Both the position numbers and the translations under genes were made by a program. From assembly GCF_002018365.1 (NCBI RefSeq), contig NZ_MVKX01000003.1, forward strand, positions 124,001 through 188,000: DNA of 64,000 nt, given 5' to 3'. Source of the stretch: Acinetobacter amyesii (GTDB taxonomy: Bacteria > Pseudomonadota > Gammaproteobacteria > Pseudomonadales > Moraxellaceae). Numbering within the stretch: position 1 is the first letter of the stretch; every line of letters starts with the position of its first letter. The notes beneath the pieces are model-generated. The model made no database searches and was not told the DNA's origin. It saw only the letters and a list, made by a program, of their open reading frames with translations. This document shows, piece by piece, positions 1 through 64,000 of this stretch.

Positions 1-612
1 ATATTATCTACTCCTCCACAAGCCTATACTGGAGATTTCATTCGTGATCAAAGTATTTTTAAACAATCTCAATATTTGAAAAATACGGCTCGCTGGCAGC
101 AAGCACAAATTGATGCTGATGTTTCAAATGCACATTTAGGGCGACCTTTTTCATCTGCATTTGGCGTAGAAATTAATGAGAAAAATACACCTATTTTATT
201 TGAAATTTTAAGAAAGATTAAACTTGATAGTAGATACTCTACTCAAACTGCAAAAAAGAAATATAGCCGTGAACGTCCATATGGCTATTTTAATGTCAGC
301 ACTTGTACCCCTGAAGAAGAAAATGAAAAAAATCAATATGTTTCTTATCCTTCTGGACATACAACTATCGGTTGGACATATGCATTAGTCTTAGCAGAGT
401 TACGTCCTGAGCGTCAAAGTCAAATTCTTAAACGTGGTATTGAATTTGGTCAAAGCCGTGTCGTATGTAATATGCACTGGCAAAGCGATGTCGATGCAGG
501 TCGCATAATGGGTGCAGCACAATATGCTCAACTTCAAGCGGACCCTGCATTTAATGCTGATATGCAAAAAGCAAAACTCGAATTACATAGGTTACTTCAA
601 AACGCAAATTAG
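1..612 (+). CDS. Class A acid phosphatase (PAP2 superfamily), 5'-truncated by window edge
   Basis: Periplasmic non-specific acid phosphatase that releases phosphate from organic phosphomonoesters. The frame is open from base 1, so the signal peptide and first part lie outside the window; an apparent TTG start at 76 is internal. All three parts of the PAP2 phosphatase signature are visible in order: a lysine followed by RERP near 260-285, PSGH near 350, and SR-x5-H-x3-D near 450-490 (GQSRVVCNMHWQSD). This arrangement is typical of the PhoN/class A family. It sits tail to tail with phoD, which fits a phosphate-scavenging cluster. Its own promoter is not visible, so membership of the Pho regulon is inferred from position only. 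Confidence 0.88.
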   Translation: MLSTPPQAYTGDFIRDQSIFKQSQYLKNTARWQQAQIDADVSNAHLGRPFSSAFGVEINEKNTPILFEILRKIKLDSRYSTQTAKKKYSRERPYGYFNVSTCTPEEENEKNQYVSYPSGHTTIGWTYALVLAELRPERQSQILKRGIEFGQSRVVCNMHWQSDVDAGRIMGAAQYAQLQADPAFNADMQKAKLELHRLLQNAN

Positions 613-637
613 ACTCATAGAGTAAAATTGTTCTATA

Positions 638-670
638 AAAAATCCCACCAAACAATAAGGTGGGATTTTT
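638..670. terminator. Bidirectional rho-independent terminator
   Basis: A 12-bp perfect stem (AAAAATCCCACC / GGTGGGATTTTT) with a 9-nt loop. The A and T runs on either side let it serve both the acid phosphatase and the converging phoD. Confidence 0.85.
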
Positions 671-761
671 ATCTAATTATAAAAATAATCCGAGGTTAAG
701 TTTTTTAAATATAGGGAGATTAATTGCTATATCTTCTGTAATAACAGTAATCAAAATCATT

Positions 762-2378
762 TTATATCCGCTTTAACTCAGGTTTACCATATGCGACTTC
801 AAAACTTGCTACGGTTGTCATTTTTCCACCTGGTTTTTCAACAAAATCCAGAACCTTTAAGTCTGTACGCATATAGTCTTTAAAAAAGTCTAAGGTCTGG
901 TAACCGCGTTGATCGTTGATAAATTTAATGTGTGGATTCAACTTCAGCACATCTTCCTGCCCTGGACGGGTTGGCTGACCATTGCCGGTAGAAGTTATCG
1001 ATGTGGTTAAAAATTCGGTTGCAATCGATGGGCTCTTATAATCATTCAAATCACTTGGGATATTCGCTGCAAAATATTGATGCAAATCTCCTGATAAAAT
1101 TACCGTATTGCCATGAGGTGCATTTTCTTTGATAGATTCAATCAATCGCTCACGTGCATAAGGATAACCATTCCACGTATCTTTGCCAAAATAAGCCTTA
1201 CCTGATTTGTTATAGCGCACCCAAGGCATCACCTGAATTTGCTGCGCCAATACATTCCAACGCTTATCGTGGCGCATTTGCTTCACCAACCATTGCTCTT
1301 GCGCTTTACCAAGAACCTGCTCATTTCGGCTATTCTCCGTACGGCAATAATCCATTTTATCAAACCCATCTTCTAACTGAGCTTTGGTGCATAAAATTGG
1401 AGAACGGTACTGGCGTGTATCCAAAATATTCATACGCAACATTTTCCCATAATCTAAAGTGCGGTAAGCAAGGATATCTGGGCCATTCGGCTTCTGTTTT
1501 AAGCGCACAGGCATATACTCGTACCACGCTTGAAACGCCGCTGCGCGGCGCAGTAAAAATATGTCTTTCTTCTCGCCTTTTTCTTCAATATCTGCTGCCC
1601 AGTTGTTATCAACTTCATGATCATCAAAGGTCATTGCAAAAGGTGCAGAGGCATGTGCAGCTTGTAAATCAGGATCCGCACGATACTGTGCATAACGAAT
1701 ACGATATTGCAGTAAAGTTTGAATTTCAGGACCAATATGTTGACGTGCAGGAATTGAAACTCTTAGATCTCCAATTGCACGTCCCCCGCCTTTACCCTCT
1801 GGTCCTTCATAAATATAGTCACCATAATGGAAAACTAAATCTATCTCGTTCTCTTTGCTCAAGTAATCATAAGCCGTGTAATAGCCTGTTTCATAATGCT
1901 GACAACCTACTACAGCAACTCGAACTCGTTCTGGCATTTGATGTGCTGCTGGCGCGGATTTTGCTGTACCAACAGAACTTTCATAACCAGCCAATCTAAA
2001 TCGATAATAATAACGTGTCATCGGTGCTAAACTGGTTACCTCCACATGCACTGTGTGATGTAAGTCAGGATGTGCCTGCGCCTTCCCAGTTTGCACAATT
2101 TTTTTAAATTCAATATCTGTAGCAATATCCCAATCTACTTCAACTGCTTCATTGGGCATGCCGCCATCTACAGACAGTGGATAAGGTGCAATACGTGTCC
2201 AAATCACAAAACCATCTGGCCAAGGTTCACCTGAAGCAACGCCTAATTGAAACGGGCTAATCGGAAATTTGACATTTGCCCAGCTGCTTACTGGACTAAG
2301 TCCAGAAAATAACGCTAAAGACCCAACCCCCATCAACCCCTTTAAGAATTGACGACGATTCGAATTAAAATGATTCAT
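762..2378 (-). CDS. phoD: Alkaline phosphatase D (PhoD family), Tat-exported
   Basis: Metal-dependent phosphodiesterase/monoesterase of the periplasm or cell surface, used for phosphate scavenging; family members use iron and calcium. 538 aa, a normal length. The N-terminus has a twin-arginine signal (NRRQFLKG, residues 7-14, then a hydrophobic stretch ending near SSWA). It is followed by a PhoD N-terminal beta domain and the metallophosphatase core: VVGCQHYETG, FHYGDYIYEG, MTFDDHEVDNNW and ILSGDLHQYF hold the expected metal-binding Asp, Asn and His residues. It starts 49 nt after the OprD-type porin on the same strand, so the two probably form one operon driven by the PhoB-type site at 3739-3782. 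Export would need the TatABC system encoded at 24.7-26.2 kb. Confidence 0.93.
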   Translation of the reverse strand: MNHFNSNRRQFLKGLMGVGSLALFSGLSPVSSWANVKFPISPFQLGVASGEPWPDGFVIWTRIAPYPLSVDGGMPNEAVEVDWDIATDIEFKKIVQTGKAQAHPDLHHTVHVEVTSLAPMTRYYYRFRLAGYESSVGTAKSAPAAHQMPERVRVAVVGCQHYETGYYTAYDYLSKENEIDLVFHYGDYIYEGPEGKGGGRAIGDLRVSIPARQHIGPEIQTLLQYRIRYAQYRADPDLQAAHASAPFAMTFDDHEVDNNWAADIEEKGEKKDIFLLRRAAAFQAWYEYMPVRLKQKPNGPDILAYRTLDYGKMLRMNILDTRQYRSPILCTKAQLEDGFDKMDYCRTENSRNEQVLGKAQEQWLVKQMRHDKRWNVLAQQIQVMPWVRYNKSGKAYFGKDTWNGYPYARERLIESIKENAPHGNTVILSGDLHQYFAANIPSDLNDYKSPSIATEFLTTSITSTGNGQPTRPGQEDVLKLNPHIKFINDQRGYQTLDFFKDYMRTDLKVLDFVEKPGGKMTTVASFEVAYGKPELKRI

Positions 2379-2427
2379 TTTTATTTCTCTATAAACTTTT
2401 TAATAAATTAATCTGATCAGTTTTGGA

Positions 2428-3690
2428 TTAGAAAATTGGCATGGTGTAGGTCAAGTAGATACGGCTTTGTTCCTGCTTTGTTCCTGTACTTTTTTTGAAT
2501 TTTCCGTATTGAGCGGTAAAACCTAAATTTTTGAATTTCCCTTCTGGCACTTTATAACGCAAGGTATAATCAATTTCAGACTCAGTTGCACAGCCACACT
2601 TACCAAAATCACGTCCTTGTACTTTCAGGAACGAAACATTTAGGCCTTTCAAGTATTGATCATTAAAGTCATATCGATAGCCATACCATGTGGACTTTTC
2701 ACCTGCATTAGTAAAGTTCTGCAGCAAACGATTAGTTGGCAAATAAATGAACGTACCATCCGCACCATTATCTAAACTGCCCTGATTCATATGCAGAAAA
2801 TCGCCATCATCACCAATTTTTTGCGCGCCGAATTGCAGCTGATGATTTTTAAATTTGTATTTGAAGTCCACACTGGCTGTCTGGTTATCTACTTTCGTGC
2901 CGTAGCCTTTTTCACCACGCTCATTAGCTCCAGTCGCTTGAGTATCAAATAAACGTAAGTCTGTATTAAAACTTTGATTTTCACTGAATGGAAATTTGTG
3001 TTTCACACCGACAAATTGTTGTACATAAAAATCATCCAGCTCACCTGCATAATACTGCAGCGTTAAATTTTTATTGGGCTTCCAGTCCGCACCGCCAAAT
3101 ATAAAACCGTCACTGGTTTCTGTTGCGCCTTTTATAGAAAGCTTTGAAGCATCTCGTGATGCACGTGGAATTGCTTTGGTGACATAACCTCCAGTTAAAG
3201 TCAGCCCTTTCACATCTTTAGAAGTGACTTGACCACCTAAATAGGCAGATTCGAGCAAGCGAGCAAAGCTTCGACTCAAAATGGGTAAATTAGGGCGTAA
3301 CTCCCCGACTTTTACATCAGTTTTCTGATAGCGCGCTTTTAAAGTGGGATATGCACGTGTCCAATAATTTGTTGGACTACCATCACCCTCTAGAGGAAAC
3401 ATCAATGAATTTTTGGCTTTATCTTTGCTTCCGTCTAAACGTATACCTGCTGCCACAGTCGCATCTAAGCCAAAACCGACTTGACCTTCCGTAAAGCCAG
3501 ACTGATAACTCAATTCAATACCTTGCCCCCAGACTGTCGAATCTTTATCGTTAGGCTCTTGATCTTGATCAAAATAATAATTTTTAAAGTCTATTTCTGC
3601 TTTACTATCTTTAATAAATTCTGCTTGTGCTTCTTGCATTGTAAGCATTGGGGTGAAAGCCATACAGCAAATGAGTGCTTTGTAATTCAA
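2428..3690 (-). CDS. OprD-family outer-membrane porin
   Basis: Outer-membrane beta-barrel channel. 420 aa, with a signal peptide ending at EAQA (about residue 23), alternating aromatic/polar strands throughout, and a C-terminal Phe (TMPIF) as needed for BAM-dependent insertion. The sequence style (FIKDSKAEIDFKNYYFD, LKARYQKTDVKVGELRP) is that of the OprD family of substrate-specific porins. The first gene of a likely two-gene operon with phoD, behind a four-repeat PhoB-type site 49 nt upstream. Family members take up amino acids, aromatic acids or other small anions. Here the context suggests phosphate or a phosphate ester, but no substrate can be read from the sequence. Confidence 0.85.
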   Translation of the reverse strand: MNYKALICCMAFTPMLTMQEAQAEFIKDSKAEIDFKNYYFDQDQEPNDKDSTVWGQGIELSYQSGFTEGQVGFGLDATVAAGIRLDGSKDKAKNSLMFPLEGDGSPTNYWTRAYPTLKARYQKTDVKVGELRPNLPILSRSFARLLESAYLGGQVTSKDVKGLTLTGGYVTKAIPRASRDASKLSIKGATETSDGFIFGGADWKPNKNLTLQYYAGELDDFYVQQFVGVKHKFPFSENQSFNTDLRLFDTQATGANERGEKGYGTKVDNQTASVDFKYKFKNHQLQFGAQKIGDDGDFLHMNQGSLDNGADGTFIYLPTNRLLQNFTNAGEKSTWYGYRYDFNDQYLKGLNVSFLKVQGRDFGKCGCATESEIDYTLRYKVPEGKFKNLGFTAQYGKFKKSTGTKQEQSRIYLTYTMPIF

Positions 3691-3738
3691 TGTCTAACCT
3701 CTTTGGTCCTTGAGAAATACTGCAATAACCTAAAGACT

Positions 3739-3782
3739 CTGTATGACAATACACTTGCAATCACATGACAATTACATGAAAA
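3739..3782 (-). promoter_or_regulatory. PhoB-type box, four 11-bp repeats, upstream of oprD-phoD
   Basis: On the minus strand four consecutive 11-mers each begin with a PhoB half-site-like sequence: TTTTCATGTAA, TTGTCATGTGA, TTGCAAGTGTA, TTGTCATACAG. Two are perfect TTGTCAT. Ten nucleotides after the last TTGTCAT comes TAGGTT (3732-3727), a weak -10 candidate. The 11-bp periodicity and 10-nt spacing are those of PhoB-activated promoters such as E. coli phoA. The gene start is at 3690. Confidence 0.8.
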
Positions 3783-3919
3783 ATATAATTTTTGTTAAAT
3801 TTAAATATTTGATTATTTATAAATTAATTCTAATAAAACTTTAAATGCACCACATAATTTTTAAAAAAACAGTTTTAACGATGCAAAATATCAATAAGTT
3901 AATCCTATTTAAATAATTC

Positions 3920-4402
3920 TTAACATTCCATCTTTTGGCTATTTAATCCGAAGTTTGAATTATCTAAATCCTTCTCAGTTACCCTTACGAAACCAAGCTT
4001 AGTATAAAATTGAAAAGCGCGTAAATGACCCCATGAAACTCGTAGCACAATTTTTTCAAACCCTTGAGAAATGGCATATTGCTTAATTTTAGTAATCATC
4101 TGCTCAGCAATACTTCGGGAATAAAATTTTGCTCTTACCCACATTGCCACTACATTAAATTCATTCTGTTCATCCACAATACCACCAACCATGCCAATAG
4201 CGTCTTCAACATCAAATGCTAGTAGATAGTGACATGGTGTTCTCTGTGCCGCTCTATCTTGCCATTCTGAATCACTATGAGTTTTAGTTTTTTCATATGT
4301 TACTTTAAATGCATCAGGACTGTCCTGTAATGCCTTGAGCCGTAAATTTTTCAATGTCTTCCAATCTGACTCTAAAGTTGGACGTACAGTAACAGAGCTC
4401 AT
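3920..4402 (-). CDS. GNAT-family N-acetyltransferase
   Basis: Acetyl-CoA-dependent acetyltransferase of unknown substrate, about 160 aa. It has the GNAT order: an N-terminal VRPTLESDWKTLKNLRLKAL segment, a central AIGMVGG beta strand, the acetyl-CoA-binding region (WVRAKFYSRSIAEQMI) in which the usual Q/R-x-x-G-x-G/A loop is degenerate, and a C-terminal ILRVSWGHLRAFQFYTKLGF strand that resembles the common N-x-x-A-x-x-FY-x-x-x-GF motif. Start choice: ATG at 4402 follows GAGGGA at a long spacing; a TTG at 4420 has a better-spaced AAGGA, so six extra N-terminal residues are possible. Not obviously connected with its phosphatase neighbours. Confidence 0.8.
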   Translation of the reverse strand: MSSVTVRPTLESDWKTLKNLRLKALQDSPDAFKVTYEKTKTHSDSEWQDRAAQRTPCHYLLAFDVEDAIGMVGGIVDEQNEFNVVAMWVRAKFYSRSIAEQMITKIKQYAISQGFEKIVLRVSWGHLRAFQFYTKLGFVRVTEKDLDNSNFGLNSQKMEC

Positions 4403-4550
4403 TTTTATTTTATCCCTCAAATAATTCCTTCAAAATTTAGCGTTTATAATTAAAGTCTTGTAAAAAATTGAAAGCGCTAGCGATCGACGATGATTATCAC
4501 TCTGACGCAAACTGATGCAAAGACTAAAAATTAGCTATTACTCATGATTA

Positions 4551-4654
4551 GATTTGAAGATTTGAGGATTTGAAGATTTGAAGATTTGAAGATTTGAAGA
4601 TTTGAAGATTTGAAGATTTGAAGATTTGAAGATTTGAAGATTTGAAGATTTGAA
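4551..4654. repeat. 13-copy tandem octamer repeat (GATTTGAA)n
   Basis: Thirteen back-to-back copies of the 8-mer GATTTGAA (104 bp); only the second copy differs (GATTTGAG). Because 8 is not a multiple of 3, any frame through it gives an 8-residue periodic peptide, which explains a spurious minus-strand reading frame here. It lies between a small PhoB-type transcription unit and the GNAT gene. Such uniform repeats usually change copy number by slippage. Confidence 0.97.
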
Positions 4655-4687
4655 GAAGAATATTATTTTTTATAAAATTTAAAGCAG

Positions 4688-4722
4688 AAAAAAAAGAAGA
4701 TAAAGCTTTAGGCTTGATCTTC
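4688..4722 (-). terminator. Rho-independent terminator overlapping the end of the 28-codon ORF
   Basis: On the minus strand GAAGAT-C-AAGC pairs with GCTT-T-ATCTTC around a CTAAA loop (ten base pairs, one mismatch), followed after no gap by eight T. The stop codon of the small ORF lies in the loop, so stem and coding sequence overlap. Confidence 0.8.
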
Positions 4723-4794
4723 TTGTTGACCGTAGAACCAAGTTGCTGCGATAAACAGAGAAAAACCAATAACTGACAACACTGGAGTAACCAT
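4708..4794 (-). CDS. 28-aa single-span membrane peptide (or leader of a small RNA), Pho-type promoter
   Basis: Too short for ordinary gene calling. ATG at 4794-4792 reads through MVTPVLSVIGFSLFIAATW, a hydrophobic span of about 17 residues, and then a short hydrophilic tail FYGQQEDQA before TAA. I recognise no family (it is not CydX-, KdpF- or AcrZ-like by eye). Supporting facts: a strong PhoB-type promoter at 4824-4857 points straight at it, a good terminator closes it at 4688, and nothing else lies in that transcript of about 130 nt. Against: the ribosome-binding site is weak (GAG about 12 nt upstream). The transcript could therefore be a PhoB-controlled small RNA, a small membrane protein, or both. 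Confidence 0.55.
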   Translation of the reverse strand: MVTPVLSVIGFSLFIAATWFYGQQEDQA

Positions 4795-4823
4795 ATATTT
4801 CACACTCTAACTTTGATGACGTC

Positions 4824-4857
4824 ATTATGTAAAAGTTTTATGACAGTTATATGACAA
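4824..4857 (-). promoter_or_regulatory. PhoB-type promoter of the 28-codon unit
   Basis: Minus strand: TTGTCATATAA (4857-4847) and CTGTCATAAAA (4846-4836), two adjacent 11-mers almost identical to the enterobacterial Pho-box consensus. Exactly 10 nt after the second CTGTCAT is CATAAT (4829-4824), a five-of-six match to the -10 consensus. Predicted transcription start is near 4817. This is the best Pho box in the window. Confidence 0.82.
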
Positions 4858-5120
4858 ATATGAAATATTCAAAAATAATAAATATTATTTAATTTCAAAA
4901 TCTTAGAAACTAAAACAAATATTCTCCTCTAGTTATGTGACAAATATTTCATAAAATATAACAGTTAAAACGTCATTTTCAGGCCATTTATGACAGCGAA
5001 ACATGGCACTGTTTAAGCCTATTAAACTTTCGGCCAAAGATTAAGCGAAATACCCACACAACTGTGTTTTTGTCTTATAATTTAGCCCGCTAGCTATCAG
5101 CCCGCTCAAGAGATATTTGT
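4858..5120. other. AT-rich intergenic region before fumA
   Basis: No gene seen. It holds a further isolated PhoB-like half-site (TTGTCACATAA, minus strand, 4943-4933), a TATAAT hexamer at 5076-5081 that could be the fumA -10 element although no good -35 lies 16-18 nt before it, and the fumA leader. Confidence 0.5.
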
Positions 5121-6647
5121 ATGACAACTATTATCAAGCAAGATGACTTGATCACATCGGTAAAAGATGCGCTTCAGTTCATTTCTTACTATCACCCACA
5201 GGACTTCATCCAAGCGATGAGCCGTGCGTATGACCGTGAAGAAAACAAAGCCGCAAAAGACGCGATTGCACAAATTTTAATTAACTCTCGTATGTGTGCA
5301 GAAGGCCATCGTCCTATCTGTCAAGATACGGGTATTGTGAACGTATTTCTTGAAGTGGGCTTAGACGTTAAATTTGATTTAACCATGAGCCTAGACGATG
5401 CAATCAATGAAGGTGTACGTCAAGGTTATCTGGAAAACTCAAACATTCTTCGTGCATCAGTATTAGCTGATCCTGCTTTTGGTCGTAAAAATACTAAAGA
5501 CAACACTCCTGCTGTAATTCACTACAAACTCGTTCCAGGTAATAAAGTTGATATTACTGTCGCTGCTAAGGGTGGCGGTTCAGAAAACAAATCTAAACTT
5601 GCGATGCTTAACCCTTCTGACTCTATCGTAGATTGGGTACTTAAAACTGTTCCAACAATGGGTGCTGGTTGGTGTCCTCCTGGTATGCTCGGTATCGGTA
5701 TTGGTGGTACTGCTGAAAAAGCCATGATGCTTGCAAAAGAAGCATTAATGGAAGAAATCAATATGGACGAATTACTTCGTCGTGGCCCACAAAACCAAAT
5801 CGAAGAACTTCGTATCGAAATCTTCGAAAAAGTAAATGCTTTAGGTATTGGTGCTCAAGGTCTTGGCGGTTTAACGACTGTTCTTGATATCAAAATCAAA
5901 GACTATCCATGTCACGCTGCGGGTAAACCAGTAGGTATGATTCCTAACTGTGCTGCAACTCGTCATGCGCATTTCCAATTAGACGGTTCAGGTGTAGCGC
6001 ATATTCAAGCTCCTAGCCTTGAAGACTACCCTGCAGTGACTTGGGATTCATCAACGTCTAAACGTGTTGACTTAGACAACATTACTCAAGAAGAAATGAA
6101 CTCTTGGCAACCAGGTGACACACTGCTTCTTAACGGTACAATCTATACAGGTCGTGACGCTGCACACAAACGTATGGTTGACATGTTAAACAAAGGTGAA
6201 GAACTTCCAGTTGACCTAAAAGGTAAATTTATTTACTACGTTGGCCCTGTTGATCCAGTCGGTGACGAAGTGGTTGGTCCTGCTGGCCCAACAACTGCAA
6301 CACGTATGGATAAGTTCACACGTCAAGTGCTTGAAGCAACTGGCATGTTCGGTATGATTGGTAAAGCGGATCGTGGTCCTGCTGCTGTTGAAGCAATCAA
6401 AGACAACAAAGCGACTTACCTCATGGCTGTCGGTGGTGCTGCTTACTTAGTATCGAAAGCGATTCGTGAAGCTGAAGTTGTAGCATTTGCTGACTTAGGT
6501 ATGGAAGCGATCTACAAATTTGTTGTAAAAGACATGCCTGTATCGGTAGCTGTTGACGTAAATGGTACTTCTGTTCACGCAACTGCACCAAAAATCTGGC
6601 AAGCAAAAATTGGTAAAATCCCAGTAGTTGATGCTGCTGCGAACTAA
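5121..6647 (+). CDS. fumA: Fumarate hydratase, class I ([4Fe-4S])
   Basis: Interconverts fumarate and L-malate in the TCA cycle; cytoplasmic, oxygen-sensitive iron-sulfur hydro-lyase. 508 aa, slightly shorter than the E. coli FumA/FumB proteins but covering both the alpha (N-terminal) and beta (C-terminal) domains in one chain. Candidate cluster cysteines are seen in HRPICQDTG, GAGWCPPGM and PNCAATRHAHF; the beta domain has YVGPVDPVGDEVVGPAGPTTATRMD and the GMIGKADRG loop. The ATG at 5121 is the first in frame after the leader. A strong terminator follows at 6668. Monocistronic. Confidence 0.95.
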   Translation: MTTIIKQDDLITSVKDALQFISYYHPQDFIQAMSRAYDREENKAAKDAIAQILINSRMCAEGHRPICQDTGIVNVFLEVGLDVKFDLTMSLDDAINEGVRQGYLENSNILRASVLADPAFGRKNTKDNTPAVIHYKLVPGNKVDITVAAKGGGSENKSKLAMLNPSDSIVDWVLKTVPTMGAGWCPPGMLGIGIGGTAEKAMMLAKEALMEEINMDELLRRGPQNQIEELRIEIFEKVNALGIGAQGLGGLTTVLDIKIKDYPCHAAGKPVGMIPNCAATRHAHFQLDGSGVAHIQAPSLEDYPAVTWDSSTSKRVDLDNITQEEMNSWQPGDTLLLNGTIYTGRDAAHKRMVDMLNKGEELPVDLKGKFIYYVGPVDPVGDEVVGPAGPTTATRMDKFTRQVLEATGMFGMIGKADRGPAAVEAIKDNKATYLMAVGGAAYLVSKAIREAEVVAFADLGMEAIYKFVVKDMPVSVAVDVNGTSVHATAPKIWQAKIGKIPVVDAAAN

Positions 6648-6667
6648 TTTCGCCAGATTCCAGATCT

Positions 6668-6696
6668 AAAAAAAGCACCCCATCGGGTGCTTTTTT
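6668..6696. terminator. Rho-independent terminator after fumA
   Basis: GCACCC-CATC-GGGTGC stem-loop flanked by seven A and six T. It also works for the converging lipoprotein gene that ends at 6715. Confidence 0.88.
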
Positions 6697-6714
6697 ATTG
6701 TCAATGTTCAGTCT

Positions 6715-7428
6715 CTACCAAGTTAATGGATTCCACAGTTTAAAAGGCTTGGTCAACTGTACATCTTCCGCAGGATCATAATGAGGTGCCTTCAACTTCT
6801 GCGCACTTTTCCGTACTTTTCCAGAATTCTGATCTTCTGCTACAAAGTTAAAACTGTTGGACTTCAACTCTGTAAATGCGATTTCATTTCGACCAATTTT
6901 TTCAGGCATGAGCAGCAATGGACCTGAAACCGTTCTTTTACTGGATAAATTTTCTTCATCATATTTAATGAAGTAAGTTTGACCTGCTTCAACATCAAAG
7001 TCTAAATATTTAGGCTTTTGAAAATGATTCACACCCAAAGGGCGACTCGATGATAAGCGGTAATTCCCTGCCGGTAACTCCACCCAGTAATAATGATTAT
7101 TCAATAAACTTGGAATACGCTCACTGTTGAGAAATAAGCTGCTGGCCACAATTTCTTGACGGTTCCATTTACTGTCTGGACGATATAAATACACGATCGC
7201 TGCTTGATCATGCTGAGCTTTCACTTCTTGAAAATGTCGGCCTTGTTTCTGATTGACCCAACCACCAATGGTGAACATACCTAAGCGATATTGTTCAATA
7301 TGACCCGGTGTACTTTCAGGATCCACGGGCTTTAATGTTGAAGCCAATGACGTTTGCTCAACGGCTGATTTTCCATGACAACCCAGCAGCGCTACACTGC
7401 TTAAAAGTAGAATTGCAACTCCACGCAT
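6715..7428 (-). CDS. Predicted lipoprotein, DUF2846-like
   Basis: 237-aa envelope protein of unknown role. The N-terminus is a lipoprotein signal: MRGVAILLLSSVALLGC, with LLGC as lipobox and Cys17 the likely lipidated residue. The segment AAIVYLYRPDSKWNRQ followed by a beta-rich WVELPAGNYRLSSSRP stretch resembles DUF2846-type periplasmic proteins; this is a family-level guess. It lies downstream of clpX on the same strand but is separated by a terminator hairpin at 7545-7577, so it is probably transcribed on its own. Confidence 0.7.
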   Translation of the reverse strand: MRGVAILLLSSVALLGCHGKSAVEQTSLASTLKPVDPESTPGHIEQYRLGMFTIGGWVNQKQGRHFQEVKAQHDQAAIVYLYRPDSKWNRQEIVASSLFLNSERIPSLLNNHYYWVELPAGNYRLSSSRPLGVNHFQKPKYLDFDVEAGQTYFIKYDEENLSSKRTVSGPLLLMPEKIGRNEIAFTELKSNSFNFVAEDQNSGKVRKSAQKLKAPHYDPAEDVQLTKPFKLWNPLTW

Positions 7429-7544
7429 GATTATCCCTCACTGCGTCTTTTTTTATTTTTACACTTTTGTTTTCAGTTTTTTACATTCAGGCATCCACGC
7501 CATCCTGCTGAGATTAACATTCTGCTTTTATTTTTGGAAATAAA

Positions 7545-7577
7545 AAACGTGTGCAAATCTTGGATTTACACACGTTT
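7545..7577 (-). terminator. Terminator after clpX
   Basis: Arms AAACGTGTG and CACACGTTT, extended by CAAATC/GATTTA pairing in the upper stem. On the minus strand it is followed by a T-run (TTTTTTATTT). Confidence 0.75.
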
Positions 7578-7591
7578 CAGACGAATAGCGC

Positions 7592-8902
7592 TTAAGCAGA
7601 TTTAGAGTTTACAACTTTTAAATCTGACTTCGGTGCAGCTTCTTCAGTTTTCTTTGGTTGACGTTCTGATTTAAATTCAGGCTCTGCTTCACCATTAATC
7701 ACAGCTTCATTGACGACAACCGTACCCACATCTGAACGACTTGGTAGGTCATACATCGTTTCAAGCAATGAATTTTCTAAAATCGAACGTAGACCACGCG
7801 CACCCGTATTACGGTCAAGGGCTTTTTTAGCCACGGCACGTAATGCTGAGTCTTCAAATACGAGGTCAACATTTTCCATTTCAAATAAATATTGGTACTG
7901 ACGTGTCAATGCATTTTTCGGTTCTGTCAGAATCTGCATCAATGCTTCTTCGTCCAGTTCCTCCAAGGTAGCAATCACAGGTAAACGACCAATAAATTCA
8001 GGAATCAGACCGAATTTGACCAAATCTGTCGCTTCAACTTGGCGGAATAAGTCAGATAATTTTTTAGTTTCATCTTTCTTACGCACTTCAGCCGTAAAGC
8101 CAATACCACCTTTTTCCTGACGCTGCTGTACGATTTTCTCTAGGCCAGAGAATGCACCACCACAGATAAACAGGATGTTTGAAGTATCAATTTGGATAAA
8201 TTCTTGCTGCGGATGCTTACGGCCACCTTGAGGCGGAATCGACGCAACCGTACCTTCGATCATTTTCAATAACGCTTGCTGAACACCTTCACCCGATACA
8301 TCACGAGTAATAGATGGGTTTTCAGACTTACGGGTAATTTTGTCGATTTCATCGATATAGATAATGCCTTTTTGGGCTTTTTCTACATCGTAATCGGCTT
8401 TTTGAAGGAGTTTTTGAACAATGTTCTCAACGTCTTCACCCACATAACCGGCTTCAGTTAAAGTCGTTGCATCTGCCATCGCAAATGGCACATCTAAAAG
8501 ACGCGCAAGTGTCTGAGCAAGCAGTGTTTTACCTGAACCTGTTGGTCCAACCAACATGATGTTACTTTTCGAAATCTCTACACCGTCTTCTGGTTTTTTA
8601 CCACTGGTGCCAACTTTTAGACGTTTATAGTGGTTGTATACCGCAACAGAGAGGGTCTTTTTCGCAACATCTTGCCCAATCACATATTGGTCAAGCGCAG
8701 CACGGATTTCATGCGGTTTTGGTAAAGGACGAGTTGCCCAGTCATTTGATTCAACTTGCTGACTGGTCTGAACTAGGTCAAGACATACGTCCACACACTC
8801 ATTACAGATGTACGCGTCCTCACCTGCAATCAGTTTCCCGACTTCAGACTGCGTTTTACCGCAAAATGAACAATGCTTTTGTCCTTGAGGATGTTCGGAC
8901 AT
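7592..8902 (-). CDS. clpX: ATP-dependent Clp protease ATP-binding subunit ClpX
   Basis: AAA+ unfoldase that recognises tagged or native substrates and feeds them to ClpP. 436 aa. Domains in order: N-terminal zinc-binding domain with two CxxC pairs (CSFCGKTQ and CNECVDVC), Walker A GPTGSGKT, pore loop GYVG, Walker B region [10 protein letters not shown], and the IGF loop (GGIGFTAEV) that docks on ClpP. Start: ATG at 8902 has GGAG five nt upstream; a GTG at 8908 lies inside that Shine-Dalgarno and would add only two residues. It lies 29 nt after clpP, in the conserved tig-clpP-clpX order. Confidence 0.97.
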
Positions 8903-8931
8903 ATTCACTCCAATAATTAATTCTTTAAAAC

Positions 8932-9537
8932 TTATGGACGTTTAGATAAAACTTCGTCCACAAGACCGTATTCTTTTGCAGCTTGCGCTGTCATAAAGTT
9001 GTCACGGTCAGTATCTCGAGCAACAGTATCGTAGTCTTGACCACTATGCTCTGCCATCAAACGGTTTAAACGTTCTTTAATGAATAGAATTTCACGTGCA
9101 TGAATTTCAATGTCAGATGCCTGACCACGGAAACCACCAAGGGGTTGGTGAATCATGACACGGGCATTCTCAAGACAGTAACGTTTGCCTTTAGCGCCAG
9201 CATTGAGCAGGAATGCACCCATCGATGCTGCTTGCCCCATACAGTAAGTCACAACATCAGGTTTAATGAATTGCATGGTATCGTAAATCGCCATACCTGC
9301 AGTAACCGAACCACCTGGTGAGTTGATATATAAATGAATATCTTTATCTGGGTTTTCTGCTTCTAAGAACAACATTTGGGCAACGATCAAATTTGCCATG
9401 TTGTCTTCAACTTCACCGGTTAAAAAAATCACACGTTCACGCAAAAGGCGTGAGTAAATATCAAAAGAACGCTCGCCACGAGATGACTGTTCTACCACCA
9501 TTGGCACTAGTGCGTTTTCAATTGTTGGAACATACAT
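8932..9537 (-). CDS. clpP: ATP-dependent Clp protease proteolytic subunit ClpP
   Basis: Serine peptidase forming the tetradecameric barrel of ClpXP. 201 aa, normal length. Catalytic Ser lies in [11 protein letters not shown], His in VMIHQPLGG, and Asp in the [10 protein letters not shown] segment. A short N-terminal propeptide-like stretch precedes [14 protein letters not shown]. It lies between tig (upstream) and clpX (downstream) on the same strand; tig is followed by its own terminator at 9691-9719, so clpP-clpX probably have a separate promoter in the 190-bp gap. Confidence 0.97.
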
Positions 9538-9690
9538 ACGTTATTTATTCCTAAATTTTTCTGACTCAACCCATAATTCACAATATGAGGGATATTTGTC
9601 GAAATTGCAAAAGATTCCCAATTAAATAACAGATATTTTTTTCATAAGCATTGTGAAATCAGGACAACTTATTTGGGGGCAAAATTCGAT

Positions 9691-9719
9691 AAAAAAAGGC
9701 GCTTAACGCGCCTTTTTTT
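9691..9719 (-). terminator. Terminator between tig and clpP
   Basis: GC-rich stem GGCGC / GCGCC inside runs of seven A and seven T, just past the tig stop codon. Confidence 0.85.
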
Positions 9720-9731
9720 GAAAGCTAGAAA

Positions 9732-11063
9732 TTAGCCTTGTTGACGAGCTTGTTGCTCTTTCAATAAGTCTTCATAGCTCACAGTTGTATCAGTTACTTT
9801 AGCAGAAGCTAAGATGTGATCTACAACTTGGTCTTCAAGAATAACAGCTTCGATTTGAGCACGTTGCTGTTTATCGTTGTTGAAGTATTCAATTACTTCT
9901 TTAGGATCTTCGTAAGAAGAAGCCATGTCTTCGATGTAAGCATCAACACGTGCAGCATCAACTTCAAGTTTAGCTTCAGCCAATACTTTGCTTACCAATA
10001 CGCCAAGTTTAACTGATTTTTCAGCTTGCTCTTTGAATAGGTCATCTGGAAGCATGCTTGAATCAAACGCTTTAGCACCTTGAGCACCAAACTGTTGAGT
10101 GAATTGTTGGATCATTTGTTGACGTTGACGGTCAATTTCTTGAGCAACCATTGCTTCTGGAAGTTCTACTTCGTTTGCAGCTACAAGCGCATCAAAAGTT
10201 GCACCTTTCACTTGGTTACGAAGACCGTTTTTCACTTCACGTTCCATGTTTTTACGAACGTCAGCTTTCAGTTTTTCAACGCCTTCTTCTTCAGTTAGAC
10301 CGAAGATTTTTAAGAATTCAGCATCAACTTCTGGAAGTTTTTGTTTTTCAACAAGCTTAACAGTGATTTTGAACTGAGCAGCTTTACCAGCAAGGTTTTC
10401 AGCTTGGTAGTCTTCAGGGAAAGTTACATCGATAACTTTCTCTTCGCCTTTCTTCATACCAACGATGCCGTCTTCGAAGCCAGGGATCATACGACCAGAA
10501 CCAAGAACTAGTTTAAAGTCTTCAGCAGCGCCGCCTTCAAACTTCTCGCCATCAACAGTACCTTCAAAGTCGAAAGTTACTTGCATGTCTTTTTTAGCCA
10601 TGCCTTTAGTTTCAGCCCATGAAGCACGTTGTTTTTGAAGATTTTCAATCATCTTCTCAACGTCTTTTTCGTCAACTGAAGTTGCTTTACGTTCAACTTC
10701 TAGGCCTTCGAACTTAACTTCAACTTCTGGATAAACTTCTACAGTTGCTTCATAAACTAAAGCATCATCTTTCATTTCAGTTTTTTCAATGTTTGGCATA
10801 CCAACAGCATTGATTTTTTCTTGTTGGATCGCTTCGAATACTGTGTCACGAATGATGTCGTTTACAACTTCTTGATAGATACCAGCACCGTATTCACGAC
10901 GAACAACGTTTACAGGTACTTTACCTGGACGGAAGCCGTTGATCTTCACAGTTTTGGCAGTGCGTTTCAAGCGAGCTTCAAACTGCTCGTTAATACGGCT
11001 CGTCGGTACAGATACATTTAAACGACGGGCAACGCCCGAAACCGCTTCAGAAGTTACTTGCAT
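9732..11063 (-). CDS. tig: Trigger factor
   Basis: Ribosome-associated folding chaperone with peptidyl-prolyl isomerase activity. 443 aa, as in other gamma-proteobacteria. The N-terminal ribosome-docking signature GFRPGKVP is at about residues 44-51; the FKBP-like domain follows ([17 protein letters not shown]...[18 protein letters not shown]); the C-terminal helical arms make up the rest ([20 protein letters not shown]). First gene of the conserved tig-clpP-clpX group. Confidence 0.97.
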
Positions 11064-11250
11064 GGCTTCCTCGATAATTTGTTAGTTAAAACAGTTTTAA
11101 AAAAAAGTGCCACATTATATGACAACAATTAAAGATATACAAAAATGGATTATAACACTATAAATTCAGGCATGGATGCCCTTCTTATTTTTAGAATTTT
11201 TCAGCTTTTCTTGCATAAATATTGATTATTTTTTAATTCATCATTGCAAA

Positions 11251-11265
11251 TGAGAAACTTTCTCA
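11251..11265. promoter_or_regulatory. Fur-like box before the FepA/PirA-like receptor
   Basis: Perfect 7-1-7 palindrome TGAGAAACTTTCTCA, 10 of 14 matches to the gamma-proteobacterial Fur core TGATAAT-n-ATTATCA. It lies 72 bp before the receptor ATG. The flank GCAAATGAGAA recurs in inverted form at the tonB site (38196). Confidence 0.65.
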
Positions 11266-11336
11266 CTATTATTCTTAATGCTACATTTTTTAATTTATTT
11301 TCATATATTTATCTCGTCCATATTTGGAATTCTTTT

Positions 11337-13658
11337 ATGAGTAACTTTAATCTCAACCCACTTTCCGCTGCTTTAATTGGGGCAATTGTAACCACTTCGA
11401 GTTTCACACATGCTGAAACAGCTGAATCTCAAGCTCAACAGATGGAGACCATTGTTGTCACCGCTGCCGGCTTCGAACAAAAAATCAAGGATGCACCTGC
11501 CAGTATTTCTGTCATATCCAAAGCTGAATTAGAAAAAAAACCATACATGACATTACTGGATGCCGTACGCGAGCTTGAAGGTGTAGATATTGGCGAGACC
11601 AACGATAAAACAGGGCAAGGCTCTATTTCTATGCGTGGTATGGGTGGTGATTACACACTTATTCTCATTGATGGTAAGCGCCAAAATAACCATGGCGACA
11701 TTTATCCAAACAGTTTTGGTGGCAACCAGTTCAACCATATCCCACCTTTAGATTCAATTGAACGTATTGAAGTTATTCGTGGGCCTGCCTCTACTCTTTA
11801 CGGTGCAGATGCAATGGGCGGTGTCATCAATATCATTACAAAAAAAGTATCAGATAGTTGGTCAGGGTCTGTTACTCATAGCCGTACTTTTGAAGAAAAT
11901 GATGATTTTGGTTCAGACAGCACCATTGATTTCAATCTTATGGGACCACTGATTAAAGATAAATTAGGATTAACTGTACGTGGCAGCTTATATGAGCGGG
12001 ACGAATCTAATCCTACTTATGCACCTGCTACAGATCCAAACGGTGTCGTGCATGACCGTACATTAGGTTTTGGCGGTGGTGGACGTACTGTAAATAATGA
12101 AAATATGTCATTAGGTGCCCGATTATCTTGGAATATTTCAGACAATCAAACAATCTGGGCTGATATTGATACCTCACGTCAAGAATATGATAACTCAGAA
12201 GGCCAGTTAGGTACTGTCGATAGTATTGATTCTATTTGGCGTCAAAATTGTACAATAGCCAAGCCTTGCACCCGTGCTGACCCTCGAGCAGGCTATGATA
12301 AAGAGCAAAAGTTTACGCGTGACACTTGGTCTTTAACCCATGAAGGCGAATGGAATTTCGGTAAAAGCTTTGTTTCTTTGGCACACGTAGAAACCAATAA
12401 CAAAGGTCGTACATTGCCATTTACAGTTTCAGAGCGAAAACAGCTGCTTGAAATGCTGAATGGCACAGGCAATTATGCAGGGCTATCAGAAGCGGAACGT
12501 AAAAAGATTGCAGAAGAAACTTTCTTACCCCGTCCATCACGTACTTTAGAAAGTGCCCAATATACATTAGATGCAAATTTAGCTATGCCATTTGAACTAG
12601 CTGGTGAACATAATGTGATTGTTGGTACTCAAATTATCCGTGGTGAATTAACCGATGGTGTTTTTGGTATGGAGTCTGGTACGCCAGCACAAGTCCAAGA
12701 TCATAATATGTGGTCATTATTTGCTGAAGACACCTGGCAAATCATACAGCCTTTTGCTCTAACAACTGGTTTACGTTATGACAATCATGAAATTTTTGGT
12801 GACCAATTCAGTCCTCGTTTATACGGCGTATATAACTTTAACGATGCATTTACTGTTAAAGGCGGTGTAAGTACAGGTTATAAAACACCTAAAACGACTC
12901 AACTTTATGACGGCATTGTCGGTTTTGGCGGTCAAGGAACCTCTCCACAATTTGGTAACCCTGATTTAGAGCCTGAAACAAGCATTAGCTCTGAGCTAGC
13001 CGCATATTGGCAACATCCTGCAGGCCATAACTTTAATGCGACTGTCTTCCATAATAAATTTGAAGATAAAATTGACTCTCAGGCATGCGGCGGCACGACA
13101 GGTTTAATCTGCGCAAATACAGGTGAATATCAAGATCTTGGCTATTCATCTACTACGCGTACTGTCAATATTGATGAGGTTGTTATTCAAGGACTAGAGC
13201 TGGCTGGAAAATTACAGCTGCTTGATCAAATTTCTTTACGTGCAAACTACACTTATACAGATAGCGAACAGAAAAGTGGTGCTGAAAAAGGCCTACCTCT
13301 TGGCAATACTGCCAAGCATATGGTTAATGCAACACTCGATTGGAAAGCAACAGATTCATTCAATCTATTCTTAACCTCTGAATACCGTGCAGACCGTTTT
13401 GACCAAGTAAATGCAGACACAAATGAAGCTTTATATTTCAAAGATTCTACAGTTTTCCATTTAGGCGGTTCATATAAAATCAATGATATGTTTACTGTAA
13501 ATGCTCGTGTAAACAACTTATTCGATGAAGACTTCACCACATATAAAACTACATTTACTGCGGATGCCAATGGTGATTACACCCCTAGCTATCGTGATGA
13601 CTACAATAATAAGTACAAATCACGCAGCTACTGGTTAAGTATTAACACGAAGTTTTAA
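11337..13658 (+). CDS. TonB-dependent siderophore receptor, FepA/PirA/CirA-like
   Basis: Outer-membrane receptor that imports a ferric siderophore (catecholate type by similarity) with TonB energy. 773 aa from the ATG at 11337; the frame extends 31 codons further upstream, but only this start gives a signal peptide (ending SSFTHA) and leaves the Fur-like box outside the gene. The TonB box is near METIVVTAAG; the plug domain has SISVISKAELEKKP, LILIDGKRQNNHG and the conserved IERIEVIRGPASTLYGADAMGGVINIITKK region (residues about 138-167); the barrel ends in a C-terminal Phe (SINTKF). The plug sequence is closest in style to FepA/PirA. Substrate not determined. Confidence 0.88.
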   Translation: MSNFNLNPLSAALIGAIVTTSSFTHAETAESQAQQMETIVVTAAGFEQKIKDAPASISVISKAELEKKPYMTLLDAVRELEGVDIGETNDKTGQGSISMRGMGGDYTLILIDGKRQNNHGDIYPNSFGGNQFNHIPPLDSIERIEVIRGPASTLYGADAMGGVINIITKKVSDSWSGSVTHSRTFEENDDFGSDSTIDFNLMGPLIKDKLGLTVRGSLYERDESNPTYAPATDPNGVVHDRTLGFGGGGRTVNNENMSLGARLSWNISDNQTIWADIDTSRQEYDNSEGQLGTVDSIDSIWRQNCTIAKPCTRADPRAGYDKEQKFTRDTWSLTHEGEWNFGKSFVSLAHVETNNKGRTLPFTVSERKQLLEMLNGTGNYAGLSEAERKKIAEETFLPRPSRTLESAQYTLDANLAMPFELAGEHNVIVGTQIIRGELTDGVFGMESGTPAQVQDHNMWSLFAEDTWQIIQPFALTTGLRYDNHEIFGDQFSPRLYGVYNFNDAFTVKGGVSTGYKTPKTTQLYDGIVGFGGQGTSPQFGNPDLEPETSISSELAAYWQHPAGHNFNATVFHNKFEDKIDSQACGGTTGLICANTGEYQDLGYSSTTRTVNIDEVVIQGLELAGKLQLLDQISLRANYTYTDSEQKSGAEKGLPLGNTAKHMVNATLDWKATDSFNLFLTSEYRADRFDQVNADTNEALYFKDSTVFHLGGSYKINDMFTVNARVNNLFDEDFTTYKTTFTADANGDYTPSYRDDYNNKYKSRSYWLSINTKF

Positions 13659-13670
13659 TTTTCATTAAGT

Positions 13671-13696
13671 AAAAAACCTGCATCTGCAGGTTTTTT
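13671..13696. terminator. Terminator after the FepA/PirA-like receptor
   Basis: Perfect 26-bp palindrome: AAAAAACCTGCA, TC, TGCAGGTTTTTT. Confidence 0.88.
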
Positions 13697-13903
13697 ACAT
13701 CAATAATTACGATGTGTGCTTATTTCATTCACAATTATGACTATATTTATATTCCCAATCAAATACAAAATAATAATATATTTTATCAATATTTAATAAA
13801 AACATAGCCTTAATGAATACTTGTTATATCATTACATTAAATAGGACTATCACATTATGATTATTTATCGTGATTTACAATTACATAAAGATGTAAGAAC
13901 AAA

Positions 13904-13918
13904 TAAGAATCATTATTA
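13904..13918. promoter_or_regulatory. Fur-like box before piuA
   Basis: TAAGAATCATTATTA matches the Fur 7-1-7 core TGATAAT-n-ATTATCA at 11 of 14 positions. It lies 38 bp before the ATG at 13956 and would be inside the coding region if the upstream ATG at 13857 were used, which argues for the later start. Confidence 0.65.
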
Positions 13919-13955
13919 TTCGCATACAAATTCACTATTCCAAATCGGGTTCGAA

Positions 13956-16202
13956 ATGGCCTTCATTAAAACACGTAAGAAAATTGTTTCTTCAGCAATT
14001 GCTTCTTCTCTTTCTGTTATTGCTGTTAATGCAATCGCGCAAGAGCAAGTTACTCAACTTCCAACGATTAACCAAGAAGTTGTTGCTGAAAAAGCACCAA
14101 GCTTAAAAGTTGATAAATCTGCGAATGCTAAATTTGTTGCTCCCCTTCTTGATACACCAAAATCAGTATCAGTGATTTCTAAGCAACTGATTGAAGACAC
14201 GCAAGTCACAACTTTAAGCGATGCTTTACGTACAGTACCTGGTATTACCCTCGGTGCTGGTGAAGGTGGTAACCCAAATGGTGACCGTCCATTTATTCGT
14301 GGTTATAACTCTGAAAGTTCAATGTATGTAGATGGTGTGCGTAACTCATCTTCACAAAACCGCGAAATGTTTGCTATCGAACAAGTTGAAGTCACTAAAG
14401 GTTCTGCTTCAGCTATGGGTGGTGCAGGTACTTCTGGTGGTAGCATTAACATGGTTTCTAAAGTCGCTAAAAAAGGTGACTCGTTAGAAGGTTCAGTTGC
14501 TGCGGGAACAGATAATTACCAACGTATTACTTTAGACGGTAACAAAGACTTTGGTAACGGCATTGCGGCACGTGTTGCAGTAATGGGTCACCATAATGAA
14601 AAAGCGGGTCAATCTGACGGTGCTGAATATGCACGTGTCGGTATTGCACCAAGTATTACTTTTGGTTTAGACACCCCTACTCGTGCAACTTTAAGCTATT
14701 ACTACTTAAAATCTGACGATACTCCAGATTCAGGCGTACCATACTGGAATGCAGCAGATAAAACAGCTACTGGCAAGCCATTAAATGCAAAACAAGGCAT
14801 TTACTACGGTTGGTTAGATCGTGACTTCCAAAAACAAGAAAACCAAAGCGGTACGCTGAAATTAGAACATGATTTAACTGACAATATTACTATTAGTAAT
14901 ACTGCGGTTTATTCAAATTCTAAAAATGACTACCTTTGGACTCAGCCAGACGACTCTAAAAAGAACCTTGCAACAGACCAAGTATGGCGTCGTGTAAACT
15001 CACGTATTTCGGATACAGATACATTTACCAATCAGTTATCTATGTTTGGTAAATTTAATACTGGTTCTCTAATTCATAGTTTCAACACGGGTGCAGAGTA
15101 CAGTAAAACTGAGTCAGATAAAGGCAATTACACTGTAGCCAACTCAAAAGGTCAAACAGGTGGCGGTGTTGGTTCAAGTGGCGGTTGTAATGGCCAAACA
15201 GCTGTTTCAAGTGAGTACTGGTGTACTTCTGCGTTTAATCCTAATTCCAAAGATCCTTGGCTTGGTACAACCACAGCAAATAAAAAGACAACAACGACTG
15301 AATCTGAAAACACTTCTGTGTATTTCTTAGACAATATTGAAATTACACCAAAATGGTTAATTGATTTAGGTATTCGTTGGGACAAGTTTGAAACCGAAAT
15401 GCTGACTCACGCGACAAACGTGAAAGTGAAAAATGACGGTGATAATGACTTCTTTAACTATCAAGCTGGTGTTACGTATAAACCAACTGAAAATGGCGCG
15501 ATCTACGCAAGCTATGCTACATCAACCAACCCTGTGGGCGTTGACTTAGGTGATGGATCGGAAGCAATTAGCGCTACACTTAACAACTTAGATCCTGAAG
15601 AAGTTAAGACTTATGAATTAGGTACAAAATGGGACCTATTGGATAAGAAAATCAACTTAACAGCTGCAGTTTTCCGCACAGAAAAAACCAATACTCGAGC
15701 AACTGACAGTTCAGGTAATACTCAAAACATTGGTGAAACTCGTGTAGATGGTATCGAGCTTGGTGCGAACGGTAACATTACTGATAAATGGGCTGTATCT
15801 CTAGGTTACACTTATTTAGACAGCGAACTTGTTGACGCAGGATTTACCAAAAATACTGATGGTTCATATTCTCCAAGCGCAAATAATGGTAATCAAGTTC
15901 AAAACGTAGCTAAAAACTCTGCAACACTTTGGACGACTTACCAAGTTTTACCACAGCTAACTTTAGGTGCTGGTGCAATTGCTATGGATAAAGTCTATGG
16001 CGATGCTGCAAATACTAAATTTGTTCCAGGTTATGTACGCTACGACGCGATGGCACGTTATAACGTAAACAAAAATGTTGATTTACAATTAAACGTAAAC
16101 AATCTTTCTGATGAACGTTATTTCACTAAAGCGTATGCTTCACACTATGCAACTGAAGCAGAAGGCCGCAGCGCAGTTCTGTCTGTAAACTTCAAATACT
16201 AA
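13956..16202 (+). CDS. piuA: TonB-dependent catecholate siderophore receptor PiuA/Fiu
   Basis: Outer-membrane receptor of the Fiu/PiuA type; family members import catechol or hydroxypyridone siderophores and are entry routes for siderophore-conjugated cephalosporins. 748 aa from ATG at 13956, which gives a signal peptide (KTRKKIVSSAIASSLSVIAVNAIAQ). The plug has SVISKQLIEDTQVTTLSDALRTVPGI, FIRGYNSESSMYVDGVR and IEQVEVTKGSASAMGGAGTSGGSINMVSK; the barrel ends in Tyr (LSVNFKY). An internal cysteine pair (SGGCNGQ...YWCTS) suggests a disulfide-closed extracellular loop. The piuC hydroxylase gene follows 110 bp downstream after a double hairpin. The start is the main uncertainty. Confidence 0.85.
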   Translation: MAFIKTRKKIVSSAIASSLSVIAVNAIAQEQVTQLPTINQEVVAEKAPSLKVDKSANAKFVAPLLDTPKSVSVISKQLIEDTQVTTLSDALRTVPGITLGAGEGGNPNGDRPFIRGYNSESSMYVDGVRNSSSQNREMFAIEQVEVTKGSASAMGGAGTSGGSINMVSKVAKKGDSLEGSVAAGTDNYQRITLDGNKDFGNGIAARVAVMGHHNEKAGQSDGAEYARVGIAPSITFGLDTPTRATLSYYYLKSDDTPDSGVPYWNAADKTATGKPLNAKQGIYYGWLDRDFQKQENQSGTLKLEHDLTDNITISNTAVYSNSKNDYLWTQPDDSKKNLATDQVWRRVNSRISDTDTFTNQLSMFGKFNTGSLIHSFNTGAEYSKTESDKGNYTVANSKGQTGGGVGSSGGCNGQTAVSSEYWCTSAFNPNSKDPWLGTTTANKKTTTTESENTSVYFLDNIEITPKWLIDLGIRWDKFETEMLTHATNVKVKNDGDNDFFNYQAGVTYKPTENGAIYASYATSTNPVGVDLGDGSEAISATLNNLDPEEVKTYELGTKWDLLDKKINLTAAVFRTEKTNTRATDSSGNTQNIGETRVDGIELGANGNITDKWAVSLGYTYLDSELVDAGFTKNTDGSYSPSANNGNQVQNVAKNSATLWTTYQVLPQLTLGAGAIAMDKVYGDAANTKFVPGYVRYDAMARYNVNKNVDLQLNVNNLSDERYFTKAYASHYATEAEGRSAVLSVNFKY

Positions 16203-16211
16203 GAAAAAATA

Positions 16212-16268
16212 AATACCATAAATAATTTATGGTATTGACTCAAATAGCCTCGCTTCGAGGCTATTTTT
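16212..16268. terminator. Two consecutive hairpins after piuA
   Basis: First hairpin ATACCATAAAT / ATTTATGGTAT (16213-16235), second AAATAGCCTCG-CTT-CGAGGCTATTT (16242-16266) followed by TTTG. The second has the form of a terminator; readthrough into piuC is possible. Confidence 0.75.
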
Positions 16269-16312
16269 GTATATGATCGAAACACAAACATTACATTTCA
16301 AAAGGTCAGACC

Positions 16313-16996
16313 GTGATTCACCATATTCCAAATGTATTGAGTAAAGAACAGGTCAACTACTTCCGCACAGAAATGCAAAAAGTAGAATGGATTAATGGTC
16401 AAAAAACTACGGGCTCACTGTCTAAAAATGTTAAAAATAACCAACAGCTAGATATAGACCATCCATTAACACAGCATTTAGGTGACATTATTCTGCATGA
16501 ATTGTCACAACACGCACTTTTTACATCGGCAGCCCTACCCCTCAATATCTTGCCGCCCTATTTTAACCGCTATGAAAATGGTGAAACGTTTGGTTTCCAT
16601 GTCGACAATGCCATTCGCTGGATGCCCGACAGCAATCAAAAAATTCGGACCGATTTGTCCTGCACGATTTTTCTAAGTGAACCCGAAGAATATGAAGGTG
16701 GTGAACTTGTGGTAGAAGACACCTATGGCTACCACGAAGTGAAACTCCCTGCCGGAGATTTGATTTTGTATCCATCTACCAGTGTGCATGAAGTTACTCC
16801 TGTGACTTCAGGCTGTCGTATTGCGTCATTTTTTTGGTTGCAAAGCATGATCCGTGAAGATGCTGAGCGTCACATGTTATTTAATCTCGATCAAAGCATT
16901 CAAAATTTGCGTATGCAATTGGGTGATGCACATAGTGAAGTCGTCAAGTTGACTAGTCTGTATCACAACCTCATCCGCAAATGGGCCGAAATTTAA
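16313..16996 (+). CDS. piuC: Fe(II)/2-oxoglutarate-dependent hydroxylase PiuC (YbiX family)
   Basis: PKHD-type dioxygenase that accompanies PiuA/Fiu receptors; its exact substrate is unsettled. 227 aa. Jelly-roll core with the iron-binding HxD in FGFHVDNAIRW, distal His in VHEVTPV and the 2-oxoglutarate-binding Arg in SGCRIASFFW. The N-terminal MIHHIPNVLSKEQV is typical of the family. Start is GTG at 16313, preceded by AAAGG eight nt upstream. The alpha-hydroxy-acid oxidase gene begins 33 nt downstream, so the two may be co-transcribed. Confidence 0.92.
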   Translation: MIHHIPNVLSKEQVNYFRTEMQKVEWINGQKTTGSLSKNVKNNQQLDIDHPLTQHLGDIILHELSQHALFTSAALPLNILPPYFNRYENGETFGFHVDNAIRWMPDSNQKIRTDLSCTIFLSEPEEYEGGELVVEDTYGYHEVKLPAGDLILYPSTSVHEVTPVTSGCRIASFFWLQSMIREDAERHMLFNLDQSIQNLRMQLGDAHSEVVKLTSLYHNLIRKWAEI

Positions 16997-17029
16997 AGCT
17001 CAAGGCCATTAAACATGGACAAATAGACA

Positions 17030-18136
17030 ATGACTGATCACAACATTTTAGCGCCACTCACTCAGATTCCAGCTCATTTACAAACCATTGCAGATTACGA
17101 AAAACAGGCTGAACTGCACCTTTCTCAGATGGTGTGGCAATACCTTCAAGGTGGTTCTATGGATGAACACAGTGTCCGTGGCAATTTGTCTCAGTTTGAA
17201 CAGATACAACTGCTACCACGTATGCTGAAAGATCTAACTCAAGGTCATACGCAAATCGAAATCTTAGGGCAACGTTTCCCGCATCCTATCTTTGTTGCCC
17301 CGATAGGTCATCAACAACAATTTCATCCTGATGCCGAAGCTGCAACAGCCCTCGCCGCCGAAGTCCTTGGCAGCAATATGATCCTCAGCACGTTTACCAA
17401 TACAGATATGCGTGAGTTAAAGCAGGACAATCCATTCAAATGGTTCCAATTGTATTGGCAAGGTGAGCGCGAAAAGTCTTTATCGCTGGTCAAGATGGCA
17501 GAAGAACATGCTTATACAGCAATTGTAGTAACCATTGATTCCCCGCATACAGGGATTCGTGACCGTGAACGTCGAGTGTTTTTTCATTTGCCTGAAGGCA
17601 TGCAGCATCCACATACCCCTGCACATATCCCATTGCCTGAGCTCAACGATAGCGATCATCCCGTATTTAACGGTCTGATGAAAATCGCACCGACATGGGC
17701 GGATATCCTTTGGCTCAGTCAAAACACATCTTTACCGATTATTTTAAAGGGCATTGTCAGTCCACATGATGCTGAACTTGCCCTGCAACACGGTGTACAA
17801 GGCATTATTGTGTCGAATCATGGAGGGCGCGTACTGGATGGTTGCATTTCCCCTCTCACCGCCTTAGAACTGATTAAAAACGTTGTGCCTACGGATTTCC
17901 CAGTTTTATATGATGGTGGTATTCGTCGTGGTTCAGATGTGTTTAAAGCGATAGCCTTGGGTGCGTCTGCCGTATTAGTTGGACGTCCCTGCATTTATGG
18001 TTTAGCGACAGCGGGCGCTTTAGGCGTTGCCCATGTACTCAAAATACTGAAAGAAGAATTTGAGATTACGATGGCATTGATGGGAACAGCCACCGTCGAT
18101 GAGATTAATAAAGATTATATTTTTCAAAAAAGCTAA
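17030..18136 (+). CDS. FMN-dependent alpha-hydroxy-acid oxidase/dehydrogenase (LldD/glycolate oxidase family)
   Basis: Oxidises a 2-hydroxy acid (lactate, glycolate, mandelate or similar) using FMN. 368 aa TIM barrel. Visible family features: FKWFQLYW (the YQLY-type motif with the active Tyr), VTIDSPHTGIRDRERR, the catalytic His in IIVSNHGGRVLDG, and the FMN phosphate-binding part PVLYDGGIRRGSDVFKAIALGASAVLVGRP. Substrate cannot be told. It follows piuC by 33 nt, an unusual partner for an iron-uptake hydroxylase. No membrane segment is evident. Confidence 0.87.
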   Translation: MTDHNILAPLTQIPAHLQTIADYEKQAELHLSQMVWQYLQGGSMDEHSVRGNLSQFEQIQLLPRMLKDLTQGHTQIEILGQRFPHPIFVAPIGHQQQFHPDAEAATALAAEVLGSNMILSTFTNTDMRELKQDNPFKWFQLYWQGEREKSLSLVKMAEEHAYTAIVVTIDSPHTGIRDRERRVFFHLPEGMQHPHTPAHIPLPELNDSDHPVFNGLMKIAPTWADILWLSQNTSLPIILKGIVSPHDAELALQHGVQGIIVSNHGGRVLDGCISPLTALELIKNVVPTDFPVLYDGGIRRGSDVFKAIALGASAVLVGRPCIYGLATAGALGVAHVLKILKEEFEITMALMGTATVDEINKDYIFQKS

Positions 18137-18399
18137 TTTTATAGAAAAATATTTTCCAGAAATGGCATCTTGACGCAAAAATAGGAAATTATTTCCGGAA
18201 TATATGGACTAATATTTAGTTATACATTTACGAGCTTACGGTAAAGCTAAGTCATGTGAATCTTTACGGATTTATTTCGACTTTCGACTAAAGACTCCGA
18301 AATTAAACTTGTAAATTGCTAGAATAGACACAATCTATATAAGTAGTACCTTGCCGTTTATCCACGACATTTATCCACGGTGCTATAAGGAGTTTTCAC
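18137..18399 (+). other. leuA upstream region
   Basis: No gene seen. It contains short palindromes (GGAAATTATTTCC near 18185) and a possible promoter close to 18318-18345 (TTGCTA, about 16 nt, TATATA). I looked for a leucine-rich leader peptide with an attenuator and found none. Confidence 0.4.
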
Positions 18400-20097
18400 A
18401 TGATGTTGGCAGATCCAAGCAAAAAATACCGTCGCATGTACCAACGTGTAGACTTACCAGACCGTCAATGGCCAAATAACGAAATCAATAAAGCGCCGAT
18501 CTGGATGAGTACCGACCTTCGTGACGGTAACCAAGCGATCTTCGAGCCAATGAACATTGAACAAAAGTTCAAAATGTTCCAAATGCTTGTGAAAATTGGT
18601 TTCAAACACATTGAAATCGGCTTCCCTTCTGCATCACAAATCGACTTTGATTTCACGCGTTTGTTGATCGAAGGCGGTCATATTCCTGATGATGTGTACA
18701 TCGAAGTTTTGGTTCAAGCACGTGATCATTTGATTCAACGTACATTTGAATCATTACAAGGTGCTAAACGTGCCATCGTGCATATCTACAACTCAAATTC
18801 TCCAACCTTCCGCAATAAAGTGTTGAATGTTGACGTTGCTGGTGCAAAACAATTAGCGATTAATGCTGCAACGAAAGTCAAAGAATACGCTGCAAAACAG
18901 CCTGAAACTGAATTTGTATTCCAATACAGTCCAGAGTGTTTTACTGCAACAGAATTAGAAGTCGCTAAAGATGTCTGTGATGCTGTCACTGAAATTTGGG
19001 AAGCATCTCCAGAGAACAAAGTGATTTTAAACTTGCCTGCAACGGTTGAAGTTTCTGGTCCAAACGTCTATGCAGACCAAGTGGAATGGATGCACCGTAA
19101 TATTCAGCGCCGTGACGGTGTGATCATTTCTGTACACTGTCATAACGACCGTGGCTGTGGTATTGCCGCTTCAGAGTTGGCGATTATGGCCGGTGCTGAC
19201 CGCGTCGAAGGTTGTGTGTTTGGTAACGGTGAACGTACAGGTAACGTGGACGTTGCAGCCATTGCATTGAACATGTATACCCAAGGTGTTGCACCAAACT
19301 TAGATTTCTCAAACATTAACGAAATCATTTCAACCATTGAAGAATGTACAGGCTTACCGGTACACCCTCGTCATCCGTATGCTGGTGATTTGGTCTTCAC
19401 CGCGTTCTCTGGTTCACACCAAGATGCGATTAAAAAAGGTTTCGAGTTCCAAAAGAACGAAGAAATGTGGGATATGCCTTATTTGCCAATCGACCCTAAA
19501 GACTTGGGCCGCGACTATGATGCCGTGATTCGCGTCAACTCACAGTCTGGTAAAGGCGGTATTGCGTACTTGTTAGAATCAAATTACAACGTGGTGTTGC
19601 CTCGTCGTATTCAAATTGAGTTCTCGCAAATCGTACAGCAAAAAACAGATGAAGACGGCACCGAGATTTCTGCACAAGCAATCTGGTCATTGTTTAAAGA
19701 CACGTATGTATCTGCCAAAGATACGCATTATGCGGCGAAAAACTACCGCTTACATGATGAAAATGGCAAACAAGTCATTGAGCTTGATGTCGAAGTGAAC
19801 GGTGAGATCCAGCAATTGCGCGGAGAAGGCAACGGTCCAATCTCAGCTATCTTAAATGCATTGCAGTTGCCGATTGATGTCTTGAACTATGAAGAACGTA
19901 GCATCAGTTCCGGTGCGCATGCCAAAGCATTGGCTTTAATTGAGCTTCAAGTGAAAGGTACAGGTAAGTCTGCATTCGGTGCAGGTGTACATGACAACAT
20001 CGTGACTGCATCCATCGAAGCGATTATTGCCAGCACTAACCGTTTAATTGAACAAGGTGTTTTGAGTACTGAACAAGTGATTGCTGCTGCAGTCTAA
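18400..20097 (+). CDS. leuA: 2-isopropylmalate synthase (LeuA type 2)
   Basis: Condenses acetyl-CoA with 2-ketoisovalerate, the first committed step of leucine synthesis. 565 aa, the longer type-2 form. TIM-barrel motifs: [14 protein letters not shown] near residue 38, [12 protein letters not shown], and the metal-binding [16 protein letters not shown] followed by the [10 protein letters not shown] loop. The C-terminal part ([12 protein letters not shown]...[11 protein letters not shown]) is the leucine-binding allosteric domain. A good Shine-Dalgarno (AAGGAG) precedes a double ATG; either could be used. Monocistronic. Confidence 0.96.
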
Positions 20098-20138
20098 TTC
20101 AATGCTATAAATATCAAATAGCAATAAAATGACTTTAG

Positions 20139-20166
20139 AAGGATACCCTCAAGTGGTATCCTTTTA
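20139..20166. terminator. Terminator after leuA
   Basis: AAGGATACC-CTCAAGT-GGTATCCTT followed by TTATTATT. Confidence 0.82.
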
Positions 20167-20201
20167 TTATTCATACTAAAGATTTAAGGCGAATTATTCC
20201 T

Positions 20202-21362
20202 GTGTCTTTTCCAGCTGACTCAGTGGGCTTAGTTACCCCACAAAAGTTTATTTTTGAAGAGCCGTTAGAGCTCGAATGCGATCGCATACTCCCACGTTTT
20301 GAGCTCATCGTTGAAACTTATGGCGAACTGAATGCAGACAAATCCAATGCAATTTTGATTTGTCATGCACTGTCAGGCCATCACCATGCAGCAGGTTATC
20401 ATCATGAAGATGACCGTAAACCGGGTTGGTGGGACGCATGTATTGGACCAGGCAAAGCCATTGATACGTCAAAATTCTTTGTCGTAGCACTAAATAATAT
20501 TGGCGGCTGTAGCGGTTCTACTGGACCGACCTCTCCAAATCCTGAAAATGACAATCGCCCTTATGGTCCTGATTTCCCATTAGTGACTGTCCGTGACTGG
20601 GTCAAAACCCAAGCCATGTTGTCTGACCGTTTAGAGATTCAGCAGTGGTATGCGGTGATTGGCGGCTCTTTAGGCGGTATGCAAGCTCTACAATGGTCTG
20701 TGGACTATCCAGATCGTTTGCAAAAATGCGTGATTATTGCCAGCACACCAAAACTGTCTGCGCAAAACATTGCCTTTAACGAAGTGGCGCGTCAGTCGAT
20801 TTTGTCTGACCCAGACTTCCATGATGGTCGTTATTTAGAAAATGACAGTTATCCTAAGCGTGGTTTGATCTTGGCCCGTATGGTCGGTCATATCACTTAC
20901 CTCTCTGAAGAAGCCATGAAACAAAAATTTGGCCGTGACTTAAAGTCTGGTAAATTTATGTATGGCTTTGACGTTGAATTCCAAGTCGAAAGTTATTTGC
21001 GTTATCAAGGTGAGCAATTCAGCCGTAACTTTGATGCCAATACCTATTTGATCATGACTAAGGCTTTAGATTATTTCGATCCATCACGTGAATATGAGCA
21101 ATCATTAAAAACCGCGATGTCTAAAACCAAGTGTCAATTTTTAGTTGTTTCATTTACAACGGACTGGCGTTTTACCCCTGCTCGTTCGCAAGAAATTGTA
21201 GATGCATTAATTAGCAATCATAAGCCTGTGAGCTATGTGGATATTGATGCTGAACAAGGTCATGACTCTTTCTTGTTCCCGATTCCGTTATATGTGAAAA
21301 GCTTACGTGCATTCCTAGGCGGTGTAAAACACCTGCAAGAAACACCGAAGGAGACCAACTAA
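20202..21362 (+). CDS. metX: Homoserine O-acetyltransferase/succinyltransferase MetX
   Basis: Acylates L-homoserine for methionine synthesis; alpha/beta hydrolase fold, 386 aa. The nucleophile elbow is [14 protein letters not shown]; the catalytic Asp and His fit [11 protein letters not shown] and [12 protein letters not shown] near the C-terminus; the N-terminal [14 protein letters not shown] and [14 protein letters not shown] motifs are diagnostic. Start is GTG at 20202. Its TAA overlaps the metW ATG (TAATG), so the pair is translationally coupled. Family members differ in acetyl versus succinyl donor, which I do not resolve. Confidence 0.95.
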
Positions 21363-21955
21363 TGCGTATTGATCATCAACTGGCTGAACGTTGGATTAAA
21401 CCAGATTCAAGCGTCCTCGATTTAGGGTGTGGTGACGGTGAACTGCTTGCACATATGAGCAAAAAGCACAATATTCGTGCATATGGCTTAGAAATTGATC
21501 AAGAAAAGATTGCAATTGCAGTCAGTCGCGGGTTAAATATCATCCAACAGGACTTGAACTTAGGTTTAAGTCGCTTTGCCGACCAGTCTTTTGACTATGT
21601 GGTTATGGCACAAGCCTTGCAAGCTGTAGATGCACCAGACGTTCTCTTAAGAGACATGGTGCGTGTGGGGAAACAGGCCATTATCACCTTTCCAAACTTT
21701 GCACATTGGAAGACTCGTTCTTTTCTTGCGTTAAAAGGAATGATGCCTGTTTCAGACGCGTTACCCTATATGTGGTATAACACGCCCAATATTCATTTAT
21801 GTACTTTCCGTGATTTTGAAGCGCTGTGTGCTGAAAATAACATCCGGATTATTAACCGACTTGCCGTGAATGGGGATCAACAAGACAGTTTACTGAGTAA
21901 ACGTCTCCCAAATCTATTTGGTGAAGTCGCAATTTATCGAGTGAGCGCTCTATGA
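21362..21955 (+). CDS. metW: Methionine biosynthesis protein MetW
   Basis: SAM-methyltransferase-fold protein that works with MetX in homoserine acylation. 197 aa. Motif I is SSVLDLGCGDGELL (residues about 18-31), followed by an acidic YGLEIDQEK loop and the DYVVMAQALQAVDAP region. Overlaps metX by one base and the downstream Sel1 gene by four (ATGA), a compact three-gene unit. Confidence 0.94.
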   Translation: MRIDHQLAERWIKPDSSVLDLGCGDGELLAHMSKKHNIRAYGLEIDQEKIAIAVSRGLNIIQQDLNLGLSRFADQSFDYVVMAQALQAVDAPDVLLRDMVRVGKQAIITFPNFAHWKTRSFLALKGMMPVSDALPYMWYNTPNIHLCTFRDFEALCAENNIRIINRLAVNGDQQDSLLSKRLPNLFGEVAIYRVSAL

Positions 21956-22542
21956 AAAAATTATTATTAAGCACGACGCTACTGATTGGACTTTTTAGCA
22001 TACAAGCCCATGCGGATTATGTTGCTCCATCATCTTCAGTTTCTAGCCAAGCTGCACAATATTCAATTATGGATATTCACAGCTTAAGTAAAGCTGCTAA
22101 AGCAGGTCAGCCCGGTGCTCAGTTTTACTTAGGCACTAAATATCAACAAGGTAAAGACGTTGCCAAAGATGAACGTCAAGCTTTTGCATGGTACAAAGCT
22201 GCTGCCGATCAAGGTTTATCTGCGGCTCAGCTCAATGTGGGGCGTATGCTCGCTGATGGCATTGGGACTAAAAAAGATGAAGCGCTTGCTCGTCAATATT
22301 TCGAAAAAGCAGCCAGCCGTGGTGATAACCGCGCAAGCTTTAACTTAGCCATGATGGAAGAGCAAAAGAAAAACTACATGGGTGCATACCAATGGTATGA
22401 GCTTTCTACCCGTGATGGCATGCTCGACAACAAAGTGATTAGCTTGTCTGAAGGTAAGAAAACGGCATTGGCAGCCAACTTAAGCCAAGACCAAATTCGT
22501 CAAGCACGTGACCGTGCAGACAAATGGATTCAAGCACAATAA
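21952..22542 (+). CDS. Periplasmic Sel1/TPR-like repeat protein
   Basis: 196 aa. Signal peptide MKKLLLSTTLLIGLFSIQAHA, then three to four Sel1-like units (GQPGAQFYLGTKYQQGKDVAKDER, GLSAAQLNVGRMLADGIGTKKDE, GDNRASFNLAMMEE), each about 36 residues. Sel1 repeats form a helical solenoid for protein-protein contacts; no enzymatic motif is present. The start codon overlaps the metW stop (ATGA), so it is translated from the metX-metW message even though its product is exported. No known role in methionine synthesis. Confidence 0.85.
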   Translation: MKKLLLSTTLLIGLFSIQAHADYVAPSSSVSSQAAQYSIMDIHSLSKAAKAGQPGAQFYLGTKYQQGKDVAKDERQAFAWYKAAADQGLSAAQLNVGRMLADGIGTKKDEALARQYFEKAASRGDNRASFNLAMMEEQKKNYMGAYQWYELSTRDGMLDNKVISLSEGKKTALAANLSQDQIRQARDRADKWIQAQ

Positions 22543-22554
22543 GTTTTTGAATCT

Positions 22555-22581
22555 TAAAAAGCACCTTCGGGTGCTTTTTTA
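22555..22581. terminator. Terminator after the metX-metW-Sel1 unit
   Basis: AAAAAGCACC-TTC-GGGTGCTTTTTT. Confidence 0.88.
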
Positions 22582-22645
22582 TTGCCTGTCAGCCACAGCA
22601 TCTTGTTAAAATAGCCTCAAATCTTGTTTTATGGTGAATATTCAC

Positions 22646-23269
22646 ATGGCTTCAACTGATTGGTTATCTCAAGGTACTTTGGTGCTTGCAAGTAATAACA
22701 AAGGCAAAATTGCAGAATTTGAAAAAATGTTTGCCGAGCTTAATCTTCCTGTTGAAGTGATTCCTCAAGGTCAATTGAACATAGAAGATGCCATCGAAGA
22801 CGGCCTAAGCTTTGTTGAAAATGCCATTATCAAAGCGCGTCATGCGTCGAAAATTTCAGGCAAGCCAGCCATTGCAGATGATTCTGGCATTTGCGTACCT
22901 GTGCTTGGTGGCGCACCGGGGATTTACTCTGCGCGCTATGCAGGTGAACATGGCAATGATGCCGCTAACAATACCAAGTTGCTTGCTGACCTCAAACCGC
23001 TCCGTAAAGAGGGTGATGCCATTGAAGGGATGTTTGTATGTGTCTTGGCTTTGGTCCAACATGCAGAAGACCCACTCCCACAAATTTTCCAAGGGGTTTG
23101 GAGGGGTGAAGTGATGGAAGCAGCACGTGGTGAAAATGGCTTTGGCTATGACCCACTGTTTTGGCTACCAGAACTGAACGTTTCTAGTGCTGAATTATCA
23201 AAAGAAGAAAAAAATAAAATCAGCCATCGTGGTCAAGCGATGAAATTATTTAAAGCAAGTTTGAAATAA
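22646..23269 (+). CDS. rdgB: XTP/dITP diphosphatase (RdgB/HAM1)
   Basis: Hydrolyses deaminated purine triphosphates (ITP, dITP, XTP) to keep them out of nucleic acids. About 207 aa. Family motifs: LVLASNNKGKIAEF at the N-terminus, AIADDSGICVPVLGGAPGIYSARYAG, and GFGYDPLFWLP near the C-terminus, plus KNKISHRGQAMKL. Start: ATG at 22646 has GGTGA eight nt upstream; an ATG at 22631 in frame would add five residues and cannot be excluded. Confidence 0.94.
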   Translation: MASTDWLSQGTLVLASNNKGKIAEFEKMFAELNLPVEVIPQGQLNIEDAIEDGLSFVENAIIKARHASKISGKPAIADDSGICVPVLGGAPGIYSARYAGEHGNDAANNTKLLADLKPLRKEGDAIEGMFVCVLALVQHAEDPLPQIFQGVWRGEVMEAARGENGFGYDPLFWLPELNVSSAELSKEEKNKISHRGQAMKLFKASLK

Positions 23270-23275
23270 GTTAAA

Positions 23276-23310
23276 TTGGAGTTAATCTTAATGCCAAAGA
23301 TTAACTCCAA
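23276..23310. repeat. Perfect 14-bp inverted repeat without a T-run
   Basis: TTGGAGTTAATCTT, seven-base spacer AATGCCA, AAGATTAACTCCAA. It lies between rdgB and a small membrane-protein gene. The arms are perfect but no T-run follows on the + strand (TCCCTG), so it is not a standard terminator; on the minus strand TTTAAC follows. Confidence 0.9.
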
Positions 23311-23334
23311 TCCCTGAATAAAAATAGAATAATT

Positions 23335-23628
23335 ATGGCACTTCAACCGATACAGATCATATGCAACGCATGCCATCACACTTCAACTGAAATCCCGACA
23401 CGCTCTTTTCTTGGTTTTCAAAAAATAAGCTGCCCTCATTGCCATGCGCAACTGACCTACCCGCTTACCTCGGGCTTTCGTGCCACTTACGCTATTTTTG
23501 CAGTGTTGATCATACTGTCGATCATGCTTAATCTGTCACAAGGTCAGATTGGATTTCCAGGCCTGATAGGTATCGCGATGATATATGCCCTCGTGCGTGA
23601 TTGGCAGATTCGCAAACAGCTGAAGTAA
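23335..23628 (+). CDS. Small zinc-ribbon membrane protein
   Basis: 97 aa, no family recognised. The N-terminal half has a zinc-ribbon-like pair of cysteine motifs (CNAC and CPHC, about 24 residues apart) and the C-terminal half two hydrophobic segments (YAIFAVLIILSIMLNL and IGFPGLIGIAMIYALV) with a basic tail. It is likely an inner-membrane protein with a cytoplasmic metal-binding head. A weak upstream ribosome site; the gene stands alone after the 14-bp inverted repeat. Confidence 0.65.
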   Translation: MALQPIQIICNACHHTSTEIPTRSFLGFQKISCPHCHAQLTYPLTSGFRATYAIFAVLIILSIMLNLSQGQIGFPGLIGIAMIYALVRDWQIRKQLK

Positions 23629-23663
23629 TCACTGTTTTGGGCATTTATAATTAACTTTTCATT

Positions 23664-24545
23664 TTAAAGCGAAAAAAGATGCAAAATTAACCCATAAAAA
23701 CTGACGACGATGCAGCTCATAATCGTGCCTGAAGCAATATAACGCGCCGAAGTGCCTGTTCCTTGATAATGCGTTTCTAAAGCCACAATATTGGCTGCAG
23801 GGGGTAAGCAGAACAGCATGAACATCACCCCAATATATTTCTCGATCTGAGGAATCGGTAGAAAGGCATAACTCAAACTACAGATCACCGCACCGACGGT
23901 GAGTTTCATCGCATAAATACGACTACTATTAATCAAATCACGCCACTGTACCTTAGTTTGGCGCAGCCACATGCCTAAGACACACATCCCTGTAAAACTC
24001 ATTCCAACTTTTGCAGCCTGATAGAGCCAATCTAAGATCTGATGTTCTTCTAAATGCTGCAGTCCAACTATTCGACAGACACCTGCAATCATCAAGGCAA
24101 ATACAGGCGGTGACATCGCTACTTTTTGAATCACGCTCGACCATGGGAGTTGGGCTGAACTGACGGCTGTCACGGCCCACATATTGCCAAAGATAGAGCC
24201 ACCGACATACAGAGCCACCATCGCTGCACTAATTTCAGGGCCAAACAGAGCTAAGGCAAAAGGAAAACCCAGCCAAGCCAAGTTCAAATAACTGACACAC
24301 AAGGCGCGTAAACTATCTTTTAACAGCCAGCGAAATAAATAAAACATCAGCACGGCAACACTAAAGCTAAACAGCATGAGCGCTAAACTGCCTGTTTGAT
24401 AGAACACCATGTTGTAGATGATCACCGCTGGAATAAAACAGCGTGCAAGTAAGCTAGAGAAAATCGATTTGAGCGATGCGGTTCCTGATAATGATGCCAA
24501 TCCGAGGCCACTTAAAAAACCCAATATCGGAAGAAGAAACGCCAC
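23664..24545 (-). CDS. AEC-family (auxin efflux carrier-like) permease
   Basis: Inner-membrane transporter of the AEC/BASS fold, with about ten hydrophobic segments in a 293-aa protein. Bacterial members move organic acids such as malate or malonate; the substrate here is unknown. Start: a GTG at 24545 has GAGGGTG five nt upstream and gives a typical family N-terminus (VAFLLPILGFLSGLGL). An ATG at 24590 would add 15 residues with no good ribosome site. Divergent from tatABC. Confidence 0.78.
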   Translation of the reverse strand: MAFLLPILGFLSGLGLASLSGTASLKSIFSSLLARCFIPAVIIYNMVFYQTGSLALMLFSFSVAVLMFYLFRWLLKDSLRALCVSYLNLAWLGFPFALALFGPEISAAMVALYVGGSIFGNMWAVTAVSSAQLPWSSVIQKVAMSPPVFALMIAGVCRIVGLQHLEEHQILDWLYQAAKVGMSFTGMCVLGMWLRQTKVQWRDLINSSRIYAMKLTVGAVICSLSYAFLPIPQIEKYIGVMFMLFCLPPAANIVALETHYQGTGTSARYIASGTIMSCIVVSFYGLILHLFSL

Positions 24546-24686
24546 TACACCACCCTCACAGCTCAATCCATGCATAGTAACACTGAACATAAGCTTCGCG
24601 GCTGTCTTTAAACTGCAACATCTTGGTCACTTCACTGTCATCTACAACTGCTGAAATGTTGTGCAGACCAACAAGAGGATAACAAG

Positions 24687-24908
24687 ATGGCTGGACTATC
24701 GATTTGGCATGTACTGATTTTTGCAATTGTGGTGATTTTACTCTTTGGTACATCAAAACTAAAAAACTTGGGCAAAGATGTCGGCGGCGCGGTCAAAGAT
24801 TTCAAAAAATCGATGCGTGATGAAGACGCAGCAAACACACAGCTTAATGAGCCTCGCACACTAGAGCATGAAGCTCAAAATAAAACCAATTCCTCAGTTC
24901 AAAGCTAA
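24687..24908 (+). CDS. tatA: Twin-arginine translocase subunit TatA
   Basis: Forms the protein-conducting part of the Tat system, which exports folded proteins. 73 aa: a short N-terminal membrane helix ([16 protein letters not shown]), a glycine hinge, and the amphipathic helix [20 protein letters not shown]. First gene of tatA-tatB-tatC, 12 nt ahead of tatB. Its likely clients in this window are PhoX (directly downstream) and PhoD (20 kb away). Confidence 0.95.
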
Positions 24909-24920
24909 GGAGTTATCATA

Positions 24921-25397
24921 ATGCTTAATATTGGTATTAGCGAATTACTGGTGTTCAGCATTATTGCGCTGATCGTACTCGGCCCAGAAAAACTGCCTGA
25001 AGGTATCCGCTTTGCAGGTAAATGGTACGGGAAAGTTAAACGACTGATCAGTAACGTTCAAACAGATATTGATCGTGAGCTTCGCATGTCCGAACTTCGT
25101 GAAGAAATGCAAAAAGAAATGCAACGTATTCAACAGCTCGAAGCTCGTATGCAGGCGCAGATGAATGAATTGCAACAAACGCAACACCCCATAGAACAGA
25201 CCGCGCAAAAACAACAAGAAGCCGTCCTACCTGACAATAAAAATTTATCCCCACGTTATCAGTACATCGAACGTGGTCAGAGCACGATCTTTGCCGTGGC
25301 TACACCCCAAATGAAAAAAAAGCACGAGATTAAAACAGACCAAGCTCCTACATTAAGTTCGACCGATGCATTAGCAGAATATCAGGTGGCCGTATGA
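24921..25397 (+). CDS. tatB: Twin-arginine translocase subunit TatB
   Basis: 158 aa. N-terminal helix ISELLVFSIIALIVLGPEKLP with the TatB-typical Glu in the membrane segment and the GPEKLP hinge, then a long charged amphipathic region (MREELQKEMQ-like, partly coiled coil). Works with TatC as the receptor for twin-arginine signals. Overlaps tatC by four bases (ATGA). Confidence 0.94.
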   Translation: MLNIGISELLVFSIIALIVLGPEKLPEGIRFAGKWYGKVKRLISNVQTDIDRELRMSELREEMQKEMQRIQQLEARMQAQMNELQQTQHPIEQTAQKQQEAVLPDNKNLSPRYQYIERGQSTIFAVATPQMKKKHEIKTDQAPTLSSTDALAEYQVAV

Positions 25398-26164
25398 CAG
25401 ATCTTTCATTAAATAATTCACAGAACACTGTGCCTGATTTGGAAGAAATGCCGATCACCAAACATTTGGTGATTTTGCGTCGGCATTTGATCAAAATTAC
25501 AGGACTTATTTTGATTCTGTTCTTTTGTTTATTGCCCTTTGCCAATCAAAGCTATCAACTGATGTCAGAGCCACTGCGTGCGCAGTTGCCGATGACCTCA
25601 TCCATGATCGCAACGGATGTGACCGCCACTTTTATGGCGCCGTTCAAGTTGAATTTCTTTGTCGCGCTTATGCTCGCGATGCCCTTCGTGATTTATCAAC
25701 TTTGGGCCTTCATCAAACCTGCACTGTATGAAAAAGAGCGGCATTTGGCGATGCCCTTATTATTCGGCAGTATCGTCCTCTTCTATGCCGGAATTGCCTT
25801 TGCCTATTGGGTTGCCCTGCCATCCATCCTGCATTTTTTTATGAGTGTTTCCCCTGAAACGGTCGCCCCAATGACGGACATCAATAGTTATTTAAGTTTC
25901 TGCTTAAAGCTTTTTTTGGTGTTTGGACTGACCTTTGAAATTCCAATCATCACGTTAATTTTGATTTTGATCGGGGTGGTGTCTACTCAAACCTTGGTGG
26001 AGAAGCGTCGTTTTATTATCGTTGGCTGTTTTTTTGTCGCCATGTTTGCCACTCCACCCGATGCACTTTCGATGGTCATGTTGGCCATTCCTATGTGGAT
26101 GCTGTTCGAGCTGGGTTTATTCTTTGGCAAGCTGATTGAAAAACGACGTGCATCTACAACTTAA
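25394..26164 (+). CDS. tatC: Twin-arginine translocase subunit TatC
   Basis: Polytopic receptor for twin-arginine signal peptides. 256 aa with six hydrophobic segments. Family marks: ITKHLVILRRHLIK in the N-terminal cytoplasmic part, FMAPFKLNFFVALMLAMPFVIYQLWAFIKPALYEKE in the first periplasmic/second-helix region, and the conserved FGLTFEIPI segment. Last gene of the tat operon, closed by the terminator at 26205. Confidence 0.96.
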   Translation: MTDLSLNNSQNTVPDLEEMPITKHLVILRRHLIKITGLILILFFCLLPFANQSYQLMSEPLRAQLPMTSSMIATDVTATFMAPFKLNFFVALMLAMPFVIYQLWAFIKPALYEKERHLAMPLLFGSIVLFYAGIAFAYWVALPSILHFFMSVSPETVAPMTDINSYLSFCLKLFLVFGLTFEIPIITLILILIGVVSTQTLVEKRRFIIVGCFFVAMFATPPDALSMVMLAIPMWMLFELGLFFGKLIEKRRASTT

Positions 26165-26204
26165 ATAGACTGATGTTTCGACAATTTTGGTGAGTTTTAC
26201 ACCT

Positions 26205-26230
26205 AAGAGGCTGAGATAGCCTCTTTTTTT
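26205..26230. terminator. Terminator after tatC
   Basis: AGAGGCT-GAGAT-AGCCTCT followed by six T. Confidence 0.87.
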
Positions 26231-26281
26231 ATGCGTCCATTTAATGTTTTGCAATTTTCATGCAGCGAAATCTAAACGCCT

Positions 26282-26337
26282 ATTTCATCAGTTTGCAACA
26301 TTAGCTTCAAAGCATTGTCATATTTTATCGATAGTTT
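26282..26337 (+). promoter_or_regulatory. PhoB-type promoter of phoX
   Basis: Four 11-mers in phase: ATTTCATCAGT, TTGCAACATTA, GCTTCAAAGCA, TTGTCATATTT. Ten nt after the last TTGTCAT comes TAGTTT (26332-26337) as a weak -10. The arrangement, including the TTGCAA-type degenerate repeat and the TAGnTT -10, mirrors the oprD-phoD site. ATG lies 48 bp beyond. Confidence 0.68.
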
Positions 26338-26384
26338 TATGTGATCAACTTTTACCCAGCACACCTTTGCCAGGATTTAAATTC

Positions 26385-28601
26385 ATGACAAACATGCCAT
26401 ATAACGAAGATCAAGAACTTGATAACAACACTTCGGATAACCTTCATTTTCGTGACATTTTAGAACAGCGCATCAGCCGTCGTAGCTTGATTACCAAGAC
26501 TGCGAGTGGTGCAGTCGCACTTGCATTGGCATCTTCATTAACGGGGTGTAATGATGACAATGACTCAGATTCAAATAGCAATACCAAACCACCAGTTACC
26601 GATCCAAATCAAAAACCGACCAAGTTCAATTTCACACCAGTGAAAAAGAATTTAGACGATATTGTGACTGTTCCTGAAGGCTATCAAGCGCATGTACTAT
26701 ATGCGATGGGTGACTCGATTAACCCTGCATACCCAGCGTGGGATGATAACAATGTTCCTTCTGGCCCGAGCTTCCAATTCCGCTCTGGTGACTGCCATGA
26801 CGGTATGAGCTTCTTTGGTTTAAATACCACCTCTGGACGTTATGATGCCAAGCAGTCAGACCAAGGTTTGTTGGTGATGAACCATGAATACATCAATCCA
26901 ACCTTCTTGCACCCACAAGGCCCAACCAAAGTAGAAGGCCGTCGCCCTGAAGATGAAGTCATCCGTGAAGTCAATGCACACGGTGTTTCTATCATTCAAA
27001 TTGAAAAAGACAGCAAGACTCAAGCCGTCAAACTGGTACAAAACTCTCCATTTAACCGTCGTATCACAGCATCGACCGTAATGGACTTTAAAGGCCCTGT
27101 TGCAGGCTCAAGCTTAGTCAGCACGAAGTTTTCAGCCAATAGCCAACAAACCCGTGGTACACACAACAACTGCGGTAATGGCTATACCCCTTGGGGCACG
27201 TACCTGACGACAGAAGAAAACTTCATCGGTTACTTCGCTCGTGCAAAAGAAGATGATGCCAAACGTAGTCCTGCTGAAATTGTGGCACTCAACCGTTATG
27301 GCCTAAAAGCGGGTGCAAACTCACGCTATGGTTGGGAAACGGCGATTGGAAGTAATGAGTCACAAGATTTATATGACCGTTGGTCAGCGAATGTTACCGG
27401 TACTCAGGCAGCAGAAGATTATCGTAATGGTCCAAACACCTTTGGTTGGATTGTCGAAATCGATCCATTTGACCGTCGTGAAAACCCCGTAAAACGTACA
27501 GCACTGGGTCGCTTTGCACATGAAGACTGCCGTGCAAGTCGCTTACGTGAAGATGACAACCTCGCATTTTACATGGGTGATGACTCACGCGGCGAATACA
27601 TCTATAAATTTGTATCCGACCAAAAATGGAATAAAAAAGATGTCAACGGTGGCTATGCTGCAGGTGACAAATACATGAACAACGGTAAGTTATACGTTGC
27701 CAAATTTAACAATGACGGCAAAGGTCAATGGATTGAATTGAGCTATAACGTCAATGGTTTAAACCAAAGCAACAGCGTGTATCCGTTTAGTTCACAAGCA
27801 GATGTTCTGACCTTCGCACGTCTTGCCGCAGATGCTGTCGGTGCTACCAAAATGGACCGTCCTGAATGGGTCGCTGTGCATCCAGACAATGGTGAAGTCT
27901 ATGTGACCCTCACCAATAACTCGAACCGTGGTACGACGCATGCACTTGATGCAGCCAACCCACGTAACTACACCGACCCTGAAGGTGGTAAAGGCAACGT
28001 CAACGGTCATATTATCCGTTTCCGTGAAGACGGTGATACAACCACAGCGCTCAGCTTTACTTGGGATATTTACCTGTTTGGTGCTGAAGCAAAAATGGCG
28101 AGCAACATTAATTTATCCGGTTTAAATGACAACAACGACTTGTCTTCACCCGATGGGATGTGGTTCGACCCACGTGGTGTGTTATGGATTCAAACCGATG
28201 ACGGTGCTTATACCGATACCACCAACTGTATGATGCTTGCTGCGCTTCCGGGTCAAGTCGGTGACGGTACAAAAGCCACGACTTCATCGGGTCAAGAAAC
28301 CATTGTGGGTGCAAAACTGAATGATGAAAACTTACGTCGCTTCCTGACTGGACCTAAAGAATGTGAAATCACAGGTGTGACGATGACACCTGACTACAAA
28401 GCGATTTTTATCAATGTGCAACATCCCGGTGAAGATTCAGCATCCTATGCTGAGCCGACTAGCCACTGGCCTGCATCACAAACCAATGCAGCAGCGACTT
28501 CTCGCCCTCGCTCAGCGACCGTTGTCATCACCCGTAAAGATGGTGGTGTGATTGCTGGCGAAGCGGTAGAACAAGCTCAGCCAACACAAAAAACCGCATA
28601 A
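26385..28601 (+). CDS. phoX: PhoX-family alkaline phosphatase (DUF839), Tat lipoprotein
   Basis: Iron- and calcium-dependent alkaline phosphatase for phosphate scavenging, exported folded through Tat. 738 aa from the ATG at 26385, which has AGGA nine nt upstream; the frame extends 47 codons further but would swallow the Pho-type promoter. The signal has ISRRSLITK (Arg32-Arg33), a hydrophobic stretch, then LTGC (52-55), a lipobox, so the mature protein is probably lipid-anchored. The body has PhoX family features: EGYQAHVLYAMGD, GDCHDGMSFF, LLVMNHEYINP, NNCGNGYTPWGTYLTTEEN, RFAHEDCRA and SSPDGMWFDPRG. Next to tatABC, its export machinery. Confidence 0.9.
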   Translation: MTNMPYNEDQELDNNTSDNLHFRDILEQRISRRSLITKTASGAVALALASSLTGCNDDNDSDSNSNTKPPVTDPNQKPTKFNFTPVKKNLDDIVTVPEGYQAHVLYAMGDSINPAYPAWDDNNVPSGPSFQFRSGDCHDGMSFFGLNTTSGRYDAKQSDQGLLVMNHEYINPTFLHPQGPTKVEGRRPEDEVIREVNAHGVSIIQIEKDSKTQAVKLVQNSPFNRRITASTVMDFKGPVAGSSLVSTKFSANSQQTRGTHNNCGNGYTPWGTYLTTEENFIGYFARAKEDDAKRSPAEIVALNRYGLKAGANSRYGWETAIGSNESQDLYDRWSANVTGTQAAEDYRNGPNTFGWIVEIDPFDRRENPVKRTALGRFAHEDCRASRLREDDNLAFYMGDDSRGEYIYKFVSDQKWNKKDVNGGYAAGDKYMNNGKLYVAKFNNDGKGQWIELSYNVNGLNQSNSVYPFSSQADVLTFARLAADAVGATKMDRPEWVAVHPDNGEVYVTLTNNSNRGTTHALDAANPRNYTDPEGGKGNVNGHIIRFREDGDTTTALSFTWDIYLFGAEAKMASNINLSGLNDNNDLSSPDGMWFDPRGVLWIQTDDGAYTDTTNCMMLAALPGQVGDGTKATTSSGQETIVGAKLNDENLRRFLTGPKECEITGVTMTPDYKAIFINVQHPGEDSASYAEPTSHWPASQTNAAATSRPRSATVVITRKDGGVIAGEAVEQAQPTQKTA

Positions 28602-28617
28602 AACACCTCTCAAAAAT

Positions 28618-28643
28618 AAGCCGACGATGAGTCGGCTTTTTTT
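28618..28643. terminator. Terminator after phoX
   Basis: AAGCCGAC-GATGA-GTCGGCTT followed by T-run; it touches the end of the converging NRDE gene. Confidence 0.86.
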
Positions 28644-29421
28644 ATGGCTTTAAATGCAATTCAATCTGGGTGATCTGTCCTTGTTGCTCACCCTGCTGCT
28701 GTTTTTCCTGCCAATGCCACTGCGAATCCCGCATACACAATAAATTTGAACAACGTGTGCCATACACCGGACTTTGAATAAAGGTTGAAGACAGCAAATG
28801 TTCCATTTCTGTCTGAATCCCAGTATTGGGTAACAATGCTGGAATGATTTTACGTTCATCTTCCAAAATATCCCACGCAGCAGCTTCTATGTCCGCCTGT
28901 GGTTGCTGGCTTTGTAGCATCGGTAAAAATTCTTGCGTGAAACGTTTGCGTAAATGTCGGGTCTTTTCCCAATGTTCAGACATTAAACCATTGGATGTGA
29001 CATACACCCCTTTGGCTAAGACTTGTGGTGCTTCGCCGCGATTACTCATATAAACGGCTTGAGTAGCGTCGCCAACGAATAAATTAAAGCCGGCATAATT
29101 ACATTGGATTTGTTCAAGTACTTGCGCAAAACGAATGGGCGTTTGCTCAGATTCTAAAAATTGCTGAATCAAAGCGCCACGTGAAGTGGGATATGTGGTC
29201 TGATCACGACCATCACGAAAATTGGTCACAATCGCCCAACGCCCTTGAGCGGTAATCCCCATCCATGTTCCACCAGACTGTAAGTCCTGCCCTGCAATAA
29301 TTGGACTATCCACCCATTGTTTTAGGCCTGCCGTCGGTCGATGATAAAACTCATCACGATTCGAAATCAGGCAGAGTGGCATGTCATCCAAGACCTGCCA
29401 AGCAAAAGCCACAATGCACAT
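28642..29421 (-). CDS. NRDE/TANGO2-family protein
   Basis: 259 aa. Named for its NRDE motif, seen here as ISNRDEFYHRP at about residue 20; the N-terminal Cys2 (MCIVAFAWQ) resembles an N-terminal nucleophile. GGTWMGIT and NFRDGRD are further family blocks. The cellular role is not settled; eukaryotic TANGO2 has been linked to heme or lipid handling. Start: ATG at 29421 with GAGAG six nt upstream; a TTG two codons earlier would bury Cys2 and is less likely. Confidence 0.88.
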   Translation of the reverse strand: MCIVAFAWQVLDDMPLCLISNRDEFYHRPTAGLKQWVDSPIIAGQDLQSGGTWMGITAQGRWAIVTNFRDGRDQTTYPTSRGALIQQFLESEQTPIRFAQVLEQIQCNYAGFNLFVGDATQAVYMSNRGEAPQVLAKGVYVTSNGLMSEHWEKTRHLRKRFTQEFLPMLQSQQPQADIEAAAWDILEDERKIIPALLPNTGIQTEMEHLLSSTFIQSPVYGTRCSNLLCMRDSQWHWQEKQQQGEQQGQITQIELHLKP

Positions 29422-29514
29422 ATTCAACTCTCAATATCTTTACACATTGAATGTACAACATTTTTCAGCACATTCAGCTAAAATCTGTGCAAAACATAAT
29501 GACAAGGAACAGCA

Positions 29515-30327
29515 ATGCTGACATATCCAAATATCGACCCTGTGGCGATATCACTGGGGCCACTACAAGTTCACTGGTATGGTCTGATGTATTTATTGGC
29601 CTTTTTATTTGCATGGGGCTTGGCAACCTACCGTGCAAAACAACGTGACGGCTGGAACGCAGAAATGGTCTCTGACCTGATTTTCTACGGTGCATTGGGT
29701 GTCGTGATTGGTGGACGCTTTGGCTATGTCTTCTTTTATGGTTTCGATCAGTTCCTTGCCAACCCACTGTGGCTGTTCCAAGTTTGGACAGGCGGCATGA
29801 GCTTCCATGGAGGTTTCCTTGGTGTCATGATTGCCATGTTACTGTGGTGCAAAAAATATAAAATGACCTGGTTTCAAACCCTCGACTTTATTGCACCCTG
29901 CGTTCCGACAGGCTTGATGTTTGGTCGTATTGGTAACTTTATTGGTGGCGAACTGTATGGCCGTGCAGTGACTGACCCTAATTTTGCTTTCGGTATGATC
30001 TTCCCAACCGATCCACTTCAGTTGGTGCGCCATCCGTCGCAGCTTTATCAAGCCCTCTGTGAAGGTTTGATTCTGTTTATTGTGCTGTGGTGGTTTAGTT
30101 CAAAACCTCGTCCACGTTATGCCGTTTCAGCATTGTTTCTCATCGGATATGGTATCGCACGCTTCACTGTTGAATTCTTCCGTGAGCCGGACAATGGTCA
30201 ACTGTTCATTGGATGGATGAGTAAAGGTCAGTTCCTGACAGTTCCGATGATTCTGATTGGCCTATGGATGATGTGGTATGCCTACCAGAAAAAAATCTAT
30301 GACTGGGGTCCACAAAAAAATCATTAA
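29515..30327 (+). CDS. lgt: Prolipoprotein diacylglyceryl transferase
   Basis: First enzyme of lipoprotein maturation: moves diacylglycerol from phosphatidylglycerol to the lipobox cysteine. 270 aa inner-membrane protein with seven hydrophobic segments. Visible family features: the HWYGLMY segment near residue 24, GGMSFHGGFLG with a conserved His, and the Lgt signature FGRIGNFIGGELYGR. It would process the lipoproteins encoded in this window (PhoX, the DUF2846-like and META proteins). Divergent from the NRDE gene. Confidence 0.96.
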   Translation: MLTYPNIDPVAISLGPLQVHWYGLMYLLAFLFAWGLATYRAKQRDGWNAEMVSDLIFYGALGVVIGGRFGYVFFYGFDQFLANPLWLFQVWTGGMSFHGGFLGVMIAMLLWCKKYKMTWFQTLDFIAPCVPTGLMFGRIGNFIGGELYGRAVTDPNFAFGMIFPTDPLQLVRHPSQLYQALCEGLILFIVLWWFSSKPRPRYAVSALFLIGYGIARFTVEFFREPDNGQLFIGWMSKGQFLTVPMILIGLWMMWYAYQKKIYDWGPQKNH

Positions 30328-30349
30328 TTTTTTCTAAATGTCTTTAAGC

Positions 30350-30375
30350 AAGCGAGGTTTAAGCCTCGCTTTTTT
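30350..30375. terminator. Terminator after lgt
   Basis: AGCGAGG-TTTAAG-CCTCGCT followed by six T. Confidence 0.87.
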
Positions 30376-30483
30376 ATGCGCTGAAATTTATTCCTTCATA
30401 CGCATTTACTGCACATGAAGTGACTGAACTAGACAACTGATCTGTGCTAAAGTTTATTCAGCTTATTTTTAAACTATCGATCC

Positions 30484-30876
30484 ATGCTTGAATTTTGGTT
30501 TAACCCCAGCGTTTCTGTACTTAAAAAAATCCTGTTTTTTATTGCGATGGCCGTACTGACGGGTGTTTTGTATTGGATGGAACCCCTAACACTTCAAGCC
30601 ATTCTGATGTTCATGGGTACAGGCGTGATTTTCCTGATTTGTCGTTATTGCAAGATTCATTTTGCAGCAAAAAACCCAACAGGTTTGCTCTATCGTTTAT
30701 TGACGTGGATTCCGATTGCACTGCTGTTGGCATTGGTTTTTATCAACATGAATAAGGGTGAAATTCTGATTCCAGGTGCTCAAGGCATTGGCTTTATGGC
30801 TTTGGCAATCTGCCTGCTCTCCCCGATTTCACTGCTGAATAAAAACGAGAACACTTCGCCCCAAGGTAAAGTTTAA
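30484..30876 (+). CDS. Predicted membrane protein, function unknown
   Basis: 130 aa with four hydrophobic segments (ILFFIAMAVLTGVLYW, AILMFMGTGVIFLICRY, WIPIALLLALVFI, GIGFMALAICLLSPI). No family recognised. Its stop codon is directly followed by the ATG of the next gene, so the two are translated from one message; both proteins are of similar size and layout. Confidence 0.6.
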   Translation: MLEFWFNPSVSVLKKILFFIAMAVLTGVLYWMEPLTLQAILMFMGTGVIFLICRYCKIHFAAKNPTGLLYRLLTWIPIALLLALVFINMNKGEILIPGAQGIGFMALAICLLSPISLLNKNENTSPQGKV

Positions 30877-31245
30877 ATGCTGACTTTTTGGTACTCTGAG
30901 CGCTGTAACCGACAAATCAAGCTCATCATTTGTATCAGTACCTGTGTGCTTATTTTTCTATGCGCTGAACAAAAACAACTAGATCCCCGCTTTGCGGGCT
31001 TCAGTTTAGCCATTGGTATGATGATTGATCTGCTTTATAAGCTCAGACAAGACAAACTAAAAACACTGTCTCCGTCATTAAAATGCGGTTTGGCTACTTT
31101 GCCAATTTTATGTTTAGTGTGCTTAATTTATTTTCTACCCAATGAGCAGCGCTGGATTTTAGCACTGCAATGTGTGGGCTTTACTGCAATTGGATTATTT
31201 ATCGTCTCGATCTACAGTCAACGTGCAAAAAGGTTTGAAGACTAA
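30877..31245 (+). CDS. Predicted membrane protein, function unknown
   Basis: 122 aa with four hydrophobic segments (LIICISTCVLIFLC, FSLAIGMMIDLLY, LATLPILCLVCLIYFL, LQCVGFTAIGLFIVSIY). Begins at the base after the stop of the preceding gene. The pair may have arisen by duplication, as both keep a C-terminal GF-x-A-(I/L)-(A/G) helix, but identity is low by eye. Confidence 0.6.
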   Translation: MLTFWYSERCNRQIKLIICISTCVLIFLCAEQKQLDPRFAGFSLAIGMMIDLLYKLRQDKLKTLSPSLKCGLATLPILCLVCLIYFLPNEQRWILALQCVGFTAIGLFIVSIYSQRAKRFED

Positions 31246-31267
31246 CCTTTTTTGCAGCCACGGGCTG

Positions 31268-31780
31268 CTAATCTGCTAAGCGATAATAGCTATACTTCAC
31301 ATTTGGAGTTCGATAGACCGCATAACCCGCTTGACGATAATCAGACACCCAATCCTTACCTGAATATGCTGCGATATGACCATAACGACTACTTTGATTG
31401 CGGTCGATAATATAAATATCGCCTTTCTTAGGTCGATCAAACGCTAAATTAATTTTTTGATAACCAATTTTTTGTAATGTGCTGCCCCAATCTGCTGCGG
31501 CAACGGGGTGACCGTTAAAACGTGCCCCAGCGGACTCAAGTGCTAGACGAACACTGCGGGCACATTTCTGAGTACTGCTTTGGCGGGTAATGCCTTGTAA
31601 AAATCCAGTCAAACGATCGATATCGATACGCTGACCATTTCGGGATACCACATTTTTAGTCGCTGCTTTTTGAGTGGTATTGGACTTGCCCGTATTTTTA
31701 CTCGCCTGAGAACGAATTATGATATTTGCCTGAACTGGAGCATGCACTTCACTCAAGTTTACATTGTGATCATAAGCCAT
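31268..31780 (-). CDS. CHAP/NlpC-like peptidoglycan amidase domain protein without signal peptide
   Basis: 170 aa. The N-terminal 50 residues are polar and Ser/Thr/Lys rich; then a cysteine-amidase domain with candidate nucleophile Cys73 (QKCARSVRLALESAG) and His135 (RYGHIAAYSGKDWVSD), an order typical of CHAP or NlpC/P60 enzymes that cut peptide links in the cell wall. No secretion signal is present, which is how phage endolysins and type VI secretion amidase effectors look. No immunity-like exported protein lies beside it. An endolysin relic, a type VI effector or a spanin-released hydrolase are all possible. Confidence 0.68.
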   Translation of the reverse strand: MAYDHNVNLSEVHAPVQANIIIRSQASKNTGKSNTTQKAATKNVVSRNGQRIDIDRLTGFLQGITRQSSTQKCARSVRLALESAGARFNGHPVAAADWGSTLQKIGYQKINLAFDRPKKGDIYIIDRNQSSRYGHIAAYSGKDWVSDYRQAGYAVYRTPNVKYSYYRLAD

Positions 31781-32340
31781 TCTTTAACCCACACTCCCGC
31801 CTGTATTTAGGCATTCAAAAATTTTAACGAGGGTGATAGTACCGCGTAAATCATGTTTTTTCATGTAAAAAATGTAAGATTTCTTAAACAAATCTTCACA
31901 TTTAAATACGACCGTCTATTTTTAATTCAAATAGATTTATTTTTTATATCAAACTCTTAATCAAAAATAGTAGTTCAAAATCACCTCTTCATAATGAGAA
32001 AAATCACGTGTATTTTTTAATCAAACTTATCTGTGTTTTTTTCAACGCTGCGAATGTAACATAGCTCAACATATAAACAATAGAGCTTATGTCTTCTAAG
32101 CTCATGCTTGATTGAACAGACATATTGTCTCGTTAACACTTGATGTAATTGTTATTAATAGACGTCTTCAACTCAGACAATTCAGCGCTTGTTGCCTGCA
32201 AAATTTGGTCATCACCCAATAAACACCGTATGTTTTTGATTTTTTAAACCTGACCATATTCAAGCACCCATCGCAGTTCCTTCCTCACGCAAAACAAGCT
32301 AATATGTGCCACAAGAAATTTAGCAAATTATGAGAGAGAC
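31781..32340. other. 560-bp AT-rich non-coding stretch between the amidase gene and thyA
   Basis: No ORF of note. Two structured elements are seen: a hairpin at 31870-31903 (AAATGT-AAGATTT / AAATCTT-C-ACATTT, one bulge), which on the minus strand runs into six T and could be a terminator or attenuator 90 bp before the amidase gene, and a 7-bp perfect hairpin GAGCTTA-TGTCTTC-TAAGCTC at 32083-32103. Promoters for both flanking genes must lie here but none is convincing. Confidence 0.5.
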
Positions 32341-33183
32341 ATGCGCCAGTATTTAGACCTTTTACAACACATTCTCGACAACGGCGGCGACAAGGGCGAC
32401 CGTACGGGTACGGGAACACGTTCTGTATTTGGTCATCAAATGCGCTTCGATCTTTCTCAAGGTTTCCCTTTACTCACCACCAAAAAAGTTCATTTCCGCT
32501 CTATCGTGATTGAACTACTGTGGTTCCTTAAAGGCGATACCAATGTTCAATATTTGCAAGACAATAAAGTTTCCATTTGGGATGAATGGTCTACAGCAGA
32601 ACAAACTGCGCGTTTTGGTCGTCCTGCCGGTGAATTAGGTCCTGTTTACGGTCATCAATGGCGTAATTTCGGTGCAACCAAAAAAGCCGATGGCCTATAT
32701 GAACAAGATGGTTTTGACCAAATCAAATGGTTGGTCAATGAAATCAAAACCAATCCTAACTCTCGTCGTCTAATCGTATCTGGTTGGAACCCAAATGAGG
32801 CAGGTAATGTTGCATTGCCACCATGCCATACCTTGTTCCAATTTTTTGTCCAAAACGGAAAATTATCCTGCCAATTATATCAACGCAGTGCTGACGTTTT
32901 CCTTGGTGTGCCGTTTAACATTGCCAGCTATGCCCTGTTAACACACATGATTGCGCAAGTTTGTGGTCTTGGTGTAGGCGACTTCGTTTGGACCGGTGGG
33001 GATACACATTTATATGCCAACCATTTCGAACAAGCGCAGTTGCAACTGACACGTGAACCAATGGGTCTGTGCCAATTAAAACTCAATCCTGAAATTACCG
33101 ATCTTTTCGATTTTAAATTTGAAGATATTGAAATCGTAGGTTATGAATCACATCCTGCGATTAAAGCCCCTGTTGCGGTTTAA
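32341..33183 (+). CDS. thyA: Thymidylate synthase
   Basis: Makes dTMP from dUMP with methylene-tetrahydrofolate. 280 aa, slightly longer than E. coli ThyA. N-terminal [20 protein letters not shown], catalytic Cys in [12 protein letters not shown], and [20 protein letters not shown] with the substrate-binding Arg and Asn are all present. It is followed 168 bp later by folA, which regenerates the folate cofactor. Confidence 0.97.
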
Positions 33184-33207
33184 TTTTTATATTAAATTTC
33201 AAATAGT

Positions 33208-33234
33208 TAAAATCAATATTAACAATTGATTTTA
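33208..33234. repeat. 10-bp inverted repeat after thyA
   Basis: TAAAATCAAT-ATTAACA-ATTGATTTTA, perfect arms, AT-rich; no T-run follows directly. Confidence 0.8.
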
Positions 33235-33280
33235 CCTTAAAAAAGACAGAAGCTATTTAATTTAAGATTTTATAGTTACA

Positions 33281-33328
33281 ATATCCAAATTCAGCTTTTT
33301 AATAAGCCGAATTTGGATATTGCTTTTT
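33281..33328 (+). terminator. Long hairpin/terminator between thyA and folA
   Basis: Twelve-bp perfect outer stem ATATCCAAATTC / GAATTTGGATAT with an inner GCTT/AAGC stem, followed by TGCTTTTTTT. It ends 22 bp before the folA ATG, so folA either has a promoter within it or depends on readthrough. Confidence 0.75.
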
Positions 33329-33350
33329 TTATGGTTTGGATTTTAACGTT

Positions 33351-33863
33351 ATGACTTTCCAAAATTTAGAGGTTGTGCATGTTGTTGCAATGGATAACCA
33401 ACGTTGTATTGGGAAAGATAACGATCTTCCTTGGCATATTTCTGCCGATTTAAAGCACTTTAAAGAAATCACTCAAGGTGGAGTGATTATATTAGGTCGT
33501 AAGAATTTTGACTCAATTGGTCGCCCACTTCCTAAGCGTGTAAATTGGGTTGTAACTCGTAATCTCGATTGGTCTTTTGAAGGTGTTAAAGTAGCTCATT
33601 CAATTGAAGAAGCCTTAAAAAACTCTATGGACGATGTTAAATCTTCAGAAAAGCCAAATACTATTTTTATTATTGGCGGTGGAGAAATTTTTCAACAAAC
33701 CATTAGTATCACCGATCGTCTAGAATTAACACACATCGATTTAAATGTTGATGGAGACATTTTCTATCCTGAAATTCCTGCGGACTTTCAAAAAGTGGCG
33801 TCAGAACAACATATCGACGACAAAACTGGGATTGCTTTTGAGTTCGCAACTTACCGAAAATAA
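33351..33863 (+). CDS. folA: Dihydrofolate reductase
   Basis: Reduces dihydrofolate to tetrahydrofolate; target of trimethoprim. 170 aa. VVAMDNQRCIGKDNDLPWHISADLKHFK holds the Met20-type loop and the active-site Asp equivalent; ILGRKNFDSIGRPLPKR is the NADPH-binding loop; IFIIGGGEIFQQ is the conserved GG turn. Start: ATG at 33351; a TTG at 33336 would add five residues. No good Shine-Dalgarno is seen before either, and the gene lies directly after the long hairpin. Confidence 0.95.
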   Translation: MTFQNLEVVHVVAMDNQRCIGKDNDLPWHISADLKHFKEITQGGVIILGRKNFDSIGRPLPKRVNWVVTRNLDWSFEGVKVAHSIEEALKNSMDDVKSSEKPNTIFIIGGGEIFQQTISITDRLELTHIDLNVDGDIFYPEIPADFQKVASEQHIDDKTGIAFEFATYRK

Positions 33864-33890
33864 AGAAAAATCTTAAGCTAAAAGAAAAAT

Positions 33891-34961
33891 ATGCAACAGA
33901 GTGACCAACGAGCAATGTTCAAAAAAATAGGGCGAAGTATTCTTCATGCCCTATTTAGTGTGTTTGTCCTCTGTTCTTCGATTTGGCTTTGTGCCGCCCT
34001 GTGGATACAGCAACCGGCAGGCTGGTTAGGCAGCCGCATTATCATTGGGATCTGGATTGCTTTTGCCCTGAGCATTTTAGGCATCTATATTACCCAACAC
34101 TTTTTTAGCCGTCGTAAAGATGTCTTGATTTATATAGTGGGCTTTATCTGTGGTCTATTTTGGTATTTTGGCATGGAAGCGCGCCAAGATCGTGAATGGA
34201 ATCCTGAAGTGGCAGAAATTCTACATTATGAAAAGCAAGGCAATCTCGTCACCTTGCACAATGTGCGTAATTTCGACTGGCATGCCGATGGCAGCTATAC
34301 CCCGCGTTGGGAAACCCGCCAATATGACTTGAGTCAAATCAATGGCGTCAACATTATTACCTCGTATTGGATGGGGCCGCAAATCGCCCATACCTTGGTC
34401 AGTTTTGATTTTGCTGACCGACCACCGCTGACGTTTTCGATTGAAATTCGCAAAGAGAAAAATGAAGAATTCTCTGCGATTGGTGGTTTTTTCCGTAAAT
34501 ATGAACTGAGCCTCATTGCATCAGATGAAAAAGATATCATCTATACCCGCAGCAATACACGCGGAGAACAGGTCTATTTCTTCCCCGTAAACATGCCAAA
34601 ATCTGAAATGCAGGCGCTGTTTATTGAATATTTACATAAAGCCGATGAACTGCAGACTCAACCTAAATGGTACAACACGCTCACCAGTAATTGTACAACA
34701 CTGGTGTTTGACATGATTCAAGCGGTTTCCAAACATCAGCTTCCAACCGATTACCGCTTATTCGCATCGGGTTATTTGCCGAATTATTTGCATGACCTTC
34801 ATGCCATAGACCAAAATTGGGATATGAAAACATGGTATCAAAAAGCCCATGTTAACCCCCGTGTCTCTCAAATTAAGCAACTGAGCAGTGAGCAATATTC
34901 GAAGTTAATTCGACAAGGTTTGCCGCATTCACAGTCCAATCCAAGCGCCAATCAATTGTAA
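33891..34961 (+). CDS. DUF4105-family membrane protein
   Basis: 356 aa. The N-terminal 100 residues contain three hydrophobic segments (ALFSVFVLCSSIWLCAALWI, IIIGIWIAFALSILGIYI, DVLIYIVGFICGLFWYFG). The rest is a soluble, probably periplasmic domain of the DUF4105 type: MEARQDREWNPEVAEI, HNVRNFDWHADGSY, SYWMGPQIAHTLVSF and the conserved NTLTSNCTTLVFDM with a candidate Cys nucleophile. DUF4105 has been placed near papain/NlpC-like folds, but its activity is not established. An alternative ATG eight codons downstream exists. Confidence 0.82.
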   Translation: MQQSDQRAMFKKIGRSILHALFSVFVLCSSIWLCAALWIQQPAGWLGSRIIIGIWIAFALSILGIYITQHFFSRRKDVLIYIVGFICGLFWYFGMEARQDREWNPEVAEILHYEKQGNLVTLHNVRNFDWHADGSYTPRWETRQYDLSQINGVNIITSYWMGPQIAHTLVSFDFADRPPLTFSIEIRKEKNEEFSAIGGFFRKYELSLIASDEKDIIYTRSNTRGEQVYFFPVNMPKSEMQALFIEYLHKADELQTQPKWYNTLTSNCTTLVFDMIQAVSKHQLPTDYRLFASGYLPNYLHDLHAIDQNWDMKTWYQKAHVNPRVSQIKQLSSEQYSKLIRQGLPHSQSNPSANQL

Positions 34962-35045
34962 TTCTTAAATATTGATACAAATATGGCTAGCTTATCTGTG
35001 CGATATTTGCTTAGATAGTTGAAATGCTTCCACGGGGAAATTCCG

Positions 35046-35504
35046 ATGCTAAAACAAATATTTGTTGCTGCAACTTTGGTTTCAACTTTAGTGGTGACAG
35101 GCTGTGAAAGCATGCCTGCACAAGACAACACCATAACTGAAAATTTAAACCTATTACAAAACCGTACTTGGATTGCCACTCAGATTGGCAACACCCCAAT
35201 CAAAACAGCACCCAATGCGCATAATATTCCAAGCATTCAATTCGATGCGGCTTCAAAACGTGTCTCAGGTGCAGATGGCTGTAATCGTATCATGGGCGGC
35301 TATAATGCTGGCAAAGATACCATAACGTTTGGCCCGATTGCAGCGACACAGATGGCTTGTCTTAATAACAATGGGCTAGACCGACAGTACCATGCAGCAC
35401 TCGAAAAAGTAACGCATTATCAAGTTTTTGGAAAAACCTTGAAATTGCTAGACCATCATGGCAATTTATTAATTCAATATGAAAGCGCCGTTCAACCGCG
35501 TTAA
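35046..35504 (+). CDS. META-domain lipoprotein (HslJ-like)
   Basis: 152 aa. Lipoprotein signal MLKQIFVAATLVSTLVVTGC (TGC lipobox, Cys20) followed by one META domain: NRTWIATQIGNTPI, SIQFDAASKRVSGADGCNRIMGGYNA, ITFGPIAATQMACL. HslJ-like proteins are envelope stress proteins, linked in E. coli to novobiocin resistance. Start: ATG at 35046 gives the lipoprotein signal and follows GGGGAAA; an in-frame ATG 27 bp upstream does not fit. A strong terminator follows. Confidence 0.87.
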   Translation: MLKQIFVAATLVSTLVVTGCESMPAQDNTITENLNLLQNRTWIATQIGNTPIKTAPNAHNIPSIQFDAASKRVSGADGCNRIMGGYNAGKDTITFGPIAATQMACLNNNGLDRQYHAALEKVTHYQVFGKTLKLLDHHGNLLIQYESAVQPR

Positions 35505-35512
35505 ATCATTTT

Positions 35513-35537
35513 AAAAAGTCTGCTTCGGCAGACTTTT
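35513..35537. terminator. Terminator after the META-domain gene
   Basis: AAAAAGTCTGC-TTC-GGCAGACTTTTTT. Confidence 0.88.
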
Positions 35538-35664
35538 TTATTCACTGTTCAGTCATGCCAGAGACATTTAATGCACATAAACTTGTGATTAGTATACAGA
35601 CGTACATTGCAGTTTTTAGCTATAACCCCATATTAAACATCAGGGAACAAGATAGGATTTCACT

Positions 35665-36189
35665 ATGCAACAAGCGGTATTTGGTGGTGGATGCTTTTGG
35701 TGTGTAGAAGCAGTTTTTCTACAACTTCAGGGCGTGCAAACAGTTGTCAGTGGTTATGCAGGGGGAATTACTCAGCATCCAAGCTATGAGCAAATCTGTG
35801 AGGGAAATACCCAACATGCAGAAGTCATTCAGATCAATTTTGATGACAGCCAAATCAGTTTTAGCCAATTGCTAGATGTATTTTTCGCAACTCACGATCC
35901 CACTACGCTGAACCGTCAAGGCAATGATGTCGGTACACAGTATCGCTCAGTGATTTTCTATCAGGACGACTCACAAAAGCAAATCGCTGAACAACGTATT
36001 GAAGAGTTAAAAGCAGAAGGCATCAATATCGTGACTGAACTCAGTCCAATGCCGACCTTCTACCCTGCCGAAGAATATCATCAGAACTTCTTTGCACGTA
36101 ACCCAAACCAAGGCTACTGTAATTTTTCAATACCACCTAAACTCATGAAATTACGTAGCAAATTTCAAGAGCTACTCAAATCTGAGTGA
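35665..36189 (+). CDS. msrA: Peptide-methionine (S)-S-oxide reductase MsrA
   Basis: Repairs the S-epimer of oxidised methionine. 174 aa. Catalytic Cys lies in the [12 protein letters not shown] signature at residues 8-19; [38 protein letters not shown] and [10 protein letters not shown] are the further family blocks. A resolving Cys is probably in GYCNFSIPP near the C-terminus. Stands alone; converges on exbD across a shared terminator. Confidence 0.95.
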
Positions 36190-36226
36190 TCTAATTAAAC
36201 AGCATCTATTTTCAAAATAGAGACAT

Positions 36227-36258
36227 AAAAAAAAGCGACATTTCAGTCGCTTTTTTTT
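36227..36258. terminator. Bidirectional terminator between msrA and exbD
   Basis: AAAAAAAAGCGAC-ATTTCA-GTCGCTTTTTTTT; A and T runs allow use from both strands. Confidence 0.9.
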
Positions 36259-36277
36259 AGCTATCTTTACTCAGTGC

Positions 36278-36682
36278 TTAGTTATCACTGGCAAAGGCGA
36301 TATCGCTGAGTCCGGCTCCACTCGCACGCGACATCACTTGCGCAACTGTGTCATAACGTGATTCTTTATCGGCTTTTAATACCAATGCAGGTTTACGCTC
36401 TTGCTGACCAGCTGTATTTAGACGACTTTCTAAATCTTCGAGCGTGACAATATCACCATTCCAAGCGATATCACCCGCTGAGTTAATGCTGATGGTTACG
36501 CTTTCAGGCGGCAGATCAATCACTTCTGCAGTCGTTTGTGGCAAGGTTAATGGAATTGATGGGTTGGCAACAGTCGCAGTCACCAAGAAGATGATCATCA
36601 ATACCAACATAATATCGATGAGCGGAATGAGGTTCATCTCATTCATGCCAGCATCGTTGTCTTCACCCAATTGAAAAGCCAT
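36278..36682 (-). CDS. exbD: Biopolymer transport protein ExbD
   Basis: 134 aa. Single N-terminal membrane span with the essential Asp (NLIPLIDIMLVLMIIFLVTA), then a small periplasmic domain (PESVTISINSAGDIAWNG). Part of the ExbB-ExbD motor that uses proton flow to energise TonB. Its start overlaps the exbB stop by one base. Last gene of tonB-exbB-exbD. Confidence 0.95.
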   Translation of the reverse strand: MAFQLGEDNDAGMNEMNLIPLIDIMLVLMIIFLVTATVANPSIPLTLPQTTAEVIDLPPESVTISINSAGDIAWNGDIVTLEDLESRLNTAGQQERKPALVLKADKESRYDTVAQVMSRASGAGLSDIAFASDN

Positions 36683-37305
36683 TAAGCTTGACCTCCAGCT
36701 AAACTTTGCTGTGCAGTTTTCACGTCTTCTTTCTTCGCAGCAGAATCTTGTTGCAACATCGTGTCAATCAATAAACCATGTGCTTGATCTTGCAATTCAT
36801 TCGACAGTGTACGGTTAAAACGAACACAGATGTTATAAGCCAATACCGCAGGAATCGCCACAGCCAAACCAAGACCGGTCATGATCAAAGCTTCACCGAC
36901 TGGAGTTGCCACTTGCGCTAAACCCGCTTGACCGCTTTTACCCACTGCTACAAGGGCATGGAAAATACCCCATACTGTACCGAACAAACCTACGAACGGT
37001 GCAATTGAAGCAATCGTACCCAATACAGATACGCCTTTTTCAGCATTGGATTTTTCTACCGAAATTTGACGTAGTAATGCTTGTTCAGCCACAGCCTTAC
37101 GTTGTTCAAAAGCCAAAGGAGCAAATTTCGCTTTCAGTTTGCTTAGTGCATCTGCAAGGTGGTTATACGCCACTTGCTTGAGCTGACGTGTGCCCATAAT
37201 ACGAAGAACGAAGATCGTCCAAGTCGCAATCGACATTGCAAGTAACACGAAATACAGTGTTTTGCTGACTGCATCTGCATGTTGCCAATAAACTGAAAAG
37301 TTCAT
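36682..37305 (-). CDS. exbB: Biopolymer transport protein ExbB (MotA/TolQ/ExbB channel)
   Basis: 207 aa with three membrane segments: SKTLYFVLLAMSIATWTIFVLRI, and the conserved pair SIAPFVGLFGTVWGIFHAL and PVGEALIMTGLGLAVAIPAVLAYN. Proton-channel scaffold around ExbD. Follows tonB by 30 nt. Confidence 0.95.
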   Translation of the reverse strand: MNFSVYWQHADAVSKTLYFVLLAMSIATWTIFVLRIMGTRQLKQVAYNHLADALSKLKAKFAPLAFEQRKAVAEQALLRQISVEKSNAEKGVSVLGTIASIAPFVGLFGTVWGIFHALVAVGKSGQAGLAQVATPVGEALIMTGLGLAVAIPAVLAYNICVRFNRTLSNELQDQAHGLLIDTMLQQDSAAKKEDVKTAQQSLAGGQA

Positions 37306-37335
37306 ATTCGAACTCCTAATGGGTTAGCCGGAATC

Positions 37336-38100
37336 TTAATTAAGTTTAAAGTTAAATGGTTGATCAACTCGCGTCGGAGTTGCCACACCATTATCAATAT
37401 ATTTGGATAAACGCGCACGCTTCACTGCTGCAGTCACTTTACGGTTCACAGCAGCGCCACAAGTCGAGTTTTTAATCGTTGCTGATTCGATTTTACCTTC
37501 AGCACTTGCTGCAATCGCAACTTCAACTGTACACGACGCTTTTAATTCACCATCTTCAAATTGAACATTCGGTTTCTTAATCCAACTGACACCATTACCA
37601 ATGCTGACTGTTTTAGGTGTCGGTGGCGCAGGTGGTGCTGGAGGCGCAGGTGGTGGTGCAACAGGTGCCGGAGGTGTTGGTTCAACACGAACGACTTTCG
37701 TTTCAGACACCACAGTTGAAACAACAGGTGTTGGTGGTACGTTTTTGACCGCTTCAACAGTTGGTTTCGGCGCATCTTTCTTTTTCACCTGTTCCACTTT
37801 TTCCACTTTCTTCGGTGGTGGTGGTAACGGCTTATCTACAATTTTAACTTCTTTTGGCTTTGGTGGCTCTTTCTTCGGTTCTGGTTTTGGCTTCGGAGGT
37901 TCAGGTTTCTTCTCTTCAACAATCTTCACAAAACGAACTTTAATCGGATCTTTTTCGATCGGTTTAAGTTCTGGTGCTTTCATATTGCTGACCGCCCACA
38001 ATACCCCCATATGCCCTACCACAACAGCAAGAAGCGCAGTAATGATTTTCTTTTTCATCGGGTTAGGTGATTGCATCATTGGAGCGGGAGATTGACTCAT
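37336..38100 (-). CDS. tonB: Energy transducer TonB
   Basis: 254 aa. N-terminal membrane anchor (IITALLAVVVGHMGVLWAV, residues about 19-37), a long Pro/Lys/Glu rod (EKKPEPPKPKPEPKK..., later an Ala/Pro-rich part with PAPPAPPAPP), and a C-terminal TonB domain (SCTVEVAIAASAEGKIESATIKNST). It would drive the two receptors at 11-16 kb. A Fur-like palindrome lies 96 bp upstream. The opposite strand has a long Gly-rich open frame that is only the mirror of the proline rod. Confidence 0.95.
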   Translation of the reverse strand: MSQSPAPMMQSPNPMKKKIITALLAVVVGHMGVLWAVSNMKAPELKPIEKDPIKVRFVKIVEEKKPEPPKPKPEPKKEPPKPKEVKIVDKPLPPPPKKVEKVEQVKKKDAPKPTVEAVKNVPPTPVVSTVVSETKVVRVEPTPPAPVAPPPAPPAPPAPPTPKTVSIGNGVSWIKKPNVQFEDGELKASCTVEVAIAASAEGKIESATIKNSTCGAAVNRKVTAAVKRARLSKYIDNGVATPTRVDQPFNFKLN

Positions 38101-38195
38101 TAAACTCAGTTACCTTGAAGAAGCGATTGCATTTATTTTGTCAAAAATACAATCATGCTCATCGGTTAGCACAATTAAAGTACGGCAATAATAAA

Positions 38196-38210
38196 TGAGA
38201 AGTGTTTTCA
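38196..38210. promoter_or_regulatory. Fur-like box before tonB-exbB-exbD
   Basis: TGAGAAGTGTTTTCA, 10 of 14 matches to the Fur 7-1-7 core, inside a wider imperfect palindrome AAATGAGAA-GTG-TTTTCATTT. Confidence 0.6.
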
Positions 38211-38261
38211 TTTGCAACTATTAATTCGTCAGTTTTAATGACTTTTTTTAATCATAATATA

Positions 38262-38292
38262 AAAAAGGCATACCTAAAGTATGCCCTTTTAT
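38262..38292 (-). terminator. Terminator after purU
   Basis: GGCATAC-CTAAA-GTATGCC; on the minus strand it ends in six T. Confidence 0.85.
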
Positions 38293-38310
38293 TCAAAAAT
38301 TCATCTCGTT

Positions 38311-39177
38311 TTATTGAAATACAACAGTTTTATTACCATCGACAATAATACGATCTTCAAGATGCCATTTGACTGCACGTGCGAGCACATTACGTTCTAC
38401 GTCCTGACCTAACTCACGCAATTGTTCAACAGTAAAGTCGTGGCTTACACGCTCTACGTCTTGCTCAATAATCGGCCCTTGGTCAAGATCAGCAGTCACA
38501 TAGTGCGCTGTCGCACCAATCAACTTCACACCTTTTTCATGCGCTTGTTTATATGGGTTCGCACCAACAAAGGCTGGGAGGAATGAATGGTGAATGTTGA
38601 TCACTTTCATTTCCCATTTTTGAACAAATTCTTCGTCTAAAATTTGCATATAACGAGCAAGAACCAATAAATCATTGCCTTGCATCAATTGATCAATTTG
38701 CTCATAAGCTTCACGTTTGTTTTCTTTGTTCACAGGAACAACTTCAAACGGAATACCGAAATTTTCTACAGATTCACGTAAAGCCTCGTGATTAGACACG
38801 ACTTTGGTGATTTCACATGGCAAACCACCACGTGCATGACGCCATAACAGTTCAAGCAAAGCATGGTCAACTTTAGACACCAAGATACCGACTTTCTTCA
38901 CATCACTGACTAAAGCTAAACGCCAGTGCATGTTGTAACGCTCAGCAACATTGCTCGCAAATGTTTGAGTTAGACTTTCTTTACGGCTTTGTAGATTGTC
39001 CAATTCGAACTCAACACGCATGAAGTATCGCCCCCCTTGAGCTTCAGTCGCGTATTGATCAAGTGCGGTAATATTTGCTCCCTGATGATACAAAAAGCTC
39101 GATACAGCTTGCACAATCCCTGGTTTATCTTCACAGGTAATGAGTAAGCGTGCTGTGTTAGCGGTCGACATATTCAT
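38311..39177 (-). CDS. purU: Formyltetrahydrofolate deformylase
   Basis: Hydrolyses 10-formyl-tetrahydrofolate to formate and tetrahydrofolate, balancing one-carbon pools. 288 aa. N-terminal ACT domain (RLLITCEDKPGIVQAVSSFLYHQGANI), then a formyltransferase-type domain with VINIHHSFLPAFVGANPY (catalytic His) and GATAHYVTADLDQGPIIEQDV (catalytic Asp). Two in-frame ATGs at 39177 and 39171; neither has a clear ribosome site. Confidence 0.95.
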   Translation of the reverse strand: MNMSTANTARLLITCEDKPGIVQAVSSFLYHQGANITALDQYATEAQGGRYFMRVEFELDNLQSRKESLTQTFASNVAERYNMHWRLALVSDVKKVGILVSKVDHALLELLWRHARGGLPCEITKVVSNHEALRESVENFGIPFEVVPVNKENKREAYEQIDQLMQGNDLLVLARYMQILDEEFVQKWEMKVINIHHSFLPAFVGANPYKQAHEKGVKLIGATAHYVTADLDQGPIIEQDVERVSHDFTVEQLRELGQDVERNVLARAVKWHLEDRIIVDGNKTVVFQ

Positions 39178-39256
39178 GTTGGTTTATATCACTAATCAGT
39201 TAAATTGAAAAAAGAGCCGAGTATTCTAACGCTTTTTAAAGCCAGACTAAATAGTC

Positions 39257-39958
39257 TTATTCAGTAACCTGATGCTTTGCGTTTGAAAGACTTGCAAATA
39301 AGTCCGACGGCCCTAAAGTTTCGAGCAGTCGCTCATAGGTTTCACGGCTTTCACCACGTAGATATGCGCCTTCTAAGAACACCATTTGTCGCAGTGCTTG
39401 CCACACCCACTTTTCTTCCAAAGTGTTGGAGTCAGTAATATGGCCCGACATATAAAGGAAGTTGGTCCAGTTGGTCAGCACGATCCACAAGTTAATGGTT
39501 AAGGCCTCAATTTCAGAATCAGTCATCTGCATTAAGCCTGCATCAACAAAGGCACGATAAATTTTCTGCCCTTGTTGCATGACTTGACCAGCAAAACGTG
39601 GATACATTTTGCGGAAATCTTCATTATTTTCGACCAAGTGATAAACATCACGATGTAAAAAGCGATAAGCCCATAATTGACTACTTAGCACTTGGAAATA
39701 GCGAATTTTATCATTGGCATCAAGCTGACGATCATCAGGAAGCGCTAACATTTCTAGCGTTTCATGCTGATATTGCTCCATTAACTCCTTAATAATTTCA
39801 CTTTTATTTCGGAAATGGTAATACAAGTTACCTGGGCTCATTCCCAGTTCAGCAGCAATATGATTGGTTGTCACTGAACGCTCGCCACGCTCATTAAACA
39901 ACTGCAAACTCAGCTGCAAAATACGTTCTTTCGTTTTTAAGGTTTTGGTGTGAGACAT
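39257..39958 (-). CDS. TetR-family transcriptional regulator
   Basis: 233 aa. N-terminal TetR helix-turn-helix: KERILQLSLQLFNERGERSVTTNHIAAELGMSPGNLYYHFRNKSEII (residues about 10-57). The larger C-terminal half is a ligand and dimerisation domain with no recognisable pocket. Divergent from an aldehyde dehydrogenase gene, with a 20-bp palindrome between that gene's -35 and -10 elements, so it probably represses that gene and perhaps itself. The inducer is unknown, possibly an aldehyde or fatty acid. Confidence 0.9.
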   Translation of the reverse strand: MSHTKTLKTKERILQLSLQLFNERGERSVTTNHIAAELGMSPGNLYYHFRNKSEIIKELMEQYQHETLEMLALPDDRQLDANDKIRYFQVLSSQLWAYRFLHRDVYHLVENNEDFRKMYPRFAGQVMQQGQKIYRAFVDAGLMQMTDSEIEALTINLWIVLTNWTNFLYMSGHITDSNTLEEKWVWQALRQMVFLEGAYLRGESRETYERLLETLGPSDLFASLSNAKHQVTE

Positions 39959-40010
39959 CCTAAAACAACCATTTATTTCAAAGCATTAGAACACTAACAC
40001 ATAAAGTAAC

Positions 40011-40039
40011 TTGACTATTTAGAGTATTTGCTCTAAAAA
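40011..40039 (+). promoter_or_regulatory. Promoter with operator palindrome before the aldehyde dehydrogenase gene
   Basis: TTGACT (40011-40016), 17 nt, TAAAAA (40034-40039) as -35 and -10. The palindrome TTTAGAG-TATTTG-CTCTAAA (40018-40037) fills the spacer, a classic place for a repressor to block RNA polymerase. Confidence 0.6.
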
Positions 40040-40074
40040 TTAATTAATCGCTAATTTGGATATGGTCGTGCGAC

Positions 40075-41523
40075 ATGAATAGTCAGACAAAAACAACTTC
40101 AATGACACCACATTCTTTTGATCACCAGCATCTCAACAATATGTTGGAACAGCAGAAACAAGCGTATTTACGTTACCCATTGCCTACAGCGAAGGAACGT
40201 ATTGACCGTTTGGCTCGGCTTAAGCGTATCTTAGTTAAGTATCAAGATCAATTTGCTGATGCAATTAATCAAGACTATGGTAACCGTTCTATTGGTGAAA
40301 CCAAGATTGGTGAGTTACTTACATGTCTGGAACACATCAAATATTATAGCAAGCATTTGACAGACTGGATGAAACCATCCAAACGCCATGTCGGAATTAT
40401 TCACCAACCTGCAAAAGCATGGGTGCAATATCAACCGCTTGGTGTCGTCGGCATTATTACGCCATGGAACTACCCTCTGCTTCTTTCTATAGGCCCACTG
40501 ATTTGTGCTTTGGCTGCGGGCAACCATGCCATGATCAAAATTTCGAGTGCCTCTGCGGCATTCGGTGATGTGCTAGAAAAAGCTCTCGCAGAAGCATTTC
40601 CTCAAGAATTGGTCGCAGTCGTCAACGGTGGTGGCCCAATTTCAGATGCGTTTAGTCACCTTGCCTTCGACAAAATGATTTTTACTGGCTCGACCAATGT
40701 CGGTAAAACTGTCATGGCGGCAGCGTCTGAAAACTTAGTTCCTGTGATTTTAGAATTAGGCGGAAAGTCACCTGTATTGGTTCATCCGTCTATTGACCTT
40801 GCAGATGTCGCACAGCGTCTTGCTGTTGGTAAACTTTGGAATGCAGGTCAAACTTGTGTTGCACCTGACTATGTGTTCTTGCCTCGTGGTAAAACGGCTG
40901 AATTTTTAGATCACTATAAAGTGTGCGTTGAAGCCATGTACCCAAGTATTGCCCATAATCAGGACTACACCTCGATTATTAATGACAAGCAGTACAACCG
41001 CCTACAAGGTTATTTAGAAGATGCGCGTGATCAAGGCGCACAAATCATCAGTTTTAACCCACAAAATGAAGATGTGGACGCTGTACGTAAAATTGCACCG
41101 ACTGTTTTAACGGGTGTCACTCCAGACATGCAAATTATGCAGCATGAAATCTTCGGTCCGATCCTTCCGATCATGGAATATGATCAAATTGACGAGGTTA
41201 TTGCTTTTATTAATAGCCGTCCTCGTCCACTTGCTTTATACTATTTCGACTTTGATCAGGCACGTGCCGACTATGTCGCAACACGTACCCATTCAGGACA
41301 TTTCGGACAAAACACGGTATTAACCCATGTTGCTCAAGATGACCTGCCGTTTGGCGGTGTGGGGGCTTCGGGTATGGGGAAATATCATGGTCCAGAAGGT
41401 TTCTTCAGTTTGTCGCATGAACGCTCGGTGATGTCGAATCCAAAACTCTATAGTTTGAAATTCATTCTTCCACCGTTCAATAAGCCGATCCACAAACTGA
41501 TTTCGAAGACACTTCTTCGATAA
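40075..41523 (+). CDS. Aldehyde dehydrogenase, coniferyl-aldehyde dehydrogenase type
   Basis: NAD(P)-dependent oxidation of an aldehyde to the acid. 482 aa. Family blocks: GVVGIITPWNYPLLLSIGPL (cofactor binding), FTGSTNVGKTVM, the general base Glu in VILELGGKSPVLV, catalytic Cys in NAGQTCVAPDYVFLP, and HEIFGPILPIM. The C-terminal hydrophobic-basic tail (KFILPPFNKPIHKLISKTLLR) could bind a membrane, as in fatty-aldehyde dehydrogenases. Substrate may be coniferyl or long-chain aldehyde. Probably controlled by the divergent TetR protein. Confidence 0.88.
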   Translation: MNSQTKTTSMTPHSFDHQHLNNMLEQQKQAYLRYPLPTAKERIDRLARLKRILVKYQDQFADAINQDYGNRSIGETKIGELLTCLEHIKYYSKHLTDWMKPSKRHVGIIHQPAKAWVQYQPLGVVGIITPWNYPLLLSIGPLICALAAGNHAMIKISSASAAFGDVLEKALAEAFPQELVAVVNGGGPISDAFSHLAFDKMIFTGSTNVGKTVMAAASENLVPVILELGGKSPVLVHPSIDLADVAQRLAVGKLWNAGQTCVAPDYVFLPRGKTAEFLDHYKVCVEAMYPSIAHNQDYTSIINDKQYNRLQGYLEDARDQGAQIISFNPQNEDVDAVRKIAPTVLTGVTPDMQIMQHEIFGPILPIMEYDQIDEVIAFINSRPRPLALYYFDFDQARADYVATRTHSGHFGQNTVLTHVAQDDLPFGGVGASGMGKYHGPEGFFSLSHERSVMSNPKLYSLKFILPPFNKPIHKLISKTLLR

Positions 41524-41536
41524 ACGATCAAGGCAT

Positions 41537-41567
41537 GAACGATCACACTAGGTGATCGTTCGTTTTA
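41537..41567. terminator. Terminator after the aldehyde dehydrogenase gene
   Basis: GAACGATCAC-ACTAG-GTGATCGTTC followed by GTTTTAT. Confidence 0.78.
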
Positions 41568-41685
41568 TGCAAAATCGCTTGTCTTTTAAGCGCATTTTTG
41601 ATATAAAACGCCCCTTGAATGAATTCAATGTTTTTTTTGACTGGCCATACAGATTTGCTGTTGGCTAAATCAATGGAGTTACACC

Positions 41686-41922
41686 ATGTCTAAGGTTTGC
41701 CAAGTTACCGGCAAGCGTCCAGTCGTTGGTAACAACGTCTCACACGCCAACAACAAAACTAAACGCCGGTTCGAGCCGAACCTGCATCACCACCGTTTTT
41801 GGTTAGAAAGCGAAAAACGTTTCGTACGTCTTCGTCTAACTACTAAAGGTATGCGTATTATCGACAAATTGGGCATCGAAAAGGTTGTTGCTGACCTACG
41901 TGCTCAAGGTCAAAAGATCTAA
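41686..41922 (+). CDS. rpmB: 50S ribosomal protein L28
   Basis: 78 aa: [22 protein letters not shown] followed by [14 protein letters not shown] and [17 protein letters not shown]. Only one of the four zinc-ligand cysteines of the zinc-binding form remains, so this is the zinc-independent type. Followed 12 nt later by rpmG. Confidence 0.97.
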
Positions 41923-41934
41923 GGAGCTACGAAC

Positions 41935-42090
41935 ATGCGTGATAAAATTCGCCTAGTTTCTTCTGCTGGTACAGGTTATTTCTACACTACCACTAAGAAC
42001 AAACGTACTATGCCGGAAAAAATGGAAATCAAAAAATTTGATCCAAAAATCCGTCAACACGTAATCTTCAAAGAAGCTAAAATCAAATAA
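41935..42090 (+). CDS. rpmG: 50S ribosomal protein L33
   Basis: 51 aa, short enough to be missed by length filters. [20 protein letters not shown], then [17 protein letters not shown] and [14 protein letters not shown]. It lacks the CxxC pairs of zinc-binding L33, so it is the zinc-independent form. AAGGAG lies 9 nt upstream. Co-transcribed with rpmB, ending at the terminator at 42106. Confidence 0.97.
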
Positions 42091-42105
42091 TTTTAGTTTT
42101 TTGAA

Positions 42106-42135
42106 AAAAACGACCTGCTTAGGTCGTTTTTTTTT
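42106..42135. terminator. Terminator after rpmB-rpmG
   Basis: AACGACCT-GCTT-AGGTCGTT between A and T runs. Confidence 0.88.
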
Positions 42136-42232
42136 GCATTTTTTTTATTCGAATTGCTAAACTTTCAAAATGCTTTTTGGCACTTTTTGTGCTTGTCTTT
42201 TTTACCCTTAACTTAGGCTTAAGGAGTTTTTA

Positions 42233-43951
42233 GTGCCTCATGATGTAGAACTCATAATATTACTTGCTGTTGGCTTTGGTTTTGCCTTAATTTTTGGCTA
42301 TATTGCTGCACGCCTGCGACTTCCTCCCCTCATCGGCTATCTGATTGCCGGTATCATTATTAGCCCAAACACACCTGGGGTAGTTGGCGACATTCATCTC
42401 GCTAACCAATTGGCCGAACTCGGTGTCATGTTCCTGATGTTTGGCGTGGGTATGCACTTTTCACTCAATGATTTGATGCAAGTCCGTCGTATTGCCCTTC
42501 CCGGTGCCATTTTACAAATTGCAGTGGCGACCTTACTCGGTATGGGAATTTCCATGCTTTGGGGCTGGAGCATGGGCTCAGCCTTAGTGTTTGGCTTAAG
42601 TTTGTCGTGTGCAAGTACTGTCGTTCTACTCAAAGCCTTAGGTGATCGCGGCTTACTCAACTCCGTCAATGGTAAAATTGCCGTGGGTTGGCTCTTGGTT
42701 GAAGACTTGGTGATGGTTTTGGTCCTCGTCCTTCTGCCTGCTACTGCTGTACTGCTTGGCGGTCAACCGCTCACAGCAGGCAGTGCCGATGAAAATATTT
42801 GGCTGACCTTAGGTCTAACTTTACTCAAAGTTGCTGGCTTTATTGCCTTCATGCTGATCATTGGTAAACGCTTAGTGCCAATGATTATGCAAGTGGTTGC
42901 ACGCTTAGGCTCACGTGAATTATTCACGCTCACTGTGGTTGCAGCAGCCGTGTCTATTGCCTTTGGTGCCTACAAGGTATTTGGTGTATCCATGGCACTG
43001 GGCGCATTTTTTGCCGGCATGGTAGTCAAAGAATCTGACTTTAGCCACCGTGCAGAAGAAGAAACGCTTCCGCTTCGTGAAATTTTTTCGATCCTGTTCT
43101 TCGTCTCCGTCGGCATGCTGTTTGATCCACGGATCTTGATTGAACAACCGCTTCACGTCTTAGCTGTGGTCGGTATTATCATGATTGGTAAGACCATAGC
43201 TGCAATGGCATTGGTGTTGTTCTTCCGCTACCCCATCAATACCGCATTAACCGTTGGGGCAAGTTTGGCGCAAATTGGTGAGTTCTCATTTATTTTGGCG
43301 ACTTTAGGTGTATCTCTAAACCTCCTTTCTATGGAAGGACAAAACCTGATACTGGCAGGTGCTTTAATCTCGATTACGCTCAACTCATTTGTATTTTCAG
43401 CCATCGAGCCTATGCAGCGACTCATCCGTGAGCGCTCGAATTTGGCTCGTTTACTGGAACGTAGTAGTGACCCATTGGCCATGTTGCCGGATGAGGTCTC
43501 ACAGGATTATCTACGTGATCAGGTGGTACTGATTGGTCATGGTGAAGTCGGTCGTCGCATTACCCGTGAATTAATGAATGAAAACATTAAAGTGGTTATT
43601 GCTGAAGAAAACCGTGAAATCGTGGAAAACTTACGGGAAAAAGGCATCGCTGCGGTATCTGGTGTAGCAACAGAACCCGGCGTTTTAATTCAAGCCCATA
43701 TTCAACACGCACGCCTTTTGGTCATTTCACCTATGGATATTTTAGATATTCATAAAATTGTCGACATTGCCAAAATGCTGAATCCGTCTATCCAAGTATT
43801 GGTTTGTGCAGAAAGCAAAGAAGAAGCTGAAGTCATTCGTCGTGACAATGTCGGTGAGGTTTATTATGCCAAAGAGGAAATGGCGAAAAATATGAGCAAT
43901 CATATTTTAAATCAAATTCAAATTGCCCACCACCAAACACCGACACACTAA
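42233..43951 (+). CDS. CPA2-family cation/proton antiporter with TrkA-N domain (KefB/YbaL-like)
   Basis: 572 aa. The first 390 residues hold about 12 membrane segments (LIILLAVGFGFALIFGYIAARLRLPPLIGYLIAGIII at the start; LVEDLVMVLVLVLLP with the paired acidic residues ED; LGAFFAGMVVKESDF). The last 160 are a Rossmann-type TrkA-N/RCK domain beginning DQVVLIGHGEVGRRI. Probably exports K+ or another cation in exchange for H+. Closest in layout to YbaL/KefB. Start is GTG at 42233 with AAGGAG six nt upstream. Confidence 0.9.
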   Translation: MPHDVELIILLAVGFGFALIFGYIAARLRLPPLIGYLIAGIIISPNTPGVVGDIHLANQLAELGVMFLMFGVGMHFSLNDLMQVRRIALPGAILQIAVATLLGMGISMLWGWSMGSALVFGLSLSCASTVVLLKALGDRGLLNSVNGKIAVGWLLVEDLVMVLVLVLLPATAVLLGGQPLTAGSADENIWLTLGLTLLKVAGFIAFMLIIGKRLVPMIMQVVARLGSRELFTLTVVAAAVSIAFGAYKVFGVSMALGAFFAGMVVKESDFSHRAEEETLPLREIFSILFFVSVGMLFDPRILIEQPLHVLAVVGIIMIGKTIAAMALVLFFRYPINTALTVGASLAQIGEFSFILATLGVSLNLLSMEGQNLILAGALISITLNSFVFSAIEPMQRLIRERSNLARLLERSSDPLAMLPDEVSQDYLRDQVVLIGHGEVGRRITRELMNENIKVVIAEENREIVENLREKGIAAVSGVATEPGVLIQAHIQHARLLVISPMDILDIHKIVDIAKMLNPSIQVLVCAESKEEAEVIRRDNVGEVYYAKEEMAKNMSNHILNQIQIAHHQTPTH

Positions 43952-43981
43952 GATGTCTAATTAAGCGATTATGGGCGATAC

Positions 43982-44016
43982 AAAAAAGGCGATGCATTTA
44001 AGCATAGCCTTTTTTT
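43982..44016. terminator. Terminator after the antiporter gene
   Basis: AAAAGGC-G-ATGC-ATTTAA-GCAT-A-GCCTTTT, followed by further T. Confidence 0.83.
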
Positions 44017-44135
44017 AAACTAATAAAATTCAGTATTTTTAAAATTACAAATAATTGAATTTAAAAAATATATTGCTAAAATTAGCACCAAACAAAGCAT
44101 CATTTTAAAAACTTCAAACAAGATACGAGATAAAC

Positions 44136-44378
44136 ATGTTCATTCTCTATTTAGGCTTTGCCATTATTTTAATTGGCGGTCTGGGCTTTCTCATCGCTGC
44201 ATTTAAAACCAGTATTTTGTGGGGTCTAGGCTGTCTATTGTTTTATCCCATTTCCATCGTCTTTCTGATTTTGTATTGGCAAAATGCCAAAAATCCATTT
44301 TTCTTACAGCTCATCGGGGTGTTCATTGTATTTTTAGGTTCGATGCTGATCTCACCTGCTGAACTGGGCAAAATCTAA
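44136..44378 (+). CDS. Small membrane protein, function unknown
   Basis: 80 aa made of three hydrophobic segments (LYLGFAIILIGGLGFLIAAF, ILWGLGCLLFYPISIVFLILYW, FLQLIGVFIVFLGSMLI). The layout is like many small bacterial inner-membrane proteins of unknown role. Monocistronic between two terminators. Confidence 0.65.
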   Translation: MFILYLGFAIILIGGLGFLIAAFKTSILWGLGCLLFYPISIVFLILYWQNAKNPFFLQLIGVFIVFLGSMLISPAELGKI

Positions 44379-44396
44379 GTGCCATTTTGGGTATAA

Positions 44397-44423
44397 AAAA
44401 AACGCACCGAAAGGTGCGTTTTC
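44397..44423. terminator. Bidirectional terminator
   Basis: AAAACGCACC-GAAA-GGTGCGTTTT between converging genes. Confidence 0.85.
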
Positions 44424-44457
44424 CTCATCATGATCCGCAAAGTCAGCAGCTATATGA

Positions 44458-44736
44458 TTAGCTCATATATTTAGGCTTTTCATCGACCACTTCAGCATGC
44501 CATTCATCCACTTGTTTTTCTAACAAACCAAACAGTGCAGCCTGAATCATTTGCTGAGCGATCACATTCATTTGATCGCCCAAAATATTGCGCAATTCTT
44601 CATTGAATTGGATAGTCACCAAAGGTTCTTTTTCTGAGCCTGCATTACGCAATGCCAACTCACCACCTTCCAATTGAACCAGCTCTAAAATCGCTTCCTG
44701 GTTCCCAAAGAGTTCTTTCAACTGTTCTATAGACAT
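44458..44736 (-). CDS. Conserved hypothetical protein
   Basis: 92 aa, acidic, soluble, no membrane segment. Starts MSIEQLKELFGNQEAILELV and has a central PLVTIQFNEELRNILGDQM block. No family recognised. Start: ATG at 44736 has GGAGG five nt upstream; the frame runs seven codons further to another ATG with no such site. Confidence 0.7.
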   Translation of the reverse strand: MSIEQLKELFGNQEAILELVQLEGGELALRNAGSEKEPLVTIQFNEELRNILGDQMNVIAQQMIQAALFGLLEKQVDEWHAEVVDEKPKYMS

Positions 44737-44841
44737 ATATCCCTCCATGCGCAACATGGTGACAAAGGCATCTGCACTTTGTATTACTTAGATAATCTTA
44801 TATCGGGTTAAATGAATTTATTTCAAGTACCAATAGTCCGA

Positions 44842-45345
44842 TTAGAACTCCACCATCTCGTTACGAAATCCATCAATCAATTGAGTTAGATCACGATGCC
44901 ATTCACGCAAAATAGCGGTATCAGGCAACCATGCTTGTGGTGTTTGAGTGACTTTAATAATTAAATTTGAAGACGTTTCATCTTCTGGCTCTGGTGCAGA
45001 CGGTTCAGGTGCATACTGACACATACGATGTGCGCGTTTCAGCTCTGCAATAAAACCCTGCTTGGCTAATTGCTGCATAACAGTCACTTCAGGTGATACC
45101 TGACCTTTTTCAGCCATCAGTGTTTCAATCGACTTTAACGTGGGTGCAGGATCATTTAAACGATAGTAACGCACCAACTCTTGTAAAAACGCAAGTACTG
45201 CACCATGTAAATGAAAAACCGCTGCTTCGCGATAAGCCTGAGCTTGTTGAACATGATCGGTCTGCTCGGCTTGCTGACATGCAAGACGGGTAAAATATAA
45301 TTTTTGATTGGTACGATCAGCATGAAAGCGAGCAACACGAGACAT
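44842..45345 (-). CDS. DUF6586-like hypothetical protein
   Basis: 167 aa, mostly helical and soluble. The N-terminus SRVARFHADRTNQKLYFTRL and the RRAH-like KRAHRMCQYAPEPS region resemble a Pseudomonas/Acinetobacter protein family of unknown function (DUF6586); recognition is tentative. Start: ATG at 45345 with AGGGAA upstream; a TTG two codons earlier is less likely. Confidence 0.7.
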   Translation of the reverse strand: MSRVARFHADRTNQKLYFTRLACQQAEQTDHVQQAQAYREAAVFHLHGAVLAFLQELVRYYRLNDPAPTLKSIETLMAEKGQVSPEVTVMQQLAKQGFIAELKRAHRMCQYAPEPSAPEPEDETSSNLIIKVTQTPQAWLPDTAILREWHRDLTQLIDGFRNEMVEF

Positions 45346-45420
45346 GAACAATTCCCTAAATTTTGGCGTTTTTCTACATGAATAAGCTTAAACGGATTTT
45401 TAGGAAATTCACAATAAATA

Positions 45421-45783
45421 TTATGGATGATCGATTTCAATTAAATAAATGTCACGCTTTGCGGGAACAGGCATATCCCAATGGATCATCCTGATATTTT
45501 CCAGACGCCAAGCCCAGTACCCTGCTGCCCAATAGGTCGCCTGCGCTTGCTCTACCTCTGTTTCAGTCCATGCATGAACGTCATATACATCGACCATCGC
45601 CACTGCACGTCCAATATCTTCATCTCCGCTTTCATGTAAGTAGCGTTGATTTTCCACGATCACTAAATCTTTTAAAGGCAAATGTTCGGGCTGCCATGAG
45701 CGAACTTCAAGCGTTTTAAGCCCACACGCAATGTTCGAACCAGATGGCGCAACAATCGACAAAGCCGAGTAGCGTTTTTTCAT
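45421..45783 (-). CDS. ASCH-domain protein
   Basis: 120 aa. The ASCH fold (PUA-like, often RNA-binding) is suggested by ALSIVAPSGSNIACGLKTLEVRSW at the N-terminus, with the KxxExRxW core, followed by DLVIVENQRYL and the GRAVAMVDVYDVHAWT strand. Members may bind RNA or act as amidohydrolases on modified nucleosides. Lies next to a small RNA-binding protein gene, separated by a terminator. Confidence 0.82.
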   Translation of the reverse strand: MKKRYSALSIVAPSGSNIACGLKTLEVRSWQPEHLPLKDLVIVENQRYLHESGDEDIGRAVAMVDVYDVHAWTETEVEQAQATYWAAGYWAWRLENIRMIHWDMPVPAKRDIYLIEIDHP

Positions 45784-45793
45784 AGATCACCGA

Positions 45794-45821
45794 TAAAAAA
45801 AGGAGCGTTACGCTCCTTTTT
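45794..45821. terminator. Terminator after the RRM-protein gene
   Basis: AAAAAAAGGAGCG-TTA-CGCTCCTTTTT, on the minus strand just after the stop codon of the RRM gene. Confidence 0.87.
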
Positions 45822-45825
45822 GAAT

Positions 45826-46077
45826 TTATGCTTTAGGCTTATCTTCAGCCGCTTTTACGCGAATACCCGCACCTTTGACTTTCAAAGTATTCAGGCCTTT
45901 AATCGCTTTTACAGCTTCACGACCATTTGGCATTTCAACAAAACCAAACCCTTTCGATTTACCTGTGCTTGCATCCATAACAACAACAGCAGACTCTACT
46001 GCGCCAAATGGTTTAAACAGTTCAACCAATTCTGCTTCAGTAACTGAACGCTCTAAGTTACGTACTAAAATTTTCAT
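45826..46077 (-). CDS. RRM-type RNA-binding protein
   Basis: 83 aa, a single RNA-recognition motif: RNP2 ILVRNL at residues 3-8 and RNP1 KGFGFVEM at about 42-49, with an acidic-basic C-terminal tail. Small stand-alone RRM proteins in bacteria are often cold-induced and bind RNA non-specifically; no target is known here. Confidence 0.93.
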   Translation of the reverse strand: MKILVRNLERSVTEAELVELFKPFGAVESAVVVMDASTGKSKGFGFVEMPNGREAVKAIKGLNTLKVKGAGIRVKAAEDKPKA

Positions 46078-46163
46078 TCAATCTTCCAAATAGACAGCAT
46101 CATCAAAAAGCATTTGTCTATTTTGCTTTTTAACTTGCGTGTAAATCACGTCAAAAATCTATT

Positions 46164-48152
46164 TTAATCGAGATCGATACCAAAATCTAAATTAATCGAT
46201 TTTCTTTCGATTAAGGCACTTTTTACGGTTTGCTGACGGGTTTTATAGTGTGTTTCCAAACTACATAAATTTCGAGTTAAATCATTCATAAAGTAACTTT
46301 CTACTTTACGCCCTTGCTCATCGACAGTTTCACGTGCCCAGTGGTTCAAGTTTTGCTTAGTCAAAATTAGTTCATTTTGCGCACGTGTCAGCGCCACATA
46401 TAACACGCGACGTTCTTCTTCCACTTCATCGAAATTACCCTGAGCACGTGCATGTGGATATTGCCCTGGTGTGACATTCGCCACATAACAGACTTTTTGC
46501 TCCGTTCCTTTTGCCGAATGAATGGTAATTAACGTCACGACATCACTGTCAGATTGGCGTTCAATTTCAGAAATGGAAACTGGATCAAGGACATATTCTT
46601 CTAAGAATTCACTCAACTGCGTATGTTTAGATGCCAGTTGTTTCACCAGATCGAAATCACCGACACGGCGGTTCCAATCTTTTTTATAGTTTTCTTCCAG
46701 CTGCTCAGAAATCGCTTGAACAGCCAAACTTACACATTCTTTGACCTGATCTTTCAGCACTGACATTTGCTTCATCATCAGAATCGCTTGGTCAGGTACT
46801 TTGCCAAATTTTTCCAACTTGGTTGCAATGGCTTGCATTTCTGGCTCAAGTAAAATCTGCTGCGATAACTTACTCGCACCGACATCACCCACACCATTCC
46901 ACAAGGTTAAAAAGCGCATCCACGCGATATCATCTAAAGGATTGGCCACTACACGCAGCACACTGAGCAAGTCTTTTACATGGGCTGTTTCAAGTAATTT
47001 CATTCCGCCGATAAAGCGATACGGCACGTTTGCGGCAATACAGGCTGCTTCAATATGACGAGCAGCAAAGCTTGAACGTACAAGCACCATATGATCCGAC
47101 CATTTGCTGCCTTCGAGGTAATGACGCTCTTTGATGTCGATGGCAATCCATTTCGCTTCATCAAACTCATTCGGGAAAATATGCATTTTCGGCTTAATCC
47201 CTTCCCCACGATAGGCATCTAGGCGTTTGTCATATTTAATTTCGCTTTCATCCAACAACCAATTCGACAGGTCTAAAATTTCTTGGGTTGAACGATAATT
47301 TTTTTCGAGTTTGAAAATTTGTGCGTCGGGTACCCGCTCTTTGAAATGATGAATATTTTCAAAGTCTGCACCACGGAAACCGTAAATGGACTGTGCATCA
47401 TCGCCGACACAGAACAAGCTGACACGTTCCTTTAGTGGCTCAAGTAACGCCCATTGCAGCGGATTGGTATCCTGCATTTCATCAACCAACATGTGGCGAC
47501 AAATCGAAGCAACATAATCGACCAATCCATCTGATTCCGCTAAGGCTTTTGCCACAATCGCCAAGATATCGTCATAATCTAAAAAACTACGCGCACGTTT
47601 ACGAGCTTCGTATTCTTTCATGATATCCGCGATTTGATCTTTCAACGCAAAGTACTCAGGCATTTGCTTTTCCATGGCAATGCTGAGTTTTTGACGCGTA
47701 TTCCGCGCAAAGGAATACAGATCACAGAGTTCTTTCGGCTTGGGCAAGTGGTTGGGGTTTTTCTTATCATCACGACCACGAATCAGGCGGAACATCATGA
47801 GTTGATCATCACGATCAATAATCGAAAACTGTTCTAGACCAAACGCTTTTGGAATACGCCGCAATAGGAACATGCAAAAGGTATGAAAGGTTGATGCGCG
47901 TAACCCTTTGGCTTGCTCACCTAGAGCCAGCTCCACACGAGCGACAATTTCACTGGCCGCACGGCGAGTAAAAGTCAAAATTTGAATTTGATTGGCAGGC
48001 ACGCCTTGATCAATTAAATAAGCTGCACGCGCTACGATGGTTTTGGTTTTACCACAACCTGCTCCTGCCAAAACCAAGCTATGCTGTGCTTCTGTTGTTG
48101 CGGCTTGTTTTTGTTGAGGATTTAATTCATCAATCAGGTTGGCTAAACTCAT
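46164..48152 (-). CDS. UvrD/Rep-family ATP-dependent DNA helicase
   Basis: 3'-5' SF1A helicase, 662 aa. Walker A AGAGCGKT (residues 29-36) in motif I, motif Ia TFTRRAA, motif II LVDEMQDTNPLQW (Met in place of the usual Phe of DEFQDTN), motif III GDDAQSIYGFRGAD, motif IV LEKNYRSTQEIL, motif V TIHSAKGTE and motif VI VALTRAQNEL. Length is close to Rep/UvrD but the C-terminal third is not closely either. Probably repair or replication-fork clearance. Confidence 0.92.
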   Translation of the reverse strand: MSLANLIDELNPQQKQAATTEAQHSLVLAGAGCGKTKTIVARAAYLIDQGVPANQIQILTFTRRAASEIVARVELALGEQAKGLRASTFHTFCMFLLRRIPKAFGLEQFSIIDRDDQLMMFRLIRGRDDKKNPNHLPKPKELCDLYSFARNTRQKLSIAMEKQMPEYFALKDQIADIMKEYEARKRARSFLDYDDILAIVAKALAESDGLVDYVASICRHMLVDEMQDTNPLQWALLEPLKERVSLFCVGDDAQSIYGFRGADFENIHHFKERVPDAQIFKLEKNYRSTQEILDLSNWLLDESEIKYDKRLDAYRGEGIKPKMHIFPNEFDEAKWIAIDIKERHYLEGSKWSDHMVLVRSSFAARHIEAACIAANVPYRFIGGMKLLETAHVKDLLSVLRVVANPLDDIAWMRFLTLWNGVGDVGASKLSQQILLEPEMQAIATKLEKFGKVPDQAILMMKQMSVLKDQVKECVSLAVQAISEQLEENYKKDWNRRVGDFDLVKQLASKHTQLSEFLEEYVLDPVSISEIERQSDSDVVTLITIHSAKGTEQKVCYVANVTPGQYPHARAQGNFDEVEEERRVLYVALTRAQNELILTKQNLNHWARETVDEQGRKVESYFMNDLTRNLCSLETHYKTRQQTVKSALIERKSINLDFGIDLD

Positions 48153-48436
48153 GGTGTCTCATCGTGCTATGTGAATTGGTAGTTTAACAGAGCTACCCTA
48201 AATTCACAGCGTAGACGACTACAAAGTGACAACGTTTGACGTTACATTTTTAAACACCATCAAATAAATAAAAAAAACATTTTTATTTAATAACTTACTC
48301 ACTCTTAATCTACTTGTAAACATGTATTCTTCTAGGTACATTTGATCATTCATTAAAAATATTGAATAAAAAGACTGAATAAAAAATCTGCACACTTTTT
48401 GCATAACGAAAGCATCAAAAATAAAGGGATTGATTC
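48153..48436. other. AT-rich intergenic region before the S41 protease gene
   Basis: 284 bp between divergent genes with no convincing ORF. Promoters for both genes must lie here; a run of AT-rich sequence is seen near 48240-48420 but no clear -35/-10 pair. Confidence 0.4.
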
Positions 48437-49564
48437 ATGCTATTTCGCTTAAAACCAGAAACACTCTTACTCCTATCCTGTTCACTATTCTTTACCCAAA
48501 TCAATCATGCAGAAGAAGAGAAAATATTACCTCCAATGACCAGTACAGAATGCTTACAAGACATCAACTTTACTGCCAAATTTTTACTGGAGAATGATGC
48601 TGGGATTCGTGCAAAGAATTGGACGGACTATCCTAAAAATATTCAAAAAACTTTAGATGAACAAAAACTGAAAGCTAATTCAGTAACCAATGTGAAAGAG
48701 TGTATTGACATTACCAAGCCTTTCCTAAAAGCAATTAGAAAAGGTCATATTGAGTTGAATGCCATATCCATGTCTGACTATGTTCAAAAAATCTCTACCC
48801 AACAAAAAGATGATTTAGTTATTACAAAAAAATTATCGAATTTAACAAGTTATATCCTTATTCCATCTTTTGGGATTTCAATTAAAGATCAACTCGAAAG
48901 AATCATCAAAAATAATCAAGATGGTATTTTAAATGCGCAATACTTGATTTTAGATTTACGTAAAAATGCAGGTGGTGTTGACCACTCAGCAGAACCTTTA
49001 TTTAAATTACTCGGGGAAGCTGATTATTGGACAGAAATGCCACAGGTTTATACTTCCCAAGCCAATATACACGCCTATAAAGAATTGCAAAGAATATACC
49101 CAGATCCTAAGTTCAAACATGAATTAGATCAAATCATTAAAAAAATGGAGAAAAAAAAGGATAGTTGGGTCTATATGGGAGTAGAAAAATCATTAGATGT
49201 TGAAAAAATTACCAAGAAAGATGTACTCGCAACGCCAAAAAAAGTTGTCGTTTTAACTGATGAATATTGCGGAAGCTCTGGTGAAGAGTTCGTTAAATCA
49301 GTAAAGCAAAACCCACGCGTTGTGACCATAGGTAGAAATACTTATGGGGCATTAGACGCATCTAATCTAAGAGATACTAAAACTCCTTCTACAAAATTAT
49401 CACTATGGTACGCAACAACCTATGTCAATCGTCGCGCAGGACAAGAAATTGATAATATTGGTATTGCACCTAATATTCGCCTCCCTAAACCGAAAAATCA
49501 AACTGAATACGATGCAGAAGTCAAATTGGCACAGCACTATTTAGAAAATCGCTTATGGAAGTAA
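48437..49564 (+). CDS. S41-family periplasmic serine peptidase
   Basis: 375 aa. Signal peptide ends near INHAEEE (about residue 26). The S41 core: YLILDLRKNAGGVDHSAEP, then VVVLTDEYCGSSGEEFVKSV with the nucleophile in GSSGEE, then IGRNTYGALD and the terminal EIDNIGIAPNIRLP block. It has no PDZ domain, unlike tail-specific proteases, and resembles the simpler C-terminal-processing-like or interphotoreceptor-binding-like peptidases. The region is more AT-rich than its neighbours. Confidence 0.83.
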   Translation: MLFRLKPETLLLLSCSLFFTQINHAEEEKILPPMTSTECLQDINFTAKFLLENDAGIRAKNWTDYPKNIQKTLDEQKLKANSVTNVKECIDITKPFLKAIRKGHIELNAISMSDYVQKISTQQKDDLVITKKLSNLTSYILIPSFGISIKDQLERIIKNNQDGILNAQYLILDLRKNAGGVDHSAEPLFKLLGEADYWTEMPQVYTSQANIHAYKELQRIYPDPKFKHELDQIIKKMEKKKDSWVYMGVEKSLDVEKITKKDVLATPKKVVVLTDEYCGSSGEEFVKSVKQNPRVVTIGRNTYGALDASNLRDTKTPSTKLSLWYATTYVNRRAGQEIDNIGIAPNIRLPKPKNQTEYDAEVKLAQHYLENRLWK

Positions 49565-49570
49565 CACTTT

Positions 49571-50740
49571 TCAGAACCGATCTATCTTAAGAGGAGTCGG
49601 TTCTGATCTTTTGCATATTGAATTGATGAGATCTGTACAACTTTTTTCTAAGTATGTTTCGGCATTTTTTAATGCATCTTCCAACTTACAATCTGGTGGA
49701 TTAATCCCAACAATCTGTGTGAAACCCAAATCATAGAATTCTGTTATCCCTTCACCCACTAGACCAGCAAAGGCGATCACGGGTTTATTAAACTTTTTTG
49801 CAACCTGTGCCACACCAAATGGTGTTTTACCGAACTTAGTTTGATGATCAATTTTCCCTTCACCTGTCAGCACATAATCTGCCTGTGCTATTTTTTCCTT
49901 CAACTGACTTTGTTCAATGACCAATTCCACACCTGATCGCATTGATGCACCTGCAAAAGCCATCAGCCCAAAACCTAGTCCACCTGCAGCGCCTGCACCT
50001 GCGATATCACGTAAAGCACAATCCAGTGTCGCTTCAACCACATCGGCATAATGACTGAGGTTCTGATCTAACTGACGCACCATCTCCTGCGTTGCGCCTT
50101 TTTGCGGGCCAAAGATATGGGATGCGCCATGATCACCACATAGTGGATTAATGACATCGCTGGCAATGATGATCTCTGTTTGCGCTAAACGTGAGTCGAG
50201 CTGTGTCAAATCAAGACTATTAATTTGATCCAGATAACCACCACAAACTGCTATTTCCAAGCCATTTTCATCTAAAAATTGTGCCCCCAAGGCCTGTGCC
50301 ATACCTGCACCGCCATCATTCGTCACACTCCCGCCTAAGCCAATGATAATTTTACTTACTCCGAAGTCTAGAGCAGCCTGAATCATTTCGCCCGTACCAT
50401 AAGTTGACGTCAGTAAAGGATTTCGCTTAGCCATATCGACAAGATGAATTCCATTGGCTTTTGCCATTTCAATCACTGCGGTTTTTCCACCGTCAATCAA
50501 ACCGAAATACGTCGTCACACGTTGATTGGGCAAAGGACCTGTAAGCGCTATCGGCACTTTTTGACCGTGGCAAGCACTGAGTAACGCATCCACAGTTCCT
50601 TCACCGCCATCTGCCATTGGCACAGCGATGACATTTGCATCAGGTATGAGCTTTAAAATTGTACGTTGCATCGCATCACAGGCTTGTTGAGCACTCATAC
50701 TTTCTTTAAATGAATCGGGCGCAAGAACAAAAGTGGTCAT
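49571..50740 (-). CDS. Glycerate kinase
   Basis: Phosphorylates D-glycerate in glyoxylate/glycerate metabolism. 389 aa, GarK/GlxK family. N-terminal APDSFKESMSAQQACDAM, VPMADGGEGTVDALL, IIGLGGSVTNDGGAGMAQALG and DYVLTGEGKIDHQTKFGKTP are diagnostic blocks. The C-terminus converges on the S41 gene with six bases between stops. Position of the phosphate varies between family members (2- or 3-phosphoglycerate). Confidence 0.93.
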   Translation of the reverse strand: MTTFVLAPDSFKESMSAQQACDAMQRTILKLIPDANVIAVPMADGGEGTVDALLSACHGQKVPIALTGPLPNQRVTTYFGLIDGGKTAVIEMAKANGIHLVDMAKRNPLLTSTYGTGEMIQAALDFGVSKIIIGLGGSVTNDGGAGMAQALGAQFLDENGLEIAVCGGYLDQINSLDLTQLDSRLAQTEIIIASDVINPLCGDHGASHIFGPQKGATQEMVRQLDQNLSHYADVVEATLDCALRDIAGAGAAGGLGFGLMAFAGASMRSGVELVIEQSQLKEKIAQADYVLTGEGKIDHQTKFGKTPFGVAQVAKKFNKPVIAFAGLVGEGITEFYDLGFTQIVGINPPDCKLEDALKNAETYLEKSCTDLINSICKRSEPTPLKIDRF

Positions 50741-50823
50741 CTAAATGCTCAAAATAAAACTTGTCCTCAACCATAACGGTTTTAAAATAGCAGGTATATC
50801 TAAAAACATCAGAAAGGCTCGAA

Positions 50824-51273
50824 ATGTCACGAATCAACCTAGGTCAGTCTGCACCTGAGCTATATAAAAAAGTCGCAGAGCTTGATGCACTGGCAATGCA
50901 AAAAATAAATGAAGCTGGCCTGAGTGAAGGATTAGCTCATTTACTCAAATTACGTGCATCCCAAATCAACGAATGTGCCTTCTGTATTCGCATGCATGCG
51001 CAAGATGCACTTAAAACAGGTGAAAGCATTGAACGCATTAGCCTACTCAATGCATGGCGTGAAACTGCGTACTACGATGAAAAAGAACGTGCGGCTTTAA
51101 GCTTGATCGAAGCGATTACATTGATTGCCGAAGGCCAAGTTCCCGATGCCGTCTATGAAGATGCCCTGCCATTTTTAACGGATGATCAAATCAGTGCGAT
51201 TGAATGGCTTGCGATTGTCATTAACACATGGAATCGTATCGCCATTAGTAGCCGCTATAGCGTAAAACCTTAA
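50824..51273 (+). CDS. Carboxymuconolactone decarboxylase/AhpD-family protein
   Basis: 149 aa helical protein. INECAFCIRMHAQDAL has the Glu-x-Cys-x-x-Cys-x3-His active-site pattern of AhpD-like alkylhydroperoxidases, so a redox role is more likely than decarboxylation. The rest (GESIERISLLNAWRETAYYDEKERAAL) matches the family. Divergent from the glycerate kinase gene. Confidence 0.92.
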   Translation: MSRINLGQSAPELYKKVAELDALAMQKINEAGLSEGLAHLLKLRASQINECAFCIRMHAQDALKTGESIERISLLNAWRETAYYDEKERAALSLIEAITLIAEGQVPDAVYEDALPFLTDDQISAIEWLAIVINTWNRIAISSRYSVKP

Positions 51274-51298
51274 CGGGTTGTACACATTAAAACTGAAT

Positions 51299-51327
51299 AA
51301 AAAAAGAGTGCCTCAGCACTCTTTTTT
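51299..51327. terminator. Terminator between the AhpD-like and HdeD-like genes
   Basis: AAGAGTGC-CTCA-GCACTCTT in A/T runs, usable from both strands. Confidence 0.87.
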
Positions 51328-51349
51328 ATTTATTAGTTCAGCAAGCAGC

Positions 51350-51922
51350 TTACTGCTCTGCCGAGCTTTTCGGTACTTCACGTCGAATATAAGAAGCCAA
51401 AGTAAGGTAGTTGACCCCTTGGAATAAAATATCAACCGCCAAGAATAATCCTAATACCCAAAATGGCGCATCAGGCGACATCAAAATGATCACACCAGTA
51501 ATCAAGGTCAATAGCCCTGAAAATAGTGTCCATCCCCAACCTTGAAATGCTCGAAATAGCACAGCATTAAAGATACGAATGACCCCTGCAATGATCAAAA
51601 TAATCGCCAACAAATTGGTCAGGACAATGGCCGTTTTGACAGGCGTTGTAAATGCATAATAGCCTGCGACCAAATACAGCACACCAAATAGTGCCCAGAA
51701 CCAGCGGTAACCGCCTTCAAAAATTTTAAATGCTGCGATGAAGTGGATTACTCCACCTAACATCATCAGCACACCAAAAATATAAATCACCGTAAGTGTC
51801 GCAAATGGCAAAGCTGCCAAAAGGACCAATCCGAAGACCACCAATAAAGCACCCAAACCGAGATACCACTTACGGTTTTCATGGAGCTGACTGCGAATTA
51901 AATCGTTGCCTACTGTTCTCAT
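51350..51922 (-). CDS. HdeD-family membrane protein (DUF308)
   Basis: 190 aa with six hydrophobic segments in three repeated pairs (ALLVVFGLVLLAALPFATLTVIYIFGVLMMLGGVIHF, and similar later), the DUF308 repeat. HdeD of E. coli aids acid resistance at high cell density. Start: ATG at 51922 with GAG seven nt upstream; a TTG four codons earlier is possible. Confidence 0.87.
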   Translation of the reverse strand: MRTVGNDLIRSQLHENRKWYLGLGALLVVFGLVLLAALPFATLTVIYIFGVLMMLGGVIHFIAAFKIFEGGYRWFWALFGVLYLVAGYYAFTTPVKTAIVLTNLLAIILIIAGVIRIFNAVLFRAFQGWGWTLFSGLLTLITGVIILMSPDAPFWVLGLFLAVDILFQGVNYLTLASYIRREVPKSSAEQ

Positions 51923-52048
51923 GTTTTTTCTCAAGTTATTCGTTATTCAATGGATTATGCAACTTTATGATGAAGAAAAATGAAAGAAAAGTCCAAATCT
52001 TATCCACACTGCTGACTTAGACTGTGGATAAGATAGGTTTTATCCACA

Positions 52049-52807
52049 TTATTTTTTCCATCCCACTTCAATCGCTGTGACGTCATTCACCACAGTATCA
52101 GCTAAATCTTCAGGCATTTTACTTTGCGTCTGTGAGGTAGGAATATGCCCTGCCATCAGTTCAGCTTTGCTTTGTGGAAACAAAGGCTGCCGTTGGGGTT
52201 CTGCATAACCGACAGGAAAAATCGGCTGACCTGTAGCCAAATCATACTTATCAGTTGCACCAAAAGCGTGTAATAACTCATGGGCTAAAACGATTTTATT
52301 CTGCGCTGTCTGTTTATTCGATGCAAATAAATTCACCGATCCAATTCGACCATTTTCCAAAGCTGTGGAATGTTTAAGTTCTTTGGTTTGAGTCGGATCG
52401 TAATAATTTAAAAATAGCGTGACACTCGAAACTCCATCTACATTTTCATGGTGCTGCCAAGCATAGTAGCGGAATTTCAAACTCCATAAGATAACGTCCA
52501 ACATACCGGCGTCATTGGGTACTTTGGGAGGTAAAACTTTCAGCTCGCGACCTAACTTAAAATACAGATAAGTCGGTTGCCCTCGGTATTTCTGTGCTGT
52601 CGCTTGTAAATATTGTTGAACATCGTTTAAATCATTGACAGATAGCTGCTGTATATAAGCTTGTGTGCTCTCTCGACCATCTGCATTAATTGGATGTAAC
52701 AATACAAAGATCGGTTTACTCCAGTCTTGATTTTTGTCTTTATAGGCATTGACTGCGACAACCAATAAAATCAGCAATAAGCACAGTACCCGAATTTTTT
52801 TCCACAT
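52049..52807 (-). CDS. Metzincin-like zinc metallopeptidase, membrane-anchored
   Basis: 252 aa. N-terminal membrane span (VLCLLLILLVVAVNAY) with the bulk outside the cytoplasm. HELLHAFGATD (His176, Glu177, His180, Asp186) fits the extended metzincin motif HExxHxxGxxH with Asp as third ligand, as known in snapalysin-type enzymes; LMAG at 217-220 could be the Met-turn. I recognise no named family. The ATG lies one base past the stop of the NYN gene, so they are co-translated. Confidence 0.72.
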   Translation of the reverse strand: MWKKIRVLCLLLILLVVAVNAYKDKNQDWSKPIFVLLHPINADGRESTQAYIQQLSVNDLNDVQQYLQATAQKYRGQPTYLYFKLGRELKVLPPKVPNDAGMLDVILWSLKFRYYAWQHHENVDGVSSVTLFLNYYDPTQTKELKHSTALENGRIGSVNLFASNKQTAQNKIVLAHELLHAFGATDKYDLATGQPIFPVGYAEPQRQPLFPQSKAELMAGHIPTSQTQSKMPEDLADTVVNDVTAIEVGWKK

Positions 52808-52808
52808 G

Positions 52809-53636
52809 TTAAATCGTACTCTGCTTTTTTATCTTTCTTAAATACATTTGACTCATTTCTATTTTTGTTTCAAATAAATTTAGCGTTTTAATTAGTCCAG
52901 ATAATTTTGCTCGACCGTAGTTTCTAGAATCAAAGTCAGGTTTGACTGCGCTGATATATTGCCCAACCATACTTAAATTGGCCCATCCATTTTCATCCGC
53001 ATTATCTTTCACAGCTTTATAAATCAAATTTAAAGTGGGTTTATCAATGATTTCAGTGATTGTATTCTCTTTAATCTGCACAGATGGCTTTGGTTCACTT
53101 ACTTTTGTATTTTCAATGACTTCTTTAATTGGTGAATTAATAAGATCTTCTTCAGTATTTTTTAGCTCATTATCTTGCAGTAAGTTTTCAACATAAATAA
53201 ATTTATCACATGCTTTTTTAAATGCCTCTGGCGTCGACTTTTTTCCAAAACCGTAAACACTTAGCCCATTTTCACGAATTCTAGATGCTAAAGGGGTAAA
53301 ATCACTGTCGCTTGAAACAATACAAAAGCCATCCAATGCACCTGCGTACAGCAAATCCATCGCATCAATGATCAAAATCATATCCGTTGCATCTTTGCCC
53401 TTTGTGTAAGCAAACTGCTGAACAGGTGTGATGGCATGAGGAAGTAAGACTTCACGCCAATTTTTTAAGGTTTCGCTGCTCCAATCTCCATAAACTCGTT
53501 TAACACTTGCGATTCCATATTTTGCAACTTCTTCCAACACAAATGGAATAGCATTGATTGATGAGTTATCCGCATCTATGAGTACAGCAAACTTTTTCGT
53601 TTGAATTTCCACTATTCCCCCAATCATTTTTATCAT
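52809..53636 (-). CDS. NYN-domain putative RNase with C-terminal OST-HTH/LOTUS domain
   Basis: 275 aa. The NYN (PIN-like) nuclease part covers about residues 14-150: FAVLIDADNSS with catalytic-type Asp21 and Asp23, KGKDATDMILIIDAMDLL, and CIVSSDSDFTPLASRIRENG. A linker leads to a C-terminal LOTUS/OST-HTH domain (LIYKAVKDNADENGWANLSMVGQYI, KLSGLIKTLNLFE) that binds RNA in relatives. Start uncertain: ATG at 53636, ATG at 53627, or GTG at 53612 which has GGGGG close upstream. Pairs with the downstream metallopeptidase gene. Confidence 0.88.
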   Translation of the reverse strand: MIKMIGGIVEIQTKKFAVLIDADNSSINAIPFVLEEVAKYGIASVKRVYGDWSSETLKNWREVLLPHAITPVQQFAYTKGKDATDMILIIDAMDLLYAGALDGFCIVSSDSDFTPLASRIRENGLSVYGFGKKSTPEAFKKACDKFIYVENLLQDNELKNTEEDLINSPIKEVIENTKVSEPKPSVQIKENTITEIIDKPTLNLIYKAVKDNADENGWANLSMVGQYISAVKPDFDSRNYGRAKLSGLIKTLNLFETKIEMSQMYLRKIKKQSTI

Positions 53637-53660
53637 TTAAATTTTGATTAATTCTGACAT

Positions 53661-53691
53661 AAAAAATGCCGACCGAAGTCAGCATTTTATT
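53661..53691 (-). terminator. Terminator after topA
   Basis: AAAATGC-C-GAC-CGAA-GTC-A-GCATTTT, one mismatch in the stem. Confidence 0.72.
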
Positions 53692-53702
53692 GATTTTAAA
53701 GC

Positions 53703-56345
53703 TTAAGCCTCAACCCACTTACCGTCTTGGTACACCAAAGACCATTTGGTTTGTTTTCCTTCAGCATTTTCAGAACCAATATATTGCGCTTGGTTCTTAC
53801 GGCTGAATTTCACTAATGTTGGGTTTCCTTCAGGATCGACATCTGGTGCTTGTAAGATGAACTGATATTTCGCATCCAACTGATCTGCAACAGAACGTAG
53901 TTCCGCGACTTTAGGCGCACGAGTTTCACGAACTTTCGGGAACTTACTTGCAGCTAAGAATAAACCTGCTGCGCCATCACGAAGAACAAAGAAGTCATCA
54001 TGTTTGGTTGAACGTAAGTGCTCCATTTTAATTGGATCTACACGTGGAGGTGCAGGCTGACCGCTCTTCAACACTTTACGTGTATTGTCACAGCTATTAC
54101 ATGCAAAGTAAGGACCGAAACGGCCTGTCTTCAATTGCATTTCGCCATCACATTTGTCGCACGGAATGGTTGGACCATCATAACCTTTGATTTTGAACTC
54201 ACCTTCTTCAAGCTCAAAACCAGCACAGTCTGGGTTATTACCACAGATATGCAACTTACGCCCACCATCAATCACATAGCTATCCATGGCTGTTTCACAG
54301 ATTGGACAGCGTTTTTTCGACATTAAATCTGCTGTTTCTGCCGAATCATCGTCAGACAGTGCAGCCAATGATTCTACAGGTGTCAGGTTCAAAGTTCCCT
54401 TACAACGCTCTTTTGGCGGTAAGTTATAACCTGAACAACCCAAGAACACGCCTGTAGTCCCTGTACGAATCTGCATCGGACGATCACATTCTTTACAGTG
54501 CACAGCATCCACTTCTACAGGTAAATTACGGCGCATGCCATTTTCACCCTGAGCTGTGGTTAAGCGTGTTTTAAAATCACCGTAGAAGCTATTGAGTAAC
54601 TCTTTCCAGTTACGATCACCATCGGCGACTTTATCCAGCTGACCTTCAAGGTCTGCCGTGAATGCATAGTTCATCAAGTTATTGAAGTTTTCATCGAGAC
54701 GGTCTGTCACGATTTCACCCATTTTCTCGGCGAACAAACGACGGTTATCAAGCTTCACATAACCACGGTCTTGAATGGTTGAGATAATCGCAGCATACGT
54801 CGAAGGACGACCAATCCCTTTTTTCTCAAGCTCTTTGACCAATGATGCTTCAGTGAAGCGTGCAGGTGGTTTAGTAAAGTGCTGCGATGGATCTAATTTT
54901 TCAAGTTTCAGTACTTCACCGACTTTTACAGCAGGTAGCAGTACATCATCATCGGATTTGTTTTGACCACGCACTTTGGTAAAACCATCAAAGACCAATG
55001 TACGGCCTTTGGCTTTGAGTTCGACGCCATTGGCATTGACTAAAATCGTTGATGATAAATATTCTGCAGGGGTCATTTGACACGCAACGAACTGACGCCA
55101 AATCAAGTCATAAAGACGCTGTGCATCACGCTCTACACCCACCAAACTATCGCCTTTTAGCGCGACATTTGATGGACGAATCGCTTCATGGGCTTCTTGC
55201 GCACCAGCTTTATTGCCATAGCGATTTGGTTTAGCCGGTAAATATTTTTGACCAAACTCAGTTTCAATATGACCACGAACCATATTTACAGCGTCATCAC
55301 TCAAGAATGTTGAGTCTGTACGCATGTAGGTAATAAAGCCGGCTTCATATAAACGCTGTGCCAACATCATGGTTTTCTTCACAGAAAAACCTAAACGTGT
55401 ACTTGCTGCTTGTTGCAGTGTAGACGTGATGTATGGTGCACTTGGATTAACCTTGGTTGGTTTATCTTCACGAGCTGAAACTGTGTAGTCGGCATCTTTA
55501 ATCAGGTTCAATAAAGCATCCGTTTCAGCTTTATTGTGTAGTTTTAAAGTCTTGCCATTTTGCTTCACTGCTTCTAAGCGGATATCGTCTTTCTTCGACT
55601 TGGTATCTGCAAAAACTTGCCAAAATTCTTCTGGAATGAAGGCACGAATTTCACGTTCACGCTCAACCACAAGTTTAACAGCCACTGATTGCACACGACC
55701 TGCCGATAGACCACGGGCGATTTTTTCCCATAAGAGTGGCGAGATCATAAAGCCCACTATACGGTCAAGGAAACGACGGGCTTGCTGAGCATTCACTTTA
55801 TCTGTATCGAGGCGAGAAGGATGTTTAAACGCTTCTTGGATGGCATTTTTGGTAATTTCGTTGAACACCACACGTTGATAACGTGAGTCGTCACCGCCAA
55901 TGACTTCTTTTAAATGCCAAGCAATTGCTTCTCCTTCCCTATCCATATCCGTTGCGAGATAGACCTCGTCAACTTGCGATGCAAGCTTTTTCAGTTCTGC
56001 AACAACATGTTCTTTACCCGGTAGGACTTCGTACTGTGCCTTCCAGTCATTTTCAGGGTCTACGCCCATACGATTAACCAAAGCTTTTTGTGCTTTTTTG
56101 GCTTTTTCAGCTTCAGTTAATTTTGCACGAGTTACTGGCTTTTTCTCTGCTGTTTTCGCAGAGCCGCCTGTAGGTAAATCACGGACATGACCCACCGATG
56201 ATTTTACGATGTAATCAGAGCCCAAATATTTATTGATTGTTTTCGCTTTTGCAGGCGATTCCACAATCACTAACGCACGCTTTTTCCCAGCATCGGCAGA
56301 TTTTGCTGTGGTACTTTTAGATGTGGACCGAGGAGCGTTCGCCAT
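53703..56345 (-). CDS. topA: DNA topoisomerase I
   Basis: Relaxes negative supercoils by a transient 5'-phosphotyrosine break. 880 aa. TOPRIM domain starts [19 protein letters not shown] and includes [15 protein letters not shown]; the active Tyr is in [10 protein letters not shown]; then [18 protein letters not shown]. Three C-terminal Cys4 zinc ribbons follow: CKECDRP...CKG, CPICETA...CGNNPDCAG and CDKCDGE...CNSCD. An N-terminal basic, Ala/Ser/Lys-rich extension of about 20 residues precedes TOPRIM, and TOPRIM itself is interrupted by a Lys/Ala-rich insert ([20 protein letters not shown]). Confidence 0.97.
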
Positions 56346-56383
56346 AGTTAACCATCATTCCTGTTTAATAGGTTTTTTAAAAT

Positions 56384-56833
56384 TTAAAGTTCAGCCAATG
56401 AATGTAAAAATGCTTTCATATCATCAAGCTGTGTGGCCCTTAAGTCAGATTCTTCGTTCCAATAGAGTCCTACACAGTTTGCCTGCATATCAATAGCATA
56501 AATGCCCTTTAATGTAATGGCTAAATCCTTGAACTTGTCATCACCATGCACCAGTTCAAGTTTGTCATCGACCACTAAAGCACGCATTAAAGGCAAACGC
56601 GCATCTGGAATCAGCACACTGTAATACGCCACCATACTGGCACGTTTTTCAGAAGCCATTGGAATCTTGGTCCAAGCAGGTGCAGCCACTAAACGTGGAT
56701 GCAACCCCATCTTACGCGCCTTCTCACGCATAATACCCAAGGCTTTTTCTCTAGGATTTACTCGAAGTCCAAAAATCGACCCAAGTACAAAGACCACAAT
56801 AAAAACGGTAACCCAGATTCCAGTATTTTCCAT
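56384..56833 (-). CDS. Membrane-anchored hypothetical protein
   Basis: 149 aa. One N-terminal membrane span (IWVTVFIVVFVLGSIFGL), then a basic segment (RVNPREKALGIMREKARKMGLHPRL) and a mixed alpha/beta domain (VAYYSVLIPDARLPLMRALV, AITLKGIYAIDMQANCVGLYW). No family recognised. The soluble part is probably cytoplasmic, given the positive charge after the span. Same strand as topA, 38 bp before its start. Confidence 0.65.
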   Translation of the reverse strand: MENTGIWVTVFIVVFVLGSIFGLRVNPREKALGIMREKARKMGLHPRLVAAPAWTKIPMASEKRASMVAYYSVLIPDARLPLMRALVVDDKLELVHGDDKFKDLAITLKGIYAIDMQANCVGLYWNEESDLRATQLDDMKAFLHSLAEL

Positions 56834-56903
56834 AGCACAACCTTTATATTCCTTTATTAGAGTTGCATAAGCGCAATATAAAACGCAAGTTCACTCGATA
56901 AAA

Positions 56904-57905
56904 TTAATTCAGGAACATCTCGTGGCTATACAGCACTTCGTGACCATTCCAATAGATATATCCTTTTTCGATCAACTCTTTAAGTAATAATCGAACGTCA
57001 GATTGTGGGAACATTTGCTCCAATAAATCACGTAAGGCATAGATATCTTTTGGTTTATCTGACTTTAATTCATGCAATTTTCGGATCACTTCCATTTGCA
57101 CAGGGTCAATTTTATTAAAATTTTTAAACAAGCCTTGCTGTGCAGCCTGAATCATCGACGCCGTATCATCAGTATTTGAGGTTTGATCTTCGAGTGAAGC
57201 AGTAAATGCATTCAGGTCTGTTTTGATGGACAATGCTGTTTCAGCAGTCGCATTTAAATCTAGCTGCACCCATTGTTTGAGTACTTTTTTTCGAATCGAA
57301 ATCTGCTCATCAAAGCGTTTGACGATGTTTAGATTGATCAACATACCGACCAAATGCTGAGCTTTTTCGCTAGAGACTTGCAAAATATTCATCAGCGAAT
57401 TTTTCAGTTTATCCAAACTGTTGGGTTTGCCACTGAGTTTTTCCAGACCATCACAATAGTGTTTAATCAGTAATAAATCAGGTTTATTCCGAATGGTTTC
57501 AAGGTCAGGAATTTTATATTTCACTTTATGTGAAGCTTCTTGTTCTGACTGAATTTGAATGAGATGTGCGCTGAGTCCAGAGCCGTCCAATTGTTCCATC
57601 AGTAATTCAATATCAGGCATCGCTGAAATCACTTCAATATGCGCATCTGGATCCATCAAGGCCATCAGTTGCCCCACAATCACCGCATATTCAAATTCTT
57701 TTTGCGGCGTTTCTGGAATATCCAAAACCACCAATTGGCCACTCGTGATCCACCCTGCAATTTCAGTTAAGTCTTCAAGTGCATATTCAAATTTTCCATT
57801 GCAGCTAAACACATACAAAGTACTGTAATGTTCAATGATATTGCGCAATAGATTTGCTGTGGGCGGGTTATTTTCCAAATCTAGCAGGACAACTTTTTGA
57901 CTCAT
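56904..57905 (-). CDS. Uncharacterised protein with PIN/NYN-like N-terminus and winged-helix C-terminus
   Basis: 333 aa. The N-terminal KVVLLDLENNPPTANLL (Asp9, Glu11) resembles the first strand and acidic loop of PIN/NYN-type nucleases, and alternating hydrophobic strands follow (LYVFSCNGK, LVVLDIPETP, AHIEVISAM). Later halves include two helical domains with winged-helix character (LMNILQVSSEKAQHLVGMLINLNIVKRF, and DIYALRDLLEQMFPQSDVRLLLKELIEKGYIYW). Not a recognised family. Unrelated in sequence to the NYN gene 3 kb away by eye. Function unknown; RNA handling is only a guess. Confidence 0.6.
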   Translation of the reverse strand: MSQKVVLLDLENNPPTANLLRNIIEHYSTLYVFSCNGKFEYALEDLTEIAGWITSGQLVVLDIPETPQKEFEYAVIVGQLMALMDPDAHIEVISAMPDIELLMEQLDGSGLSAHLIQIQSEQEASHKVKYKIPDLETIRNKPDLLLIKHYCDGLEKLSGKPNSLDKLKNSLMNILQVSSEKAQHLVGMLINLNIVKRFDEQISIRKKVLKQWVQLDLNATAETALSIKTDLNAFTASLEDQTSNTDDTASMIQAAQQGLFKNFNKIDPVQMEVIRKLHELKSDKPKDIYALRDLLEQMFPQSDVRLLLKELIEKGYIYWNGHEVLYSHEMFLN

Positions 57906-58037
57906 GAGATGAAATAATGGGTTTCGATCAGCAGATGCGGTGCATTAGACCTGTCACGCTGCAAAAGGTCAAATAAAATTACACCAATCCACAGCTTTGG
58001 CGCTGATTCGTCATCTGCCTGTCATTCAAAATCGACA

Positions 58038-58283
58038 TTAATAATGCGGTGGGCGGTTGGTCATCGGGTCAAATGCCGCGATGCCTTCAGATAAATCTGC
58101 CGATTCAATACGACGATACAACATCTGCATTTGTTTCTTTAAATCAGCGATTTCGGCGTTTTGACGCGCAACTTGATCATTCAGTTGATCAACTAAATCA
58201 TCTAAAAATGCAATTCGGACTTGCAAATCTTCAATGGGTGCGGAAAATGACGCCTGTTCATCAAGATTTTGTTGTGTAGTCAA
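58038..58283 (-). CDS. slyX: SlyX family protein
   Basis: 81 aa coiled-coil protein (VRIAFLDDLVDQLNDQVARQNAEIADLKKQMQMLYRR) ending in the typical RPPHY. Function is unknown in all bacteria. Start: TTG at 58283 with GAGGAG six nt upstream, the best ribosome site around; an ATG at 58316 in frame has none and would overlap the divergent uup leader. Confidence 0.86.
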   Translation of the reverse strand: MTTQQNLDEQASFSAPIEDLQVRIAFLDDLVDQLNDQVARQNAEIADLKKQMQMLYRRIESADLSEGIAAFDPMTNRPPHY

Positions 58284-58317
58284 TTTACACTCCTCATATA
58301 AGATTTCAGGAAACATT

Positions 58318-60222
58318 ATGGCCTATATTACTTTAAGGGACGTCCAGCTTGCGTTTGGCGGACCTTCCCTACTCGACGGCGCGAACTTCAGTTTAGAGCG
58401 TGGCGAACGAGTGTGTTTAATCGGTCGTAATGGTGAAGGTAAGTCTACTTTACTTAAACTGATTGAGGGAACTTTATTGCCAGACGGCGGTGAAGTTTCA
58501 TTGCAAAATGGCATTACCATTTCAATGCTTGCGCAAGATGTCCCCATGGATTCGGGCAAAGTCGCTGATATTGTAGCCGATGGTGCTGGTGAAGCTGCAA
58601 CTGTTCTACGTGCTTATCATGAAGCCAGCGATGCCTGCGTACTCGGCGATATGGACGCCTGTGAGCGCATGGGCAACCTACAACATCAGATGGATCAAAT
58701 GGATGGCTGGTCACTTGAAACTAAAGTGAATGCTATCCTCAGTAAAATGGGCCTAGACCCAGAAGCTGACCTTGCAGATTTGTCTGGTGGTCGTAAGCGT
58801 CGTGTTTTATTGGCACGTGCTCTCTTAACGCAGCCCGATGTATTGCTACTCGACGAACCGACCAACCATTTGGACGTTGAAAGTATTGAATGGCTCGAAA
58901 AATTCTTACTCGATCAAAATAACTTAACCCTGTTGTTTATTTCGCATGACCGTTCATTTGTCGACAATATTGCGACTCGTATTGTGGAACTTGACCGCGG
59001 CATTTTGCGTAGCTATGAAGGTAACTATTCACGTTACCTCGAACTCAAAGCTCAGCAAATGGAAGCGGAAGAAAAGCAAAATGCGCTATTCGATAAAAAA
59101 CTCGCTGAAGAAGAAGTGTGGATTCGTCAGGGCATTAAAGCGCGTCGTACCCGTAACGAAGGTCGTGTTCGTGCTCTAAAAGCGTTGCGTGAAGAGTCTA
59201 AGGCGCGTCGTTCACAACAAGGCAAAGTGAGCATGGCAACGCAAGATGCGCAGCGCTCAGGTAAAGTGGTCTTTGAAATTGAAAACTTGGCTGTGCAATT
59301 TGGCAACAGCGCGCCAATCATCAAAGACTTCTCGGCACTGGTTTTACGTGGTGACCGTATCGGTTTGGTCGGTGACAACGGTGTGGGTAAAACCACCCTC
59401 ATTAAAGCTATTTTGGGTGAGCAAGAACATACTGGTACTGTGAAAACAGGTACACAACTTGAAGTTGCTTACTTTGATCAGCTTCGAAATGCACTTGATC
59501 TTGAAAAATCAGTGAAAGATAACGTCTCTGAAGGCTCAGACCATGTCGATGTCAATGGTAGCCGTCGTCACATCTACAGTTATTTACAAGACTTCTTATT
59601 CTCTCCAGAACGCGCACGTACACCGGTTAAAGCACTGTCTGGGGGTGAGCGTAACCGTATTCTGTTGGCGAAACTGCTACTAAAACCATCGAACCTTATC
59701 GTGATGGACGAACCGACCAACGACTTGGATATGGTGACGCTTGAACTATTAGAAGAAATGCTCAGCGCTTACAAAGGCACACTGTTACTGATTTCGCATG
59801 ACCGTGCATTTATGGACAACGTGGTGACTTCGACTTGGGTCTTTGATGGTAAAGGTCAAATCGATGAATACATCGGCGGTTACCAAGACTATTTGGAACA
59901 ACGTCCTGACCAAACTGTTGTGGATCAAAAAAGCGATGTGAAAAAAGCCATGGCTAAAGCCGAAGCAGCGGCTGCCGCTGCGGTGCCTAAAAAAGTCAAG
60001 CTCAGCTATAAAGACCAACGTGCCCTAGAACAACTGCCAACTGAAATTGAAGCATTGGAACAAGAGCAAGCTGAATTGTCTGAAAAATTAGCCGACGGTT
60101 CTTGGTTTATGACTGACGCCGATGCTGCCACCAAAGCATCACAGCGTCTTGCTGAAATTGATGACGAAATGCTAGAAAAAATGGAACGTTTAGATGAGCT
60201 AGAAACGCTCGCTAAAGGCTAA
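58318..60222 (+). CDS. uup: ABC-F ATPase Uup
   Basis: 634 aa from ATG at 58318 (AGGA six nt upstream); the frame runs 28 codons further but through the slyX start. Two ABC domains: Walker A GRNGEGKST and GDNGVGKTT, signatures LSGGRKRR and LSGGERNR, Walker B LLLDEPTNHLD and IVMDEPTNDLD. Between them the arm linker typical of ABC-F; after them a coiled-coil DNA-binding tail (KLSYKDQRALEQLPTEIEAL). Uup acts on ribosomes and in DNA transposon precise excision; not a membrane transporter. Confidence 0.95.
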   Translation: MAYITLRDVQLAFGGPSLLDGANFSLERGERVCLIGRNGEGKSTLLKLIEGTLLPDGGEVSLQNGITISMLAQDVPMDSGKVADIVADGAGEAATVLRAYHEASDACVLGDMDACERMGNLQHQMDQMDGWSLETKVNAILSKMGLDPEADLADLSGGRKRRVLLARALLTQPDVLLLDEPTNHLDVESIEWLEKFLLDQNNLTLLFISHDRSFVDNIATRIVELDRGILRSYEGNYSRYLELKAQQMEAEEKQNALFDKKLAEEEVWIRQGIKARRTRNEGRVRALKALREESKARRSQQGKVSMATQDAQRSGKVVFEIENLAVQFGNSAPIIKDFSALVLRGDRIGLVGDNGVGKTTLIKAILGEQEHTGTVKTGTQLEVAYFDQLRNALDLEKSVKDNVSEGSDHVDVNGSRRHIYSYLQDFLFSPERARTPVKALSGGERNRILLAKLLLKPSNLIVMDEPTNDLDMVTLELLEEMLSAYKGTLLLISHDRAFMDNVVTSTWVFDGKGQIDEYIGGYQDYLEQRPDQTVVDQKSDVKKAMAKAEAAAAAAVPKKVKLSYKDQRALEQLPTEIEALEQEQAELSEKLADGSWFMTDADAATKASQRLAEIDDEMLEKMERLDELETLAKG

Positions 60223-60242
60223 GTCCACAAATATTCCACACA

Positions 60243-60273
60243 GAAAAAGCCGTATTTCGATACGGCTTTTTTT
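60243..60273. terminator. Terminator after uup
   Basis: AAAAAGCCGTAT-TTCG-ATACGGCTTTTT, perfect stem with a stable UUCG-type tetraloop. Confidence 0.9.
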
Positions 60274-60408
60274 ATGTCATATGACTCGACTGGATGGCTA
60301 ACCTAAATGACGCTGTTTCAAATTGGAGCATCCAGCGTCTGTAAAGACGATTCCGCTAATGTGAAAAGCTTGCTATGGTGACGCTCAACATTAGATTGAG
60401 TCACGAAC

Positions 60409-61170
60409 ATGCAAATTTCAGATCAAATTGTTTTGGTTACAGGAGGCGCACGTGGCCTCGGTTTGGCAATTAGCCAAACTTTAATAGCTGAAGGCGCACG
60501 CGTGGTCGTGAACTATCTATCCAGTCAAACTGCAGCAGAACTGTTGGCGACCGAATTTCCTCAGCAAGTGTTTGCCTATCAAGCAGATGTCACCGATAAA
60601 GCTCAAGTAGAACAGCTTTTTGCCGCAGCAGACGCACATTTTGGTACCGCAATCACCTCTGTCGTAAATAATGCCCTCATCCATTTTCAATTTAATGGCG
60701 ATGCCCGCCCTAAAATGGAAGAACTGACTGCACAGCACTTACAGCAACAGTTTGATGGAGCAGTCGTCGCTGCACTCAACACCACGCAAGCGGCGCTTCC
60801 CAAGATGAAAGCACAGGGTTTTGGTCGCATTGTGAATATTGGTACCAATCTGGTACAAAACCCTGTCGTGCCTTACCACGACTACACTGCAGCAAAAGCG
60901 GCACTTTTGGCCTTCACTCGCACAGCGGCGCATGAGCTGGGTGAGTTTGGGATTAATGTGAATATGCTTTCAGGTGGCTTATTACAAAGCACCGATGCCA
61001 GTAAAGCGACGCCCGATGCCGTGTTTGATTTAATTGCGGCATCGACACCTTTACGCACAGTGACCACGCCTGAAGAATTTGCTGCGGCCATCATGATGTT
61101 CTTGTCCCCTTACTCACGTGCAGTCACCGGGCAGAATTTGATTGTCGATGGCGGTTTAGTCAAAGGTTAA
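60409..61170 (+). CDS. Short-chain dehydrogenase/reductase, FabG-like
   Basis: 253 aa, NAD(P)-dependent oxidoreductase of unknown substrate. Cofactor motif TGGARGLGLAIS (11-22), NNAL (87-90, where NNAG is usual), and Tyr159-x3-Lys163 in DYTAAKAAL. The catalytic Ser, 13 residues before the Tyr, is Thr146 (VNIGTNLVQ). The start ATG is at 60409. Stands alone before the acyltransferase gene. Possibly a keto-ester or keto-acyl reductase, but the Ser to Thr change leaves activity open. Confidence 0.88.
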   Translation: MQISDQIVLVTGGARGLGLAISQTLIAEGARVVVNYLSSQTAAELLATEFPQQVFAYQADVTDKAQVEQLFAAADAHFGTAITSVVNNALIHFQFNGDARPKMEELTAQHLQQQFDGAVVAALNTTQAALPKMKAQGFGRIVNIGTNLVQNPVVPYHDYTAAKAALLAFTRTAAHELGEFGINVNMLSGGLLQSTDASKATPDAVFDLIAASTPLRTVTTPEEFAAAIMMFLSPYSRAVTGQNLIVDGGLVKG

Positions 61171-61257
61171 GTCTGATGCAGCATGAGGTTGAACTTTCTC
61201 TTTCAATTCAGCTTCATGCTAAACTGAACCCTATTTTTTAATCTTTGATTTAGCCCT

Positions 61258-62193
61258 ATGAGTCAAAAGCCAACATATCAACCCGGAAAATTCCAATGGT
61301 CTTTCTTACTTCCTCAGTATTGGGGAATTTGGATAGGGATTGTATTTCTTATGATTTTGGCGATTCTTCCATGGGCAATTCAGTATCGCCTTGGGCAATT
61401 CCTCGGTTCTGTCGCATTTAACAATCTCAAATCACGTCGTAAAACCACGATTCGCAACTTGGAAGTTTGCTTTCCTGAATGGACGTCAGAACAAGTTGAA
61501 GCCAATGCACGACAGGTTTTTATCGACCAAATGATTGGCATTTTTGAAACTTTAAATGCATGGTACAGCCCGCAGTGGTTCAAAAATCGGGTGCAAATTG
61601 AAGGCTTAGAGCATATTCAAAATGCACAAGCTGAAGGCAAAGGTATTTTGCTCCTCGGCACACATTCTACCCTGCTCGATGCAGGTGGTTATTTATGCGC
61701 ACAGTTTTTTGAGCCGGATGTGGTTTATCGTCCGCAAAATAATCCGCTGTTGGATATGTTGATTGTGCGTTGCCGTGGCACCATCTATGCCAACCAAATC
61801 GACCATGATGATATGCGTGGCTTAATTCGTAATCTGAAAAATGGCCATGCCATTTGGTACAGTCCTGATCAGGACTTTGGTTTAAAACAGGGGGTCATGG
61901 CACCGTTTTTTGGTACTCCCGCAGCCACTGTTACTGCACATCGTCGCTTATTAAAAATTGCTAAAGCCGTGGCGATCCCGTTGTATTTTTATCGAGACGG
62001 CGACATCAGCAACCCTCAATATCATGTATTGATTGAACCTGCTTTGGACAATTTTCCGAGTGACGATGACGTTTCGGATGCTATTCGAACCAATAAAATT
62101 ATTGAAAATCAGCTGCGAATCGCACCGACACAATACATGTGGTTCCATCGCCGCTTTAAAACCCGCCCACAAGGCTATGACAAAATCTATTGA
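61258..62193 (+). CDS. LpxL/LpxM-type lipid A acyltransferase
   Basis: 311 aa, membrane-associated (span WGIWIGIVFLMILAILPWAI). GTHSTLLDAGG contains the HX4D catalytic motif; VYRPQNNPLLDMLIVRCRG, WYSPDQDFG and FFGTPAATVTA are further blocks of the lauroyl/myristoyl-ACP-dependent acyltransferases. It would add a secondary acyl chain to lipid A or a related lipid. Its stop overlaps the open frame of the next gene. Chain length and position are not predictable here. Confidence 0.9.
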   Translation: MSQKPTYQPGKFQWSFLLPQYWGIWIGIVFLMILAILPWAIQYRLGQFLGSVAFNNLKSRRKTTIRNLEVCFPEWTSEQVEANARQVFIDQMIGIFETLNAWYSPQWFKNRVQIEGLEHIQNAQAEGKGILLLGTHSTLLDAGGYLCAQFFEPDVVYRPQNNPLLDMLIVRCRGTIYANQIDHDDMRGLIRNLKNGHAIWYSPDQDFGLKQGVMAPFFGTPAATVTAHRRLLKIAKAVAIPLYFYRDGDISNPQYHVLIEPALDNFPSDDDVSDAIRTNKIIENQLRIAPTQYMWFHRRFKTRPQGYDKIY

Positions 62194-62225
62194 GTTCAAC
62201 TCAGCACATAAAAAAGAGAAATGCT

Positions 62226-63338
62226 ATGAAAGTAATGCAGCTTTTACCTGAATTGAACAGTGGTGGTGTCGAGCGAGGAACCTTAGAAATAGCTCGTGCT
62301 TTAGTGACCGCTGGCCATGAGTCCTTAGTGGTTTCAAATGGCGGCCGCATGGTGGCTCAACTGGAAGCTGAAGGCTCAACACACCTCACGCTCGCAATCC
62401 ATAAAAAAGCCTTATCGAGCTTATGGCAAATTCGTCCTCTACGTAAACTGATTGAGCAGCATCAACCAGATATCGTGCATGTGCGATCACGTGTCCCCGC
62501 GTGGCTCACGCATTTTGCCCTCAAAGGGATTCCAGCTAACAAGCGACCTCATTTGATTTCAACTGTACATGGCTTTTATTCGATTAATCGCTACAGTCAA
62601 ATCATGACACAGGCTGAAAAAGTCATTGCGGTCTCGGATAGTGTTGTCAAATACATCACGGACAACTATAAAAACTGTCCTACCGAGGACATTGTGCGTA
62701 TTTATCGTGGTATCGACCCTGCTGCTTTTCCACATGGCTATCAACCCTCAGCACAGTGGCTCAATCAAACCCTAAAAGACTTCCCTGAACTGGAAAATAA
62801 ACGTCTAATTTGCTTACCAGGCCGTATCACCCGTTTGAAAGGTCATGAAACCCTGATCCATTTAATGGAACAGCTACAAGCACAGTATCCCGACGTACAT
62901 GCGGTGGTAGTCGGTGGTGCTGATCCGAAAAAAGCGGCTTATTTACAAGAAATGCAAGACAGCATTGCGGCTAAAGGACTGAGTGATCGGATTACTTTTG
63001 TCGGTCACCGTTCAGATATCCGTGAATGGTTAGCTTTTAGCGATTTGGTTTTATCTTTGTCGAGCCAAGCGGAAACCTTTGGACGGACCGTACTCGAAGC
63101 ACTGTCTGTAGGTACACCTGTGATTGGTTGGAACCGTGGTGGCGTGGCTGAAATTTTATCGAATGTCTATCCGCAAGGTTTAGTCACTGTCGATGATGAA
63201 ACACAATTACTCGATACCTTAAAGTTGCATTTAGACCAACCACAACACGTGCAGCCTATCAGCATGTTTAGTTTAAAAGAGATGTGTGATCAGACTTTGG
63301 AGTTGTATACGCAAGTGGTCTCTCAGCATTCAGCTTGA
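62226..63338 (+). CDS. Glycosyltransferase family 4
   Basis: 370 aa GT-B fold. N-terminal LLPELNSGGVERGTLEIARAL (sugar-acceptor loop with GGVERG), a middle ISTVHGFYSINRYSQ region, and the C-terminal nucleotide-sugar part GRITRLKGHETLI, VVVGGADPKK and the Glu-x7-Glu motif in SSQAETFGRTVLEAL. Start: ATG at 62226 after AGAG; the frame extends 12 codons upstream. Directly after the LpxL-like gene, so it probably builds the lipooligosaccharide core or a surface glycan. Confidence 0.9.
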   Translation: MKVMQLLPELNSGGVERGTLEIARALVTAGHESLVVSNGGRMVAQLEAEGSTHLTLAIHKKALSSLWQIRPLRKLIEQHQPDIVHVRSRVPAWLTHFALKGIPANKRPHLISTVHGFYSINRYSQIMTQAEKVIAVSDSVVKYITDNYKNCPTEDIVRIYRGIDPAAFPHGYQPSAQWLNQTLKDFPELENKRLICLPGRITRLKGHETLIHLMEQLQAQYPDVHAVVVGGADPKKAAYLQEMQDSIAAKGLSDRITFVGHRSDIREWLAFSDLVLSLSSQAETFGRTVLEALSVGTPVIGWNRGGVAEILSNVYPQGLVTVDDETQLLDTLKLHLDQPQHVQPISMFSLKEMCDQTLELYTQVVSQHSA

Positions 63339-63407
63339 TTGACTCCTCGCCATAGATCTTTGCTGTGCAGGATAACGCTCTGGAAATCTTTTTAATTCAG
63401 CATCTAG

Positions 63408-63441
63408 AAAGGATATTGTGAAATGTACAATATCCTTTTTT
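63408..63441. terminator. Terminator after the glycosyltransferase gene
   Basis: AAAGGATATTGT-GAAATGT-ACAATATCCTTT followed by T; 12-bp stem. Confidence 0.87.
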
Positions 63442-63464
63442 ATTATGAATGACTCAATGGTGAT

Positions 63465-63770
63465 TCAACCCTTCCATACTCGGTATCGGGCCATCAACCA
63501 AAGGATTAACGGCAGTAACAAGACATTCAAAATATGTTGCAAACTTTGCCCTATACGCCAATAACCTCTATCTAAAATATCATGCCGTGCATTAAACAAT
63601 TCCAACCCCACTGCGACGACCACAGCGCTCCAAATCGCATAATGTGATTTCAATTGGCGGTGATGGCAAAAGGCCACAAAAAAGAACAGGATTAAGCCAA
63701 GGTAAATGGAAAGTGCGTCGGTGGATAAGTGTGTAATCTGCAATATTTTCTGGTGCCATTCGGACAGCAT
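63465..63770 (-). CDS. Small membrane protein, function unknown
   Basis: 101 aa with three hydrophobic segments (LSIYLGLILFFFVAFC, AIWSAVVVAVGLELF, HILNVLLLPLILWLMARY). No family recognised. Start: ATG at 63770 has GAGG six nt upstream; an ATG four codons earlier overlaps that site. Between converging terminators, so transcribed alone. Confidence 0.65.
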   Translation of the reverse strand: MLSEWHQKILQITHLSTDALSIYLGLILFFFVAFCHHRQLKSHYAIWSAVVVAVGLELFNARHDILDRGYWRIGQSLQHILNVLLLPLILWLMARYRVWKG

Positions 63771-63881
63771 AGAACGCCTCATACCTATATTTTTATTGGA
63801 AATTCATCGCTTTTTTCTTGGAACACTGTATAAAGAAATTGATCAAAAGAAAAGCAAAAATATGTATATCACAAAAGCAAA

Positions 63882-63912
63882 ACCCGAGTTCTGCATCCTG
63901 CAAAACTCGGGT
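63882..63912 (-). terminator. Terminator of the gene entering from the right edge
   Basis: ACCCGAGTT / AACTCGGGT with an inner TGCA/TGCA pair; minus strand then reads TTTGCTTTTG. Confidence 0.65.
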
Positions 63913-63943
63913 CTATGAGGTTGTGCTTTCACAAGTATTCTTT

Positions 63944-64000
63944 TTATTTTTTATTGGCTTTCCTTTCCTGCATCCGTTCCGTGATGCTTCCATCGGCTTC
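63944..64000 (-). CDS. C-terminal end of an unidentified gene, cut by window edge
   Basis: Minus-strand frame open from base 64000 to TAA at 63944, giving 18 residues ending MQERKANKK. A terminator-like hairpin follows 30 bp later, which supports a real gene end. Too short to identify. Confidence 0.4.
   Translation of the reverse strand, partial: EADGSITERMQERKANKK

Follow-up and report, generated by a model that had tools for sequence, protein, structure and literature searches.

Does the 28-codon open reading frame (ORF) that lies between a Pho box-like sequence and a terminator in the window, i.e. in the whole 64,000-nt stretch of Acinetobacter DNA that was analysed, constitute a gene of the phosphate response, and is its product a protein, an RNA or both? 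The original prediction had described a PhoB-type layout, consisting of a Pho box, 10 nt, CATAAT, the 28-codon ORF and a terminator that holds the stop codon in its loop, and this arrangement was confirmed in the sequence of the minus strand, where the following features are located:

4857-4688, minus strand: the whole unit, with Pho box, -10 element, 28-codon ORF and nested terminator.
4857-4836, minus strand: Pho box made of two 11-nt direct repeats, TTGTCATATAA and CTGTCATAAAA, recognised by sequence and conservation.
Ending at 4840, minus strand: 18-nt form of the Pho box, TTGTCATATAACTGTCAT, recognised by sequence.
4829-4824, minus strand: -10 element CATAAT, 10 nt past the 18-nt form of the Pho box and without a separate -35 element.
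4794-4708 (stop included), minus strand: 28-codon ORF for a predicted single-span membrane protein, MVTPVLSVIGFSLFIAATWFYGQQEDQA, with ATG at 4794 and TAA at 4710-4708.
4724-4688, minus strand: intrinsic terminator in the last codons, with arms at 4724-4712 and 4706-4694 and the stop codon in the loop.
4695-4688, minus strand: 8-T tract of the terminator, recognised by sequence.
4550-4656, minus strand: tandem array (CTTCAAAT)n of 13.4 copies, G-free on the minus strand, associated with the unit and not claimed as part of the transcript.

The transcript of this unit is predicted to be about 130 nt long, if transcription is assumed to start about 7 nt past the -10 element, near position 4817, and taken as a whole it shows no unusual degree of structure (z -1.27; of 200 shuffled sequences, 25 fold equally well). 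Judged by eye, the Shine-Dalgarno sequence of the window copy is weak. The nested terminator was not listed by a simple consensus terminator scan, apparently due to an internal mismatch in its stem.

In PhoB-dependent promoters, the Pho box replaces the -35 element and is located 10 nt before the -10 element. The unit displays this architecture, and its box also shows the repeat structure given for Pho boxes in an excerpt of PMC4415409, namely two 11-nt direct repeats, each composed of 7 well-conserved and 4 less conserved nucleotides. From Acinetobacter, 65 sequence-distinct units were gathered by script, and this set underlies the counts for promoter, terminator and array. The script selected ATG-to-stop frames with [TV]W-x-[YF]G and F..[YFC] (later counts also required the Y), so that the F and W-x-Y-G residues are constrained by construction among the 65 units. 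The set excludes L084, a second copy that is truncated, the two decayed copies L082 and L083, L081 and L202, which are partly masked, and sequences that are near-duplicates.

Among the 12 positions of the paired hexamers of the Pho box, no mismatch was found in 55 of the 65 units, one mismatch in 9 and three mismatches in 1, so 64/65 units have a box with at most one mismatch, and the identical 22-mer Pho box is present in 26/65. The -10 element reads CATAAT in 57/65 units, GATAAT in 5 and differently in 3, and its distance from the box is identical in 62/65. With the exception of variable spacer bases, the columns of box and -10 element are mostly 85-100% conserved; for 32 columns upstream the values are 34-74%. 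At the level of chance, 2 of 2000 shuffled upstream regions contained a box with at most one mismatch of 12. Of the 99 genomes that gave no credible match to the ORF, 60 were analysed at the same place, upstream of the fumarase gene (800 nt were fetched for each and about 400 nt for G015), and there a box with at most one mismatch was found in 0/60 and one with two mismatches in 3/60. At the level of sequence, these data show a promoter of PhoB-dependent architecture that has been kept together with the ORF, from which control by PhoB and expression of the unit are predicted. In six loci (L160, L172, L178, L180, L184, L185) the Pho box comprises 2.9-3.8 units of 11 nt and was called a tandem array by TRF, and a third Pho half-site may be present in these species. 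An 11-nt-phased third hexamer upstream of the box is not general across the units.

Pho-like sequences occur at other places of this genome as well. A phoB-phoR pair is present (L118; a protein with Response_reg and Trans_reg_C domains, followed by a kinase with a PhoR domain), and a Pho-like box with 1 mismatch lies before it; boxes of this kind, with 0-1 mismatch of 12, are also located before a PHO4-family (PiT) transporter, GDPD and an OprD porin. Near the start of the PHO4-family phosphate transporter (L106) lies a paired Pho hexamer without mismatch, TGTCATATAATTGTCAT (G000:C9:130266-130282, minus strand). Before the OprD-family porin in the window, a Pho-like box, TTTCATGTAATTGTCAT, is found at 3765-3781 on the minus strand, and the PAP2 phosphatase, PhoD and OprD-family porin encoded at 76-3781 likely form a Pho cluster. 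A genome-wide scan with a two-mismatch Pho pattern was noisy: it gave 420 sites, compared with 250 when the reversed pattern was used as control, and some of the sites that match perfectly are found within or next to genes for which no phosphate role is known. Single Pho sites therefore prove little, and it is their conservation that constitutes the argument.

The frame, the start region and the stop region of the ORF agree across the 65 units, and longer readings starting with GTG or TTG receive no support from the conserved ATG. A loose Shine-Dalgarno-like motif is present within 18 nt 5' of the ATG in 55/65 units (raw count). When 60 distinct sequences were compared over the 19 codons that precede the terminator overlap, dN/dS was 0.23 in frame versus 1.25 and 1.51 in the shifted frames, and an uncorrected pN/pS of 0.12 was obtained for 59 pairs within 10% divergence (20 codons). 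Mean entropy was 1.15 at third codon positions versus 0.59 and 0.46 at the others, and in 24 aligned homologues the residues F, W, Y and G are invariant. These substitution patterns show that the ORF is under purifying, protein-coding selection.

As called in the 65 units, the predicted protein is 24-31 aa long and its best 17-residue hydropathy ranges from 1.71 to 2.94; for residues 1-17 of the window copy, the mean Kyte-Doolittle hydropathy is 2.12. Net charge is 0 before the W in 63/65 units and -1 or -2 from the W onward in 59/65, and membrane topology is ambiguous from charge. In its size (below about 50 residues) and in its one hydrophobic helix, the protein corresponds to small membrane regulators of the MgtS and YoaI kind. 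Conservation in relatives was the test set beforehand for the predicted small membrane protein with a phosphate-starvation-type promoter, and the prediction held: the ORF frame and the promoter are kept in close Acinetobacter relatives, and frame, start, stop, Pho box and -10 element are conserved across dozens of species. Judged from these sequences, the unit is very probably a real, undescribed small-protein gene.

A regulatory RNA or a dual-function RNA had been offered as further options for the same transcript. As a dual-function RNA, the transcript would encode the peptide and also base-pair with other mRNAs, a combination for which VcdRP from Vibrio cholerae provides a precedent, as it possesses a 29-residue ORF and a base-pairing segment and is repressed by CRP (PMC8672173). 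The Acinetobacter transcript contains a similarly short ORF, is itself short and ends in a strong terminator, but in contrast to VcdRP it shows no sign of a base-pairing segment. In 64/65 units, a T-tract follows the ORF, and in 63/65 a fold below -4 kcal/mol is found there; among the 64 T-tract units, 56 have the stop codon unpaired within the loop, and in the other 8 it is paired or partly paired. Two of the diverged copies located near hisA are included in this terminator count, and these two have a different, weaker hairpin. In L055, L054, L080, L094, L208 and L211, the ORF ends two codons earlier with the hairpin kept. Within the 5' arm, three codons show no synonymous variation (Asp GAT 57/57, Glu GAA 61/61, Lys AAA 47/47), which speaks for a dual-function RNA; however, the next two arm codons vary (synonymous identity 0.51 and 0.37), synonymous identity per codon outside the arm is 0.35-0.75 with one Tyr codon at 0.96, the 5' UTR is conserved only in part, and Rfam gave 0 matches at gathering thresholds in the 64-kb window. 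When the 3' arm was shuffled the hairpin was lost (0% equally strong). Arm swaps gave no sign of covariation, swapped hairpins being weaker than the average of the two native ones in 47% of 858 swaps and having a mean of -10.98 versus -11.18 kcal/mol for native ones; covariation support is lacking because the arms hardly vary. One compensated terminator change was seen in the L051/L065 lineage and was not relied on.

Relocated copies of the unit also bear on the question of protein or RNA. A diverged copy is located near hisA, between a LysR-type regulator gene and an ORF, in G132, G144 and G342 (L206, L207, L203; genes named by sequence look); in G077 (L205) a copy lies beside a glnA-like gene, again named by look, and in the fragmented assembly of G032 (L202) a tandem, partly masked pair is found beside glnA- and ispA-like genes. 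All of these relocated copies keep the ORF and a Pho-type box, which in the near-hisA copies has one mismatch and is followed by a poor and off-spaced -10 element, but none of them has the nested KEDQA terminator. In G077 and G032, another hairpin-like stretch can be seen by eye further downstream. Since two relocated lineages keep box and ORF and not the nested terminator, the product that has been conserved appears to be the protein and not the RNA. Together with the synonymous variation outside the three arm codons, this weakened the RNA options of the original prediction, and we consider a dual-function RNA unlikely.

A DNA search of 149 congeneric genomes gave matches in 69, some of them short and covering the box or the terminator alone. 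A profile built from 24 homologues (A1) was searched against 175 Acinetobacter genomes and matched 82 at E<=0.1, of which 76 were found at E<=4e-8; the six matches at E 0.045-0.076 were judged not credible, and G046 contains a further, partly masked copy. As the gene was not found in 99/175 genomes, including the one with the partly masked copy, it is not essential to the genus. In a collection of named loci, the peptide pattern was matched by 79 stretches, of which 49 encode a relative; these are all from Acinetobacter and include A. lwoffii, A. schindleri and A. indicus, and many of the 49 loci come from the same strains as the genome set. An order-wide search of 341 evenly drawn genomes returned the own genus and two weak matches (E 0.0017 and 0.0066), which were rejected as neither had a Pho box (the best sites showed 6 and 3 mismatches of 12) and as they lay in longer frames or were unlike the unit. 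Single-sequence searching of 299 family genomes gave ten weak raw matches in other genera (E 0.029-0.064).

In 48/49 named loci, the unit has a divergent class I fumarase gene as its neighbour, and fumarase is present in 36/40 further loci, decayed and masked copies included. The gene on the other side varies and can be a convergent pta-like gene, a co-directional methyltransferase-like gene or another one (names by sequence look), and of the 43 named loci in which a next ORF was called, 24 have it on the opposite strand. This variation bears on the idea of a leader peptide with attenuator, according to which a ribosome at the stop codon would block the hairpin so that transcription enters the downstream gene. 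An unpaired stop codon in the loop of 56/64 units is what such a device might use; nevertheless, a leader peptide is disfavoured by the unconserved and frequently opposite downstream gene, and the peptide is conserved along its length and not in a run of regulatory codons, which leaves attenuation hardly probable at all.

The conserved neighbourhood is likewise relevant to the idea that the protein is the small, hydrophobic toxin of a type I toxin-antitoxin system or a peptide of general membrane stress, either of which would agree with its size and hydrophobicity; 1 of the 24 members even resembles Pfam Ibs_toxin weakly (E 0.088). Yet the locus is chromosomal and its synteny with fumarase is conserved in nearly all named loci, the promoter is of the starvation type, the W-x-Y-G motif is conserved and, in a scan of antisense promoters by consensus, no antisense unit was recognised. 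Plasmids gave no match in the DNA search and one chance-level match otherwise, and viral contigs gave none, so that a toxin or stress peptide appears quite improbable.

In a one-gene fumarase tree with 61 present and 62 absent rows, in which identical sequences were used once, the presence of the unit requires at least 12 changes, 9 of them forced by well-supported branches, and 0 of 500 shuffles were as low. From this tree and the shared synteny, the gene would appear to be old in the genus and to have been lost repeatedly. In G037 and G081, ORF and box are both decayed, and terminator and array are still visible. In L084 (G074), a second copy of the ORF, truncated at its 5' end and accompanied by terminator and octamer array, lies immediately upstream of porin-phoD in the same orientation. 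This arrangement points to recombination as the event that placed the porin-phoD block next to the unit.

Behind the terminator, the octamer CTTCAAAT occurs in the window as a tandem array, and nowhere else in this genome is it found as three exact copies. Tandem arrays with a period of at least 5 and at least 2.8 copies are present within 300 nt past the stop codon in 34/65 units and absent from 31/65; the array of L037 is doubtful (period 9, A-rich, no C). The other 33 arrays start 29-52 nt past the stop codon, have periods of 8 (28 arrays), 7 (4) or 5 (1), contain 0 G and 2-3 C per repeat unit on the strand of the unit and consist of six repeat units (CTTCAAAT, TCTCAAA, TTCTCAA, TCATCAAC, TTACATTC and TTCCT). 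When the 49 named loci were divided into 300-nt tiles (1475 in total), 29 such arrays, distributed over 28 loci, were detected at this place and only 6 elsewhere, and all 6 were Pho boxes. Fumarase loci without the ORF have an array in 3/62 cases, all in the clade with decayed copies. The exact octamer triple is present in 36/173 genomes, 32 of them with the ORF; in G037, G081 and G134 it is at the same place with the ORF decayed or missing, and in G126 it is at an unrelated place. A role as insulator of a co-directional downstream gene was rejected, as the presence of the array is independent of the direction of the next gene (where the array is present, the next gene is '+' in 9 loci and '-' in 14; where it is absent, '+' in 10 and '-' in 10). 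Since Rho prefers C-containing, G-poor RNA, the array might serve as a Rho-loading or decoy sequence in cases where transcription runs past the terminator; alternatively, it might be a site for a DNA-binding protein. That the unit is a compact stress module, whose array is kept in about half of the units with a repeat sequence that turns over, acts on RNA or DNA and shapes expression from the starvation promoter, is possible but doubtful, and the array may be the result of slippage without function.

In the open-licence PMC literature on the Acinetobacter phosphate response and on small proteins, the gene was not found described in titles, abstract starts and top matches listed. In A. baumannii, PhoBR controls olsB and phosphate limitation alters membrane lipids and drug tolerance (PMC11828411), and 'small protein' does not occur in the searched portion of that text; in the corresponding portion of a paper on a finder for small membrane proteins (PMC10903887), Acinetobacter is not mentioned. 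The protein had been said to match no named family, and the family searches bear this out: the best E values were 0.012 in Pfam (2/24 members), 0.33 in NCBIfam (1/24 members) and 0.056 in PHROGs (3/24 members), all of them weak and inconsistent with one another and none convincing in PHROGs, and there was no match in PDB or Rfam. The protein is a new family among small membrane proteins.

Proteins this small often act by binding larger membrane proteins, and one small membrane protein, MgtS, belongs to magnesium starvation. MgtS from E. coli, with 31 aa, has the PiT-family transporter PitA as a target and also stabilises MgtA (PMC10710835), and it is of the same size class as the 28-residue protein. 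YoaI from E. coli (34 aa) is encoded by a gene under PhoR-PhoB transcriptional control (PMC11853020, PMC10294691) and activates EnvZ-OmpR (PMC11853020); it resembles the Acinetobacter case as a small protein with PhoR-PhoB-type control, which is predicted here, but its gene neighbours are not those of the Acinetobacter unit, and homology was not found when A1 was aligned with YoaI by hhalign (probability 0.4%, 1 aligned column). Small DUF1127 proteins tune phosphate metabolism through PhoR according to PMC12501420, the abstract of which contains no word on membrane helices, and DUF1127 is absent for all 24 members among the matches listed.

Because of the MgtS-PitA, YoaI-EnvZ-OmpR and DUF1127-PhoR precedents, modulation of PiT, Pst or PhoR is favoured. 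We assign a probability of about 0.65 to the reading that the unit is a monocistronic gene activated by PhoB and that its 28-residue product is an inner-membrane protein which modulates a partner in phosphate uptake or sensing. Under phosphate starvation, PhoB activated by PhoR would switch the gene on, and the nested terminator would give a compact transcript of about 130 nt. The peptide would insert as one helix, with a V/I-rich first half and the conserved F and I-A-A-T-W-x-Y-G, and a short, mostly acidic tail would follow the helix. By analogy with the precedents, it may bind to a larger protein of the inner membrane that takes part in phosphate uptake or sensing and alter the activity or stability of that protein, and the first candidate partners would be a PiT-type phosphate transporter, the Pst system and PhoR.

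Two other candidates were rejected on the basis of association counts in 173 genomes, for which the masked G046 was taken as present. Neighbouring PhoD showed no positive association, being present in 31/76 genomes with the ORF versus 66/97 without it; if anything, it is rarer where the ORF is present (Fisher p 0.0004, a statistic that ignores phylogeny). A Na/Pi cotransporter showed no association (23/76 with the ORF versus 34/97 without it). No partner is indicated, because the downstream gene varies, fumarase is not a phosphate gene, and PhoD and the Na/Pi cotransporter are not positively associated with the ORF.

In this unit, terminator and coding sequence overlap, so that the same nucleotides are naturally subject to two constraints. 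For the genus, the analysis means that 76/175 sampled Acinetobacter genomes carry a protein that the searched family libraries lack, and if the favoured reading is true, a PhoB-controlled membrane peptide would be a plausible unseen part of the Acinetobacter phosphate response.
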